Positions 1 through 64,000 of a DNA stretch of 64,000 nucleotides are shown piece by piece. A program made the position numbers and the translations under genes. The notes under the pieces are model-generated. The model saw only the letters and a program-made list of their open reading frames with translations, searched no databases and was not told where the DNA came from. The stretch's first letter is position 1, and the number at the start of each line of letters is the position of its first letter. Source of the stretch: Diadema setosum (taxonomy: Eukaryota > Echinodermata > Echinoidea > Diadematoida > Diadematidae); the NCBI RefSeq assembly GCF_964275005.1, contig NC_092686.1, forward strand, positions 16,279,190 through 16,343,189, read 5' to 3'.

Positions 1-29
1 TTTCTATTAACGTGCTATTAACGATGTAA

Positions 30-412
30 AGACGTTCCACGTACCATATCTTTCCTCCCTCTTTCCGTTTTTAGCTGCAGCGGATGTGAGTTGCGAGGAT
101 GCCCAGAGGATGCAGAGAGGATGCAGCGGACGTTTAAGGGATGCCGCACGGACATACAACGTTTGTTGCTCGTATGTCGCGGATTTACATCGTACACAGC
201 GGAAAGTTCATCCGTTCTAAAAGTTTTAAGCAGCTTAAAACTTTTTGCGCGGATGAAATCACAGTGGACGGATGCACGATGGATAGAGCGGATGAAACAC
301 GTATGCGATGGGTACACAGCGGATTCGTAGCGTTTTCCAACGGATGGCAAGATTTTTTGTACGCTTTACATCCTCTTTGCATCCGTAAGTGCAGTGGGAC
401 CGGGCCTTAAAG
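30..412. repeat. Foldback-like repeat rich in GCGGATG / CATCCG
   Basis: The block is built from many direct and inverted copies of GCGGATG-type words with internal near-palindromes, for example around 205-250. It ends near 392-412 in GTGGGACCGGGCCTTAAA, a GGCCC-type terminus common on hAT-like MITEs. I cannot see a matching left end, so the element may start before the window. The open frames in it are by-products of the repeat. Confidence 0.45.
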
Positions 413-514
413 AATAGCAAGGCGCAATCATCATAGTTTACATCTAAAAAGCACCCATACATACACACATAAACACTATTATGTAAACTCAAGCACAAAA
501 ATACACACTTTCAT

Positions 515-602
515 ATCCACACACACACACACACACACACACGCAACACAATGCAAATGCACACACTCACATGCCATCACATGCACACACAAGACACACT
601 GG
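515..602. repeat. (CA)n-rich simple repeat
   Basis: A pure CA tract at about 520-542 is followed by a degenerate CA-rich stretch. It lies beyond the last exon I can place for the unrecognised minus-strand gene. Confidence 0.8.
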
Positions 603-629
603 CCTAGAAATCTGCTTTTCTCACTTTAC

Positions 630-3600
630 CTGCAGTACTTGTTGAGTCTCTAGTGCATAACTCAGCCATGGATCTACTGGTACATGACCTTTGACACATC
701 GCCCATATGCCGAACACTTTATGTATGAAAAAACAAAAACAAGAAAAAAAAATGATTAATTTACACTGTCAAATTGAGAAAACCTCAAAAATACGCTGCT
801 TGAACTTCCAAGTTCATTGACCGTACCTGTCAAAATATCAAAAATCCTTCATAAAATCCACAAAAATTGCTGGATCACTACCAAAATGTAATCATCTCTT
901 CCTTGTGTCATTCTCAACCTTTCCTGCAAGTTTCATCCAAATCTGTTCACAACTTCTTGAGTTATTTTGCACATGGACAAACAAACCAACGGTTATGAAA
1001 ACATAACCTCCCTTGGCGGAGGTAACTAAAAAAGCACTAAGAGAGCACAGACCTTCACCAAGCAGCTCATTTCCACAGGTCCATGTATGCTGAAAATTAC
1101 CCAGTCTTTTGTTTTTGTCAATGGCTTCCAGCTGCGCATCACCTGCCCAAGCAAAGCATGCGCTTTTTAATTTAGTGCATGCATGCAAACCTCAAATATG
1201 CACTGCTTGAACTCTCTAATGTTCACTGACCTGTTCTGCCAAAAGATTAAAAAAAAAAAAAAAAAATCCTTCAAAAATTCATAAAAATTCCTGGATCACT
1301 ACCAACAGTCCCAAATCATCCATTCATGTGTCCTCATCAACTTTTCCTGGAAGTTTCATCCCAATCCGTTTACAAATTGTTGAGTTATTTTGCACACAGA
1401 TAAACCAATGCCTATGAAAATATAACTTTCTTCCTTGGCGGAGGTAACAACAAAAAATGGAAAAAAAGTGAATTGATAAGTTGTACATCATCCTATTTTG
1501 AACACCCTCCCAAGTCAAGGTAACTTCACCAACATCTATTAAATAACTGTCGAAAGTGAAAAAATTGACACAAGGGTTTACCTTTTGTGCGAGCACAGAA
1601 CTCATTCACAGGTTTAAAAAACACCAAAGACATTATATCACCTCCAAAGTGTGCAGAGAATGATGCTAAATAGGCATTTACTCAACAGAAGCAGCACAAA
1701 GTGCACAGTCACTCTGCTGGTACACAGATCTCATCTTTCCCTCAGTTCTTGAGTGCACTTTTCAATACAATGATCATACAATTGTAGCTGATCAAAGCAT
1801 GGGGTAGCTATCCTCAAGTTTGTTTATGAAGGTAAATACTCCGATATCTGATATTTTATTTCCAAACAGACTTGTTCAAGTCACTGATTGTATTCTTTCT
1901 ATATTCCTTATGTAATGGTTTGAAGAAGAAGGACATAGGTTCACAAGCACCACTCCAGTCAGGTATCACGTATTATAAAATGGATTCAAGAATGTAGCCA
2001 ATTGGAAGTGCTGAAATGAGTCACGTGTGCTTGTATTAATTTCTCACTAACATGCACGGCCGACGTCACAATGTTTGCACTAGCAGTGCGCACTCAATCA
2101 GTTGTTACAAGTGCGTCGCGCGCTACTATACGTGCTGTCAATCCTGTAAACAACTTCTAGTTCGGGCTGCCGGCCGGCCTTTCTTGTGTGCATAACATGT
2201 GTGGCGTACGTATACTCTTATACGTACAGTACCAAGCGCGCCGGAACACTTCTGGTTTTGGGGGGGCAAAATCTCAACGGGGGCACATTATGTGACGATG
2301 TGAGATCCTCGGCGCGGGAGCGAAGCGAGCGGGGGGGGGGGGGGGGGGGGGGGGGGTGGAAAGGGGGATACCTCCCCCCCCCCCCCCTTGTAGGGAGGTT
2401 TTGTAAAACAGGGTATAAAAGTCGCGTTTATAGACCATTTAAAAGCAAATTTCTAAGGAATTAAACATAGTGAAAAATAATCAGTGCGAAGGGCTATGAT
2501 TATTACGTACGGGAGTACATAATAATGTGATGGTGTGAGATCCTCGGCGAGGGAGCGAAGCGACCGAGCGCGGGGAGTGTGTGGGAGGGGGGATACCCCC
2601 TCCCACGGTAGGGACTTTTTGTAAAAACAGAGCATAAAAGTCGCGTTTACAGAGAATTTAAAGCAAATTTCTAGGGAATTGACATATTGAAAAAATCAGT
2701 TGGAAGGACTACGATCATAACATACGGGAGTACATTAATACTGTGATGGTGCGAGATCCTCGTCGAGGGAGCGAAGCGACCGAGCGGCCCGGGGGGAGGG
2801 TGTGGGAGGGGGGACACCCCCTCCCACGGTAGGGACTTTTTGTAAAAACAGAGTATAAAAGTCGCGTTTATAGAACATTTAAAAGCAAATTTCTAGGGAA
2901 TTAACATATTGAAAAAAAAAAACAGTTGGAAGGACTATGATCTTAAAATACGGGGGTATATTATGTGATGGTGTGAGATCCTCGTCGAGGGAGCGAAGCG
3001 ACCGAGCGGGGGAGGGTGTGGGAGGGGGATACCCCCTCCCACGGTAGGGACTTTTTGTAAAAACAGAGTATAAAAGTCGCTTTTATACAGCATTTTAAAT
3101 TAAATTTCTGAGGCATTAAACCCAGTAAAAGAAATCACTGCGAAGGACTATGATAATAACTTATGAAGACTTTTCATTTTACTATAAGTACGGGCAGAAC
3201 GAGCGAGCTACTTTCACTTTGCAATTTATCTGAAATGTACTCATTAAAAGCTTAAACATGATCGCATCGTTCGAACAATAAAAAAATATTCTTATACTGC
3301 TAGAAAGCAAAGAAGAAAATTAAAAATGTACTAAAGGTATGTTTCAGCGGGCACACTCGAGGACACGAGGCTATACACTAAATTTACTTATAAGTTACTA
3401 TTAGTGTATAGATACAATAATGTTTGTTGTTAGTGTATTATAATTTTCGCCCCGTTAGGGGCGAAAATTTTTACATTTTCAGTTACGAAATTACAACATT
3501 TAGACAAGAAATATGCCTTTATTGTTCATTTTGGTCTTTAAATCAGTGATTAATTATTTGTTACAGGGGGCACTTTGGGGGGGCAAAAACTCGTTTTGCC

Positions 3601-6600
3601 CCCCCAACATTTTGTTTGGGGGGGCAAGTGCCACCCCTGCCCCCCCGCTTCCGGCGCCCTTGTACAGTACTTATATGTGTGCGGGATTTCCGAGTGCGAC
3701 GTTGTATACCAAAACATTATGGTGAACATCAAATGAACAATTTCACGGTTCACATTAACAGCATGCAGTATCAGTGACAGTAGGCATCAGTTAACAGGCC
3801 AATAATTCAACTGAAGCACTGATACAATTGTAACACTCGCTTTTCTACAGAAATTGGCCCCGTTCTCCTTTAAAGGGACTGTACAGTACAGGTTGAGGTG
3901 GGGATTCATGTTTTGAATACCGGTATTCCCAAATGAGATAAGAAACCTCTCATGAAATACGAAAGAGCATGTAATTTTAAGAAGAATTCACTGTTTATTT
4001 GATGAAAATTGGTTTTCAAGTGGCCGAGATACCAAAAAAAGTGATAATAATAAAAGGCGACAGGCCACGCCTTTTATTAGGATCTCTTTGTTTCACCTTG
4101 TTCTTGGCCATTTCAAAACCGAATTTCATCAAATAAACTTTTGATACTCCTTAGAATTGCATGCTCTTTGACATCTCATAGAGTGGTTTCTGAATATCTC
4201 GCAAAACGTTAAAAGCTAAATCCTCACCTCAACCAGATCTGTACACACCCTTTAAGGTACAATGGGAACAACCAAACTTTGATGACACAAATCAAGTTCT
4301 TATTTTGCAACTAACCATGAAGTGGAGCGGCAGCAGGAACAAACTCCAGAATCTCTCAGCTTCCCTAAAAGCTACCTCCTCTCTCAATGACTGCCTGCTG
4401 TCTTCTGCAACTCACAAGAAGCTTCCAGTAGCAAACTTACTTCACATCAAAACCAGATACTGTATCCCTACACTTCACCCTACTGTGGACACTGTGGTTT
4501 CACAAATATAATATACATACATACAGCTATGCATATGTATCCTAACATAATGCTTCCACTCAGGAACTAGATTTCCTTTCTGCTGACGTATATTTCAGTG
4601 CACAGGCATGACACCTGTCTACAGTGAACATGCCATATTCTTGGACGTATCAATTTGCATCCCTACCAGACAAGATGGTATGCAGAAATGTACACAACCA
4701 AGGAGGCAACTCTGGGCACATACCAAGAATGTCAAACCTGTCACTCCACATTTCAAAAAAAAAAAAAAAAAAGAAATCACACCGCAACACTTTAAGAATG
4801 TAGCACAAAAAGAACATTTACCTTGGTGCATTTCGCTTCTCTGCTCAGTTTGTCACAAGCCTGGTCATCATTCCCTTTAATTTCTGGGAAAAAAAGCAAG
4901 CGAAGCTAGAGCAAAGAATACACTGAACATACCCAATCTAACTCCCTTTAATATCAATTGTTACAAAACAATTCAAAAGGAGTGTATATCTTCACATTAC
5001 ATTCACTCTGGTTATACTGAATGCATCATCTTTAAAGGAAACTAAAAATAAAACCCAAATTTTAATGTGGATTGAATTAATATTTGGGTTTTGGTTTCCT
5101 TTAATTCATGCACAGATGAGATAAATGATAAAATAACCATTACAGAACACTTTAATAGTTTTACACAATTGATATAATTGCCTTATATTTGCTGCTAACT
5201 CATGGCACTTCTCCTTTTTCAGTAGTCAACCCTAGTATTAAAATATTAAACTAAATTAAGACCCATTTATGGGTGAACCTACATTGGGTCTAAGGCAATT
5301 ACCCCCTGGACAATTACCCTGGACCCTTCCCCCTTCCCTCACCATAATCCTAATCCTGAACCTAATCCTAACCAAAACTCTAACCCTAAACCTAATCTGT
5401 ACTCTACCATTATCACTAACCTGTACATTGTATTTCGCGGGGGCGGTAATTGCCCTGATTCGCCTACATCATGTTGACTTGTGTGAGATTCCTGTATGTC
5501 AATCTTTATTTCCAAACAATGAAATGGCACACCTTCAAAAATTAGTGTATCATGATTGAAACAGTTATGTTTACACCGAGAAGCTTTACTCCAACAACTG
5601 GTACCTACCTAGTTTATGCAAAGTGGATTGGACAGTTCGATTAGCTGCTAGGTTGAGGGTGGCTTCCATGTGGGCCATATGGGTGGCAGCACTGCCATCT
5701 TCAGTTGAGAGAAAAATGTTGTATCTGACCAGGTTTGTGTGTTTCACTGGTTTGATGTCTTTAATGCCCCTGAGTTGATAAGTAGTCTGCCGTGACAACA
5801 TGCACAAAAGAAAAGGCACAATTAGAATCAACGGGAAAGATATACATGTGTACACAATACATATCTGGTTATCAAAGCACATCCCCCTTGTTGAAGCTCA
5901 TTCACAATACAGCGCATCCAAGAAAAAACAAAACAAAAACAGAACCCTAAAACAATGGCTTATTGTGGAAAAGAAATTGAAAAAAAAAATGTTAAAAAAT
6001 GAATTTTGAATGTTAAAAAAAAAATGATTCTGAGTACCACAAAATTCAATGTTCAAATCAATTGCCACATTTTTTGGCTTAAACACTCTGCACGCCAGAA
6101 AAATAGAGAGATAGACAGTTCTTAGTCCCAGAAAACCAAAACAAAACAACAGAACCCTACACTAAAGGCTTATAATTGGCTTTTGGTTTACACTCTGAAC
6201 ATACCAGAAAAAGAAAGGAATAGACACTTCTTGGTTTAGATTTCAGTATGTTGTAGCTTATTTAATGGTCTTTCAGAAGTCTACTTACAAAATTTTGATT
6301 GGATGACGGCATCACCTCGTAAAAAATGGATTGAAAGTAATCTTGTCAAATTTGACCAGCTTACGTGTTATCTCTATACTGGGAGTGCAGTTTTTCTGGA
6401 AATGAAAATTGACATAACTATCTTTTTCGAGCACTAGCTCACTTATGCTTTGGTGAATTTCTCCCAGATTTTAGTATGATGTAGCTGAGACTTTGGGCTA
6501 TCGTAAGTGTGCCCTTTGTTTCTTCAAATGACGTCAGCATCACCTCAAAAAACTTGGTTGAAATTAAAGCTTATCTTCGATGTATTGGAATATTTCTTTC

Positions 6601-9600
6601 TTTCTGCAAATTTCTTTGCAATAACTCAAGAAAAACAGCCCCTATCACCCCAATATTTTGCACATGTTTAGTTCATGTCACGTACATTATTTCATTAAAT
6701 AACAACTACTTGATCAGACACCATCTTGGGTATGTAAATTAGGGTCAAAGGTCATAATTGGTTCATCCTGTATCTTGGTGAATACATGTCCTATCTTTCC
6801 CATATTTTGCACACGCAAAGACCATTTGTACATGGATCATTTTATAAAATAATCACTTTTTGCTCAGACACCATCTTGGGTGTGCAAAGTTGGGTCAAAG
6901 GTCAAATATACTTCATTCTGTATCTTCTTTAGTGTATACAGAATTCGGTACCAAAGATGGCAGGTCTGACTCCCTTTTCTAAATGAGAATCCAAACATCA
7001 CACAGCCAATGTCCCCTCAACACTATGATGAAACCTGTACGTTACCATTTGGATCAGGACTCAAATCATTGATTTACGAACAGATCGGATCACCTAATTT
7101 GTCAGTGTTGACAAATTCCAAGTCTAGTTACGTCTGTAACTTTTACACCACAGAGTAATAGCATTGTTAGAGTTCCACAAAGGATCGTGGGTATTAGGAG
7201 TGAGTGGCTACCATCTTGGCTACAACTCTTACTTTTCATACTTTATTGAGTTGCCTTTGGTCAATGGAGAGAGAGAGAAAGAACAGGAGGGAGCCAGGGA
7301 GAGAGAGGGAGGGAGAGAGAGGGAGAGACAGAGAGAGAAGTTTGCACCACAGTCTTATTGATGGTGGTATGTAGAAGTACTAGGAAAGAAAAAAGTAAGG
7401 TCCTGTAGAAATGGTCACAGGAGTTGAGTCATGTTATATGTCCAGTCACTAACAAGGGATTTGCCTTGCTCTGGCGAGTGGCCTTCAGTGAGCAAATGGG
7501 ACGTAATTAGTCAACAAATTGTAGCTCGTTCACTTCACAGATAAAACGCTTTTACGAGCAGTTGAGATATTGTAGAACAAAGGGAAACAAAAACACTCTA
7601 CATTACTGTAGTATGAAAGGAGCGTTTGCTGTCCAGTCTTCCATGTTTAGTGTAGCGGTTATAATATTGTATGTACAGTTTATATTGTTGACTCATATAT
7701 TGCACTGGGATTTGTCTGGCATACTAATGTATGGAGGGTTTATGGGATGAAATGTCATTTGTCATGATGGTTCATTTCTACCCCAAATACATACTTTTAT
7801 CCAAATGAGTAAATGAGTAGCATTTTGTAGCCAATGTACAATAAGGTCAAAAATCAAGGTCAAAGAAGTCAAAGGTCAAAATTCTGTGTAGAAGTTTTGA
7901 AGCCCTCACCTAGTGCCATCACATAAAGCAAACAGAATCGAAATTGGGTTAGAAATGGCGAAGGAGTAGCATTTTGTAGCAAAATGTACAATATAGGTCA
8001 AAAATCAAGGTCAAAGGTCAAAGAAGTCAAAGGTCAAAATTCTGTGTAGAAGTTTTGAAGCCGTCACCTAGTGCCATCACATAAAGCAAACCGAATCGAA
8101 ATCGGGTTAGAAATGGCGAAGGAGTAGCATTTTGTAGCAAAATGTATAATATAGGTCAAAAATCAAGGTCAAAGGTCAAAGAAGTCAAAGGTCAAAATTC
8201 TGTGTAGAAGTTCTGAAGCCCTCACCTAGTGCCATCACATAAAGCAAACGGAATCAAAATTGGGTTAGAAATGGCGAAGGAGTAGCATTTTGTAGCCAAT
8301 GTACAATATAGGTGAAAAATCAAGGTCAAAGGTCAAAGAAGTCATAGGTCAAAATTCTCTGTAAAAGTTTTGAAGCCCTCACCTAGTGCCATCACATAAT
8401 GCAAACGGAGTCGAAATCGGGTTAGAAATGGCGAAGGAGTAGCATTTTGTAGCAAAATGTACAATACAGGTCAAAAATCAAGGTCAAAGGTCAAAGAAGT
8501 CAAAGGTCAAAATTCTGTGTAGAAGGTTTGAAACCCTCACCTAGTGCCATCACATAAAGCAAACGGAATCGAAATCGGGTTAGAAATGGCGAAGGAGTAG
8601 CACTTTGTAGCAAAATGTACAATATAGGTCAAAGGTCAAGGTCAAAGGTCACAACTGAAATTCTGTATAGAAGTTTCAAAGCTCCCATGTAGTGCTATCA
8701 TATAAAGCAAACAGAATCAAAATTGGCTCATAAATGACAGAGAAGTAGCAAATTGAACATTTTGATCACACACGGACACACACACACACACACACACAGG
8801 GACACACACACGTACAGAGCCCGTTTCATAGTCCCCTGCTCGAACTCGTTCGGCTGGGACAATTAAAAGTATCCCTCAAGAAATTCAATTTCATGTTCAT
8901 ACTCAGACAAACTTTTAATCTTACCTTGCATTGATGATTGAAGTCCAGAATCAAAAGCTCTGCACCTTTTGCCATGAGGAAGAGTTCCCTATCTCCAAAC
9001 TGTTGAAATGGATCAGGTTTTTTTCTGTAGTACAGCAGATATGCATCCATTTCATCTGCACTGTATGACATCTGGAAAGATCAAACAGACAAAGACTATC
9101 ATCAGGGATGCCAAGTTCAAAAAATATTTATGAGTGAGATTTTCATAACTCGGCATCTCGGCATGCGAATGTGCGCGCGAGCGAGGGCGTGGGAGGGGTT
9201 TTTCCCCCTGTGGCCTCCCACGGTAGGGAGCTTTTTCAATTTTTAGCTCTTAATGGTGCGATCAGGTGCATACTTAAGTGACTATTTTTTACTTAATTTG
9301 AAAGACAAAAGGGAAATATACCTTCAAGTGTAACTATCACTTTAATATTTTGAGCTATGCTCATTATATAGGCCCAAGTTGCAGACTTCGCCCGATGCGT
9401 GAGAAAAATGGGTGTCATGCGTGAGATCGTGAGATGGCCCCTAAATGCTTGGAGACTTGGTAGCTCTGTATCATTGAAGTCCTGTTTGCTTGGTACTCTT
9501 TTTTTTTTTTTTTTCTAGATTATGATGTTGCAAACTACTTCAGCAGTAAACTAACTCTCAGGCCATGAGAGAGATCTATATTCCTGAAAACCTTTGCTAT

Positions 9601-12600
9601 CAGATGCTAAGATTGAAGGTAAATTTAGCCCAGGATATTACAGGTATAAGTTAAAAAACCCAACACAACACATACATTTAAACACACACAGATTGGCAAA
9701 CATTACAAAAAACGTTTGACAAAAAAAACAAAAAAAACCCAACACCCCCTCCCCCCCCAAAAAAAAAAAAAAAAAATTACACAAATCAGTCATTTATACT
9801 GGACTAAAATGGGAAGATAGGAAATTATGATCCTGACTGAGGACAGTATCTATGGATTTTTTTTTCTAGTCAAACAAGCTCATGATCATGCTCATGGAAG
9901 CCACCCTCAACCTAGCAACTAATCAAACTACTGTATACGCCGAATATTTCGCGAGGTTTTTATTTTCGCAAATTTCGCGAGTCAGGTGCTATTCGCGAAA
10001 TTAAAGACACGCAAAAATATTAACTCTGATCCCAATATGAATGTGAGGTACACGTATACATTCCTCCATTTAGAACATGACTCCATGATCGCGCATTTAA
10101 CCACTCGCGAAATCACTGGGAAGTCCCAATTCGCGAGAATTTTGACTCCCTAAAATATATGGCGTATAGTAGGTATACAGTATCCAATCCACTTTGCATA
10201 AACTAGATAGGTACCAGTTGTTGAAGTCAAGTTTCTCAAAATAAATATGATAAAAATGTTGCAATCATGATACACTTAAATTTCTGAAGGCGTGTCATTT
10301 TAATGTTTTGAAATAAAGATCGACATATAGATATCTCACACAGGTCAACATATGGTGTAGGTTCATCAACATGGGTCTTAATTTAGTTTAATAATTTTAA
10401 TACTGGGTTGACTACTGAAACTTGTCAGAGATAATAAACAATGTACTTAGCCATGTTACCTGCATCTCACCATAATCTATAATATGCTTTTGTACAATAT
10501 GAAGCAACAGGCTGGGCCTGTGATCCTCAAATCCCATTCATGTTCAGTTTCTATTCTATCAAGTTTTGCAGAGATGACAAAGGCTCTGTACTTTCTCCAT
10601 GCATCATAGGGTACGTTTATCAACTCCTTTTCTCGGCAGAAACAGGTTATCCAAACAGCTTTCAAGGAATTTTTACGAGTTGATAAACGCAAAGCTGTTT
10701 TGATAGCCCTTTAGGAAAGCCTTTTACGAAAGGGTGCGTTTATCAACTCTCCTTTCTCGGCAGAAACAGGTTATCCAAACAGCTTTCAGACAATTTTCAC
10801 GAGTTGATAAACACAAAGCTGTTTTGAAAGCCCTTTCGGAAAGCCTTTTCGAAAGCCCGAAATTTGTGACGATCCAAACAGGTTTCCTAAACAGGTTATC
10901 AGAAACCTGTTTGTAAAAGCCTTTTGGAAGTTGATAAACGCAAAGCTGTTTTGAAACGGCTTTGTAGTCTTGTACTTCAGTACTTGTACTTCTCCTCGGG
11001 TCGAATGGCGCAATGCAGCTGTGCAGTGACAGGCCAGTTTAAAAATCATGTTCGCGAAGAGAGTTGATAAAGGCAACTATTTTGAAAGCCGTTTCTAAAG
11101 GGCTTTGGAAAGGGCTATCGAAAGCCGTTTAAACAGGGGAAAGTTGATAAACGCAGCCAAAGTCTCATGCCGCCACTCAGAAATATTTGAAGTATGTGCT
11201 AAACTGGAGCTGCCTCACAGATAGGAAGACAATTGATTCATGTGACATTGCATCATGACTCGTCACTCTCAAAGGAAGATATGTCTTTATGATGGTAATT
11301 GCTTTTCGCCGTCCCTTTTTTAGAAAACAAGCGGCACATTAATAGTACAGGCAGTCAGGGCTTTGGAAAGGGCTCTCAAAAGGGCTATGGAAAGGGCTTT
11401 CGAAAGGGCTATCGAAAGGGCTATCGAAAGCCGTTTAAACAGGGGAAAGTTGATAAACGCAGCCATAGACACGTGTATGACAGCTGACTTGTTAATGATA
11501 TCGAGTACAGTGAAACTCCACTTGAGCTGACTGCAATTACTCAAAGGGTAAAATCAAGCAGAGAACAGCACAAGTAGTCAGCAGTACATGTATCATAACA
11601 CGATTTGTATGTCAGTACATTAGATACTGGGTACTGAATAAAAAGTAAGGAATTTTAGCTAAAGGGGGACCTCCGGATGATTTTCAGACTTTTACATTTG
11701 AACAACTATAAATAATTAGTCAAACTGAGTACAGAGTTTCAGAATTTATAGTGATTGGGATAAGGAAAGAGCATGTTTCCAAAATTTATAACAAATTACA
11801 ATGAACAAGGATGATGACATGACAGCCTCACCATAAGAATGCACGAGTTGGGGCTCAAGGGAGGAGAACAAAAGAAGAACGCATGCATACATTTTTCACA
11901 GGTGAACTTGTTGAGCAAGTGGTATTGTAATGGAATTACACTGCTACATTTCTGACATGAGGCTCTGATGTCATCAACACTGTTTAGTGTAATTTGTTTA
12001 AGATTTTCAATTTATTGGTTTCTCTGCTCAAGGACCACAATAAATTCCATGAATCTATATATGGAGCTGTTGATTTATGTACTACATGATGTGAAATTAT
12101 GAAAATCGTCCGGAATGCCCCTTTAAACTGAACTTGCTTTTGTGTGTGAGCAATCACACACAAAAACCCCCACAAATATCATGCTTTGGTCATTACTCTA
12201 GCAGCAACAAAACCTCCTCCATCATTACTCATTGCTGTGAAGTTCCCACAAATCTACACAAATTCATTGCAATGAACATAACCTATTCTTCCTACTTAGA
12301 GGACAAAACTATGCAAGTTATTGCTATGAATATTATATGTGACCGTGCATCACAAAACGAACAAAAAGTCGCACACACTGATTTTGTGTGAGGACTGAAA
12401 ATAAGTGAAGTGGGTCAACCAGGACCCCGTTTACAGTAATATACTCTAATAACTTTTGAAAGGACAAGGTTACTGCTTTGAAAGTTGGCGTTAATTAGGG
12501 AAAGAACGTGTTAATAAGGCATGCTCAATTTCAGTTTAATCCAATAATCCCTTCATTGTTGTTACTCCAGTGGTTTACAACCTGTTTTTTGTCCCATTCA

Positions 12601-13224
12601 TCGCACAGCCAGCACGGCTTGGTAAAGATTTAGCGCTTGAATAGACACTGTACTTCAGAGCCTCTTTTCTCAGTTCACACTTTTCCTGTGTGTGTACTTT
12701 CTTTCCAATATTTAGATAGGTTAGGAGAGTCCATTTGATTTGAGTTATACATCATTTTAAAGCTTAAAGTCTGCTCTTTCAGAATATGATCTTAACAAAA
12801 ATTTCATGTCTGGCGACTTTCTGTTCGTTTTGTGATGCAGGGGCACATATATTTCTCCTAATTTGACAATAAAAAGTTCTATACAACCATGCAATGAAAG
12901 CAGCTTCCATAATTTGGCAGTGGATTTTTTTTTTTTTTGGGGGGGGGGGGAGGGGGAGAGATAATTGAATATCATTTAAAAAAAATCATTATAAAATGTG
13001 CACTTTCTAGATACTTTAGTGGAGCACAAATTTCCACTTTGGAAATTTCCACCTTGAGAAGAACTATGTTTACTGTACTTGGATTTTTTTTCTTTAATCA
13101 GTCATCTCATTCTCACCTCATGCATTGCTACAATCTCCACCACCATGGACAGAAGGAGACCGAAGAGACGGATGAAGCTGGATTTTCCAGAGAAACCGAG
13201 AAATTTGTCTCTTTGTTCCGCCAT
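630..13224 (-). CDS. Unrecognised multi-exon gene (3' part outside window)
   Basis: I do not recognise this protein. Exons, in transcript order: 13224-13117 (start codon, 36 codons; an in-frame TAA lies upstream and the context AAGATGGCGG is typical of animal first exons); about 10525-10460 (ends IIDYGEMQ; its acceptor is uncertain); 9071-8925 (49 codons, MSYSADEMDAYLLYYRKKPD...); 5786-5609 (59 codons plus one base); 4883-4822; about 4390-4316 (weaker acceptor); 1142-1053 (30 codons, ...DWVIFSIHGPVEMSCLVK); 716-630 (29 codons, CSAYGRCVKGHVPVDPWLSY...). Exons 3, 4 and 5 join in phase (0, then 1) with good polypyrimidine acceptors and GTAAG/GTAGG/GTAAAT donors, and exons 7 and 8 join in phase 0. 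Exons are probably missing between 4316 and 1142; a possible one is 1645-1587. The first exon has a hydrophobic run (FIRLFGLLLSMVVEIVAM) that could be a signal anchor. Introns are full of repeats. Confidence 0.6.
820..1448 (-). repeat. Two copies of a CCTCCGC...AAAATAACTCAA repeat
   Basis: Copies at about 820-1026 and 1225-1448 both read, on the minus strand, GTTACCTCCGCCAAGG, then a GTTATG...TTTTCAT segment, then GCAAAATAACTCAA, then a stretch specifying an aligned ATGAAACTTGCAGGAAA-type block. A third copy lies at 19027-19250 on the plus strand. The copies flank the exon at 1142-1053 without disrupting it. No coding capacity is visible. I regard this as a dispersed non-autonomous repeat. 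Confidence 0.65.
1650..2260. other. Unannotated intronic stretch
   Basis: Beyond one weak exon candidate at its left edge I see no gene or clear repeat here. It may hold undetected exons of the minus-strand gene. Confidence 0.4.
2265..3160. repeat. Four-unit GC-rich minisatellite, about 215-bp period
   Basis: Units start near 2290, 2525, 2740 and 2960. Each has GTGAGATCCTCG, GGGAGCGAAGCGA, a G-rich run, a CCCCTCCCACGGTAGGGA arm complementary to part of that run, TTTTGTAAAA, a TATAAAAGTCGC word and AAATTTCT(A/G)GGGAATTAA. The G-rich and C-rich arms of each unit can pair into a hairpin. A decayed relative lies at 9174-9245 (GCGAGGGCGTGGGAGGGG ... CCTCCCACGGTAGGGAG). No reading frame is shared between units. 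Confidence 0.85.
3575..3665. repeat. G/C-tract foldback
   Basis: GGGGGGGCAAAAACTCG is followed at once by its near inverse CGTTTTGCCCCCCC, then a further GGGGGGGCAAGTGCC. The structure is a short imperfect hairpin, part of a small non-coding repeat that ends near TTCCGGCGCCC. Confidence 0.5.
3869..4255. mobile_element. TTAA-flanked foldback MITE (family A)
   Basis: Left end TTAAAGGGACTGTACAG...GGTTGAGGTGGGGATT at 3869; right end AATCCTCACCTCAACC...CTGTACACACCCTTTAA at 4255. The two arms are inverted copies around a centre near 4060, and both ends carry TTAA, the target site used by piggyBac-type transposases. A relative lies at about 35388-35783. No transposase is encoded. Confidence 0.8.
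5032..5104. mobile_element. Short TTAA-flanked foldback
   Basis: TTAAAGGAAACTAAAAATAA... and ...TTTGGTTTCCTTTAA form a hairpin of about 70 bp with TTAA at both ends. The outer bases match the other TTAAAGG foldbacks, so this looks like a minimal derivative. Confidence 0.7.
5290..5460. mobile_element. Insertion with telomere-like core
   Basis: The block has inverted ends, GGCAATTACCCCC near 5293 and GGGGGCGGTAATTGCC near 5437-5455. Its centre is a degenerate CTAACC/CCTAAACC/CCTAATCC array at 5340-5420. The related copy near 10350-10380 lacks it, so it inserted after that duplication. Confidence 0.6.
6230..7140 (-). mobile_element. Partial inverted copy of the 46.3-48.7 kb element
   Basis: The end here, TCGGATCACCTAATTTGTCAGTG at about 7086 and onward to AGTCTAGTTAC, is the reverse complement of the left end of the element near 46289-46335. 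Internal words also match in inverted order: CAAGATGGTGTCTGATCA-type, ACATGTTTAGTTCATGT-type, GATAAGC...AATTTCAAC. Only about 0.9 kb is present and the internal duplication of the larger copy is missing. It sits in an intron of the minus-strand gene. Confidence 0.7.
7266..7342. repeat. (GA)n-rich purine tract
   Basis: A GAGAGA/GGGAGA tract of about 75 bp. The open frame through it is low-complexity. Confidence 0.85.
7770..8872. mobile_element. Tandem-repeat element carrying DR1 arrays (copy 1)
   Basis: About six units of 155-160 bp. Each reads GGCGAAGGAGTAGCATTTTG, a GTACAATATAGGTCAAAAA segment, one or more AGGTCAAAGGTCA words, CTGTGTAGAAGTTTTGAAGC and GTGCCATCACATAAAGC. The right part has a CACACA/ACACGGACAC tract, then CCCGTTTCATAGTCCCCTGC and CTCGAACTCGTTCGGC. 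An inverted copy is at 31190-31965, where the GTCCCC(A/G)CCG terminal inverted repeats are clear. Perfect AGGTCAAAGGTCA words lie at 8008, 8166, 8323, 8481, 8626 and 8639. No protein is encoded. Confidence 0.85.
9876..10440. repeat. Inverted partial duplication of the 5.2-5.7 kb exon region
   Basis: Read on the plus strand, 9887-9942 (ATGGAAGCCACCCTCAACCT...) and 10183-10206 (CCAATCCACTTTGCATAAAC) match the minus-strand exon at 5786-5609. Flanking intron words also match out to GGGTTGACTACTGA near 10410 (5220s in the parent). The copy is in the opposite orientation inside another intron of the same gene. A foldback insertion (about 9941-10183) splits it. I infer that it is a non-functional pseudo-exon. 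Confidence 0.8.
9941..10183. mobile_element. Foldback insertion inside the duplicated exon copy
   Basis: Ends ACTGTATACGCCGAATATTT and ...ATATATGGCGTATAGTAGGTATACAGT are imperfect inverted repeats. The interior has repeated TTCGCGA words (TATTTTCGCAAATTTCGCGA, CTCGCGAAATC, TTCGCGAGAATT). The parent exon lacks it, so it marks a later insertion. Confidence 0.7.
10608..11465. mobile_element. Cluster of foldbacks with GCGTTTATCAACT ends
   Basis: Several elements share the end GGGT(A/G)CGTTTATCAACT or its reverse AGTTGATAAACGCA: at 10608-10695, 10733-10945, about 11055-11160 and about 11340-11465. Their interiors are GAAAGCC/AAAGGGCT words that pair as hairpins, with the last one an array of GGGCTATCGAAA. 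They sit between the first two exons of the minus-strand gene. A further decayed member lies at about 55640-55990. The ends look hAT-like, but I see no transposase. Confidence 0.7.
11659..12126. mobile_element. TTAA-type foldback (family B)
   Basis: Left end CTAAAGGGGGACCTCCGGATGA (first base of the TTAA changed) and right end TCGTCCGGAATGCCCCTTTAA are inverted. The interior shows weaker pairing. It has no coding capacity and lies in an intron of the unrecognised gene. Confidence 0.65.
12937..12958. repeat. T/G homopolymer tract
   Basis: A T run followed by a G run near 12926-12952. The frames through it are artefacts. Confidence 0.8.
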
Positions 13225-13300
13225 CTTGCCGAGAGTAGCAGTAGTGTCTTACTCTGGTTTGCAATGTACGAAGAAACTTACCTCCTGTAACAAAGCGAAA
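13190..13300 (-). promoter_or_regulatory. Putative first exon and promoter-proximal region with AAGATGGCGG
   Basis: The start codon at 13224 lies in AAGATGGCGG, which matches the YY1-type core often found at animal transcription starts and start codons. An in-frame stop lies a few codons upstream. No TATA box is seen near it. The assignment as a promoter is inferred. Confidence 0.4.
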
Positions 13301-13489
13301 CTAGAATTATCACTGAAGGTGATTAGTACCCCTGCCCCTAGTGTTGCTTTATAGTATGTGATGTCATGAGGACAATGACGTTAATACCATGTTTGTGCAT
13401 TTGTCGAATTGGAAACAGAATAATTTTAGTTTACTGTACAATTACAGAGTTGACACTGAGTATAAAACTTACAGCAAATGGAAACATGC

Positions 13490-14510
13490 TTTCCCCCAGC
13501 ATCACTACACTTAAAGACCATCATACACACCAAATTTGACCTTCATAGCTTGAATGGTTTATTTTGATACAAAAATGAGTGGTTACCATGGCATTACATT
13601 TTCCTTAAACTAACACATTGGTGTCTTGCAAAACTACACTTCTAGATCATGATACATACTAAATTTGACTTTAATTGCTTGAATGATGGAAAAGTTATTA
13701 GATCTGCAAGGTTTTGGTAAAATTGTGGTTACCATGGCAACAGTTTGTGTGACAAACACAAAAATTATGTGTTCCACATCTATACCTCAGGGCCATAATG
13801 CCTACCAAATTTGATTTCAATTGCATGAAAACTGTGGAAGAAGTTCACTCCACACAGGATTCAAAAAAAAAATGTGGTTACCATGGCAACGCATTGTCCA
13901 ATACAAATACAAAGTACATTTTGCAAAACTACACTTAAAGAGCATCATACACACCAAATTTCACCTTCATAGATTAAATGGTTCAATTTGATACAAAAAT
14001 GAGTGGTTACCATGGCAACAAATTTTTCTTATATTAACACATTGGTGTTTTGAATAACTACACCTCCCAATCATATTTGACCTTAATTGCTTGAATGATG
14101 TGGAAGTTATTCAATCCACAAGATTTCAAAGAAAACATACGGTTCCCATGGCAACGCTTTGTTAAGCACAAACACAAAGAGTGTCTTGCATAACTACACC
14201 TACAGATCATCATAGATACCAATTTTGAAATTGATTGCTTAAATACTATCAAAGTTATTCAATCCACACGGTTTTGGCAAAATTATGGTTACCATGGCAA
14301 CGCATTGTCTGACAAACACAAAAAACAAGTTTTGCACAGCTATACCTCAATATCATCATTTACCCCAAGTTTTATTTAAATTCCTTCAAAATTGTAGGAG
14401 GAGTTCGCGACGCAAGATTTTGCAACAGACCGACCGACCAACCGCCTGCCCGACCAACATCGCGGTGACGTATACCCCCTTCACACTATGTGTGGCGGGG
14501 GTATAATTAG
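13490..14510. repeat. Tandem repeat with RFX X-box-like sites
   Basis: About six diverged units of 140-180 bp, each with an ATCATACA.ACCAAATTTGA block, a TTGCTTGAATG block, a TTATTCAATCCACA block and GTTACCATGGCAAC. The last word is a near-perfect RFX X-box palindrome. It occurs at 13728, 13877, 14006, 14142 (GTTCCCATGGCAAC) and 14288, with a decayed one near 13582. The block ends near GTGTGGCGGGGGTATAATTAG. It lies 0.3-1.3 kb upstream of the minus-strand start codon at 13224. Confidence 0.8.
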
Positions 14511-14597
14511 AGGTTCAAAATTAACCTTTTGAATAGATTTCATACATCACATACGACATAGCCTTCTAGATCTTATTTTTTTTTTTACACTGCACCT

Positions 14598-15164
14598 TTA
14601 AAGGACAAGTTCACCTTCATGAACATAAGGATTGAGAGAATGCAGCAATATTAGTAGAACACATCAGTGAAAGTTTGAGGAAAGTTGGACAATTGATGCA
14701 AAAGTTATGAATTTTTGAAACTTTTGTGTTGGAACCGCTGGATGAGGAGACTACTAAGGCTCGTGATGTCAAATGAGTACAACAGTATAAAGAAAATGTA
14801 AAGAAAATTCAACATATTTTCACTTTTTTTGCATAATAAAAGAGCACTTGACTTGCCTCTTTCTAAAGGCAATGGGAATAATATTACCCACAACATATGT
14901 CAGTAACGAGTCGAGGGAATGTGTACTTTTTTCAAAAGATGAAATTCTGTGAAATTTTCTTTATATTTTCCTTATATTGTTGCAGGCATGTGACATCATA
15001 CACTGCAGTAGTCTTCTCATCCAGCGGTGACTGCACAAAAAGTTCAAAAATTCATAACTTTTGAACGGATTGTCCGATTTTCCTCAAACTTTCAATGATG
15101 TGTTCTACTACTATTGCTAAATTCTCTCAATCCTTATGGTAATGAAGGTGAACTTGTCCTTTAA
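14598..15164. mobile_element. TTAA-flanked foldback MITE (family C)
   Basis: Left TTAAAGGACAAGTTCACCTT and right AAGGTGAACTTGTCCTTTAA are perfect inverted ends with TTAA on both sides. The arms pair almost to the centre; shared words include AGTAGAACACATCA, TCCGATTTTCCTCAAACTTT and CCGCTGGATGAGGAGAC. Further members are at 16911-17476 and 39993-40381. Confidence 0.9.
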
Positions 15165-15489
15165 CTAGACTTGACTATTTATAGCTTTGAACCTTGACCT
15201 CTCAAACAGCAAGCTCACAACTTGAATGAAAAATCGGTCTGTATCTGGTCATTGGGGATATGTTCCATTGAGACTACGTCTGGCTTTGAAGGAGAGTGAA
15301 AACGTCAAAAAAAAAAAAAAAAATGATTAAAAACTGCTCCCGACAGACAGATTTTTCTGTCTAGCTCACAACATGCAACATGACTGGCTTAATATACTGG
15401 TAATCTGAACAATTGTCTTTGCCTGTGAAAGAGCCAGTATGCAGTAATAGAAATCAATTTTCTCTGTACCATAGGCATTTAGTATGTAG

Positions 15490-17740
15490 ATTCTCTTGAA
15501 TGAAAGCAGGGCTTAGTTTTAGATAATGTGCTGGGATATAGTCTCACAAAATTACAGTTTAAATTACAATTAAAAAAAGCATGTCCCTACAAACAAACAT
15601 ATGAATTATATGATAAGACCAAAATATTACCTATTGATAATCGCTGGAAGATAGGAAATCTGACTATGCTATTCAAAGTACTTCATAATATGGCCCCTTC
15701 TTATCTGTCATCGAGGATTAAACTGCGAAGTAATTCATACAATATAAGAGATAGTTTTTTTTTTTTAATTACAATTACCTAAGCCCAAAACAGAGTTTTT
15801 AAAGCTAAGTTTTTTTGTTTTGTTTTGTTTTTTTACAGCAGCATTAAGTTATTCAATTCTTTATCTCAAGAAATATGGAGCATAAATAATGCCAATCTTT
15901 TTACTCGCTCTCTCAGAAGCTTAACTCTTTAGATAAATTTATTCAGAAAGTTGAACAGAGTTCTGTGTTATTTGTTACTTCTTCTCAGGTTAAGGTAAGG
16001 AAACCCTACTAGCATTTACTTTGTTGAACTCAAAGGTGTTCTATTTATACTAACTTCTTATGATGTCTTTACCTCTGTGTACTTTTAATTTCACACTTGT
16101 TTCAGTCAAATTGTCTGCTTGTTTGTTATTGTTTGTACTTTGCATGTTTCATAAATCATGAAATATTGGTTAACTATGTTTATTTCCCATACTGTCATTG
16201 AAAATACTGTTCATTCATTTTGTGTTAATTTTAATTATGTTGTGTTAATTTTATCAACACTCTTGCAAATCCTCTTCATGGCTTATTTTATGTATTTTCT
16301 TGCCTTTAATGAATTTTGCCAACCATTTGATTTTACATATTACCATGCCGCGACTTTATATTGTTTATACTCCTTTTATATATTATGTAGCCAAATTTTG
16401 TTTTTAAAAATCGTACCCGTTTAGTCATGACTCATGATTTTAACTTGAAATATTCATCAAATTATGAACTCATTTTTATCATTCCTAACAACGAAGTTGG
16501 TTTTATCCTGAAGTATTATTTAATTCAAATTGCATGATTCAATATTATTTTATATAGTCCTTTTCATTTATCATTGTTTTATCCTCTGTTAAAACCATTC
16601 TTTTTTTTATTCTGTAGATATATTTGATATGTAATTTGCAAAGCATTTTATATTTAACTTCATATGTTATGAACATTATTCATATTTTACATTGTTCATT
16701 TAATTTGTTAATTAGATATTTTTAATTGATTTTTAATTCATTTTACCCTTAATAAATGATTTAATTTAATAAGATGATTCAGTATAGATCTTTAAATTTT
16801 TTTCAGTCGTTAATATTCTATTCGTTTTCGTATTTTTCTTAAATCTGCTAGATTGTTATAATTATATTCGATTAACAACTGGCAAACTATTGTATGATTC
16901 ATTTCTCCATTTAAAGGGAAGGTAAACCCAAAAATCAATGTGGATTCAGTGAAAGCAGCAACATTAGTAGAACACATCAGTGAAAGTTTGAGGAAAATCG
17001 GACAATCGATGCAAAAGTTATGAATTTTTAAAGTTTTGGTGTTGAAACCGCTGGATGAGGAGACCACTAGAGGATATGACGTATGAGTGGACAACAATAC
17101 AAAGAAAATATAACGGAAATTCAACAAAAATTCACTTTTCTAGAATTATGAAAGAGCAATGGACCAACCTCTTTCAGAAAGCAGGGGGAATAATTGCTAC
17201 CCCTAACATATGTCAATATCAAGTTGATGGAATTTGTAATTTTCATGAAAAATGGATTTTTGTAGAATTTTCTTTATATTTTCTTGGTATTGTTGTCCAC
17301 TCATATGTCATAACCTCTAGTAGTCTCCTCGTCCAGCGGTTCCAACACCAAAACTTTAAAAATTCATAACTTTTGCATCGATTGTCCGATTTTCTTCAAA
17401 CTTTCACTGATGTGTTCTACTAATGTTGCTGCTTTCACTCAATCCACATTGCTCTTGGGGTTTATCTTCCCTTTAATGTTTCAGACTTTATTCTTACGTT
17501 TACTTTGTAGGCCTATGATCTATTTGTTCATTTCTTTTTTCCCATTTGACCACTGTACAAAATCTTATACATCTTTTCTTCCTTAGTTTGCTGTTATGTT
17601 ATAGAGTTATTTACCTTTGTATTTGTTCATTGTTTTGTATATGCTGTATTTTTACCTGTATGTACCTGTGGACCCATTTGGAAATCAGCCTTGAGCTGAA
17701 AGGGCTATCCACCCTATGAATGGAAATTAATAAATGAAAT
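15490..17740 (+). mobile_element. LINE 3' relic, split by a foldback
   Basis: 15528-15782 encodes a peptide with LPIDNRWKIGNLTMLFKVLH and NMAPSYLSSRIKLRS, typical of the C-terminal tail of CR1/L2-like non-LTR ORF2 proteins. The AT-rich 3' UTR runs to 17740, ending GAAAGGGCTATCCACCC, AATTAATAAATGAAATAAAAAAAA. A family-C foldback (16911-17476) inserted into this UTR. The reverse-transcriptase core is absent and the reading frame is decayed. Confidence 0.65.
16911..17476. mobile_element. TTAA-flanked foldback MITE (family C)
   Basis: Left TTAAAGGGAAGGTAAACCC and right GGGTTTATCTTCCCTTTAA with near-perfect inverted arms, for example CCGCTGGATGAGGAGACCAC against GTCTCCTCGTCCAGCGG. TTAA flanks both sides. 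It is nested in a LINE 3' UTR, which dates it as younger than that LINE. Confidence 0.9.
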
Positions 17741-17744
17741 AAAA

Positions 17745-18895
17745 AAAATGGCAAATGCTTTCCTTTTGATTTGATTTCGATGATTATGTCAGTAGGGTTG
17801 TGTATAAATACACAGTAAATTTACTGTAGAACATATGTTTCTTGATATGTAGTATCGTGTGAAATTCCCTACACGACCATGTTTAATTGAAAGTCTCTTT
17901 CATGCACAAACTGATAGAACAAATGAAACTTGAAGGCTTGAACCTGGAAGTTGAAGTAAACCTTGGACGTAACTACTAGACATTTCCAAGCTAATTAAGT
18001 AAATTTAATCACTTTCACCAGCTCCTTGGACCTTGGTTCTCAAACTACTGCTGGCAAGGTTTTGCTACTACATGTACCTACTAGTTAAGTTCTGGCTACA
18101 CCAACACACACACACACTGCACAAACAACACACCAAGGAGCTTGAACACACGCAGGTAGGTGAACACAAGGAGCTTTCCACAGCTTGAACAGTTTTCTCA
18201 GCTCAGCCATCTCCTCAGCACTGCTCACCTTCTTGTGCCTATCATGGACTTGCCATGTGCCGACCCAACCAGGCAGCCGACACGCAAAACCTCGTCCGCT
18301 GGAGGAAATATACTGAACGTTCCAGATGGAGCTTGCCGCCTTGTAACCCCCGGCGCGGGGCGCTGTGTAACCAGTAACAGCCCGACTCGGTATAATGGGT
18401 TGGGGTCGCTGAGCTACGTCCGAGGCGAAAAGACTAGGCTACCCTAACTTATATTACGTCGTTAGATCTTGAAACTAAAGATCTAAACCTACGTCGAATG
18501 AAGACTGTGATGCGATAGTAGGAAGCTAGATCAAAAGGGCAATTGGAAAAGCGGTTCATTATTATACTTTCATGATCCTTGTTATCGAGATGACGCTAAA
18601 TGACCCGTTTTTATACTCAGCCCAGGGAGGTAGAGGAGGGACCATCTTTACGATACACGTGTATACCCAGGCCATAAGGGCAGCAAGGAAGTGCAGTGGC
18701 CAAAGGTGGACGATCTTCGCGCATTATACATCCGTACCGTACCGGAACGTAGCTAGCTAGCTAGCAGGCTAGCGTAGCGCCAGCCGAACTTTGTGTGTGT
18801 GTATGTGGGTGGCTTGTCAGTCTCACCCATAGAGCTGTATTTACAAAATACAGCTCTCTGGTCTCACCAAAGATCCTAACCTCTCACCACCAGGG
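17745..18895. other. Intergenic stretch without a recognised gene
   Basis: The stretch holds a short CA run near 18100 and a CTAG-rich run near 18750 (AGCTAGCTAGCTAGC). Open frames such as 18160-18447 have no motif, no clear splice structure and no similarity I know. Confidence 0.5.
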
Positions 18896-19369
18896 CAGCT
18901 GGGGCCTGTCTTATAAAACTTGTGATAGAAATCAATCAATCACAAATCTCTTGAAAGCTGCAATCGATCGCAACCTGTGATTGATTGATTGCAGTCCTCC
19001 GTCTTAGATTTTAATCATAACTTTTTACCTCCGCAAAGGGAGGAGGTTATGTTTTCATTACCGTTTGTTTGTTTGTTTGTTTGTTTGTCCGTGTGCAAAA
19101 TAACTCAAAAAGTAGTCAACGGATTTGGATGAAGCTTGCAGGAAAGGTTTAGAATGATACAGGTAATAGATGATTAAATTTTGGTAGTGATCCGAGAATT
19201 TTGGGGGAATTTATGAAGGATTTTGGATACTCGTTTGGCAGGTAGGGTCAATGACAATGACAATGACAATGTTTTTTTTTTCTTATGTCACCCAAAGTCA
19301 GCGGATTGAAGAAAATTCGAACAAACATCGTAACAGATAAAATCAGTTAATTAATACATTGTAAACTAT

Positions 19370-19382
19370 ATATATATATATA

Positions 19383-19419
<37 letters not shown>

Positions 19420-19500
19420 GCATGATATTTACAAAATATACAGAATGGTGCAGGATCCAGAAGAGAGAAAGAGAGTGAGAGAGAGAGGGAAAGAGAGAAG
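19370..19500. repeat. (TA)n and (GA)n tracts
   Basis: TA tracts at about 19370-19416 and a GAGAGA-rich tract at 19463-19498. The minus-strand open frame over them (19579-19343) is low-complexity. Confidence 0.85.
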
Positions 19501-19843
19501 CAAGACAAACAAAACAGTCAAAAAAAAAAAGCAGGGCAACAATAACGCAGATAAAAGCAATTTCAATAGTATAATGCAAAACATTGTATAAACAGCTATA
19601 TTAACATGGAAAAAAATACAGATAATTATTTCCTATGGAGCTTCATTATTTCCTTACAAAATTTAGCTAAATTAATCAACTCACCACGATTTCTGGAATT
19701 AAATAACTGGGACATCTTTAAAGTGTTCGGTCTTATTCCATAATAAGACTTTGAATTTATTTCTGGCATTAATATTCAATGTATGGCACTCAAACAAATA
19801 GTGAAATTCATCCCCGAGTCTATTAGAATGAACTTGAGAGTTC

Positions 19844-19957
19844 CGGGGGGCATTTCATGTAGGAACTTGCCGGACAAAAGGTTCGACAACTTGTCGGATA
19901 TTATTGACTTGTCAGATATTTTATCCGACAAGTTCCTTCATGAAATGCCCCCCAGGC
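19844..19957. mobile_element. Short foldback with GGGGGGCATTTCATG ends
   Basis: GGGGGGCATTTCATGTAGGA and TCCTTCATGAAATGCCCCCC are inverted around a TTGTCGGATATT core. The length is about 114 bp. A solo half-end, CTTCATGAAATGCCCCC, lies at about 51300-51316. Confidence 0.75.
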
Positions 19958-20252
19958 TGCGCGTATAGGTTTGCAAGCGCGCACTAAAATGCGTGCTCTA
20001 GTTTCTGCCACTGGATAAGCGTCTTTGGTTTCTGCTAGGGCGAGGCGCGCCGTGCAGCTGAGGGTTTATGACGTAACAATCTCTTCAGCACCATGGGTGG
20101 AAATCAGTGGAAATCATTAATGATATCTCCACGGAAGAACAAGATCAGTGGTGGAAATGAGCTGCATGCTGCGCTCTCAGAGTGCTTCTCAAGTTTATAA
20201 GATGGAGTTGATTTGAATCACTCCCAAGTCTTTATAAGACGGGGCCCAGGTA

Positions 20253-22010
20253 GGTGAGAGGAAAACACTAGCGACAGTAGTCTGATTCACAGCCTCTTTT
20301 GAGTTTTACACGAGTACTAGTATACAGTCATTGTGTACTGCGAAAGTAAAATGCACCCCAACAGAAACGCACATTTTGTTTTTTTTTTTTTGTTTTTTTT
20401 TTTAGTCATCTTTCAATTCATTTACCGAATAGCTGAACTTGACATAAAAAACATATCAAAGATTACAACAAACAAATCTAAACTTGTAGGCAAAGAGAAT
20501 TAAAAAAAAACACAACAACAATTGGAAAACTAACAAAAGCTTGCGTTTCCATCCCGTGTCTTCGGACAAGTCAGCTCCTCACATCCGAAATAATTCTCGC
20601 GTGCTTTCACCTAATGATAGGCCTAATAGCAGACTTGCCAAATTAAACAATCCCAGGGGAAACAACATACATATGCACCACTTGATGAACAGCAGTGTGA
20701 TTATATGTGCCGAAGCCATAATTGCCACGTGTGCATTTTTTCCATTGGTTCCTGTTGCATAAAAAGATACAAGCAAACATATATTAGTCAGGTATCTTGT
20801 CAGCCAATCAGAACTGAGTATCCAATCACTGTTATGTTTGATTTTCTGCCTAATTATGCTTTATCCCCGACTTTTATGCAAAAAGACCCTGGGTCAAGAG
20901 GGACATGAGTGAGCAAATCTTAAAGGCTTCTATCTTAGAAGGTCCTATAGGCCTAAGCATGGGCAAGGTTGAACTCGGGTAGATCAGGGAGGTGAGATAC
21001 AGCACCTGGGTAGACTCAAAGCCTTGAGGTCCAAACTGAACGTCAGACTTTGGTGAAACTTTCACTGTCATTTTTTTTCTTTTTAATCTAACTATTTTCA
21101 TCAGAACCAACTTAAACACGAGGGAGATTGTGATCACTGCTCATCATGCTCATGCTGCATATCAAGGTATAAAAGGAATAAACGATGATTTCTATTGTCA
21201 TCGTAGATTTACTCGTACGTTTTGAAAAAGCTGAGTTAATCTGAAAAGAAACTTAGTAATTTTCAGCTAAACGTGAAAATTTGATCAAAATCAGATTAAA
21301 AGGAGGAAGTTATGAAATATTTCTGAAGATTCGCTATTTTTTGATTTTTAATTATTATTATTATTATTATTATTTGCAAAACAGTTCTCAAACAGATGAT
21401 ATTCATTGCATGATGTGCAAATGATTGAGCTTGCATGCTGGTAATGTCATCATCTCATGATCTTCCATTGTGCACAATGATGAAAATGCAAATTTTCCTC
21501 CTACACAAACTGTAAAACATAATGTTATTTCAGCTTGAATAACTTCAGAGTAATGATTATCAGTCACCTCCAATGCAAAGATCAAAACTAAATTGTGGCC
21601 AAATATCTATAGATTTTGTTCAGTTCGACACTATGATAAAGATAATGTTGAAGAAGGAAACCTAATTTTTTGGAATTTTATGAGGTTAATGATGTTGAAG
21701 AATTCGGTTTACAAAGATGAATTTGCACCTTTGTGGTGAGAATGCTCCATGTATCTGTTCGCCATTAGAGACTAGAAATTAAAACCTTCTCCATCATTCA
21801 TCATGGATCAATGATAGGCCAAGAGAATGGGGCTTTCTGAGAAGAAGTAATTTATAAAATATTGCTGCGTGTCTTGACTGGCGAGGGCAAATTTTATGCA
21901 AACGAGAACTTATACGTGAACACTAAAGGTAAATATTAGTATATCCTTGTATTTTGCTTGTTTTGTTTGTTTATCAGTCGGCATCACTTGTCATATATTG
22001 TCTTGGAAAT
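20253..22010. other. Intergenic stretch without a recognised gene
   Basis: AT-rich sequence with short homopolymers (20378-20402) and an ATT triplet run (21352-21374). I see no exon-like frame with convincing splice sites. Confidence 0.5.
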
Positions 22011-22016
22011 GCCGAA

Positions 22017-22125
22017 TATAATGATAATAATAATGATAATAATAATAATAATAATGATAATGATATTAATAATGATGATAATGATATGATAATAATGATA
22101 CTACTACTACTACTAATAATAATAG
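22017..22125. repeat. (AAT/GAT)n and (ACT)n microsatellite
   Basis: Imperfect AATAATGATAAT array followed by ACTACTACT. The frames on both strands are poly-Asn/Asp or poly-Ser/Ile artefacts. Confidence 0.9.
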
Positions 22126-22229
22126 CATTATCCCAGCTATAATTGGCAGTCAGACAGGTCGAGAATTCAATATCAATATACTTATGCATATATACACCTT
22201 TAATTTCATAATTAGAAATAAATCATATA

Positions 22230-22815
22230 TAACATCATCAAAGGGATCTTGATTAACCAGAGGTATCATACCTTCTCTGTACTTAACCACCCCTCCATAT
22301 CAAGATACCAAGAACTGATATCATAGATCTTTTTATGTTCGCGTCAAAGCTTTGGAATCAATTGCCATTCAAGTAAATGCCCAGGTTCTGCAAAATTTTG
22401 AAGTGTATGAAGAAAAAATGGAAATTAATGTGGCTAAACATTCCTTGATAGGCATATCTATCAAAATGTTTGGCTCTCCCCATATTTTGAGTTTCCCTTT
22501 AACTCAACTTATTTATTGGCTTTTAACCTGTGATAGTTTATGCATAATGTGTGCTTTATAGTTCCGGTGTTGATATTTGATCTACACTTACAGTCAATGA
22601 AACTTCTCTCACTTTTAATCAATATTGTATTTTTTTTTTCATCCTGATATATTCTCTTCCTTTTGATTCGTGCATTTTCGTAAGCTATTCTTTTGTGTTT
22701 TATCTTTGTAATGTTAAATATTCGGTTGTTGTTTTATGTGGGTCCCATTCGATAGAACTGTTGGCAACTGGGCTTCACTGCTTAAAGAAGACTGAATAAA
22801 TAAACAAATAAGCAA
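22230..22815 (+). mobile_element. LINE 3' relic
   Basis: A frame remnant around 22330-22380 resembles the FRSKALESI-type end of CR1/L2-like ORF2 proteins. The region ends GCTTAAAGAAGACTGAATAAATAAACAAATAA, a LINE-style 3' tail. A similar tail is at 54740-54835. The relic is decayed and lacks the reverse-transcriptase core. Confidence 0.5.
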
Positions 22816-22820
22816 GCAAG

Positions 22821-22823
<3 letters not shown>

Positions 22824-22885
<62 letters not shown>

Positions 22886-22910
22886 TTTATTTTTTTTTTT
22901 TTTTTTTATT
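22824..22910. repeat. (TA)n plus T-rich tract
   Basis: A pure TA tract of about 50 bp at 22824-22876, then T runs to 22910. The T-rich part is the poly(A) tail, in reverse, of the minus-strand LINE beside it. Confidence 0.85.
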
Positions 22911-24455
22911 CAAGTTCCATATTCCACATTCCATATTCAGGCTTCATATTCCATTTGATTTCAGAGTAAAATATGTATAACGCAACATTCAATTGTAGAC
23001 ATAATTTCACAAATGTATAAGGACATGTAATAAAATGATGTGTAAATATGAGGAACCTACTAAAAAGCAATGCTTGTAGGATGTAGGTTCCAAAGAAACA
23101 ATATAAGCGTTTAGTACAACATGCTAAATTACGAAAGATGACGAAACACAAGCGAAAATCGGTATGTCGAGATGATAATAAACTCTACACAATGTACAAA
23201 ATAGTTTATGATGGTCAAGGTAAAACTCAGGGATTCAATGCTCCATAAAATTGCACTATTGGTCAAAGAAATATAGTCAAATGAAGTCAAATGAAGACAC
23301 CCGAGCGAGGCATCATTGAGAATAAGAACAGATATATCAAAATGGTCACAGCAAGTAACTATACATAAGATTGTAAAAAATTGGCTTTTAGATTTTGCTT
23401 AAAGGAACTTAGAGAACTTGATTGCAGCCGAACAGAATCTAACTCATTCCAGAAAGAAGGACCGGTAGAAGTAATTGTCTTAAGGGCTAGAACTGTACGA
23501 ACGGGAGAAAAGTGATATGATCCACTTTGTCTTGTAGGGTAATTATGAATTTCACTGTTTTTAACAAACATTGAGGAAAATAAACTAGGAAGATCGCCAA
23601 TGCTCAACTTATACATAAAAATTCCAACGTGATACAAATACAAATCAGAAACTTTTAGTAATTTACTGGAAACAAACAATTCATCTGTATGATCCAAAAA
23701 ATGTGCACGATTTATAATCCGCAAGGCCTTTTTCTGAATAAAAAATAACGAATCTATTTTAGTCTTAGAGCAATTACCCCAAGCCAATATTCCGTAATTT
23801 AAGTAAGGTAATAATAGAGTTGAATAGAGGGAATGCAATATTGGCTTGGGGAAGAGGTACTTCAATTTGTGAACAACTCCAACGTTTTTACACAACAACT
23901 TACATAAATAATCAACATGAACCTTCCAAGAAAGATTACTATCAATATAAATACCTAAAAATTTTGTTGAATCTATTTGATTTAACTGCAAACCATTCAC
24001 TAATACTGAACCTGGAAGAAACTTTATTGTATTACTAAAAACCATATAATTAGTCTTGTTTATATTGAGCGATAATTTATTCGCCTGTATCCATTCAAAT
24101 ACCAGTTGCAGTTCGTTATTCACAGAATCAAGCAACACATAAGGATCTGAGTGAGAATAAAAAAGACTTGTGTCATCCGCAAACAGAAGAAAAGACAGCA
24201 GAGAGGATGAGTTGCGGAAGTCATTAATATAAAGAATAAATAAAAGAGGACCTAAGAGGGAGCCCTGTGGAACGCCACAGCAAATCGAACCTATTTCTGA
24301 GTCGTGGTTATTCACAGTAACAAACTGAGTTCTTTCGGTAAGATAACTTCTGAACCACTCCAAGGCCTTTCCACGAATGCCGTAATGATTTAATTTGTAC
24401 AAAAGTATTTCGTGGTCTATTGTGTCAAAGGCCTTGGAGTAGTCCAGAAACAAGC
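22911..24455 (-). mobile_element. 5'-truncated non-LTR retrotransposon with open RT frame
   Basis: The open frame reads from about 24455 to the stop at 23359. It starts inside the reverse-transcriptase core: [19 protein letters not shown] (motif A region), [20 protein letters not shown] (motif B), [12 protein letters not shown] (catalytic FADD, motif C), [13 protein letters not shown] and [15 protein letters not shown]. The C-terminal tail has [20 protein letters not shown] and [15 protein letters not shown] 3' UTR follows to a TTGAATAAAAAA-type poly(A) tail at 22911-22876. The tail style suggests a CR1/Jockey-group element. The 5' end is truncated at a TAAA-rich tract (24466-24540), whose in-frame translation is not part of the element. 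The frame has no stop, so the copy looks recent. Confidence 0.85.
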
Positions 24456-24559
24456 CGACTGTATATTGATAGATAGATAAATAAATAAATAAATAGGCCC
24501 TATATAAATGCATAAATGGATAAATAAATAAATTGTGTTTAAACAAAAACAAACAAACA

Positions 24560-25320
24560 AAGCAATGGGAGATTTCTTAAATATGGAAAAGATCTTACAT
24601 ACAAACTCAGTTGTGAGGTGATAACATCATCATCTCACTATTTACATAGGCCTATAATTCATGCTGACAGGTCGAGCTGTTTTAGGTATAGACTTCATAA
24701 TTTCTTACTTCCCTAATTTTTATCTCTGATCAAAATTTTCCCTGTTATGCTTGTAAAATGTTATACTCTTTCTTTTCAGCCTATTAAACTTTTGAATGGT
24801 CCGGAATTCCCCTTCGGTGAATAAATGTATAATTCATGCCCTCCCCTGCCTATAGTAATACACGTTATTATTTCAGATACAGCCCAATATACCACTGTGA
24901 TAGTCTGTTCAAATCACTAGTATAGTAGTACATGTACAACCGATCAACATCAAGGGTCTGACTATCACATCTAAGTGCTGAAAGGCCGCACGCCGCGCCG
25001 CCTGCGCATCTTCAGAGAATCCAAACACTGTCACATGACTTTCCAAATGATCACCTGATTGTTTCGTTTTCGGGTACAGTCATACAACATGTATTGAACT
25101 AGACAAGTACTAGAGTAGTAGTATACACACAATTTGAGGTTGAATAGAAAACGTCATCCTGACCGTCATTAATCGCCGTAGCGTAAAGGAAAAACAAATA
25201 CAAGGCTTGCTTGTTGAAATAAAGATCGCTCTGCACACATGTCATCGTCCTGGTCGAGTAAATCAAGGCGCTAGTACAGTATAGTATTAGTAATCAGGTT
25301 AATCGTCTCGTGCTCGTACT
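24560..25320. other. Region upstream of TXNL4B
   Basis: No gene or clear repeat was recognised. The last few hundred bases (CGATCACGATCACTACGCGAC at 25335-25358) are richer in CpG than the surroundings and are the likely TXNL4B promoter region; this is inferred only from position. Confidence 0.4.
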
Positions 25321-28191
25321 TCCCATCTTCCACGCCACGATCACGATCACTACGCGACGCGATCCGCCGGTAGTTACAGACGGTAAGCACAACCTCCAGC
25401 CACCTCTTAGTCTTGTATAACGTAGTCAATGTAGATAATGTTTACCATAATATTGGAAGAGCAGTGATTTAAACAATGTTGGAGATACACATGTAGGCCC
25501 TAGCACATTTGCAGATATTTGATGCATATGTGTAGGTCAGTTGTAATTTATAGTATCACAAAACATCCTACCATATAAACAATTCGAATCAAAGCCAAAG
25601 GCAAAAGCCCAAAATGTAAGGATCGAGATAATTTTCTCATTAAACCATACTGATCTATATATCTTATTCTTAGATGGTTTAGTCTAGAATATAGAATTGA
25701 AACAGTTTTTTATTGTAATTAGTCTAGTATTGTTTACGATACGTCTAATTCAAAATTTCACTTGTCATTGCCTTGGTTGTTTCTATCCCTGACTCACATT
25801 TTAGAACTAGATTTTGAAGCACTAGACCTAAAGGAAAGCTGGATTTTTGTTTCATCTGCAAATTGTAAGTAATCTTAAATGCCTTTGAGGGTGAGGCCGT
25901 ACCTTGTACATTACATGCGCCTTAATTCTCATCACATACTTTCACTACCTATTCAGCAGTAGTACAAGTACACATGTCATGACGTAGTAGTTAGTACCAC
26001 AGTAGTTTCAGCTCAGTACTTCAAGATTACATTTCTAAATGGATCGTTTAACTAACTATCTTTTCACTTTCAGGATATAATTTTGATAAGTAAATATTTG
26101 TGTTTTTGCATTCTTCTTTCCCATCACTTGCATTCTCCACTTTTATCGCTTTAAAAAAAATCACATCTCTGAAGAACCTAAAAAGAAAAATGAATCTTGG
26201 ATTAAAAGATTTCATTTATTTATTCATTTATTTATTATTTTATCTATCCATTTATTCAACAGGTTTGAAATAACTGAGGATCATCTGGAAGAACATGAGC
26301 TACCTGTTACCCAAGCTTTCCACAAAGAAGGCAGTAGATGACATCATCAGACAAACAGAAGACAAAGTTTTGGTGCTCCGCTTTGGACGTGATGATGATG
26401 TTGTGTGCATGCAGCTTGATGAAATAGTAAGATTGAAATATAAGATTATTTGCAGTTATTTGTCTTCATGAAAGTAGGATCAGGTAGTGTGTCTTGACAT
26501 GCCTAATTTTTTTTTTTTTTTTTGTCTGTACATGGAAAGCTCTTCAAGCTCCACATCCTTTTAACCCTTTCTGTGCCAATAGTCAAATGTGCACAAATTT
26601 CACACACATACTTAGACAGGAGATAAACATGGTGCATGGAGGGTTATGGACATGAAATGCGTAGTGGAATATATATATTAAATGTAAAGGACCCTAAAAA
26701 AGTGAAAAGATGCCCATTTGCAGGGGCAGATCCAGGAATTCTGTAAAATGGGGGGGGGGGGGGGGGGGGCGCAACTAATATTTCTGGTGCCACTTTCAGC
26801 TTGCGCTGGCTGCCCCCCCCCCCCCCCCCCCCAATCTGCCACTGATTTGTGTTCAACAGTTGTTTTTTTCTTCTCCAGATTTGAGTGCTGTAAAGTCTGC
26901 TACAATGTCGTCACATATGTTCATTCAGAAATGTTACACAGCAAAATTACTATGCAAATTTTGAATGTTACAACATATTTTACTGTTTTGCATATATTAC
27001 ACAATTTGACTTGTCTTGCTGCAGACTAACTTGCTTGTCCAAAAACAATATAGCTTTCCAATGCAAGCATCACATTCTCAAAATTCAGCCAGTTCTTACA
27101 AATCAAATGTAGATATGGATGAAATACTTGCAGTTGAAGAAAACAGAAAATGAATTTTATATCCCATAAATTTCTTTGACAGATAAAATGAGCTTCCAAA
27201 CACTCACTACTAAAAGTATCAAATTTCCAGCTTGTTAATCAATTAATGTAAAACAGAGACATTTCACTATTTCAAAGAATGATGGTTTAAGAGATGAATT
27301 TAAGCAGACAATTTTTTTTCTTTAAAAGTCAAATAAATAGATCTGTCATTGTGTTTTTATATGCACTTTAAATTGTTTCTTCATCCAGTTATCCAAGACT
27401 CACCAGGACCTGGCAAAGATGGCTGCCATTTACATTATTGATGCAGACAGCGCTCTTACCTACACTCAGTATTTTGATATCACCCTCATCCCTGCAACGG
27501 TCTTCTTCTTCAATGGACAGCACATGAAAGTAGACTATGGGTAAGAATAAATGCTAATAAAAGCTGGAAGGAAGAAAGAAGAAAATGGAGCATACACCAT
27601 GCAAGCTAACTTTACATGTGATGATAAAGAAAAGAAAAGGTGGTCACTGCAGTAGCTATATGGAAGGCATATAGGTGTTTTAAACAATGATCTAATAAAA
27701 TTAAGATTTGTCAAATTTGATCTTTGGTAGGTTTTGAAGATGAGTGTGTCTCTACTTTAGTCTTTTGTTAAAAAGAAATGTCAATTAACTGACCTTCAAT
27801 GCTTCAAACCTGATGACATTAATGATAAGAAAACAGAAGAAAAGACGATAAAAAAGAAAGAAAAAAGAAAACCTGTAATTACTGGTAAGAGTTAGCAAGG
27901 ATAGAATTTGTTAATGAAATATTTCACTGTGTACATTGTCCATTTTATGAATGTTTGTTGCAGTTTAAACTCTTGAGCCTCTAGAACTCTTTCTGAACCA
28001 TTGCTCCTGATGTCATATCTTGCAGAACACCGGATCACACAAAGTTTATCGGAAGCTTCAAGTCAAAGCAGGATTTCATTGATCTGGTGGAGGTCATTTA
28101 CCGTGGTGCCATGCGGGGTAAACTAATGATAACAAGCCCGATAGATCCCAGGAATGTGCCCAAGTATGAACTCCTTTACCAGGATATATGA
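25321..28191 (+). CDS. TXNL4B: TXNL4B, thioredoxin-like protein 4B (DIM2)
   Basis: The coding exons are 26295-26426, 27389-27540 and 28026-28191 (stop TGA). They join in frame to 149 codons, the usual length of this protein. Exon 2 starts at 26263 after TTTATTCAACAG; a likely non-coding first exon ends at the GTAAGC donor at 25382/25383. The start is [12 protein letters not shown], followed by the diagnostic blocks [59 protein letters not shown] and the end [10 protein letters not shown], which match the vertebrate protein as I know it. The family has a thioredoxin fold without a CxxC redox site, relates to the U5 snRNP protein DIM1/TXNL4A, binds PRPF6 and acts in nuclear pre-mRNA splicing. 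The CVMQ-region cysteine is not a redox pair. No truncation is seen. Confidence 0.96.
26717..26856. mobile_element. Short foldback with G-run and C-run in TXNL4B intron
   Basis: CAGGGGCAGATCCAGG near the left and AATCTGCCACTG at the right are inverted, with a G run of about 20 (26750-26769) and a C run of about 22 (26812-26833) as inner arms. The ends resemble hAT-type MITEs. It is non-coding. Confidence 0.65.
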
Positions 28192-29420
28192 AGGACATGG
28201 CACCACCATGACCAAGAGCTGTCGGGAAGTCACCCAAGAAGTCACTAGTAGTCTTGCCATGTGTGGTGTAAAGGCTTACTCCCATGTCCAGAAGGCATTG
28301 CCTGGAAGAATGATGAATCCAAAGGCATCATTGAGAATGTTGAGATGTTTAACCTTGCATCCCAGAAATGAGACATCTCAGATATCCTGGTAGCAACTTT
28401 TGCTTGTGGCGCCAGTGGTGGACACAGCAGTACCCAAGTCCATTTGATATCAGACATCTGCACTCGAGGCCAGCAGAGTTGTTGTTGGCTTGAGTTTTCT
28501 CTCTCATGTCTCCCGAAGAACAGCCTGCCATCTTGTTTGCTCTGGAGGGAAATATTTCCATTTTGCTACTTGAATCGCTTGAATAATCATTACATCACAG
28601 ATGCTTATCTCAGTAAATTTAAAAATGAACATGCTCTGCTGGTACAGATGACCTTTTTCTGCCCGTGCTTAAAGTGGAACCCCGAACTGACTTATTAATC
28701 TTTAATTTACTGCCCTTCACTTAATAAGATGATGAAGGCAATTCTTCTTTTTCTTTCTTGTCATGTTGTTAGTAGTGAGGAATGTTGCACAAAGTTGGCA
28801 TACGGTGTACCTGGTAGTTCACTCCTTGCCCTCATCTCAATCTTTATGTTCACAGGCACCACCAAACTTGGTATTTTCCAGTATAGTAAACCCATCATTA
28901 AATTTGACTGGAATATCTTTTTCTTTTTTTTTTTCTTCCGATAATGAGAAATCCTGTGTGGATTATATCACCAAAAAGATGATAACGTGGTCATGAGGAG
29001 TCAAATATGCAATGATGAAGAGTCAAATGAACCCATCCCACATTTTGATGCAATGTGTATGTGCAGCAGAGGATACCTCACTCTATTGTTTGAACTATGC
29101 GTCTTACAGTCAAGATTTTGTGTAGCATGCATATTTTGACAAAACCCTCGTTTTTTGTGTCCTAAAATTATTCTTCAGAGAATATTTCTTTGATTGTTGT
29201 CTTTTGTTACACTGTGACAAAGTTTATGTGTTGTGGTTGTTGAATTGTTACGCCAATGGGAATAAGTTGTACAAGTACAAATTATATAAGATGTGATGTA
29301 CATGTGATTCCAGGAAACACTGTAAATTGCCTTCTTAATTTCTTCACTTTTGCAAGAAGACATACACTTTTGTAAAGAAATAGTGTGAGAATACATACTC
29401 TTTATTCTGTTTCAAAAGTC
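28192..29420 (+). other. TXNL4B 3' UTR and downstream region
   Basis: The sequence after the stop has short open frames on both strands (for example 28154-28393 and 28444-28698) without family features. I could not fix a poly(A) site. Part of this is probably the 3' UTR. Confidence 0.4.
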
Positions 29421-30009
29421 AAGTTTCATAAGTCTTCCTCTCAGAAGTCCAATGCACATCACACCACCAATGAGGATAAGCAAAAAACATATTTGGGTTT
29501 TTGAAATGTAGACCGTCTTTGATGATGCTACCAGCAATTAGAATGGAGATGTAAACTAGAAATGTGCTGATGGAGATGATAATGATGTGACACTAATTAT
29601 CCTACAAATAATGTATTTTTGTAAGGATTCTCTTTGATAAAGCCACTTTTAGCTTAAAAAAAAAAAATGAAAGGATCATCATGACCATACTTATTCTATA
29701 AGAATATCAGTATGTGCTTTTAAATGAGGATAAGGTGACTCGGTGCTGTCCATACTGTCTCTCTCTCTCTCTCTCTCTTTCTAAGTGCCATATATGGTGA
29801 TGTACGTGACCGTGGTGTGCAGCGATATCTTTTTCAAGACCCCTTTTTCTAATCACCTGCCATGAAGAATCTCATTTGTCTAGTAACCTGTACTGTACTA
29901 TGTTCTGTTTTTACCAATTGGCACACACTTGGGAGAGCTTTCTTTGCCGATTGCCACATGTGCTGGTAAAGTGATATTTCGGATGAAAAGAGATTAACAA
30001 ATTGTCCTA
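29421..30009. other. Intergenic stretch, nothing recognised
   Basis: Apart from a CTCTCT run at 29757-29779 I see no gene or defined repeat. Confidence 0.5.
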
Positions 30010-30335
30010 CTCCCAGTTTTGAAATAAGGTTTGTCAGTCCAAGATACGGATAGTATAACAAAGTGAACTAATGTTTGTTATTCTGAAGGTTTGATATTCC
30101 AAAAGTGTAATATGGTTTTAGTTAATGTGAAAATGAAATAGGGTTCATTATTCCGAAAAGTTTATTTATCCTAATACAGTATAAAATAAGGGTCATTGTT
30201 CAAAGGTTCGTTATTCTGAAGGTTCATTATTCTGAAGGTTCAATAATCTGAAAATGAAATACGGTTTGTTATTCCAAAGGTTCTTTAATCCAAAAGTGTA
30301 ATAAGGTCTTCATTATTCTTTGGAAGGAATGTATT
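30010..30335. repeat. Degenerate short tandem repeat (GTTCGTTATTCCGAAG type)
   Basis: About ten diverged copies of a motif like GTTTGTTATTCTGAAGG / GTTCATTATTCCGAAAAG, partly joined by AAGTGTAATA(T/A)GG. The period alternates near 20 and 40 bp. It is non-coding. Confidence 0.75.
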
Positions 30336-30539
30336 CCAGTTTTTTCTTTGGAGGAAAAAATATGTTACTTTTTTTTTTTTTTTTCATCAATTACACAATT
30401 ACAATAGTATCCAATTGTATTCCAGTTATGTACACTGTAGATCATTTGTGTTGATTTGTGTTTGTTTATATACAGGTCTGTGTGTGTGTGTATATACGTG
30501 TGTGTGTGTGTGTGTGTGTGTATTAAATTATGATATACA

Positions 30540-31178
30540 GGTGAAGACTTTTGGTAAAATATTAGAATTTCAAAATATTAAGTCATAAATATTGTATGAG
30601 TATTTTGTTACAGTTTTACAAGAACTGTATACCCTGGAAATAAGATATGGTGAAGTGAAGTATGATTTCACTGATAAGGAAATTAGAAATTTATTTATTA
30701 GACCTAGAAGTACGACTTTACTTATAGTAAACATAGGGCATTTCAGTTTAAGTTGTTACACGGGGTGATATATACAAGGGAACATTTGTTTAAGTTCGGT
30801 TTTGTGAATGATAATCTTTGTTCTTTTTGTCAATTGGAAAGGGAAACTTATTCACATATATTTTTTGATAGTGTGAAAGTAAAGCCAATATGGCAGTTTC
30901 TTATTGAGTATTATGATTTAGTTGAGTTAGAAGAATTAGAATGGAGAGATGTCTTCTTGGGTTTACGAGGTAGTTCAAATCGAATCAAATGCGTGAATGC
31001 CTTGATAATTTTGATGAAAATTGTAATATTTCGGTCAAGAGAACAAAATAAGTTACCCAAGAGGGAAAAGATAAAGAAATTTGTTTTGGATTTCATAGAG
31101 GAGGAAAAGAACGTTGCGGTGAAAGCAGGTAAGCTTGGCTTTCATTTGCAAAAATGGGAGCAGTTGAAACTTTCATAG
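30540..31178 (+). mobile_element. LINE ORF2 3' end with zinc-knuckle-like tail
   Basis: The frame ending at 31178 gives 141 codons. It carries FKFGFVNDNLCSFCQLERET then YSHIFFDSVKVKPIWQFL, the CxxC...H-type region that follows the reverse transcriptase in L1/Tx1-like elements. Upstream in-frame fragments (from about 30600) look like the end of the preceding core. The RT itself is missing, so this is a 5'-truncated copy. The DR1-bearing element begins 11 bases after its stop codon. Confidence 0.6.
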
Positions 31179-31189
31179 AGAGTGTTTTT

Positions 31190-31965
31190 GTCCCCACCGA
31201 ACAAGTTCGAGCAGGGGACTATGAAACGGGCTCCGTACGTGTGTGTGTCCGTCCGTGCGTCCGTCCGTGCGTCCGTCCGTGCGTCCGTCCGTGTGTGCGT
31301 CCGTGTGTGATCAAAATGTTCAATTTGCTACTTCTCTGTCATTTATGAGCCAATTTTGATTCTGTTTGCTTTATATGATAGCACTACATGGGAGCTTTAA
31401 AACTTGTACACAGAATTTCAGTTGTGACCTTTGACCTTGACCTTTGACCTATATTGTACATTTTGCTACAAAATGCTACTCCTTCGCCATTTCTAACCCG
31501 ATTTCGATTCCGTTTGCTTTATGTGATGGCACTAGATGAGGGCTTCAAAACTTCTACACAGAATTTTAACCTTTGACTTCTTTGACCTTTGACCTTGATT
31601 TTTGACCTATATTGTACATTTTGCTACAAAATTCTACTCCTTCGCCATTTCTAACCCGATTTCGATTCCGTTTGCTTTATATGATGGCACTAGTTGAGGG
31701 CTTCAAAACTTCTACACAGAATTTTGACCTTTGACTTCTCTGACCTTTGACCTTGATTTTTTACCTATATTGTACATTGGCTACAAAATGCTACTCCTTC
31801 GCCATTTCTAACCCAATTTCGATTCCATTTGCTTTATGTGATGGCACTAGGTGAGGGCTTCAAAACTTCTACACAGAATTTTGACCTTTGACTTCTTTGA
31901 CCTTTGACCTTGATTTTTTACCTATATTGCACATTTTGTTACAAAATGCTACTTCCGGCGGGGAC
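31190..31965. mobile_element. Tandem-repeat element carrying DR1 arrays (copy 2)
   Basis: The element begins GTCCCCACCGAACAAGTTCG and ends CTTCCGGCGGGGAC, giving short terminal inverted repeats GTCCCC(A/G)CCG. Inside are a CGTCCGTG tract (31236-31310) and about five 155-160-bp units, the reverse complement of the 7.8-8.9 kb copy. Perfect TGACCTTTGACCT words lie at 31425, 31438, 31583, 31741 and 31898. No transposase is present. The order of parts is collinear with copy 1. Confidence 0.88.
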
Positions 31966-31969
31966 ATAT

Positions 31970-32546
31970 ATTACGCACTGCGTAATTTCTACTTTTCCTT
32001 GTTTTTTTTTCACATTGATAGTATGAATTATATATTATTTCTTTTTTTTTATCTTTCTTCCCCCACATCAGATGTATGGTCAGTTTAGGTTTTAGCCGTA
32101 TTAATGTTTAGGAATCGGTATGTATCAGCATTATGGTGGTCACTTTTATTTCTTTCCCATGTAAAACGTTTAGTTAGCTTCGGTTTTTGGTGTGTGTCTA
32201 ACTGTCAAAGAAACAGGTAACCAAGATACCACACGTATGTAGTGTGATTTGGCGTGCAAATGTATTGTGAGTGCGCACTTGTGGGTATGTCTGTTGTTGT
32301 TGTTGTTGTTGGTTTTTGGTTGATGTCTAGTGTATATATGGGTGTGTACGTAGTTTGTTGAGGGAAGGTTACCGGGGGGGGGGGGGGGGGGGGGGGGTAT
32401 GTTAGTGGGGAAATAGGTGGGGATGGTTAGGGTTAGGTAGATGTAGTTAGGTGATAGAGTAATGGTTAAGGGGCTAGGCAGGAATATTAAGGAATATTAA
32501 GAGTTATACTTTACCTGATATATTTATGTATTAGCGTGTGCTCTGC

Positions 32547-32577
<31 letters not shown>

Positions 32578-32876
32578 AAGTTAAAAAAGTGATTTAGTAG
32601 CACAAATTTCTTATTGGGTGTGTGAGTGATAAGGCACATTCGGATTGGCTTGATTAGGCTGATCAGAATAGCTTTTTCTGAGAATAATGCAGAATTTCGT
32701 GTCATTTTTCTTATAAAAACAGGGTATGATTTGGTAAAAAGACCCAGATATATTGTAATGTATGCTTGAAAAATGATTTAGCAGCACAAGAAAGAAGAAT
32801 ACAGCTGCTTTTTTTGTTGGTGGTAATATGGATTTGATATTGAATGAAACTCAAATAAAGAATATTATTAAAAAAA

Positions 32877-32913
<37 letters not shown>

Positions 32914-33880
32914 TAGGGGGGTGTTGTCATTATTTTCAATGCTTACATCCTACCATTACAATTTTGTTTTTGTTTTTACTACACCACCATATTTTGTCAA
33001 ATTAAGTTTTCATTTTCAGAACTACCATGAATGCATACTGCATAAGTGATTGTTTGGACGTTGTTGTTGAACAACAACAACTTTAGTGACAACACTGTAT
33101 CCCTCAAAAGGATGGAAACAGCAGCACCCCCAAAGTATGTGGAACAACCCCCGAACTCCAAAACTCTGTTCAGTAGCCTAATTTGCATAGAGCACCTTCA
33201 CCCCTAGACAGTGAACACTCACTTACAAGCAGAGCAAACAGAGTGTGTCAGTTTGTATCTGGTGGCTTTGAGGACATGCAGTGTCAATGAGAGGTATCTA
33301 AATACATAACAGCTAGTTGGTGAGTTGAATTCATTTGATGATATCTTTCTTTGAAATTGATGGAAAGTGAATCTCTTAATTGTTTTATGTTCCCTGTTGA
33401 TGTATCAACACATTCAAGCCATGGCAGGCTAACTGGACAAAACTTTAACCAACGCAAGTGCTAGGAATTACTGGTATTATGATTGAGACATGTGGGAAAA
33501 TGATAGCACATCTAAGTGTTCCTATTCAGGTATGGAAAGGCTAACTTTCGGCAATTGAGCACTTTACAGTCCAAACCCGCGGTGCCTGATAGGTACTCAA
33601 ATTCGCATGCACTGCTCGATTAGGGTGAAATCTCGCACTAATAATATAGGGCCGTAAAGTGCACAATTGCCTAACTTTCAATGGAAAATAAAACAGACTA
33701 ACAATTGGTATGGTAATTGGAGTGTGGATAATCCAAGTATGGTGCATGGCACATTTGTTCACTGTATATAGTGTAGATAAACGCCTGTTTATGCTACAGG
33801 ACACAGAACAGTGTAGCTGGAGAGATGAAGAGGGAGAGAGTGTGGTGGGTGTGTGTAGCCCCAATAAGTGAGATAGCTGC
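31970..33880. other. Intergenic stretch rich in simple repeats
   Basis: It holds a G run (32376-32398), an A run (32547-32574), a GTGT tract (32880-32911) and TTG triplets (32291-32313). No gene was recognised. The palindromic words near 33060 (TTGTTGTTGAACAACAACAA) are simple-repeat hairpins. Confidence 0.6.
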
Positions 33881-33887
33881 CATTATA

Positions 33888-34322
33888 GGCCCGTTCACAC
33901 ACAAGGTAAAAAGTGCGATTTAAAAATTGATTTTCTTATCGCGATTAAAATTTCGAAATTTTTTCCAGTGTGGACAGAAAAATCTCACTAATTACCGCGA
34001 TCCTTATCGCGATCTAACTCGCACTATTAGTGCGATTTTTCAGAATAATCGCGATTATTTTGCCAAGCGTCGTGTGTGTGAGCGCGATCGAGATTCGGAA
34101 ATCGGTATTTTTAGTCCCATCGTTCGTAGCGCGTGCGAAACTCTATTGGGACTGCGGGGTCAGTCTTCGGTCATGCAAGATTCGCGCATGCGCAGTTTGG
34201 CCACTGATCGTTCTTTCCTTGCTGCGAAGTGCGATTTTTCCCTGTGTATGAACGGTCGAAAAGAAAAAATCGAAATTTGGATCGCGATTGAAATTTCGAT
34301 TTTCGTTGTTTGTGAACGGGCC
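33888..34322. mobile_element. Foldback with GGCCCGTTCACA ends
   Basis: GGCCCGTTCACACACAAGG and GTTTGTGAACGGGCC are inverted ends of a 435-bp element flanked by TA/TTA. The interior has many AAATTTCGAT/ATCGCGATT words that pair across the centre. The long open frame over it (33927-34448) follows from this low-complexity structure. Confidence 0.75.
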
Positions 34323-34429
34323 TTATGGAGACCACTTCAGAACAGTGAATGGTCTAGAATGTGTGTAGCTTGCTGTGCAGACTTGCACAGGATAGTTTGG
34401 CTTCCAGACCGTCTGCTCATACTGTTTTC

Positions 34430-35130
34430 TTTCCCACAATATCAATGATCTCTTAGGACAGAAGTGACATAGCAGGTTAAGCTGGGTGGTCCTGCCTTCA
34501 GCCAGGGAGGTGAGACAAAATGACCTCCCTGCTTCAGCAAAGGCAGCCACTTTGTCGCCGCAGAGGATGCATTTTTATAAGGAGTACAGGTGGGAAAGGG
34601 TCTGGAAATCAGACTACCCTGATATAAACCAGAACCTCCCAAAACTAGTCTGGCTTCCAAAACATGATTACAGAGACTCCAACCCAAAGCACCTTCTGAT
34701 CTGGAGATTCTCCCGCCTGAAACCCCTAGTAAACGGGAGACTCCAAGTTGATGTGTGCGAAGCGCCAAGTTCCTAGGGTTCTAGATGCTCTCTGGTGCTA
34801 TCTAAGGCTATTTTTTTTCAACATACAATAGCAATATGTAAGAAATCCTTTCCAACGGGAGACAAAGAGCCAGGGCGGGAGAAATTAAATCTCAAACGGG
34901 AGAACGGGAGATTTTGCAAAAATGGGTTTTCGGCGGGAGATCTCCCGTCGAAAACGGGAGAGTTGGAGTCTCTGTGATTATACTCATACTAATTTCTTTC
35001 CCAGCATATTTACACCCTTTCACGACAAAAACGTAGCAGGTTCAGCAGGATGGTCCCACCCTTTGTTGCCACGGAGGGTGCATTTTGTATAAACCATCAG
35101 TTGGCAAAGGATCTGTAAACCAGACTGCTC
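34430..35130. repeat. Diverged direct duplication, about 170 bp
   Basis: 34430-34605 and 35000-35125 share TTTCTTTCCCA(C/G)(A/C)AT, AGCAGGTT(A/C)AGC, TGGTCC(T/C), GTCGCCGCAGAGGATGCATTTT / GTTGCCACGGAGGGTGCATTTT and a common AAAGG(G/A)TCTG end. A foldback (34671-34975) lies between the copies. Confidence 0.6.
34671..34975. mobile_element. Foldback with ACAGAGACTCCAAC ends
   Basis: ACAGAGACTCCAAC and GTTGGAGTCTCTGT are perfect inverted ends, flanked on both sides by GATT(A), a likely 4-5-bp target duplication. The inner arms pair through CGGGAGA/TCTCCCG words. Confidence 0.8.
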
Positions 35131-35387
35131 AAAACACTTCCCAGTGGGGCTTATGCTCATCAGTTCTTGTTTCACTGGCAGTGATAAGATAGAAATAACA
35201 TACAATAGCAATAAGATTAAAAAAAAAGATCCCCATAACACACACACACACACAGTCGATCTACCAAATCTCGCACCAGTTTCCACCTCCCTGTGTGCTC
35301 ACACCCTAAAAACCAATTTCACACTCGCCCACCCAGCAATCATTTCTTCACACCTCCCAGGAAATTGGCTAGAGGATACCTTCATAG

Positions 35388-35783
35388 CTGGATGGTATAG
35401 TATTGGTGGAGATGTCGACTGGGCTTTTAACTTTTTGCAAGATACCAAGAAACCACTTATGAAATAGTACAGAGCATACCTTTCTAAGCGGAATTCAAAG
35501 TTTATTTGATGAAAATCAGTTTTGGAATGGCTGAGACATCCAAAAACAAAGTAAAACAAAGGGATCGTAATAAAAGGTGGGTCCCACCTTTTACCCCTGT
35601 ATTAGGATTGCTCTGTTTTGGATATCTCAGCCATTTCAAAACCAATTTTCATTAAATAACTGTTGAATTCCTCTTGGAACTAAATAGTTTTTCACATTTC
35701 ATAGAGATTTCTCATTATCTTACCAAGAAATGTTAGAAACTTGAAGTTAGGTGTCAACCAAAACTATGCAATCCCTTTAATAC
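35388..35783. mobile_element. TTAA-type foldback (family A, second copy)
   Basis: The interior matches the 3869-4255 element: GTTTATTTGATGAAAAT, GGCTGAGACATCC, AGGATTGCTCTGTTTTGG, TTTCAAAACCAATTTTCATTAAATAA. The right end is GCAATCCCTTTAA; the left end is decayed. The arms are inverted about 35580. Confidence 0.65.
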
Positions 35784-35789
35784 AGCTAT

Positions 35790-36168
35790 TTCCTATTCTA
35801 AATAAATGATTTAGATGTATATATAAAAACTGTCATCTTTTAAGTCATGTCAATTATACATTCTACAAATCAAGTCACATTCTCCCTTGAAGAAATTTTG
35901 GGGAAAATGCTCAAAATTATATCTTTCAGAACCATTCACATGTAACAAACAGATGAGAATTATGCCAGTAAAACTGCATTATGGGTATACACCAAATTGC
36001 ATAATCAGCCTACTAATCCCAAAATGGAAAAAAAAAAATCTCATCTTGGCAGAGGGATACCTCCTACAACCCATCGCCCCACCCCCTGCGGTTGAATGAT
36101 GTCTTACAGTTACTCACTCCTAGCCAGTTGAGAAACTTGGCATCTCTGCCTATACACAGACACACACG

Positions 36169-36206
<38 letters not shown>

Positions 36207-37185
36207 GCATGGATTTCTAACCACCAAGAGTCACATTTCAAGACAATATATATTTTTGTCAGAATATGCCAAAATGTTACTATTTAAATTGTATGTAACA
36301 GATAGCATGATTTACAGTCTAAAAATGCTAAGGAGGGGACAATCCCTCCTTGTTCGGATGGTGCTGATGTGCTTCTGACATGCCATAAAATCTCACACCT
36401 AGCTGCTCTCTGGTCTTCACACAAGTTCATAAGAGTGCATTCATTTGTCTTATATTTCTGATTGATGCAAGTGACAAGCTTTTATACAATTGCCACAAAT
36501 AAGTTACACATGTATGAAAGTTGAGATTAATGAAAGATAAACATTCAAAATTCAGATTGCGTTATACAACGTAAATGCATATTATTGTATCCAAGTAATT
36601 GACAGGTTTGCGATATACATTACTGTCACTGCAGCAGTATGCAGTGAGAATTTGGTATAATTCGGTTCTACAAAATGGGTCTAAGATTGAAAACTAGTAT
36701 AGTGGTAAACAGGTTTAAATTTGCAGACTATCTGTATTCAATGAAAGATAAGACCCCTTCCCTGGGTGGCTAGAGATAACACTGAACAATTCTCCCCTTG
36801 TTTTAGAGAAAGTATCAAGAATTCACAATTCACTTCATACAGCAATAGGATTCTGTGCATTGTACATAATGCAGTATTATGTGGGAACGTGGCAAGCTAT
36901 TAGTGACAGTATTCACAGTTCCAGCGAAAGCTTAAAGCAAAGTTGCAGCAGTCTCAGAAGTTTGTTCAAGTATTATTGTGGGAAAACAACAGGTCTGAAT
37001 TTAATTGTTATCTGAAGGTCTGTAATGAACTGAAGGTCGGTAATGAAGTGAAGGCCAGTAACTGGGAGTCCGTAACTGAAGAGTTGACTGGAATTTCGCG
37101 TTGGAAACATCACTGTGTTAGCCTAATAAACAAGTATTTGTCAGGTAACAGGATGTCACCTTGCTTCATATTTGAACTTGCGAAT
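35790..37185. other. Intergenic stretch before the BEL/Pao fossil
   Basis: It holds a CA tract at 36163-36204 and otherwise AT-rich unique-looking sequence. The last few hundred bases may be a leader or terminal-repeat remnant of the neighbouring fossil, but I could not find a matching repeat at the other end. Confidence 0.4.
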
Positions 37186-37189
37186 AACA

Positions 37190-39990
37190 ACTAGGGAGTG
37201 TTGTTTGGATGAACAGCGGAAACTCCTCACTGCTGGAAATGAAGATTGGAGATGAGAAAAATTTAACTTCAGGGAGGAGTGTATCCAGCAAAGGAAAATC
37301 AGTCAAGAGAGAAAGGCTAATGAAAGCATTTCAAGCAGAACTAGATGTAATGGACCAAGAGGATCAGAATGAGATTCAGGGAACATGAACATGCCATTAA
37401 GGTGCAAAAGGCCAAGATGGAATTGAAATGATTGAAGATGAAGAAACAGCTTAAGCAGAAATCGTCTGAGTTAGTAGAGTCAGATGAGGATGATAACCTT
37501 ACAGAAACAGAGTCTAGATCTAGCAACATCTTGCTACCACGGGAGAGCAGAGAAGAATCTGTTCAGAGCCAGTAGATGATGTGGAAGTTAAGGACTCAGA
37601 TCCCCTAGTTCCAGAAGTTAGTCAGGCAAATCCTGTGACACAGGATAAAGTCATCTCATCTGGGATTGAAAAGGTTGCAGAATCCCTTACTCATGTGGCA
37701 AGCATGATCATGCAACAAAATGCCACAGGTCAACAAATGGCTGCAGCAAGTCAGCTTCCCAAGAAAGACGTTCCTGTGTTTGATGGTGACCCACTACGAT
37801 ACCCACTGTGGAAGAATGCCTTTTCAAGCTTTGTAGATTCAAAACCTCTAGACGCAGCTACAATGTTACTGGAAAGCCGAAGACAGTGGTACAGCACTTT
37901 CTCCTACTGGGCACCAATGAGGCATATTTGAAGGCAAGGAGGCATACTTGAAGGCAAGGGAGTCTCTCGCCAACAGATATGGTAATACCAGCATCGTGTC
38001 TTCAACATTCATGAAGAAGCTCAATTCATGGCCAAAGATATCGGACAGGAACCAAGGTGGATTGCGATCATTTGCAGACTTCCTGCAACAACTCACTCTT
38101 GCAAAAATGACAGTTGACTCACTTGGTATTCTTGACTATCCACAGGAGAATGTCAAGTGGTGATGAAGCTGCCTTTCTACCTTGAACGCAAGCGGAGAGA
38201 TGAAGTCAATGAATGGCAATGGTGTGGGTATTGCACTTATACAACATTTGTGAGATTAACAGATTTTGTGAGACGCGCTGCAGAGAAAGTGGATATCCCG
38301 GAGTTGGAACATTCTAGACTTGATGAGCACAAGCAGAAGTCAGCCCCTTCCAAGTCCAAGACCTTTCAAGGGCGGTCATTTTCTACATCTGTTCAAGCAA
38401 ACATGCGGGGAGAGTACTCATTCTGTCCATGTTGCAACAAGACCATCACCTGGATGACTGCCCAGTATTTCAGAAGAAGTCTTACCATGCCAAGAAAGCA
38501 TTCTTTTTCCAGAAATATTTGTGCATGTGAAGCGGCAAGAGTAGTTCTCACCTTGGGAAAGAATGTCCCAAGAAACACAAGTGCAGAAGTGCAGCGAAGC
38601 ACACTTGACGTGTCCACACCGGGAAAATGCAGAACAGTCGTCAGGAAGTTCCAAGAGTACAAGCATCTGCTCATCTACCAGCCCAAGATGGCAAGGACCA
38701 TTGCATGATTGTATCAGTGTAGTTCTGACATGCTGATAATCGATCAAGAGAGTATCTTGAGTATGCCATACTTGATGATCAGTTCAATGTTGGATTTGTT
38801 TCTAAGAATCTGTGTGACACAATGGAAGTACAAGGACAGGAAACCGATATCATGCTGACAACAATGAACCAGAGCACTCACGTGAGATGTCAAAAGATCA
38901 GTGGTCTAGAGGTTCTAGACACGCTTCCAAAAGAAACAGGTCATCCAGCTTCCCTCATGCTTCACAAGAGAAGAAGTACCAGCGAAGCGTTTTCAAATAC
39001 CCAAGGCTGATGTCCTGAGGAGGTGGTCACATCTAGCCCTAATTGCAGATCAGCTGATGCCACATAACCCAGCTATCAAAGTTTCTTTGTTGATAGGAAA
39101 CAACTGCCCAAGAGCCATTAGACCAAGAGAAGAAATTGCTGGTAGAGAAGATGACCCTTACGGCATGAGAACATCGCTCATCTGGGGTGTAGTGGGCAGA
39201 GTGTGTCAGACTCTTTCCAAATCTGAAGATGGTGCTGTGTGCCACAAGATCCAGACGAATCAAGAATATCCCCACTTTGTACATTCCACTAAAGTGAAGG
39301 AAGTGTTCTCACCTGAGACAGTCCTCAAGATCCTGGAACAAGACTTCCAAATGACAAGTCCAAAAGGAACACCATTATCCATTCAAGAGGCTAGATTTAT
39401 GTCCATCTTGGAAGATAGCATTAGGCAGAGAAGTGATGGCCATTATGAAATGCCCCTGTCCATTACGTAAGTGAGATGGGGCCAACTTTCAAGAACAAGA
39501 TTCTAGCCCTGAAGAGATGGAGACAACTGTCTGCCAGATTCCGCAAGAACCTGAAGTTTCTGGCAAAAGTTTCTAGCTGAGAGGGATCAGAGTGAGGTTA
39601 AAGAGTACCTACTACAGAATGGATATGACTGGATTCCATTTCAAATGAACGTGCCACATGCATCTCATATGGGTGGTGCATGGGAGCGACAGATCCTGGC
39701 AGTTCACCGTGTCCTAGAGCCACTGATGAAGTCTGCAGGCAGCCAGTTAGACAATGAGGCCTTCCGTACCTTCATGACAGAAGCAGAGGCCATCATCAAT
39801 TCCAGACCCCTAACCATGTGGGACATAAGTGACCATGAAACAAGGGAACCACTGACACTGCTCCATCTCCTAACTATGAAGCCGAAGGTCGCCCTACCAC
39901 CTCCAAGACAATTCCAGCGGGAGGATATGAATGCGAGGAAGTGTTGGGTCCAGTATTTGACCAATCACTTCTGGCTACAGTGGAGGAGAG
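37190..39990 (+). mobile_element. BEL/Pao LTR-retrotransposon fossil (broken)
   Basis: The family is recognised from a gag-like part near 37,600-38,300 (the VPVFDGDPLRYPLWKNAF block of BEL/Pao gag proteins), a zinc-knuckle-like part near 38,400-38,500, a protease-linked part near 38,700-39,400 and an integrase C-terminal part near 39,640-39,990 (HMGGAWERQILAVHRVLEPL and the EAEAIINSRPL block). The element is broken, with several interruptions, and no flanking LTR pair was found. A half foldback abuts its right end. Its age is hard to judge; it looks moderately old. Confidence 0.8.
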
Positions 39991-39992
39991 AG

Positions 39993-40381
39993 TATAATAC
40001 TGTATAAAGAAAATACAACTTCATGGAATTTCACAGAAATTAATTTTTCATGAAAATTACACATTACATCAACTTAATACTGACATATGTTAAGGGTAGT
40101 AATTATTCCCCCTGCCTTCTGAAAGCGGTTAGTCAAATGCTCTTTCATTATGGTAGAAAAGTGAAAACATGTTGAATTTTCTTTATATTTTCTTTATGTT
40201 GTTGTCCACACATGACATCATAACCTCTGGTAGTCTCCTCATCCAGCGGTTCCAACACCAAACTTTAAAAATTCATAACTTTTGACCGTCCGATTTTCCT
40301 CAAACTTTCACTGAAGTGTTCTACTAATGTTGCTGCTTTCACTCAGTCCACATTTTCATTTGGGTTTTGGTTTCCTTTAAA
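39993..40381. mobile_element. Half copy of a family-C TTAA foldback
   Basis: It contains the central and right-arm words of the 14.6 and 16.9 kb elements (CTCCTCATCCAGCGGTTCCA, CCGATTTTCCTCAAACTTTC, TTTGGTTTCCTTTAA end) but no full left arm. It directly follows the BEL/Pao fossil. Confidence 0.75.
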
Positions 40382-40789
40382 AGTATATACAAAAAAACTA
40401 CATTCCATGCCATTCCACTACAGCCACGGTCACGCTATCCTGTTGATTTTTCAGTGGAATTGATCCTCTTTCCTCTGATTGCTATCACACTTGGACTGTC
40501 TCCCTAATAAACACCTTCAAATGGTCATCTCCCTTCTTCTTACAACCACCCTTCTAGTCTCATGTAAGTTATGTAAACCATGTCTTCTTCTCCTCATTTA
40601 CTCTGTGAAATAAAAGCACTTGCCCTTTTGACATGAAGGGAGTCAATCACCATCGTCCTCTCAACCCAACGTAGAACAGACATTCTGTTAAAGATGTACA
40701 AATTTGAGCTCTATTCTCTACGGCTCAGGTAATATCGAAGTCTTAGAAATGGACATCTTTGCCCATATTGAGAGATGACTGATACTTAA

Positions 40790-40950
40790 GTCAGGGCTGC
40801 ACACGAACCCGTCCGACCTTTCTGTCGGACCAGTAGGTACCCAGTTTTTTCATTTTTTACTGATCCATTCCTTAAAAAGTTACTGGTCCGACAGTGATCT
40901 TTGCTGATCAGGGACCATCGGACCAATGCCAGTGTGCAGTGTTGCTTAAG
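40790..40950. mobile_element. Short foldback with CAGGGCTGCACAC ends
   Basis: CAGGGCTGCACACG near 40791 and GCCAGTGTGCAGTG near 40930 are inverted, with inner GTCCGACC / GGTCCGAC words pairing. About 150 bp, hAT-like ends, no coding. Confidence 0.55.
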
Positions 40951-41157
40951 TTGCAGGACCCTCCATCCATGATGGTAGACTTCAATCACCCCTGATGTAT
41001 TTCAGCAAGTATTAAACATTACTGTTTCTACAGAGATCTGGTGTCCACAAACCCCATGGGCCCTATAAAGGAAGAAATGCCATCATTCACAAGGGGTCTC
41101 TGGCCTGAAACCTCAGAAGGGGCCCTGAGCTTGATGTCAATACGCTCAAAGAGCCTT

Positions 41158-44100
41158 TCAGTCACTCAGCTCATCTTCATCACTGAAGTACGCACTCTTC
41201 TTCACTTTGGGTCTCTTGGACATCGGAGCAGAGCTAGATGATGCAAGTTCGTAGCTTCCAGAGGCTACTATTTGTCTGTACTCCTCTTCTTCATGCTTTT
41301 CCCTCTGTTAGCAAGATGGGGGAGAGACGGAAATGATGTAGTCACTCATTAATGCCAACTAATTATCTCAACTGTATGGGATATCTAGAAATAATAGAAC
41401 AAAGATTCCAAGGTGTAACTTCATTAAACTAGATAATTTTGACAAGGTTAGGCAACTTTTTTTCTCAACTAGTATGGGTAGTTTTCATAGTGTACAATCA
41501 TCACTAAGTTGGATCAAGGAAAATCAAGGATTTAATGTATTTGTTCATAAAAGCAAAGGGCTGTCTCCATCATTTTAAAGGAAAATCCACACTAATGATA
41601 ATTCTATTTTGACTTTTGAATATGAAACCACATTTCCTGGCAATTTTTGATAATTTTTGCCGTTGGGATGAGGCACTTTTTAGAAGGAATTCTTCTTTCA
41701 AAAACAAATACAAGAACAAAGAGGGATCTTTTGAGAAGAAATACAATTTGCAGACATTTTTTCACAAGCTGTAAATAAGATACACCATAGAAGAAATTGC
41801 CAGATATACAGAAAAAAAAAATCAAACAACAGCAGAGTAATAAGAGCAATGTTAATGCAGAAAACACCGGTTAAAACTTGGCTAAATTCAATTGACACAT
41901 CCACTAGCTATTAATCATTAATATCAAAACTGCCATCTTTTTTTTTTTTCTTTCTTTTTTTTTTTTTTGCATAGAAATTTGGTTCATTCTTTCCATGCTT
42001 ACTTCAGCAGGGTTTGCCAGAAATTTGAAATGAATGACATTGACAATGATTTTCACTCATGAACAAACCTCAGAGCTGATGGCTGCATGAAGGCTCTCCA
42101 GGGCGGGGTCTTCACCCTCAAAGTCTGACTCTTCCTCACTGCAAGGTATTGTGAGTCACAAGAAAACAGACATATTACCTCAAAAAAAATCTTTCATTAC
42201 CAAACAATGCAGGAGATGAAAAAAAAAAAAGAGAGAAAGAGGTTATTCTTGTGGACTCTATCAAGATTCTACATCATCTGCATGACAAAGGCTCATGAAT
42301 TTCTTATTGTCAACCCTGTGATCGGATGTATTTCATCACCACATCACTTCCATCACTTGAATTCAATTTCACAGCACAACTAAGCACAGAATCTTGAGTT
42401 CTATAATCAGGGCTCTTTTTTTCATATATGTACATGTTAAGTAGTTAAGATTTAAGTGCCAGGTTACAACTAGAACTCAAAATATGAAGGGGAAGGGACC
42501 TTGTGAGAACCTTCCAAGCAGGGGAAATAGGACAAAAAACGAACAAATATTTGGCAGTGTCTCAGTTGCCCTAAGAGCAGTAAAGGGGGAGGACTATAAT
42601 AAATTGTAGCAGAGACAGTAAATAAGTGATGGTATTTCCAACCATGGACCCTTTCTTAACCTTATCCATTCTCCTGAAACACTGCCAACATGTGTTTTTG
42701 ACTTTTCATTTGTTAGACAGTGGATTGGAAAAGTGAAGAGACATAGGAAACAGATGACCTCAGTTGTTTCGTCATTCACAAGTCTGATTCTAGTAGCAAA
42801 CATAAAGCCCATCTGACTCCAATATCTGACATCTGAATTTTACAAGTATATAATACCCCTCTGACACAATATATGACATCTGGCTCTCAAATATGAAATC
42901 CATCTGATTTGACAAACTTCACAACCATATCTTTTCTACATTTCACATGAATATACAAAAAGGGGGGGGGGGGCCTAGATTGGTTGCATCTTACATGTAT
43001 GAGCTGGATACAACATTAAAGGTACTAGCCCACATTTGCAAACCCACGAAAATCAAAACTGCATAAAACAGGTCCAATATGACTTCAAGTACAAGTTATA
43101 ACAGTAACATACCTCACCTGTTGCTCTTTGTCTATACCATTCGATAAAAGAGAGAAAATCATAGTTTTAAAATAAATTTTCAAACCGGGTCAACCCGACC
43201 CAAAATCGAATTACGAGCGCGGGCTAGCTAGGTACATTAACTTACACATGTATCGCATGCATGTAGTACGTGCGTGGACCAGAGCTAGCGAGCGTTTTTA
43301 TACGCATGCATACGGTGCATTTTCATTTATTTTTATGAAAGTAATGGACTAATTGGAACGAAATTTTGCATAGGTGTTACTGCAATCATACCCAAACTCC
43401 ATGCTAACTATGAGACCAATTGCTGCAGGTTTGCAAATGTGGGCTAATACCTTTAATGAAATAAAGTTGATTTTGGAATGAGAGACTCACTCATTGTCCT
43501 CATCTTCTTCATCGTCATAGTATTTTCTCTTGGTGGCTTGTGAGGTGACATCCTTCTGTTTTTTTTTCTTCTCCTTCTTGGGCGGTGGATCGCGATCTCC
43601 TAGTGAGTTCTTGGGACAACAGTAGCTGAGGTGACCAAAGTCCTGTCAAAGACAGATAATATATCACAAATCACAAATTATTGTTTCACAGAATTCTAAA
43701 GTGCTGTAATGATTTCACATGACTGCACGACTATGAAGAGAGAATTCCTTCAATCCATCGACTATGGCAACCAGGAAAGTTATGTGAAAACTCTATGGGG
43801 ATTGTTATCATCTCAATGGGAAATGGGTAAAAGGGAAGTCAATGTGATATGTTATTTTGATTGATATCATTGACAGAAGGTTGGTAAAATCACGAGCAAC
43901 ATCGATCAAAGACCAGGTAGCGTAGGGATACCATGGAATGGGAAGGATATATTCAAGTACCCATAACAACTTGTGGATAGCTTTATCACTGAATTCTGTG
44001 TAAGTACACACACAGCCAAAGAATCTTGACTGGAGTTGACTGTTTTGGATTAGATGCTTTGATGCACATTTTCACTGAACAGTGCTATTCATGGTTTTCA

Positions 44101-47100
44101 AATATACCCTGCAGTGGGTAGCAAATGAATCATGCCAACCACAACACTTCCAAATCTTTAATCTAGAGGATTGGGGTGTGTACCGGTATATTTACTTCTT
44201 ATTAACTCGATACACTTGTTGTATATACAGTCAAACCTGCCTTAGCGGCCACCTGTCTATAGCGGCCACTGAAAAATCCCCCCGAGAGAAAATCCCTGTT
44301 AAAGACCCTGTGTATAGCGGCCACCTGTCTAACGCGGCCAGCGGCCACAAATTTTGTTTCCCGCGGTAGATTTTGACCTGTCTATAGCAGCCAAAAACCA
44401 AACGGAGCCGTAGCTGAGCCGATAATTCAGCGTGTTTTTCTGCTTGGTAGCCGTGCGGGCAACGTTCAGTGATCGCCACCGCTGCATTCATCCATCATTC
44501 AGTCATAATAATGCACTAGTGTTAAGCTTTCTTCACGACAATACACATACTACTGTGCAACAATTTCATAAACACCGACATGAAACACACGTTGTGTGCA
44601 TAGGGTACACACATACATGTACACACAAGGATGCAACGATGATACATGTACATGTAAGCAACGCACACAAAGTTGGATTACCCGTCTATAGCGGCCACCT
44701 GTCTATAACGGCCACCTTTTCCATTTCCCTTGGGTGGCCGCTATAGACAGGTTTGACTGTATCTTTATCTAAACTTTCCAGGTATGAACAAATAAACCAT
44801 GCAAATAACAAACAATCAAGCAGTAATCCATACCCCGCACTCATAGCATCTTGATTTGTCGGGATAGTTTCTCCTACGGATGAACTCTGCAGCTCTGCCA
44901 TTATCATCTGCTACAGACACCTTCCATTTCCTGCCAAACAGCTAAATAAAAGGAAGTAAAATATACATTAACTGGTGCACTGACTAAATGATCAGAAAAA
45001 AAAAGTCATAACATCTATAGATTGTATGTTTTCTTACTTACAATACTAGAGAGAAGAGTTGTGAGACCCATTCTTGCTAAAAACCCTCCATGCTTATGTT
45101 AACCCATTGAGGAAGGACTGATTTTGCTACAACACGCATTTTCCATAGACACTTGCCTGAGTGTATTCAGGACTTGTACATATTATGAAATATGAAGAGA
45201 GATGGATGTTCACACCTTGTAAAAAGTGTGTATGTATGTATGTGTGTGTGCATGTGTGTGTGTGTGTGTGTGTTGTGTGTGTTTAAAAAAATACCTACAG
45301 GGGCCAAGGAGTGTGTGTGTTTTTTTTTTTTGGGGGGGGGGGGGGGGGCTGTGGAAGCATGGAGCGAGGGATCAAGGTTGATACCCCAGCTTAGAAGGGA
45401 CGAATCGAAGGACGAAACCCCTTGAAGTTCATGGGTGTTGTGATTTTTTTTTTCTTCCAATTTTTTATTTTTGACAAGCCAAAAAACATTCTGCGGCCCC
45501 TGAGCTAGAGGGGATGGCTTTGTAGAACATTGACCACCAGGAGAGAATTCCTTTCTTTTTTTATTCCTACGCACACTGCAATGGTAGAGAGAAGTAGATC
45601 TGACTGGTACCACCAAACCTTTTCAGCACTCACCTCTCTCCCATTCAAAGACTTGATGGACTTGTAGACTGAGTCTCTGTGTTTGAAGAGGACAAATGCC
45701 ACCCCTTTGCTTTTCCTGGTCTCCTTGTCCTTTACCACTGTTACCCTTCAAAATCAATGTCCAAAAAGAAAGTTGATGATTGCAAGCACTGAACCTGTAT
45801 ATTTCAAAAATCTATATTCAAGAGTAAACAATCACATATTTTCATAGCTCAAATAATGTATAAAATAGTACTCATCTATAAATGTTTTGAACAGCGAGAC
45901 AATATTTCAATTTAGGATATAGAAATTGTTCTTCTCAGCTTTGTATAGTTGGTAAGATTTTCAACATTTATGTGCATTTTTATGCTAAGTACCAGTAGTT
46001 TTATTTAAACCCTGGTGACTGAACTTGTACCTTGCACTACATCCATTTATCATCAATTTATTTGTAAACTATTGTCATTATGTGTGCATGCATGTTTTCT
46101 TTTTGTGTGTGCTAATTGTGACTCACCTTGCAACTTCGCCAAACTTTCCAAATATCTGTAAACAAAAATGATAATAAAACATCATTAATTTTTTTTATTT
46201 TCCTTTAATAGTAAAGGTGTCAATACTAACATTCAGCATGTGATAATACTATTACGCCTAGTATGCTTTGAGCTGCAAAGAACTCACTGTAACTAGACTC
46301 GGAATTTGTCAACACTGACAAATTAGGTGATCCGATCTATTGGGAAATCAATGATTTGAGTCCTGATCCCAATAGGCATGACCATACAGGTTTCATCTGT
46401 GTTGAGGGGACATTGGCCATGTGATGTTTGGAGTCTCATTTAGAAAAGGGAGTCAGACCTGCCATATTTGGTACCGAATTCCGTATGAACTAACGAAGAT
46501 ACATAGTGAAGTATATTTGACCTTTGACCCCATTTTGCACACCAAATGTGGCATCTGAGCAAAAAGTGGTTATTTTGTGAAATGATTCTTGTAACATGGT
46601 CTTTGCGTGTGCAAAATATGGGAAAGATAGGACAAGTATTCACCAAGATACAGGATGAAACATTTATGACCTTTGACCCTAATTTACATACCCAAGATGG
46701 TGTCCGATCAAGTAGTTGTTATTTTATGAAATAATGTACGTGACATGAACTAAACATGTGCAAAATATGGGGGTGATAGAGGCTGTTTTTCTTGAGTTAT
46801 TGCAAAGAAAGTTGCAAAAAGAAAGAAATATCTCAATACATCGAAGATAAGCTTTAATTTCAACTAAGTTTTTTAGCATGATCCCGACATCGTATGAAAA
46901 AACAAGACGCCCATTGGCAATAGCACAAAGTCTCAGCTACAACATATTAAAATCTGGGAGAAATTCACCAAAGGGTAAGTGAGCTAGTGCTCGATAAAGA
47001 CAATCATGTCAACTTTCACATCTAGAAAAATTCCCTCCCATAGAGATAACACGTCATAACGAAGGTACAGAAAAAAGTACATATGACCTTTGACCCCACT

Positions 47101-49756
47101 TTGCACAGACAAGATGGCATCTGAGCAAAAAGTGGTTATTTTGTGAAATGATTCTTGTAACATGGTCCTTACGTGTGCAAAATATGGGAAAGATAGGACA
47201 TGTATTTACTAAGATACAGGATGAAATATCTATGACCTTTGACCCTAATTTACATACCAAAGATGGTGTCCGATCAAGTAGTTGTTATTTTATGAAATAA
47301 TGTACGTAACATGAACTAAACATGTGAAAAATATGGGGGTGATAGGGGCTGTCTTTCTTGAGTTATTGCAAAGAAAGTTGCAGAAAGGAAGAAATATCTC
47401 AATATATCGAAGATAAGCTTTAATATCAACCAAATTTTTTGACGTGTGCCGACGTCGTATGAAAAAATGAAGGGCACACCTACGATAGCCCAAAGTCTCA
47501 GCTACAACATATTAAAATTTGGGAGAAATTCACCGAGGCATAAGTGAGATAGTGCTCGAGAAATATAGTCATGTCAATTTTCGTTTCCAGAAAAACTGCA
47601 CTCCCATAGAGATAACACGTAAACTGGTCAAATTTGACAAGATTACTTTGAATCCATTTTTACGAGGTGATGCCGTCATCTAATCAAAACGCTGTTATTA
47701 TATTAATGAAAGAGCATTTAATAAGCTACAACATACTAAAATTTGTGTGAAAATCGGCAAAGGATAAGTGAAATATGCTCGAGTGAACTTGAATTTTGAT
47801 GATGTCATTTTGAAAATTTACTTTTTTTACTTTATAAGAAATTTGATATCTTTTAATCATTTTTTCAGCATCGCCAACCCATGAAATGACATGTACAACT
47901 CATCAGCTTTCAGAATATGTAAAGAAAATGGGGCGTCACTGTCCATCCTGACGAGTAAAATCGGATTTAAAATTGGCAGTTTTTTGGCATAGTTGTACTG
48001 TATATCGCCATTGACGCGCGCACGAAATTTCAACTTTGACGGGCCCGTATGACGTCATATTGAGTCAGATTTACTTGAAACTTGGTAGAAATATTCCTTG
48101 ACTCTTCAGGCATCCGATCAAAGTGAAAAAACGGGAAATTTCTATTGCATATGAGCTGTGCGTGCGTATATGCGCGCGCACGTACGCGTTCGTCCAATTT
48201 TTTCAATTTTTCAAAAAATGCTGCAAATGGTCTGAAACGTGTGCAAAAAAAAAATTGAGCTCGATTGGAGCATACAAATATTTCAACGCGCGCGTACGCG
48301 CGCTTTTTTAATAATAAATATGAATTTTTATAATATGAGTAGAATGCGCTTGACTTGAATATATGTGACGTAAATTTCATTGAAAAATTCCTTTTCATTA
48401 ATGAGATATGAATGAAAATGTGTTTTCACATAATGACGTCATAGTGACATCACGGTTGACCAATCACAATGATACATTAGATTTATCGTCTTTGGGACAT
48501 GATACATATATGCCATAAGTTTGAAATTGATACTCTGAGAACTTTCTGAGTTAATAGATGCACAAATTTTGTCCAGAAATAAAGAAGAAGAAGAAGAAGA
48601 AGAACAAAGAATCAGTACAGATACAGAAGGTGATCCGAGAGGATACTCGGATCACCTAATAATCTCAGTATACATACATCCCTAAACAGTCTCGGTCTAA
48701 AATACAGAAAAACCTTAAACCCCTTCCCCGCAAAATGTTGCTTAGACGTTGTCACCACGGTAACTTTTTCCAAAGTCTACCCCAGCCAGATAGGGTAAAT
48801 ACCTAACGTTACACCACTACCTCAACAACCCTTCTGTCAAAATGATCTTGTGGTAACATTCCTTTGATAGTAATGATACACACAACATCCACACGCATGC
48901 GCAATAGTCAAAACAGAATGGAACACCGCTCGATAATCACCAGCATGGATTGTAACCACACCCCTTTTGCACATAAAGGGGTAGGTTGTTATGTAGTTGC
49001 ACACAGAAAATCTGTCTGTCTGTAGGAGTTTCTAGTTTGTTTGTTTGGTTTTTTTTTTTACTTTTAACACAAGGTCATGCTCTGGAGACAGACGGAAGCC
49101 TGTCAATAAGTCATATAAATTTCTACAGTGCATTATTTGCGGTTATATGTAGGAAGATGCTCAACAACTGTCCCATTGGCATTAGTATTGTGCTTAACCG
49201 CTGTCTCTCTTGCATCCATAATTTTGTAGTCCTAGATTGGCAAATTTAACTTTTTTTAAGCTTAAAATAGTGAAATTAACATCTCATGATTGGATGCCTT
49301 CAGTCTTCACCAGTCATCAGCAGAAAAGTTTGAAATGTACTAAAGATCACGAAGATGTTGGTGGAATTTTCATGGAAAAAGACAGCTTGATCCTGCTTCT
49401 TGCTATGCTAACTTGAAACACGCACGCTAATACAAGTCACTCACAAGAGTCAAGACACTAGAAACAAACACGTACCTTGAAGGCTGCATAGCCAGTGCCG
49501 AGTATAGGCCTAAGACTAAGTATAACATAAACACGCCTGTAAATTTTCACTACACAATTTATAACGCATGGGACTGAGGAATTCAATTTGAGGGTTATTG
49601 CTTCGAAACATCACGTGCACTGGTGCTTTATCTTTCTGTCAGTTTGATAAGAATAATTAAAGAAAGTCTTACCTTGTACAAATCATTGTTAGTGAGAGTA
49701 AAGGGTAGATTTGAGACATATGCCGTGCTCTTACTTGGAGCAAGTCCCCCACTCAT
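41158..49756 (-). CDS. ZCRB1: ZCRB1, zinc finger CCHC and RNA-binding motif protein 1
   Basis: Seven exons: 49756-49673, 46155-46127, 45745-45634, 44941-44834, 43642-43491, 42138-42069, 41304-41158 (TGA). They join in frame to 233 codons, against 217 in human. It begins [19 protein letters not shown], as in vertebrate ZCRB1. The RRM spans about residues 10-88: RNP2 AYVSNL, RNP1 [23 protein letters not shown] leads to a CCHC knuckle C107-x2-C110-x4-H115-x4-C120 ([14 protein letters not shown]). A Lys-rich then acidic tail follows and the protein ends [14 protein letters not shown]. The family member is the U11/U12-31K component of the minor spliceosome, nuclear, binding snRNA/pre-mRNA. All introns are GT-AG. 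Exon 2 is only 29 bp. Intron 1 (3.5 kb) holds a large repeat element. The gene is head to head with FBH1. Confidence 0.96.
43016..43456. mobile_element. TTAA-flanked foldback MITE (family D) in ZCRB1 intron
   Basis: TTAAAGGTACTAGCCCACAT and ATGTGGGCTAATACCTTTAA are inverted ends with TTAA on both sides, 441 bp in all. The interior includes GTCAACCCGACCC and a GCATGCATGTAGTACGTGCG stretch. It ends 35 bp before the donor of ZCRB1 exon 5. Confidence 0.85.
44228..44759. mobile_element. Pogo/Tigger-like MITE, TA target site
   Basis: CAGTCAAACCTGCCTTAGCG and ...CTATAGACAGGTTTGACTG are inverted ends with TA on both sides. Inner arms repeat GTCTATAGCGGCCAC. CAGT-starting ends with TA duplication fit the pogo/Tigger branch of Tc1-mariner. 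It is non-autonomous and lies in ZCRB1 intron 4, 74 bp from exon 4. Confidence 0.85.
45097..45185. mobile_element. Half copy of a TTAACCCATTGAGGA element
   Basis: TTAACCCATTGAGGAAGGAC followed by TTTTGCTACAACACGCATTT matches, in reverse, the compact foldback at 63413-63505. The far end is lost or decayed. Confidence 0.6.
45225..45350. repeat. (TG)n, T-run and G-run tract in ZCRB1 intron
   Basis: TGTATGTATG/TGTGTG at 45228-45283, a T run near 45320-45332 and a G run near 45333-45348. The long minus-strand open frame over it is an artefact apart from its overlap with ZCRB1 exon 3. Confidence 0.85.
46289..48660. mobile_element. 2.3-kb element with ATTAGGTGATCCGA ends in ZCRB1 intron 1
   Basis: ATTAGGTGATCCGA (46322-46335) and TCGGATCACCTAAT (48647-48660) are perfect inverted ends. 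The shared block with the 7.1 kb copy extends further left, to about 46289 (GTAACTAGACTCGGAATTTG). The interior has a direct duplication of about 550 bp (46500-46900 and 47050-47460), then CpG-rich GCGCGC/ACGCGCGC words near 48165-48305 and a GAAGAAGAAGAA run at 48585-48603. No transposase frame is seen. The family is unknown to me. Confidence 0.75.
48665..49670. other. ZCRB1 intron 1, 5' part
   Basis: No repeat with defined ends and no exon-like frame recognised. A GCATGCGCA word (NRF1-type half) lies at 48894-48902. Confidence 0.4.
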
Positions 49757-50100
49757 CTTCGCTGGCAATCACAGCACTACTGTTACCGGCCGCCGCCGGC
49801 GGCGCGCGGCGGCGCGGCCGCGGATCGGGAAGTTGAAAGGCGGGTACTAGTAGTATTTGATGAAGAAGAGGCACTGAATTGAACTCTACAGAGCGTTCAG
49901 TTGAGAAGAGGGGAATGCCCGTTTGTACGTTTCGAGAGTAGACGCGCACGCAGCAGGGAAGGGGCTGGGCAAGGTTGTGCAGTGCTTTTCCATTATGGGG
50001 TTGGTTGTGCGTACGTGCGACGCGACGGTCGCGTCGGTTACTGTCCCAGATTCGAATAACACGGCTGGCTAGACTGGTGGTGGTGTGGGTATGCGGTAAG
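49757..50100. promoter_or_regulatory. CpG-rich region between ZCRB1 and FBH1
   Basis: Immediately upstream of the ZCRB1 start codon lies an almost pure GC patch at 49787-49824 (CCGCCGCCGG, GGCGCGCGGC, CGCGGCCGCGG words), then CpG-rich sequence to about 50040. This is the only such stretch between the two divergent genes. On the plus strand a GTAAGA donor at 50096 could end a non-coding first exon of FBH1. I infer a shared promoter region; transcription starts are not visible in the sequence. Confidence 0.5.
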
Positions 50101-50409
50101 ATGAGCGAGCTGGCAGCAATATTTTTCTCCAAGCTCTGTGCTGCCTAACTGCGACCAGCCCCAACGTGCAGCGTTGGGGCTGCGCCGTTTTCGCATTCAG
50201 ATCTCAATGTTGTACAAAACGGGTGCCGTTGCGGCGCTATATTTCCTTAATTTTTCAACAAAAACTACTAGGAATACTTACATGGGTCGATTAAACCTAA
50301 ATGATTCAAATCGGCGACTTTTTGATGCATTTCGTTGCTTATGATGCAGAAAATGTTGTCTTATAAGGCGAATTGTCTTCAGCTCGCCGATGCTCACTAA
50401 CGTTGCATG

Positions 50410-50534
50410 CTAGCCTTTGGCAAGGCCCTCTCGCTGTAACGGACGAGCGAACGGACGAGCGAAGCGAGTCGCGCTACCTTACTCGGCTGGGCTCTCTATA
50501 CCACGCAGCGAGAGGGCCTTGACAAAAGGCTACG
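50410..50534. mobile_element. Short foldback with GCCTTTGGCAAGGCCCTCTCG arm
   Basis: CTAGCCTTTGGCAAGGCC and GGCCTTGACAAAAGGCTACG are inverted, with CTCTCGCTG / CAGCGAGAG next to them and a GGACGAGCGAA direct repeat in the loop. Length about 125 bp, no coding. It lies in the region between ZCRB1 and FBH1, probably FBH1 intron 1. Confidence 0.7.
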
Positions 50535-50539
50535 TATTA

Positions 50540-51712
50540 CTCGCTACATATGCGCAGATGCTTACTAATGGATATACACGTTCAAAATGGTAGCACGGCT
50601 CTCCCACTAGGGCAGGCCGCTTACTCCTAAAAAATGTGGAAAATTTTGCAGTTTCCAGATAAATTCGTGAAAAGAACCAAGGCAATGGGGTAATGTGTAT
50701 TTCATTTTTTATTGTCACTGTGTTTATGATAGAAATTTACCCATGATTTACTCGTGAAGTCGCCGTATGTGGCAATAGGGAGTTGTTCGTGGTTCTCACT
50801 TTAGCGAAACTGCGAGGTAGCCGCCAGGACCCCGCCGCATAGCGGCGCGGTCTCCGGGGCTATGTGCTGCCTAACTTAGTAATGCCAATCTAGCCTACTC
50901 AGCCACTGATTTGAGCGTAGAATCAGTGCAGGCGTTGCCACCAGTAAAAAGGTTTACCGTACTTAGTTTTGTCATGAAGATCTTGCTTGAGTTTTATGCC
51001 GAAGGTACCGGTACCCAGACTCCCAATTTTTTGTCGGTGAGTGAGCAACATTTTATTTCTAGAATCTAAATTACACAGGCAGGTCAACCCCTTCACACAG
51101 CATGAACTGTGCAATGTGTGACTGTGTGTGAAGGAGCCCCCGGGCCGGGTTTTAGGGTTCATACAGTAGACAGAAAACTTACACTTCAATTTACAATACT
51201 AGTAGTACTTTTGCCCTCGACCAATGAAATTGAGAATATGCAAGGATTTCAGTAGCTTGTAACAGTAACAGTTTGTCAGAAAAACATCAGACCAAAATGC
51301 TTCATGAAATGCCCCCGACCAGGGCTGGCTGCTGACTGTATTTACCCCGATACAATACGCATGCAGGGTGTTGCTTGCCTTTAAACTCCAGGGCGTTCCT
51401 CTGTCTACACTGTTTAATACTTCTTACCATGCTTTATTCAACAGCAGTAAAATGTAACAATAACGCTAAAAAGTAGTCTATATATTTTTACATTGTACTG
51501 TGCTGTTTGCGTGGCATGATGGTGGTGCCAGGATTTCTGGATGGTTCATTTTTAAAGATGCAAGACCACTGGCATCATTCTTACTTGAAAGAACTGACAA
51601 GTCTACTGAATGCCAAATCATACACTACAGTGATACTCAATTTGGAAATGTGTCAGACCCAAAGATTCTGTGTTGATGTTGATAGTATTGCATTTCTACC
51701 TCTGTTCTGTAG
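50540..51712. other. Likely first intron of FBH1
   Basis: No gene seen. A solo CTTCATGAAATGCCCCC end (about 51300) is shared with the 19.84 kb foldback. The interval ends at the acceptor TACCTCTGTTCTGTAG before 51713. Confidence 0.45.
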
Positions 51713-51874
51713 GATCGCCTTGCCAGGATACCTGCATGCATCAATTGAAGACACGTTCCAAGATCCCTACATCAAATGATCGATGCTAATGAAGCTGTAC
51801 GTGTACAGAGTTCAGAGTATTCATCACTACATCCAGGGTTCTTGCGGGACATGCTGAATACATATTAGGAGAAT

Positions 51875-54800
51875 ATGGATATGGGCGACCACTCTCGTCC
51901 CACCCAGGATGGATGTGGGCAAGGAGCACAGAATCTGGAGTTGACATCACAGCATGAGTCACAGCCTGTCAAAAAGAGACGCATTCAAATGAATGATGCT
52001 CAGTGCCTCAGCCACGCAATGACATCAGATGGGGCAAAGCCTCTCACACACCCAAGCACGCAGACACTGACCAAGAAGCCAAAATGGGATGTCAACAGGG
52101 GACTTTACCCTAGACAGAGGAGTTGGCCCAGTGCATCACCAAAATGCCCTCCCCATATTCCTGGTGTTCAGTCAGTTGGTAAGACACAGAACTTTACAGA
52201 TTCAAGCCTCAGTTCCAAGTATTATCCTAGTGGGACTTCTGCTTCACCAAGGAAACAAACTCCCAGCAGTTCACAGAAGATTCCTAGTGCCAAAAGTGCC
52301 ACTGCTACATCATCAAATGCTTCACCTATGAAGCAAACTAGTCTCCACAACTTTTTCTCAGTATCACCAAAAAAGAGTGCTGCATCTTCAAGGAACTTAA
52401 TGACCAAAGATCAGCCCAGTTGCTCTTCTAGTGTGATCGAAGACTTTGAAAATGACAATTCTCTCACTACTGATGATTTTGATGTCATAATGAATAAAGC
52501 TGAGAGTCCCAAGAAAAAAACTCAGTCCCTCAAGCAAGAGAAACTTGGAGCCCCACACCATTCCACATCGTGTGCAAATGAGCAGAAACGGTCAAACGGT
52601 CTTGAGGAATTTGAACAAGATGATTCCATCACGGCTGATGACTTTGATGCGGTCTTGTTTCTGTCACAAAGTCCTGCCAAGGAGACAAATGCTTCTCGGC
52701 AGACACATGACTCGGATGAAGTTGTGTTTGTGTCAGAAAGTCCTGCCAAGTCGGCTACTGGATTTCAGCAGAAAACTTCCAACCCATCTCTGGATGGACC
52801 AGGTCCATCCCAGGGGCCTTGTACCTTTGGTCTGCTTGGAGAGGGCTTCCAGACACCTGACATGGACTCTGCAGAGGATGGAAGTTCCAGGGAGTACTTT
52901 GGAATCCTCCCTGATGAGGTGGTTGAGAATATCCTTGGCCAGCTACCAATCCTGGACATATATCTGACTGCATCCAATGTCTGTAAGAGATGGAATGCCA
53001 TCATATCAAGACCACACGTAAGGCTGCTATCACCAAATTTATTACCCTTCTCCCCACCCCACCCCCTTTTGCTGATAAAAAGATTACTAAGTTAAGGCTC
53101 TGATGGAGTTACAGTTTGGGTTATGGAAACATTTACTGGAGGAAGTAGAACTATGAATATTTAGTCAAAAATGTTATGTCTTGCAGGGCAGATATAATTG
53201 CTGATCTGTGCTTATTTTTTGCATTAATATTATTGTATCAGTGTACCCAGATATGGCAGAAATGGTGGCTTGATTGCTACAGGTATGACAGGGTATGAAC
53301 TTGAAGGGAACCTTGCTTTTGTAGCGGCAAAAAACCCCAACAACAACAAAACATGAAAAAAATTCAATAAATTTCAAATCAAACATGCAAATGACATTTA
53401 TGATACAAATTTTTGATATCTAAATGCATATCACACAAGGCATTAGTAAGTATTGTTCACTTGGTAGTTTGAAACTCGTGAACAGTTGGAAACGCATGAG
53501 GCAAATCTGAGTGTGTTTTGGCTCTACACTATGCAACTATAATAATTGCAACCAGACTGCAAATTTACTTTTCAATGGTAAACTGTAAGTGACAGAATGT
53601 AAGCTGCATGATGAAACATTAATAGTTACTTGCTCCTGTTTCAGTTTGTTCAGTGGAAGAAGCAATACTATCAGCTGAAATTGCTGCAAGGTAGGGATCA
53701 AATGAATGCTGTGCAGAAGCCTTTAGAAGAGTCTGGAGAGCTTACGAAGCGGAACTGCCTTGTGCAACTCATCAAGTGAGTACCCGAGTCAAGTTGCAGC
53801 AAATGTGAACAATATGTCAAATTTCCACATCAATATTTGTGCATCTGTGTCTTATTATTTGACTGTGTTGGTCTTGTTGTAAATGTTTCCTCATGTTTAC
53901 TGATGAAGCATTGGATTTTTCTGAGGCATAAAACTAAAGACTTGTGTGTCAATGTATTGTACCCTCCTGTTGAGATTTCTCTTACCTGTTCCAGTATACA
54001 GTCAACCTTGCTTAAGTCGACCTCACATAAGTTGAATAATCACCAAAGTCAAAGGTCTTTTCAAGTCCTCTGTATATTTTATTGATTTTAATCCCTCATA
54101 AGTTGAATTTTCTCTGAGTCGAAGCTATTTCTTCAGTCCAAATAGATTTGACTTAGGCAAGGTTGACTGTACATGCATTTTACATCCACTAACTTCTATG
54201 TAAGTTTTAGAAATCACATGCTACTGAAGTACAAATGAATTGAGACCTGAGTTAATGCATATTATTTACGGAAGTATATTATCTACCAATGTGGATAATT
54301 TTTTTTTTCTTTCTAATTTCCTTGTATGAATTTGCTCAACAGATACATGGGAACTGTCAGAGTCCATTCTGTGGGAGCCACTGAGTGTCTCAAATATCAC
54401 CGAAGGTTCCGTGCAGCTTGTCAGGTGTTGAAGGCAAGGGCTCCAGAAGTCTTCTCCAATCAGGTATATATTCCTAGGATTCTATCCAATATTACAGTTG
54501 GAAAAAAAAAGAGAGAAAATCTTTCACTGTGGTGTTGTATAACTCTTCAGACTGTCATAGTACTTGTTTTGGGTATCTTAATGCTCTGAGGATCATCATC
54601 TTGAAATGACATTATTATTACCATACACAAGTCGCCAATGGTAACTGAAAGAGTTAAACCCGTGCAACACACTGTGGTGCACAATTTTCTGATGTGCAGT
54701 ACTCCTCTCAGAAAGTAGTGTAAATGTGGAATATTTTGTTGTTAGAAAACCGTTAACGGTGTTTAAACCACTGATGGGGCTACCCTGGGTAAAGAAAACT

Positions 54801-57800
54801 GAATAAATAAATAAATAAATAAATAAAACCCTCGCCATGAAATAATAGCAGGGCATAAACAGGTACAGTTTTACATTGGTATGTGCTGAATGACATTATA
54901 TGTGGACATTTGCACGCATGTTATTTGCTACATCTCGACACCTTTGTTCAGACAATTTGAATTTTAAACCTGCAAAATTGGTCTTGGCTAGGCACAAAAC
55001 CTTTCAATTTTCAGTTTTCAAATTTAAAAAAAAATCATGACACTACACAAATTATATTCTTCTGTTTGTTTAGTGTGCATCAGCGAAATTCTGAGAGCGC
55101 TTTTGAAAAATAGGGAATTACAACAGAACAAATGCGATAATGCCAGTTGGTAAATGCTTCATGTAACTTAATCTTTTTTAGCTGGCTAAGTAAGATGAGT
55201 AAGTAGTACACTGTGAAAGTGAAAAAAAAAAGGCTTATCTCTAGTTTGGTGTACCATACATTTGTGTAATGGTGTACTATAGACAATTTTGGTTTGACAA
55301 GAGCCCCTGTAAATGGAAGTCAATAATGTTGATGCTCTGTTTGTTATTCCAGGAGCCCCACTCATGGTCGCTGGTGGCAGCTATGGTTGTCCTGTCTGAG
55401 ACGGCTCAGGAAGTCTGCCAGATTCTCCGCAACCTTCTCCTCACAAAGGAGCCAGTTCAGCGACTTGACCTATCTGAGTGCTTGTACTGCATCGCAGCAG
55501 CACTGTTTCTTTTCCAGCAGAAATTCAACATCAACAGAGGGTGAGAGATTAAATGTGTACCAATTGTCATTTTTGAAATCCTTTGTGTCTATCAACTCAC
55601 TTCTGGTGCAGAATTACGGGTTCCAAACAACTTTCAGGAAGTTTTAGGCAGTTGGTTAACACAAAATTGTTTTGATTAGGGGATTAGAAATGCAAAAAAA
55701 AAAAAGTGCTATTGCAAACTCATCTGAGCCAAAAACGCGTTTCTGTAGAGTTGATAAACACAAAGTCGTTTTGAAACACATAGCTCAGACCTTCCCACGC
55801 CAACCACTGCCAACTCCACATCTCTGCTTCTTGGGTCAAACTGCGCAGTGGAGCTGCGCAGTGACAAGTCCTCCCAATTGACTCATGACAGAGTTGATAA
55901 ACACAGCAACTCAAGAAAGGCTATCCAAAATCCATTTGCAAAATGCAATTTGATAGTGGGTATTGAAATGCAGTTTATTACAACATGGGAAAGTTGATAA
56001 ATAACCAAACTAGAGCTATCCTAACATTGGGACAGACCTAGCCCTGAAGGGGAATTTTATGCCTCTCTAGTCAGTCAGTGAAACATTACCCAAGTTGAAA
56101 AGACTTCATCTCCGTCAGTATCAGGATAAATGTATTGCTTGATGTATGGACTTATCTTGGCTGCTATCTGTTCAGCAGACCTGCACTCTTCAGGAATACA
56201 TGTACTGTAAAAGTGGACACTTTTGCTGTGTGGAAATTTATGCACACTTTGCACAACCAGAAACTAGTGCAAAAATAGAACTACGATATTTCTGCTTGTT
56301 ATATGTCCACACTATGTAATGCTTAGATTCCGGGAAATTAAAACGTGGAATTCGTCTTACTTCGCTGAGCGAAGAAAAAAATCAAACGATCCTCTTTTAC
56401 ATTACTGCATTTGGGCTTGTGATATGTCCACACTATACCCAAAACATCAAACAATATTTCTAAAACCTGAGAAACTATCAGTGCATGATATTCCACAGAC
56501 AATTGATTTACAGTTCTGTGGTAATGACTTTCATTCAATACAAATTTGTATGTATTGAATGTTTGTAAGTTCATACAGTGCACTCCCGTTACAACGAACA
56601 CGGTTATAACGAAATTTCGTTATAACGAAGTCAATCGTCTGGTCCCAAAATTATCACCATTAAAGTCTATGCTACAAAATTCGCCTATAACGAACACGGT
56701 TATAGCGAAATTTCCGTTATAACGAAGTCTTTTCCGAGCGCCACAGACAAAGAAAAACAAAAGAAATGTGCTCCGTTATAACGAAATGCGAATTGTTTTC
56801 GAAAATATGTAGCGGAACAAGCATTTATAGCGTCTCTGTATGGGTGAACGCTTCACACCACTGTGTGTTCGCTCCTTGTGTCACGCACAGTTTCTGAGGG
56901 GAACTTGCGTTTATTATTGTAATACAGTTATCCCATCACATTTCACATAGCTTTCCAGTGTATGATGAGTATTCAGCAAACAGAATATGTTATAGGACGT
57001 GGTTTCCTTGTTTTCGTTATATTGTATTTGTTCGGTTATAACGAAATTTCGTTATAACGAAAGAAAACTACCGGTCCCGAGCATTTCGTTATAACGGGAG
57101 TGCACTGTATAAGTTTGTACATAATTGTACCGAATGTGTGTCCTTATGTATGAATGTGTATGCATGTATACTGTATATGTGTTTATAGAATAAACACCCA
57201 TGTAAACATACATGATTATGTAGATATATTCGTAACCAATGAAGTTTTGTGTCCCATGGTCACTCACATTGGTCAGTCACCATGTCACTCTGATCTCCTC
57301 AGCCCACACTACCGGGTCTTCTACGCACTGCACAAACTAGAGAGCAGTGGTCCTGGTGACAATGATGAGCTCTCGGACACTGCCAAACAGAGCTCTTCTG
57401 GTCAGCAGTCTTTGCTAAGATACGGGTAAGGATCGCAAAATGGTCACCTCTTTTTAGGTGATGATGTAGTAGCCTTTCTAGTCTCCCATTGGCCTGTACA
57501 TAGCAAAAATACTAGTAATCATGCAAATCATTCTGCCAATGATAACCCAAATTTGCAAATGGCTTCCCTTTAATGGTCTCTCATGTTTTGTCATTACAGT
57601 TCATAAATTATTTGATGTCAAGCATATTTCATCCAAATCACAAGATGTAATTCAGTGGAAATGCATTTGCACAATATTAGGAGAGTGTTCTGAGGCATTT
57701 ATTTTTTGTTTGTGTAATTGTGACTACTATTAAAGTTTTATAGATATTTTGTGTACATACAATTTGTTTCTTCTCCTTTCTTTATTGAGAAGACAGTATT

Positions 57801-60800
57801 TCATTGATGATGGATATGGCAGTTATTGGTCAGTTTTGATGCAAAAGAGTTGACATAGTGGTTTGGCTTTCATCTCCTTGTTTATTCAGGCAGCGGAAAG
57901 GAATCGATCTCACCCCAGAGCAGATGCGTATCATCAACCACAACCTCCAGCCCACAGACTGCATCAAGATCATAGCCTTTGCCGGTAAGAGATGCCACAC
58001 GTTTGAGAGTTTGTATTGATGTTGGACTCTCAGTCAGAGGGATTATAGGTAGATATGCCACATCATCTTTCAGTGAGGTAAATTATCCACACTGGTGCTC
58101 TGTACAAGTAGAATCATTAAACATGTCCACAATTTTGAGAGATATATATGACAGAAGGGATACTTTGGCAAGATGTGCTTCTTTTTTTTTTCCATGACTC
58201 TTTTGAAAGAAGTCTGGGATGCCCATTATTCCATCAAAAAAAAAAAAAGAAGAAAAAAAGCCAGATTAAAAATCCAGTGATGCTGTAGTCATGACTTCCT
58301 ATTAGGAGTCTTGTGTCATCATCCTCTACTAACAAGAATAGCAGGATTATGCAGTCTTTATTTTTCCGACCATAAATCAGGTAGAGGAAAGACCAAGGTA
58401 GAGAAATGCATGCTGTGTCAAACCCATTTAGCTTCCAGATGGATAGTGAAAAGGGATTTTGTCTCATCTTCTGAAAGGAACATCAGGGGGATTTTGATGT
58501 TTATTTCCCTGTCTTCCATCTCTTCCATCTAGGAACAGGAAAGACGACCACGTTGATTCGCTTTGCTCAGCTCAGGCCCCATCTCAACTTTCTCTACATT
58601 GCTTTTAACAAGTAAGGCTGGAAACTTCGATGACTTTCATATTTTGAAAGAAATTATGATTATTTGAATCATTATTATGTAAATGTGTTGATAAGTTCCA
58701 AGTGTTCATGCACATAAACAATATGATAAAAATCACTTGATTAAGAAAACATGATTTAAAAGATGTTTCAGTGGAAATGAGATTTCATCCATTCATTTAT
58801 TTTTCCATTTCCAGCAGAAACATTTTTTTTTTTTTTTTCAAACCAAAGTTGAATGCATAAATTACTTAACAATTATCAATAAGAGAAGTTTATAATTTTG
58901 CAAAATGTCAGATCTTTGTCAATGTATCACATTCTGATCATGTATTCTGCAGCTGTATTAAGGAATATTTCCTCCAGGATCATCAGTAGAAATTGATCAC
59001 TTTTAGTCTTACATGGCCATTTAATGGGGTCGTGAGAATGTAGGCACTCATCTTCGAGTCTTATCTTGTAATGAAGTGCCCATGAACCAATAAAGCGTGA
59101 CAGAAAAATGATGCAAGTACAGAAACAATCTGAGACCACTATAACTATGATATCTCTCACTTTATCAGAAAGCTTTCCATATACTCATAGGAATGAAGTC
59201 ATACCAACCTACAAATCAAAATTTAAAAGCACCAGTATTCTTCTCAGAAGTGCAACTAGAATCTGGTTCATTACCCAAAGGGATGTCTGACATACATTCC
59301 ACATTCTGACATGAATGCTAAATTGATGATATCACTGTGATGCTGTATGCAAAACTTGCCTTACATACAAGAAGTGGGTGTAGCTTGAAACTGTTAGTGA
59401 GCTTGCTTGAATACAGGAATGCCAGGTCAGCAGTTAAGCAGTTATACCCATGTGCACAAAACTAAAAGAAGTGCTAAGAGAAAGGAACAATTTTAGTTTG
59501 TGCCCTTTGTGCTTTTATTCTCAAGTACTTAAAGATGTTCCTGAATGGAATCAGATCATGAAGGCTAAACAGAGTGATTTGCCAGATGAAGTCAAGATAC
59601 ATAATTATTATTTTTTTTTTGGTATCTTTTGATATGTGAAGGTCTGTGCAGGAAGAAGCACGTAAGAAATTTCCACGTAATGTTGAGAGTCGAACGCTCC
59701 ACTCGTTGGCCTACAAAGCAGTCGGGTTCAAGTAAGTATGAATGTACAGAGTGAGTCAGAAAAAGTGTCCCATCCAAATTTGAAGATGTCTTGTTTGAAG
59801 TATGAAAATTTAATCATGGATTTCATGATATGTCTTGGTAGAGTTTTCCTCCCAGCATTTCTTGCACCCTTTTCAATTAGATCTTTGCTGCATGGATGAC
59901 TGAATAACAGTTTTGCTGTATAATCTCTGTATATCTGTGTAATTCGACTTTTAGTTGCCGACTCAGATTTTATTTGAATAAAGACCTTTTAATCAATCAA
60001 TCAATCAATCAGACAATCTTTAGAAGACTGCAAAATCTCACTTGTGCCAAGTGGCTGGATGAAGATTACAACAAATTTTGAAAGAATATATTATTCATGT
60101 TCACACAGTTCTAATTGATGTTTTGATACCTTTGCTATTCGTATGCACTCAGATAATAGCATGCAATCTCAAATCAAGAAAGTATTCAGTGTTGAATGTT
60201 CCATTATTTAAACATTCAAACCTGCTCTAGTGACCCCCTTCCTATAATGATCACCTGCCCACAGTGACCACATGGAAGTCCTAAGCTGAGAATATGCGTA
60301 GTTTAGATCTGTTTACAGTGACCACCTTCCTAACTTGACCAGTGAACAGAGTTGATATTCACTGGACAACTGACAACTGCACAATGACCTTCCAGCAGTG
60401 CACAGCTTGCTATAGCTATATTAGCTGCTGCATCAAACAAATGCCATTGAAACTTCTCTGTGGTTTGGCAAGTAATGATCATTAGAAGGGGAAGGGTGAT
60501 TACTGTAAATGCAGAAATTGTCACATTTTTGTTCATTTTCGTGTATTTCTCACTACTTTTGGCTGGCACGAATTTTAAAACTCGTGAAAATATTTTCAGC
60601 AGTTTCTCTGCACGTTTTGAATGGGTTGACAATTATGAAGTGTGAATTCAAGAACCTGTGAATGTGTTTTGAGATGCTCATTGTGAAAAATTACTTTTGT
60701 TAAAATATGGACGTTTACAGTAGCTAACAAAAATGATGTTATGTATTAGTATAAGTGTATATGTTGTGGATTTAAATAAAATATAGTGTCTTGGTGTACA

Positions 60801-61616
60801 TGTATAATTCATTTTGGACATTGAAAATATCTATTACGATGGCTGCTACATTGAACCTATCTACAACTACCATCTTTATGTAATGACCATGTTTCTTGTT
60901 TACCCTGATTGGTCATTGTAGCCTGGTTTGAGTGTATATAATAGAATATAAGAGGACAGCCATGTTGGAAATGGAAACAAATAGTGTTCATCATTAATGT
61001 TGTGTGTAAGGTACAGTGGACTCCCGATATAACAAACTCCTGGGGACCAGCAATTTTCTTTTGTTATGTAGAAATTTCATTATAACCGAAAAAAATAAAC
61101 AATAAAAAAGAACATAGAACGGATAATGTTGCAGCCTGAATATTTACTTCATCGTAACCAAAATTTCATTATAACCTTGTTCGTTATCGCAGGAGTGCAC
61201 TGTATAGAAAAGTACCAAAGTTTGCTATAGGAGAATTGAGAAGAATGACAAGCATATTAAGCAATTGCCTTATATGTTACAGGATAACCCTAGATGTATG
61301 AATTCTTGCTTTGATTATCAGATATCGCGCCAAGATGGGCAGTGCTCTGAAGCCATACTTCATAATGTCTGTGCTTCCGAAAACGGATGAGAAAAAAATC
61401 CACCACATGACGCTGGCAAAGCATGTCTGCACGACCATCAACAACTTTCTTGCATCAGCGGATGGCTTTATCTCCACAGCCCACGTCCCACAGATAGATA
61501 ACACCTCTCGCAAGGCAATTGAGCATGACGTCAGAATGGTAGGAAACAGCTGTTGGTAACTAGAATGGTTGCAGCAGGAGTGTTGATTGTGTTAGTAATT
61601 GTGGTGGTATAGGTAA

Positions 61617-61680
<64 letters not shown>

Positions 61681-63822
61681 GGTGTTAGTTAGTAGTAGTG
61701 GTGGTGGTGGTGTTAGTAGTAGTGGTGGTGGTGGTGTTAGTAGTAGTGGTGGTGGTGGTGTTAGTAGTAGTAGACGTAGTAGTAGCAGCAGAAGTAATAG
61801 TAGTAAAGCAGTAGTAATGATTGTTCTAGTAGTTTTAGTATTTGTTGATCTTTTGTTATTATTGTTGTTGCTGCTGCTACTGTTGTTGATGTTATTCATT
61901 GGTCACTGTAGAGCAGCAACATATTTGCAACACCTCTGTGGATGGCATACCACTCAGTTGGCAAAGTCTCTCTTTCTCTCTCTTCGGTCCATCAGATCAT
62001 TGCCAGTGCAGCAGAGAAAGTGTTCGACGCCCTCTGTGACCTGCGGAATATCGAAACCAGGATCACCCATGACAGTGAGTCACCGACTTCCTTGAAATTT
62101 TGAGTACCTTTAGTTTCCCTGAAATCAGAACGATTGATGTATCCTGTCACTTGTAAGAATTTATAGTTGCAGCCATTTAAAGGAAGCTTATGTTTGGTAA
62201 CTGCTCCATGTAGTCTGTGAACAAGACTACCAGCTATCACCTCACACTCATCGCCAGAGAAATGGCATCTTAGATGTACTGTACATATCCAGCGCGCAAC
62301 ATTAGTGGTGATCTGCTGGCCTTGGGCCACTAAAGATTGATGTCAGACCTCCAAATTTCCCAAACAGGCTGTCTTTTGGTGGCCCAATTGGGCACATAAG
62401 AACAGATGGATTGTTATATGTATCTTTTCATATACTACATTTCTTTCTTGGGCCACCAAAACTTCAGATATAAAGATTTTAGTGGCACAAAGAGGCCACC
62501 AAAGAAAAGAAGTAACTGTTTAGATGTAACATATTCATACTGTTTTCTCCAATCCCACACAAAATTTGCATGAAAAAAACAAAACAAAACACAAAACATA
62601 CCCACCTGCCTCCCATGAAATTTTTTTTAACTTGTTTGACTGTCTTTATGCTGCTTTTTCACAATTTAGATGGAAATACATGAGATATACATTACTTTTG
62701 CTCTGATAATATTCAGAAAGAGAAAATGTGAGCTGCTTTCATCTTCTAATGAATATAGTTTGTCTATAAAAAGGCTAATTTAAAAATAACAACAACAACA
62801 ACAACAACAACTCTGTAGTTAGTATCTCTTCCGCATAATCTGTAAACCATGTATCGATTTGCTTGCAGTTTACCTGAAGCTATATGAGATGCAGCATCCA
62901 GTCTTGGATGGCTATGACTGTCTTCTCATCGATGAGGCCCAAGATCTTACTCCAGGTGAGAAGTTCACTTCCACTTTGGGACAGTGTTCTGGTCTATCCA
63001 ATTCAGTTTATAGATCATCCTGACGCTGGGTTAATGTGATTCTTATTCACATATCTTGGTTTATGTCTCATGCAGTGGTGTTGTGTTCTTTTTAGGGTTT
63101 ATGATGTTATGTTGGTCATTATTTTGGAGTGTACAGGCACTGATAAACAATGTTTCCAGCAAGATAAGTCTGAGCTGCATCCTTCTGCCTGTTATCAGTT
63201 TCTCTGATATTGAATGAAAAAGATGATAATGAAAAAAAAGAAAGATTGTTAGAAAATAAAATGTAAATGGTTTAAATAAAGTGCATCCATGCCATCCATT
63301 CCAACACAGACTTAGAGGCCAATAGGCAACATCAGACAATTTCTTAAATTGAGCCCCTGCAATGTCCTCTGAAACATGTACATGTGTTAGAACCACCCAT
63401 ACTGTTAATCCTTTAACCCGTTGAGGACGAGTCCCGAGTATACTCGGGCAGGTGTCTATGGGAAATGCGTGTTGTAGCAAAATCAAACCGTCCTCAACGG
63501 CTTAAGTAAAAGAATTACACAATATCTGACTTGCCTTTCAGTGGGATACTGACTGAAGCTTACGTTGTTGATAGATTTGTTGACTCCTTTGATGAGTTCA
63601 TTTTGTACTGTGGTGCAATACCTGTGTGTTGCAGCACCAGTAGTGTAGGTTGGATCCCTACCTGTCTGGTTGTTTCCTTCCACAGCTCAGCAGAGTATTC
63701 TCCTCCGCCAGAACTGCGCCAAGATCCTGGTGGGAGACCCGCACCAGCAGATCTACAGCTTCCGCGGTGCCACCAACGCCATGGCACAGGTGACGGCTAC
63801 CAGAATCTACCGACTCACAGAG
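51875..63822 (+). CDS. FBH1: FBH1 (FBXO18), F-box DNA helicase 1, 3' end outside window
   Basis: Coding exons: 51875-53017 (acceptor at 51713, in-frame TAG just upstream of the ATG), 53645-53775, 54343-54463, 55353-55540, 57303-57425, 57890-57984, 58533-58611, 59642-59731, 61322-61538, 61996-62074, 62869-62955, 63686-63822. All phases join, giving 830 codons; about a quarter of the protein lies beyond the window. N-terminus: GLYPRQRS as in human, PIP box QTSLHNFF (154-161) for PCNA binding, and acidic repeats ADDFDAV/TDDFDVI (about 196-265). F-box near 341-381 (ILPDEVVENILGQLPILDIY), which recruits SKP1-CUL1. UvrD/Rep-type helicase: LTPEQ Q-motif (577), Walker A AGTGKTTTL (600), HSLAYKAVG (motif Ia), IDEAQD Walker B (776), VGDPHQQIYSFRGA (motif III, 800). 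The family is a 3'-5' SF1 helicase and ubiquitin ligase that removes RAD51 and processes stalled forks in the nucleus. Confidence 0.95.
53999..54169. mobile_element. Pogo/Tigger-like MITE, TA target site
   Basis: CAGTCAACCTTGCTTAAGTCG and GACTTAGGCAAGGTTGACTG are inverted ends with TA on both sides. Interior words (CATAAGTTGAAT, TAAGTTGAATTTTC) pair. 171 bp, in an FBH1 intron. Confidence 0.85.
54740..54835 (+). mobile_element. LINE 3' tail fragment
   Basis: ACTGATGGGGCTACCCTGGG then AAGAAAACTGAATAAATAAA and further AAAT units is the same tail style as 22730-22805. Only the tail is present. It is in the FBH1 intron before the exon at 55353. Confidence 0.5.
55640..55995. mobile_element. Decayed foldback of the GTTTATCAACT family
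   Basis: AGTTGATAAACACAAAGTCG, GAGTTGATAAACACAGCAAC and GGGAAAGTTGATAAATAACC words, with ATTTGCAAAATGCA-type inner repeats, relate it to the 10.6-11.5 kb cluster. The left end is TTCCAAACAACTTTCAG. It lies in an FBH1 intron. Confidence 0.55.
56576..57107. mobile_element. Pogo/Tigger-like MITE, TA target site
   Basis: CAGTGCACTCCCGTTACAACG and CGTTATAACGGGAGTGCACTG are inverted ends with TA on both sides; the inner arms repeat GTTATAACGAAATTTCGTTA. This end sequence closely resembles Tigger-type elements. 532 bp, in an FBH1 intron 195 bp before an exon, with no transposase. Confidence 0.9.
60214..60936. mobile_element. Decayed MITE of the TCAAACCTGC type
   Basis: TTCAAACCTGCTCTAGTGAC and ...GTAGCCTGGTTTGAGTG are inverted, with GTGACCACC/TGACCACATGG words like the GCGGCCAC arms of the 44.2 kb element. 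The ends have lost the exact CAGT. About 720 bp, in an FBH1 intron. Confidence 0.6.
61014..61202. mobile_element. Pogo/Tigger-like MITE, TA target site
   Basis: CAGTGGACTCCCGATATAAC and GTTATCGCAGGAGTGCACTG are inverted ends with TA on both sides; the interior has repeated TTTCATTATAACC. 189 bp. It lies 120 bp upstream of the FBH1 exon at 61322. Confidence 0.85.
61612..61880. repeat. (TAG)n / (TGG)n microsatellite
   Basis: TAG array at 61615-61670, then four units of (GGT)n-GTTAGTAGTAGT at 61671-61770, then GTAGTAGCAGCAG and TTGTTG runs. Poly-Ser/Gly and poly-Thr open frames over it are artefacts. It lies in the FBH1 intron between 61538 and 61996. Confidence 0.9.
63413..63505. mobile_element. 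Compact TTAA foldback with CCCGTTGAGGACGA ends
   Basis: TTAACCCGTTGAGGACGAGT and CCGTCCTCAACGGCTTAA are inverted ends with TTAA on both sides. The inner sequence holds the palindrome CCCGAGTATACTCGGG. A partial relative lies at 45097. 93 bp, in an FBH1 intron. Confidence 0.8.
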
Positions 63823-64000
63823 GTGACTGTCACTGCCAACGTTGTCATGCCACCAAGCAGAAGTGGAATAGTCTCTCTTCAAAGACACCAATCTTGCTTT
63901 TGTTAAATTGTCTTCCTTTAAAGATGGTGACTTAACACTAATAGTTAAACCAGAAACATTTGCACATGAAACTTTTGCAAATTGGAGCTGACAGCCTTTT

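Follow-up and report, generated by a model that had tools for sequence, protein, structure and literature searches.

Two ATRIP-like acidic heads in the N-terminal tail of FBH1 from the sea urchin Diadema setosum as putative RPA70N docking modules

The first coding exon of FBH1 in Diadema setosum holds an old internal repeat, two diverged copies of a 37-residue unit whose acidic heads have the spacing of residues through which ATRIP and MRE11 contact the N-terminal domain of RPA70 (RPA70N). The likeliest reading is that the heads of units 1 and 2 are putative RPA70N docking modules; we give it a rough probability of 0.48, just short of even odds, and it rests mostly on unit 2. The exon lies in a stretch of 64,000 nucleotides, referred to here as the window, and the features discussed are collected in Table 1.

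Table 1. FBH1 features in the window (residues are numbered along exon 1, positions along the window)
Feature	Residues	Position	Strand	Remarks
FBH1 exon 1, coding part		51875-53017	+	381 codons: low-complexity N-terminal tail and F-box
W-D-V-N-R-G-L-Y-P block	71-79	52085-52111	+	resembles the presumed start of the human long isoform
Six S-P-x-K (CDK-type) sites	124, 150, 164, 211, 266, 289	52244-52750	+	
PIP box QTSLHNFF	154-161	52334-52357	+	canonical Q-x-x-hydrophobic-x-x-aromatic-aromatic
Unit 1	185-221	52427-52537	+	ATRIP-like head SLTTDDFD, SPKK tail
Unit 2	240-276	52592-52702	+	ATRIP-like head SITADDFD, hydrophobic VLFL, SPAK tail
Unit 3	281-292	52715-52750	+	tail only, DEVVFVSESPAK; SIM-type VVFVSES at 52721-52741
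F-box	345-380	52907-53014	+	Pfam PF00646, E 2e-8
Seven further FBH1 pieces		55365-55523, 57876-57986, 58532-58612, 59613-59732 (partly)	+	same order as in human
Further FBH1 pieces, continued		61347-61490, 62871-62957, 63679-63822	+	gene extends beyond the window

The exon belongs to FBH1, since it encodes an F-box and is followed by a UvrD-type helicase, collinear with human FBH1. The helicase domain (PF00580) was recognised in 63649-63903 with an E value of 3.3e-5, and none was found in the other seven frames given to the same Pfam search. Residues 1-176 of the human FBH1 query are identical to residues 4-179 of PDB 9xzj_F. Exon 1, with a probable GT donor directly 3′ of it at 53018, has a single match in the whole genome (912,680,840 bases in 102 contigs). 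Comparison of residues 71-79 with the presumed N-terminus of the long human isoform gave a score of 51 that 3 of 2000 shuffles equalled. The N-terminal tail is probably disordered, a judgement made from its low-complexity S/T/P/K/Q composition and not from a predictor. A search for relatives, in collections that hold no second animal genome, matched 8 stretches in viral contigs and 113 in genome contigs, none of which was confirmed.

On re-check, the first-pass annotation proved exact in its positions, residue numbers and sequences for a PIP box and three acidic copies, copy 1 being NSLTTDDFDVIMNKAESPKK (residues 195-214, 52457-52516) and copy 2 DSITADDFDAVLFLSQSPAK (residues 250-269, 52622-52681). 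The internal repeat itself is real. The best ungapped self-alignment within residues 1-335 pairs 185-221 with 240-276 at a score of 94, whereas none of 3000 shuffles of those residues scored above 64, and the two units are identical at 16 of 37 positions. Searched against the whole genome, with the best candidates scored (here two), unit 2 returned two places, itself and unit 1 (E 9.6e-4). At the 16 common residues the same codon is used in six cases, against 7.68 expected from the codon usage of the exon; codon identity is thus at the level of chance, and synonymous sites look saturated. The heads (195-203 and 250-258) are nevertheless identical at six of nine residues, with L/I and N/D as similar pairs, whereas the stretch directly behind them has diverged to IMNKAE in unit 1 and VLFLSQ in unit 2. 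The duplication is therefore old and the head has been kept. That the S-phi-T-x-D-D-F-D head (phi, hydrophobic) has outlived synonymous saturation suggests, from this one genome, that it is under selection.

This pattern of retention bears directly on the proposal that there is no docking at all, and that the tail is a flexible linker phosphorylated by CDK in which a segment was duplicated and then drifted. Drift of this kind sits poorly with heads that are kept when the residues behind them are not, and we regard the proposal as improbable. It does draw on the low-complexity composition of the tail, on the fact that human short-isoform FBH1 manages without the heads and on the S-P-x-K sites: there are six in residues 1-335, where shuffles average 0.34 and none of 20,000 reached six. 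The S-P-(A/K)-K ending that had been noted in the three acidic copies is present in all of them, but it is not specific to them. Two of the six sites flank the PIP box, and the idea that S-P-x-K marks the acidic copies alone was rejected on that ground.

The string QTSLHNFF, annotated earlier as a PIP box, fits the canonical signature set out in the portion of PMC3973308 on which we draw and is a probable PCNA contact, with one or more such boxes in 243 of 20,000 shuffles. According to the same source, the PIP degron of CRL4-Cdt2 substrates combines T-D within the box with a basic +4 residue (PMC3973308). This possibility was rejected, as H-N replaces T-D here, with P at +4 and K at +5. Human FBH1 is reported in an excerpt of PMC13200063 to be a CRL4-Cdt2 substrate, and the absence of the degron signature suggests that a different control of FBH1 turnover may operate here.

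The third acidic copy is of another kind. Copies 2 and 3 have in common the tail D-x-V-(L/V)-F-(L/V)-S-(Q/E)-S-P-A-K, in which 8 of the 12 residues and 30 of the 36 bases are identical, and the second-best self-alignment pairs unit 2 with residues 270-299 at a score of 53, reached by 16 of 3000 shuffles. Identical codons are used at 7 of the 8 common residues, against 3.23 expected (P 0.006). Unit 3 is thus a younger repeat of the tail of unit 2 only. An equal triplication was rejected because copy 3 has no head; the earlier description of three copies of one unit holds for copies 1 and 2, which have both head and tail, and not for copy 3, which is a tail of the unit-2 type.

The suggestion made for copy 3 in the first-pass annotation, that it could be a SUMO-interacting motif (SIM), would suit it better than binding to RPA70N, given VVFVSES and the missing head. 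Extended to the tails of units 2 and 3 (DAVLFLSQSP and DEVVFVSESP), it becomes a reading in which the putative SIMs, together with the PIP box, would recognise SUMO-modified PCNA in the manner of Srs2, PARI and Elg1; it can coexist with RPA docking by the heads. In a SIM, acidic or phosphorylatable residues stand beside a hydrophobic core. The string VVFVSES, following D-S-D-E, fits the type-a SIM pattern, which occurs one or more times in 456 of 20,000 shuffles. A hydrophobic core with S-P within four residues occurs twice, at residues 260 and 283, and two or more such combinations were present in 77 of 20,000 shuffles; bare hydrophobic cores are not rare, however, with two or more in 3009 of 20,000. 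Units 2 and 3 together weakly match residues 87-130 of yeast Elg1 in the PDB, a segment that by our own count holds I93, I121 and I122, the residues mutated in elg1-sim according to the section of PMC10396338 used here. With an E value of 2.4 and a best stretch of 57, this match falls short of significance; it was the last of four, and the other three were inositol dehydrogenases. In the extract of the review PMC6356670, Srs2 and Elg1 are described as pairing PIP-type and SIM motifs and PARI as binding PCNA and using a SIM, so that FBH1 here resembles all three in combining a PCNA contact with SIM-like strings, the SIM being putative in FBH1. The same extract states that PARI and Srs2 have a SIM and FBH1 none, and a SIM here would therefore be a lineage difference (PMC6356670). 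Unit 1 lacks such a hydrophobic core, and the codon identity between the tails of units 2 and 3 marks so young a duplication that their likeness says little about selection. We consider SIM function of these tails possible but, on balance, unlikely.

The heads can be compared with established RPA70N ligands. Contacts with RPA70N are listed in the consulted part of PMC10479964 for ATRIP (D54, F55, L60, E62, L63 and L66), for MRE11 (F540, D543, D544, L545 and I548, among others) and for RAD9 (F298, D301, D302, I303 and M307, among others). A spacing phi-x2-D-D-phi-x2-phi, that is phi0-D3-D4-phi5-phi8, describes F55/D58/D59/L60/L63 of ATRIP (human sequence from the PDB) and F540/D543/D544/L545/I548 of MRE11, and F298/D301/D302/I303 of RAD9 fits its first part (PMC10479964). 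Exon 1 contains this pattern just twice, once in the head of unit 1 and once in that of unit 2. Shuffled exons contained it once or more in 398 of 50,000 cases and twice in none, a figure that serves as a guide only, because the pattern was defined with the data already in view and because two duplicated units are not two independent events. The units also have the general character of such ligands, mixing acidic and hydrophobic residues over about 20 positions with a net charge of -7 over 22 residues in unit 1 and -8 over 24 in unit 2. At +11, the position of ATRIP L66, unit 2 has L and unit 1 has K. Hydrophobic moments (0.25 for ATRIP, 0.27 for copy 1 and 0.13 for copy 2) do not separate the copies.

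Several observations temper this likeness. The capping box and the hydrophobic staple at the start of a helix use the same kind of letters as the head pattern, and since the head letters would serve as both, the likeness may partly reflect convergence towards helix starts. When units 1 and 2 were run as a profile against the chains of the PDB, no RPA partner appeared at E values up to 10, even though ATRIP chains were present, and single-sequence PDB searches with the units were equally unproductive. The sole profile matches were two flavin oxidoreductase sequences with SYTRDDYDVVL (E 0.46), which do not fit the strict head pattern but show that similar letters occur in an unrelated enzyme. 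RPA70N partner motifs are described as having little sequence in common (PMC10479964, in the part consulted). The RAD9 gene of this genome was located, and the tail exons found, as we read them, hold no head-type motif; as RAD9 is a partner in humans, the pattern is not diagnostic in this genome. One pattern match in the RAD9 search, LGLDDLSRY, was dropped because it lay in a frame of 51 residues without sign of coding.

Another receptor for acidic amphipathic helices might also be considered, for example the PH domain of TFIIH p62. Partners of this domain share an acidic (F/W)-acidic-x-hydrophobic core, which DDFDVI and DDFDAV fit. FBH1 is not known to be linked to TFIIH. One region of p53 binds both p62 and RPA70N. 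Its binding to RPA70N through an acid-hydrophobic peptide is described in the portion of PMC10479964 used here. The likeness of unit 2 to the ATRIP of the same genome points to RPA instead, and we hold p62 or a similar receptor to be very improbable.

A genuine likeness to ATRIP predicts that the units resemble the animal's own ATRIP no less closely than the human one. A human ATRIP sequence found a sole match in the genome (C2:31329037-31329201, E 0.028), covering its residues 30-84. Translation of the open frame there gives DPFQDFEDSFTADDLEKLDYIESQALSQ, and another two ATRIP pieces lie downstream in order within the 20 kb searched (E 0.082 and 0.024). The motif in this ATRIP is DFEDSFTADDLEKL, and as a whole-genome query it returned only itself (one candidate scored). 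Unit 2 scores 42 against it, a value that 11 of 5000 shuffles equalled; for unit 1 the score is 31, equalled by 160 of 5000, whereas against human ATRIP the scores fall to 23 for unit 2 (1291 of 5000) and 20 for unit 1 (1323 of 5000). The ATRIP likeness proposed earlier is thus borne out for unit 2, which is closer to the ATRIP of its own genome than to that of human. Six-frame windows of 37 residues from the window and six other stretches gave a background of 6602 (5 of 6607 were dropped as holding the ATRIP core). A score of 42 was reached by six of these, five overlapping the ATRIP exon and the sixth being unit 2; as many as 31 reached the score of unit 1, which is therefore unremarkable. 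Unit 2 and this ATRIP have in common FE-(x2)-D-S-phi-T-A-D-D-phi-acidic, and both units share the phi0, phi5 and phi8 spacing of the ATRIP checkpoint-recruitment motif, the hydrophobic residue at +11 being found in unit 2 alone. Unlike ATRIP, the FBH1 heads stand in tandem, in a helicase, with I or L at the anchor where ATRIP has F; the sequence behind them differs and ends in S-P-x-K, and their RPA binding is putative.

The receptor is encoded in the same genome. The Rep-A_N family (PF04057) has one genome match (E 9.6e-5), and the RPA70N exons read PILQLL, ACKKMNAAPSGKAIDRYRLLLSDG and SAMLATQLNQ...NPIAND, then RRVIVVLDLEVVKKGGEIGVTLGNPSP in the next exon (E 1.6e-7). Read beside a confirmed human RPA70N, R41, R43 and R91 are kept, the codon for R91 spanning the exon junction and reading R with the acceptor of the next exon, and a K placed by eye lies near human R31. 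Judged by these residues, the basic cleft of RPA70N is present in this species.

The proposal of tandem RPA motifs made in the first-pass annotation accordingly survives in part: copies 1 and 2 are plausible candidates, with the ATRIP/MRE11 spacing, a conserved cleft and a head retained after saturation, and the SIM-like copy 3 drops out. On the RPA docking reading, residues 185-221 and 240-276 would be a short docking module, present as two diverged copies in the tail that separates the PIP box from the F-box, and the head phi-T-x-D-D-F-D would form a short acidic amphipathic helix that occupies the basic RPA70N cleft in the manner of the ATRIP checkpoint-recruitment motif. With the PIP box and the heads, FBH1 could contact PCNA and, on the single strand next to it, one or two molecules of RPA. 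Each contact would be weak by itself, and only at stalled forks, with their dense RPA, would the contacts reinforce one another; the S-P-x-K tails may be tuned by CDK. Helix formation, RPA binding, recruitment and CDK tuning are all steps that we infer.

Arrangements of this sort have precedents. Tandem motifs for RPA70N are described in WRN and two in BLM (parts of PMC10479964 and PMC7838300), and PrimPol has two RPA-binding motifs (PMC5457501, in part). Like FBH1 here, these are repair proteins with two acidic-hydrophobic motifs each; they are different proteins whose binding to RPA70N has been measured, whereas the FBH1 heads are putative. Yeast Pif1 carries an RPA motif and a PIP box (PMC11014909, in part), and so resembles FBH1 as a helicase with a PCNA contact and an RPA contact, the latter putative in FBH1; it belongs to a different helicase family, and the likeness drawn here is one of kinds of contact. 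We also drew on parts of PMC5441872, PMC9403131, PMC10213050, PMC12330601 and PMC4337903. In the titles and abstract openings among the matches listed, no RPA-binding motif in FBH1 was found.

Human FBH1, the product of the same gene, has the PIP box, F-box and UvrD-type helicase, and its PIP box is reportedly the subject of a published study. As expected from the first-pass annotation, the human protein appears to have no such pair of repeats: short-isoform FBH1 has no phi-x2-D-D-phi head, and its tail gave no significant alignment to units 1-3. Candidate counterparts of the units within the verified part of the human sequence were rejected, as human residues 1-118 against residues 162-318 of exon 1 were equalled by 489 of 2000 shuffles, and human residues 1-40 against the units by 383 of 2000. 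Recruitment of the human protein through PCNA is attributed to PIP and APIM motifs in the excerpt of PMC13200063.

The contacts might also be combined. FBH1 here could be a three-way reader of stalled forks, recognising PCNA through the PIP box, RPA through the two heads and SUMO or SUMO-PCNA through the unit 2 and unit 3 tails, each contact being followed by CDK sites as a switch. We think it quite improbable that all of this holds together. If it did, one helicase would unite roles that in vertebrates are divided among FBH1, PARI and ATRIP-type recruitment, and an anti-recombinase and a checkpoint kinase would compete for the same RPA cleft.

In conclusion, docking of the two heads on RPA70N is the reading that we favour, and if it is true a known helicase would carry a recruitment motif known from other proteins. 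FBH1 would then join BLM, WRN, PrimPol and Pif1 as an RPA-recruited enzyme, and would compete with ATRIP for one cleft, so that RAD51 removal and checkpoint signalling would be linked. An RPA contact of this kind would, moreover, be one that animal lineages can acquire or lose.

A weak additional repeat surrounds the PIP box of FBH1, in which residues 119–156 pair with residues 145–182 and SPRKQT corresponds to SPMKQT. Because the pairing scores 45 against an average maximum of 35 in shuffles of residues 1–335, this likeness may be an effect of composition.

The RAD9 tail of the same genome, on a stretch outside the window (L004), reads ...DDGFDFVPGTPPSKK and ...LAEDSDED, strings that human RAD9 shares. 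A pattern check of both tail segments found no strict RPA70N motif (phi-x2-D-D-phi-x2-phi).

Features by position
Feature	Coordinates	Strand or note
FBH1 repeat	52229–52420	
RAD9 tail	L004:1713–2384 and 1127–1348	−
GTA-type three-base microsatellite	61613–61816	68 copies
LINE-type remnant	23362–24576	−
LINE-type remnant	30708–31175	+
158-bp tandem satellite	7815–8651; 31425–31953	opposite orientations

The microsatellite lies between FBH1 pieces and is therefore probably intronic. The LINE-type remnants were recognised by matches to the reverse transcriptase domain RVT_1 (E 3.9e-24) and to zf-RVT (E 9.2e-9). Within each satellite array 93–94% of positions match, and the consensus contains an AGGTCA direct repeat, AGGTCAAAGGTCA, which resembles a nuclear-receptor half-site pair.
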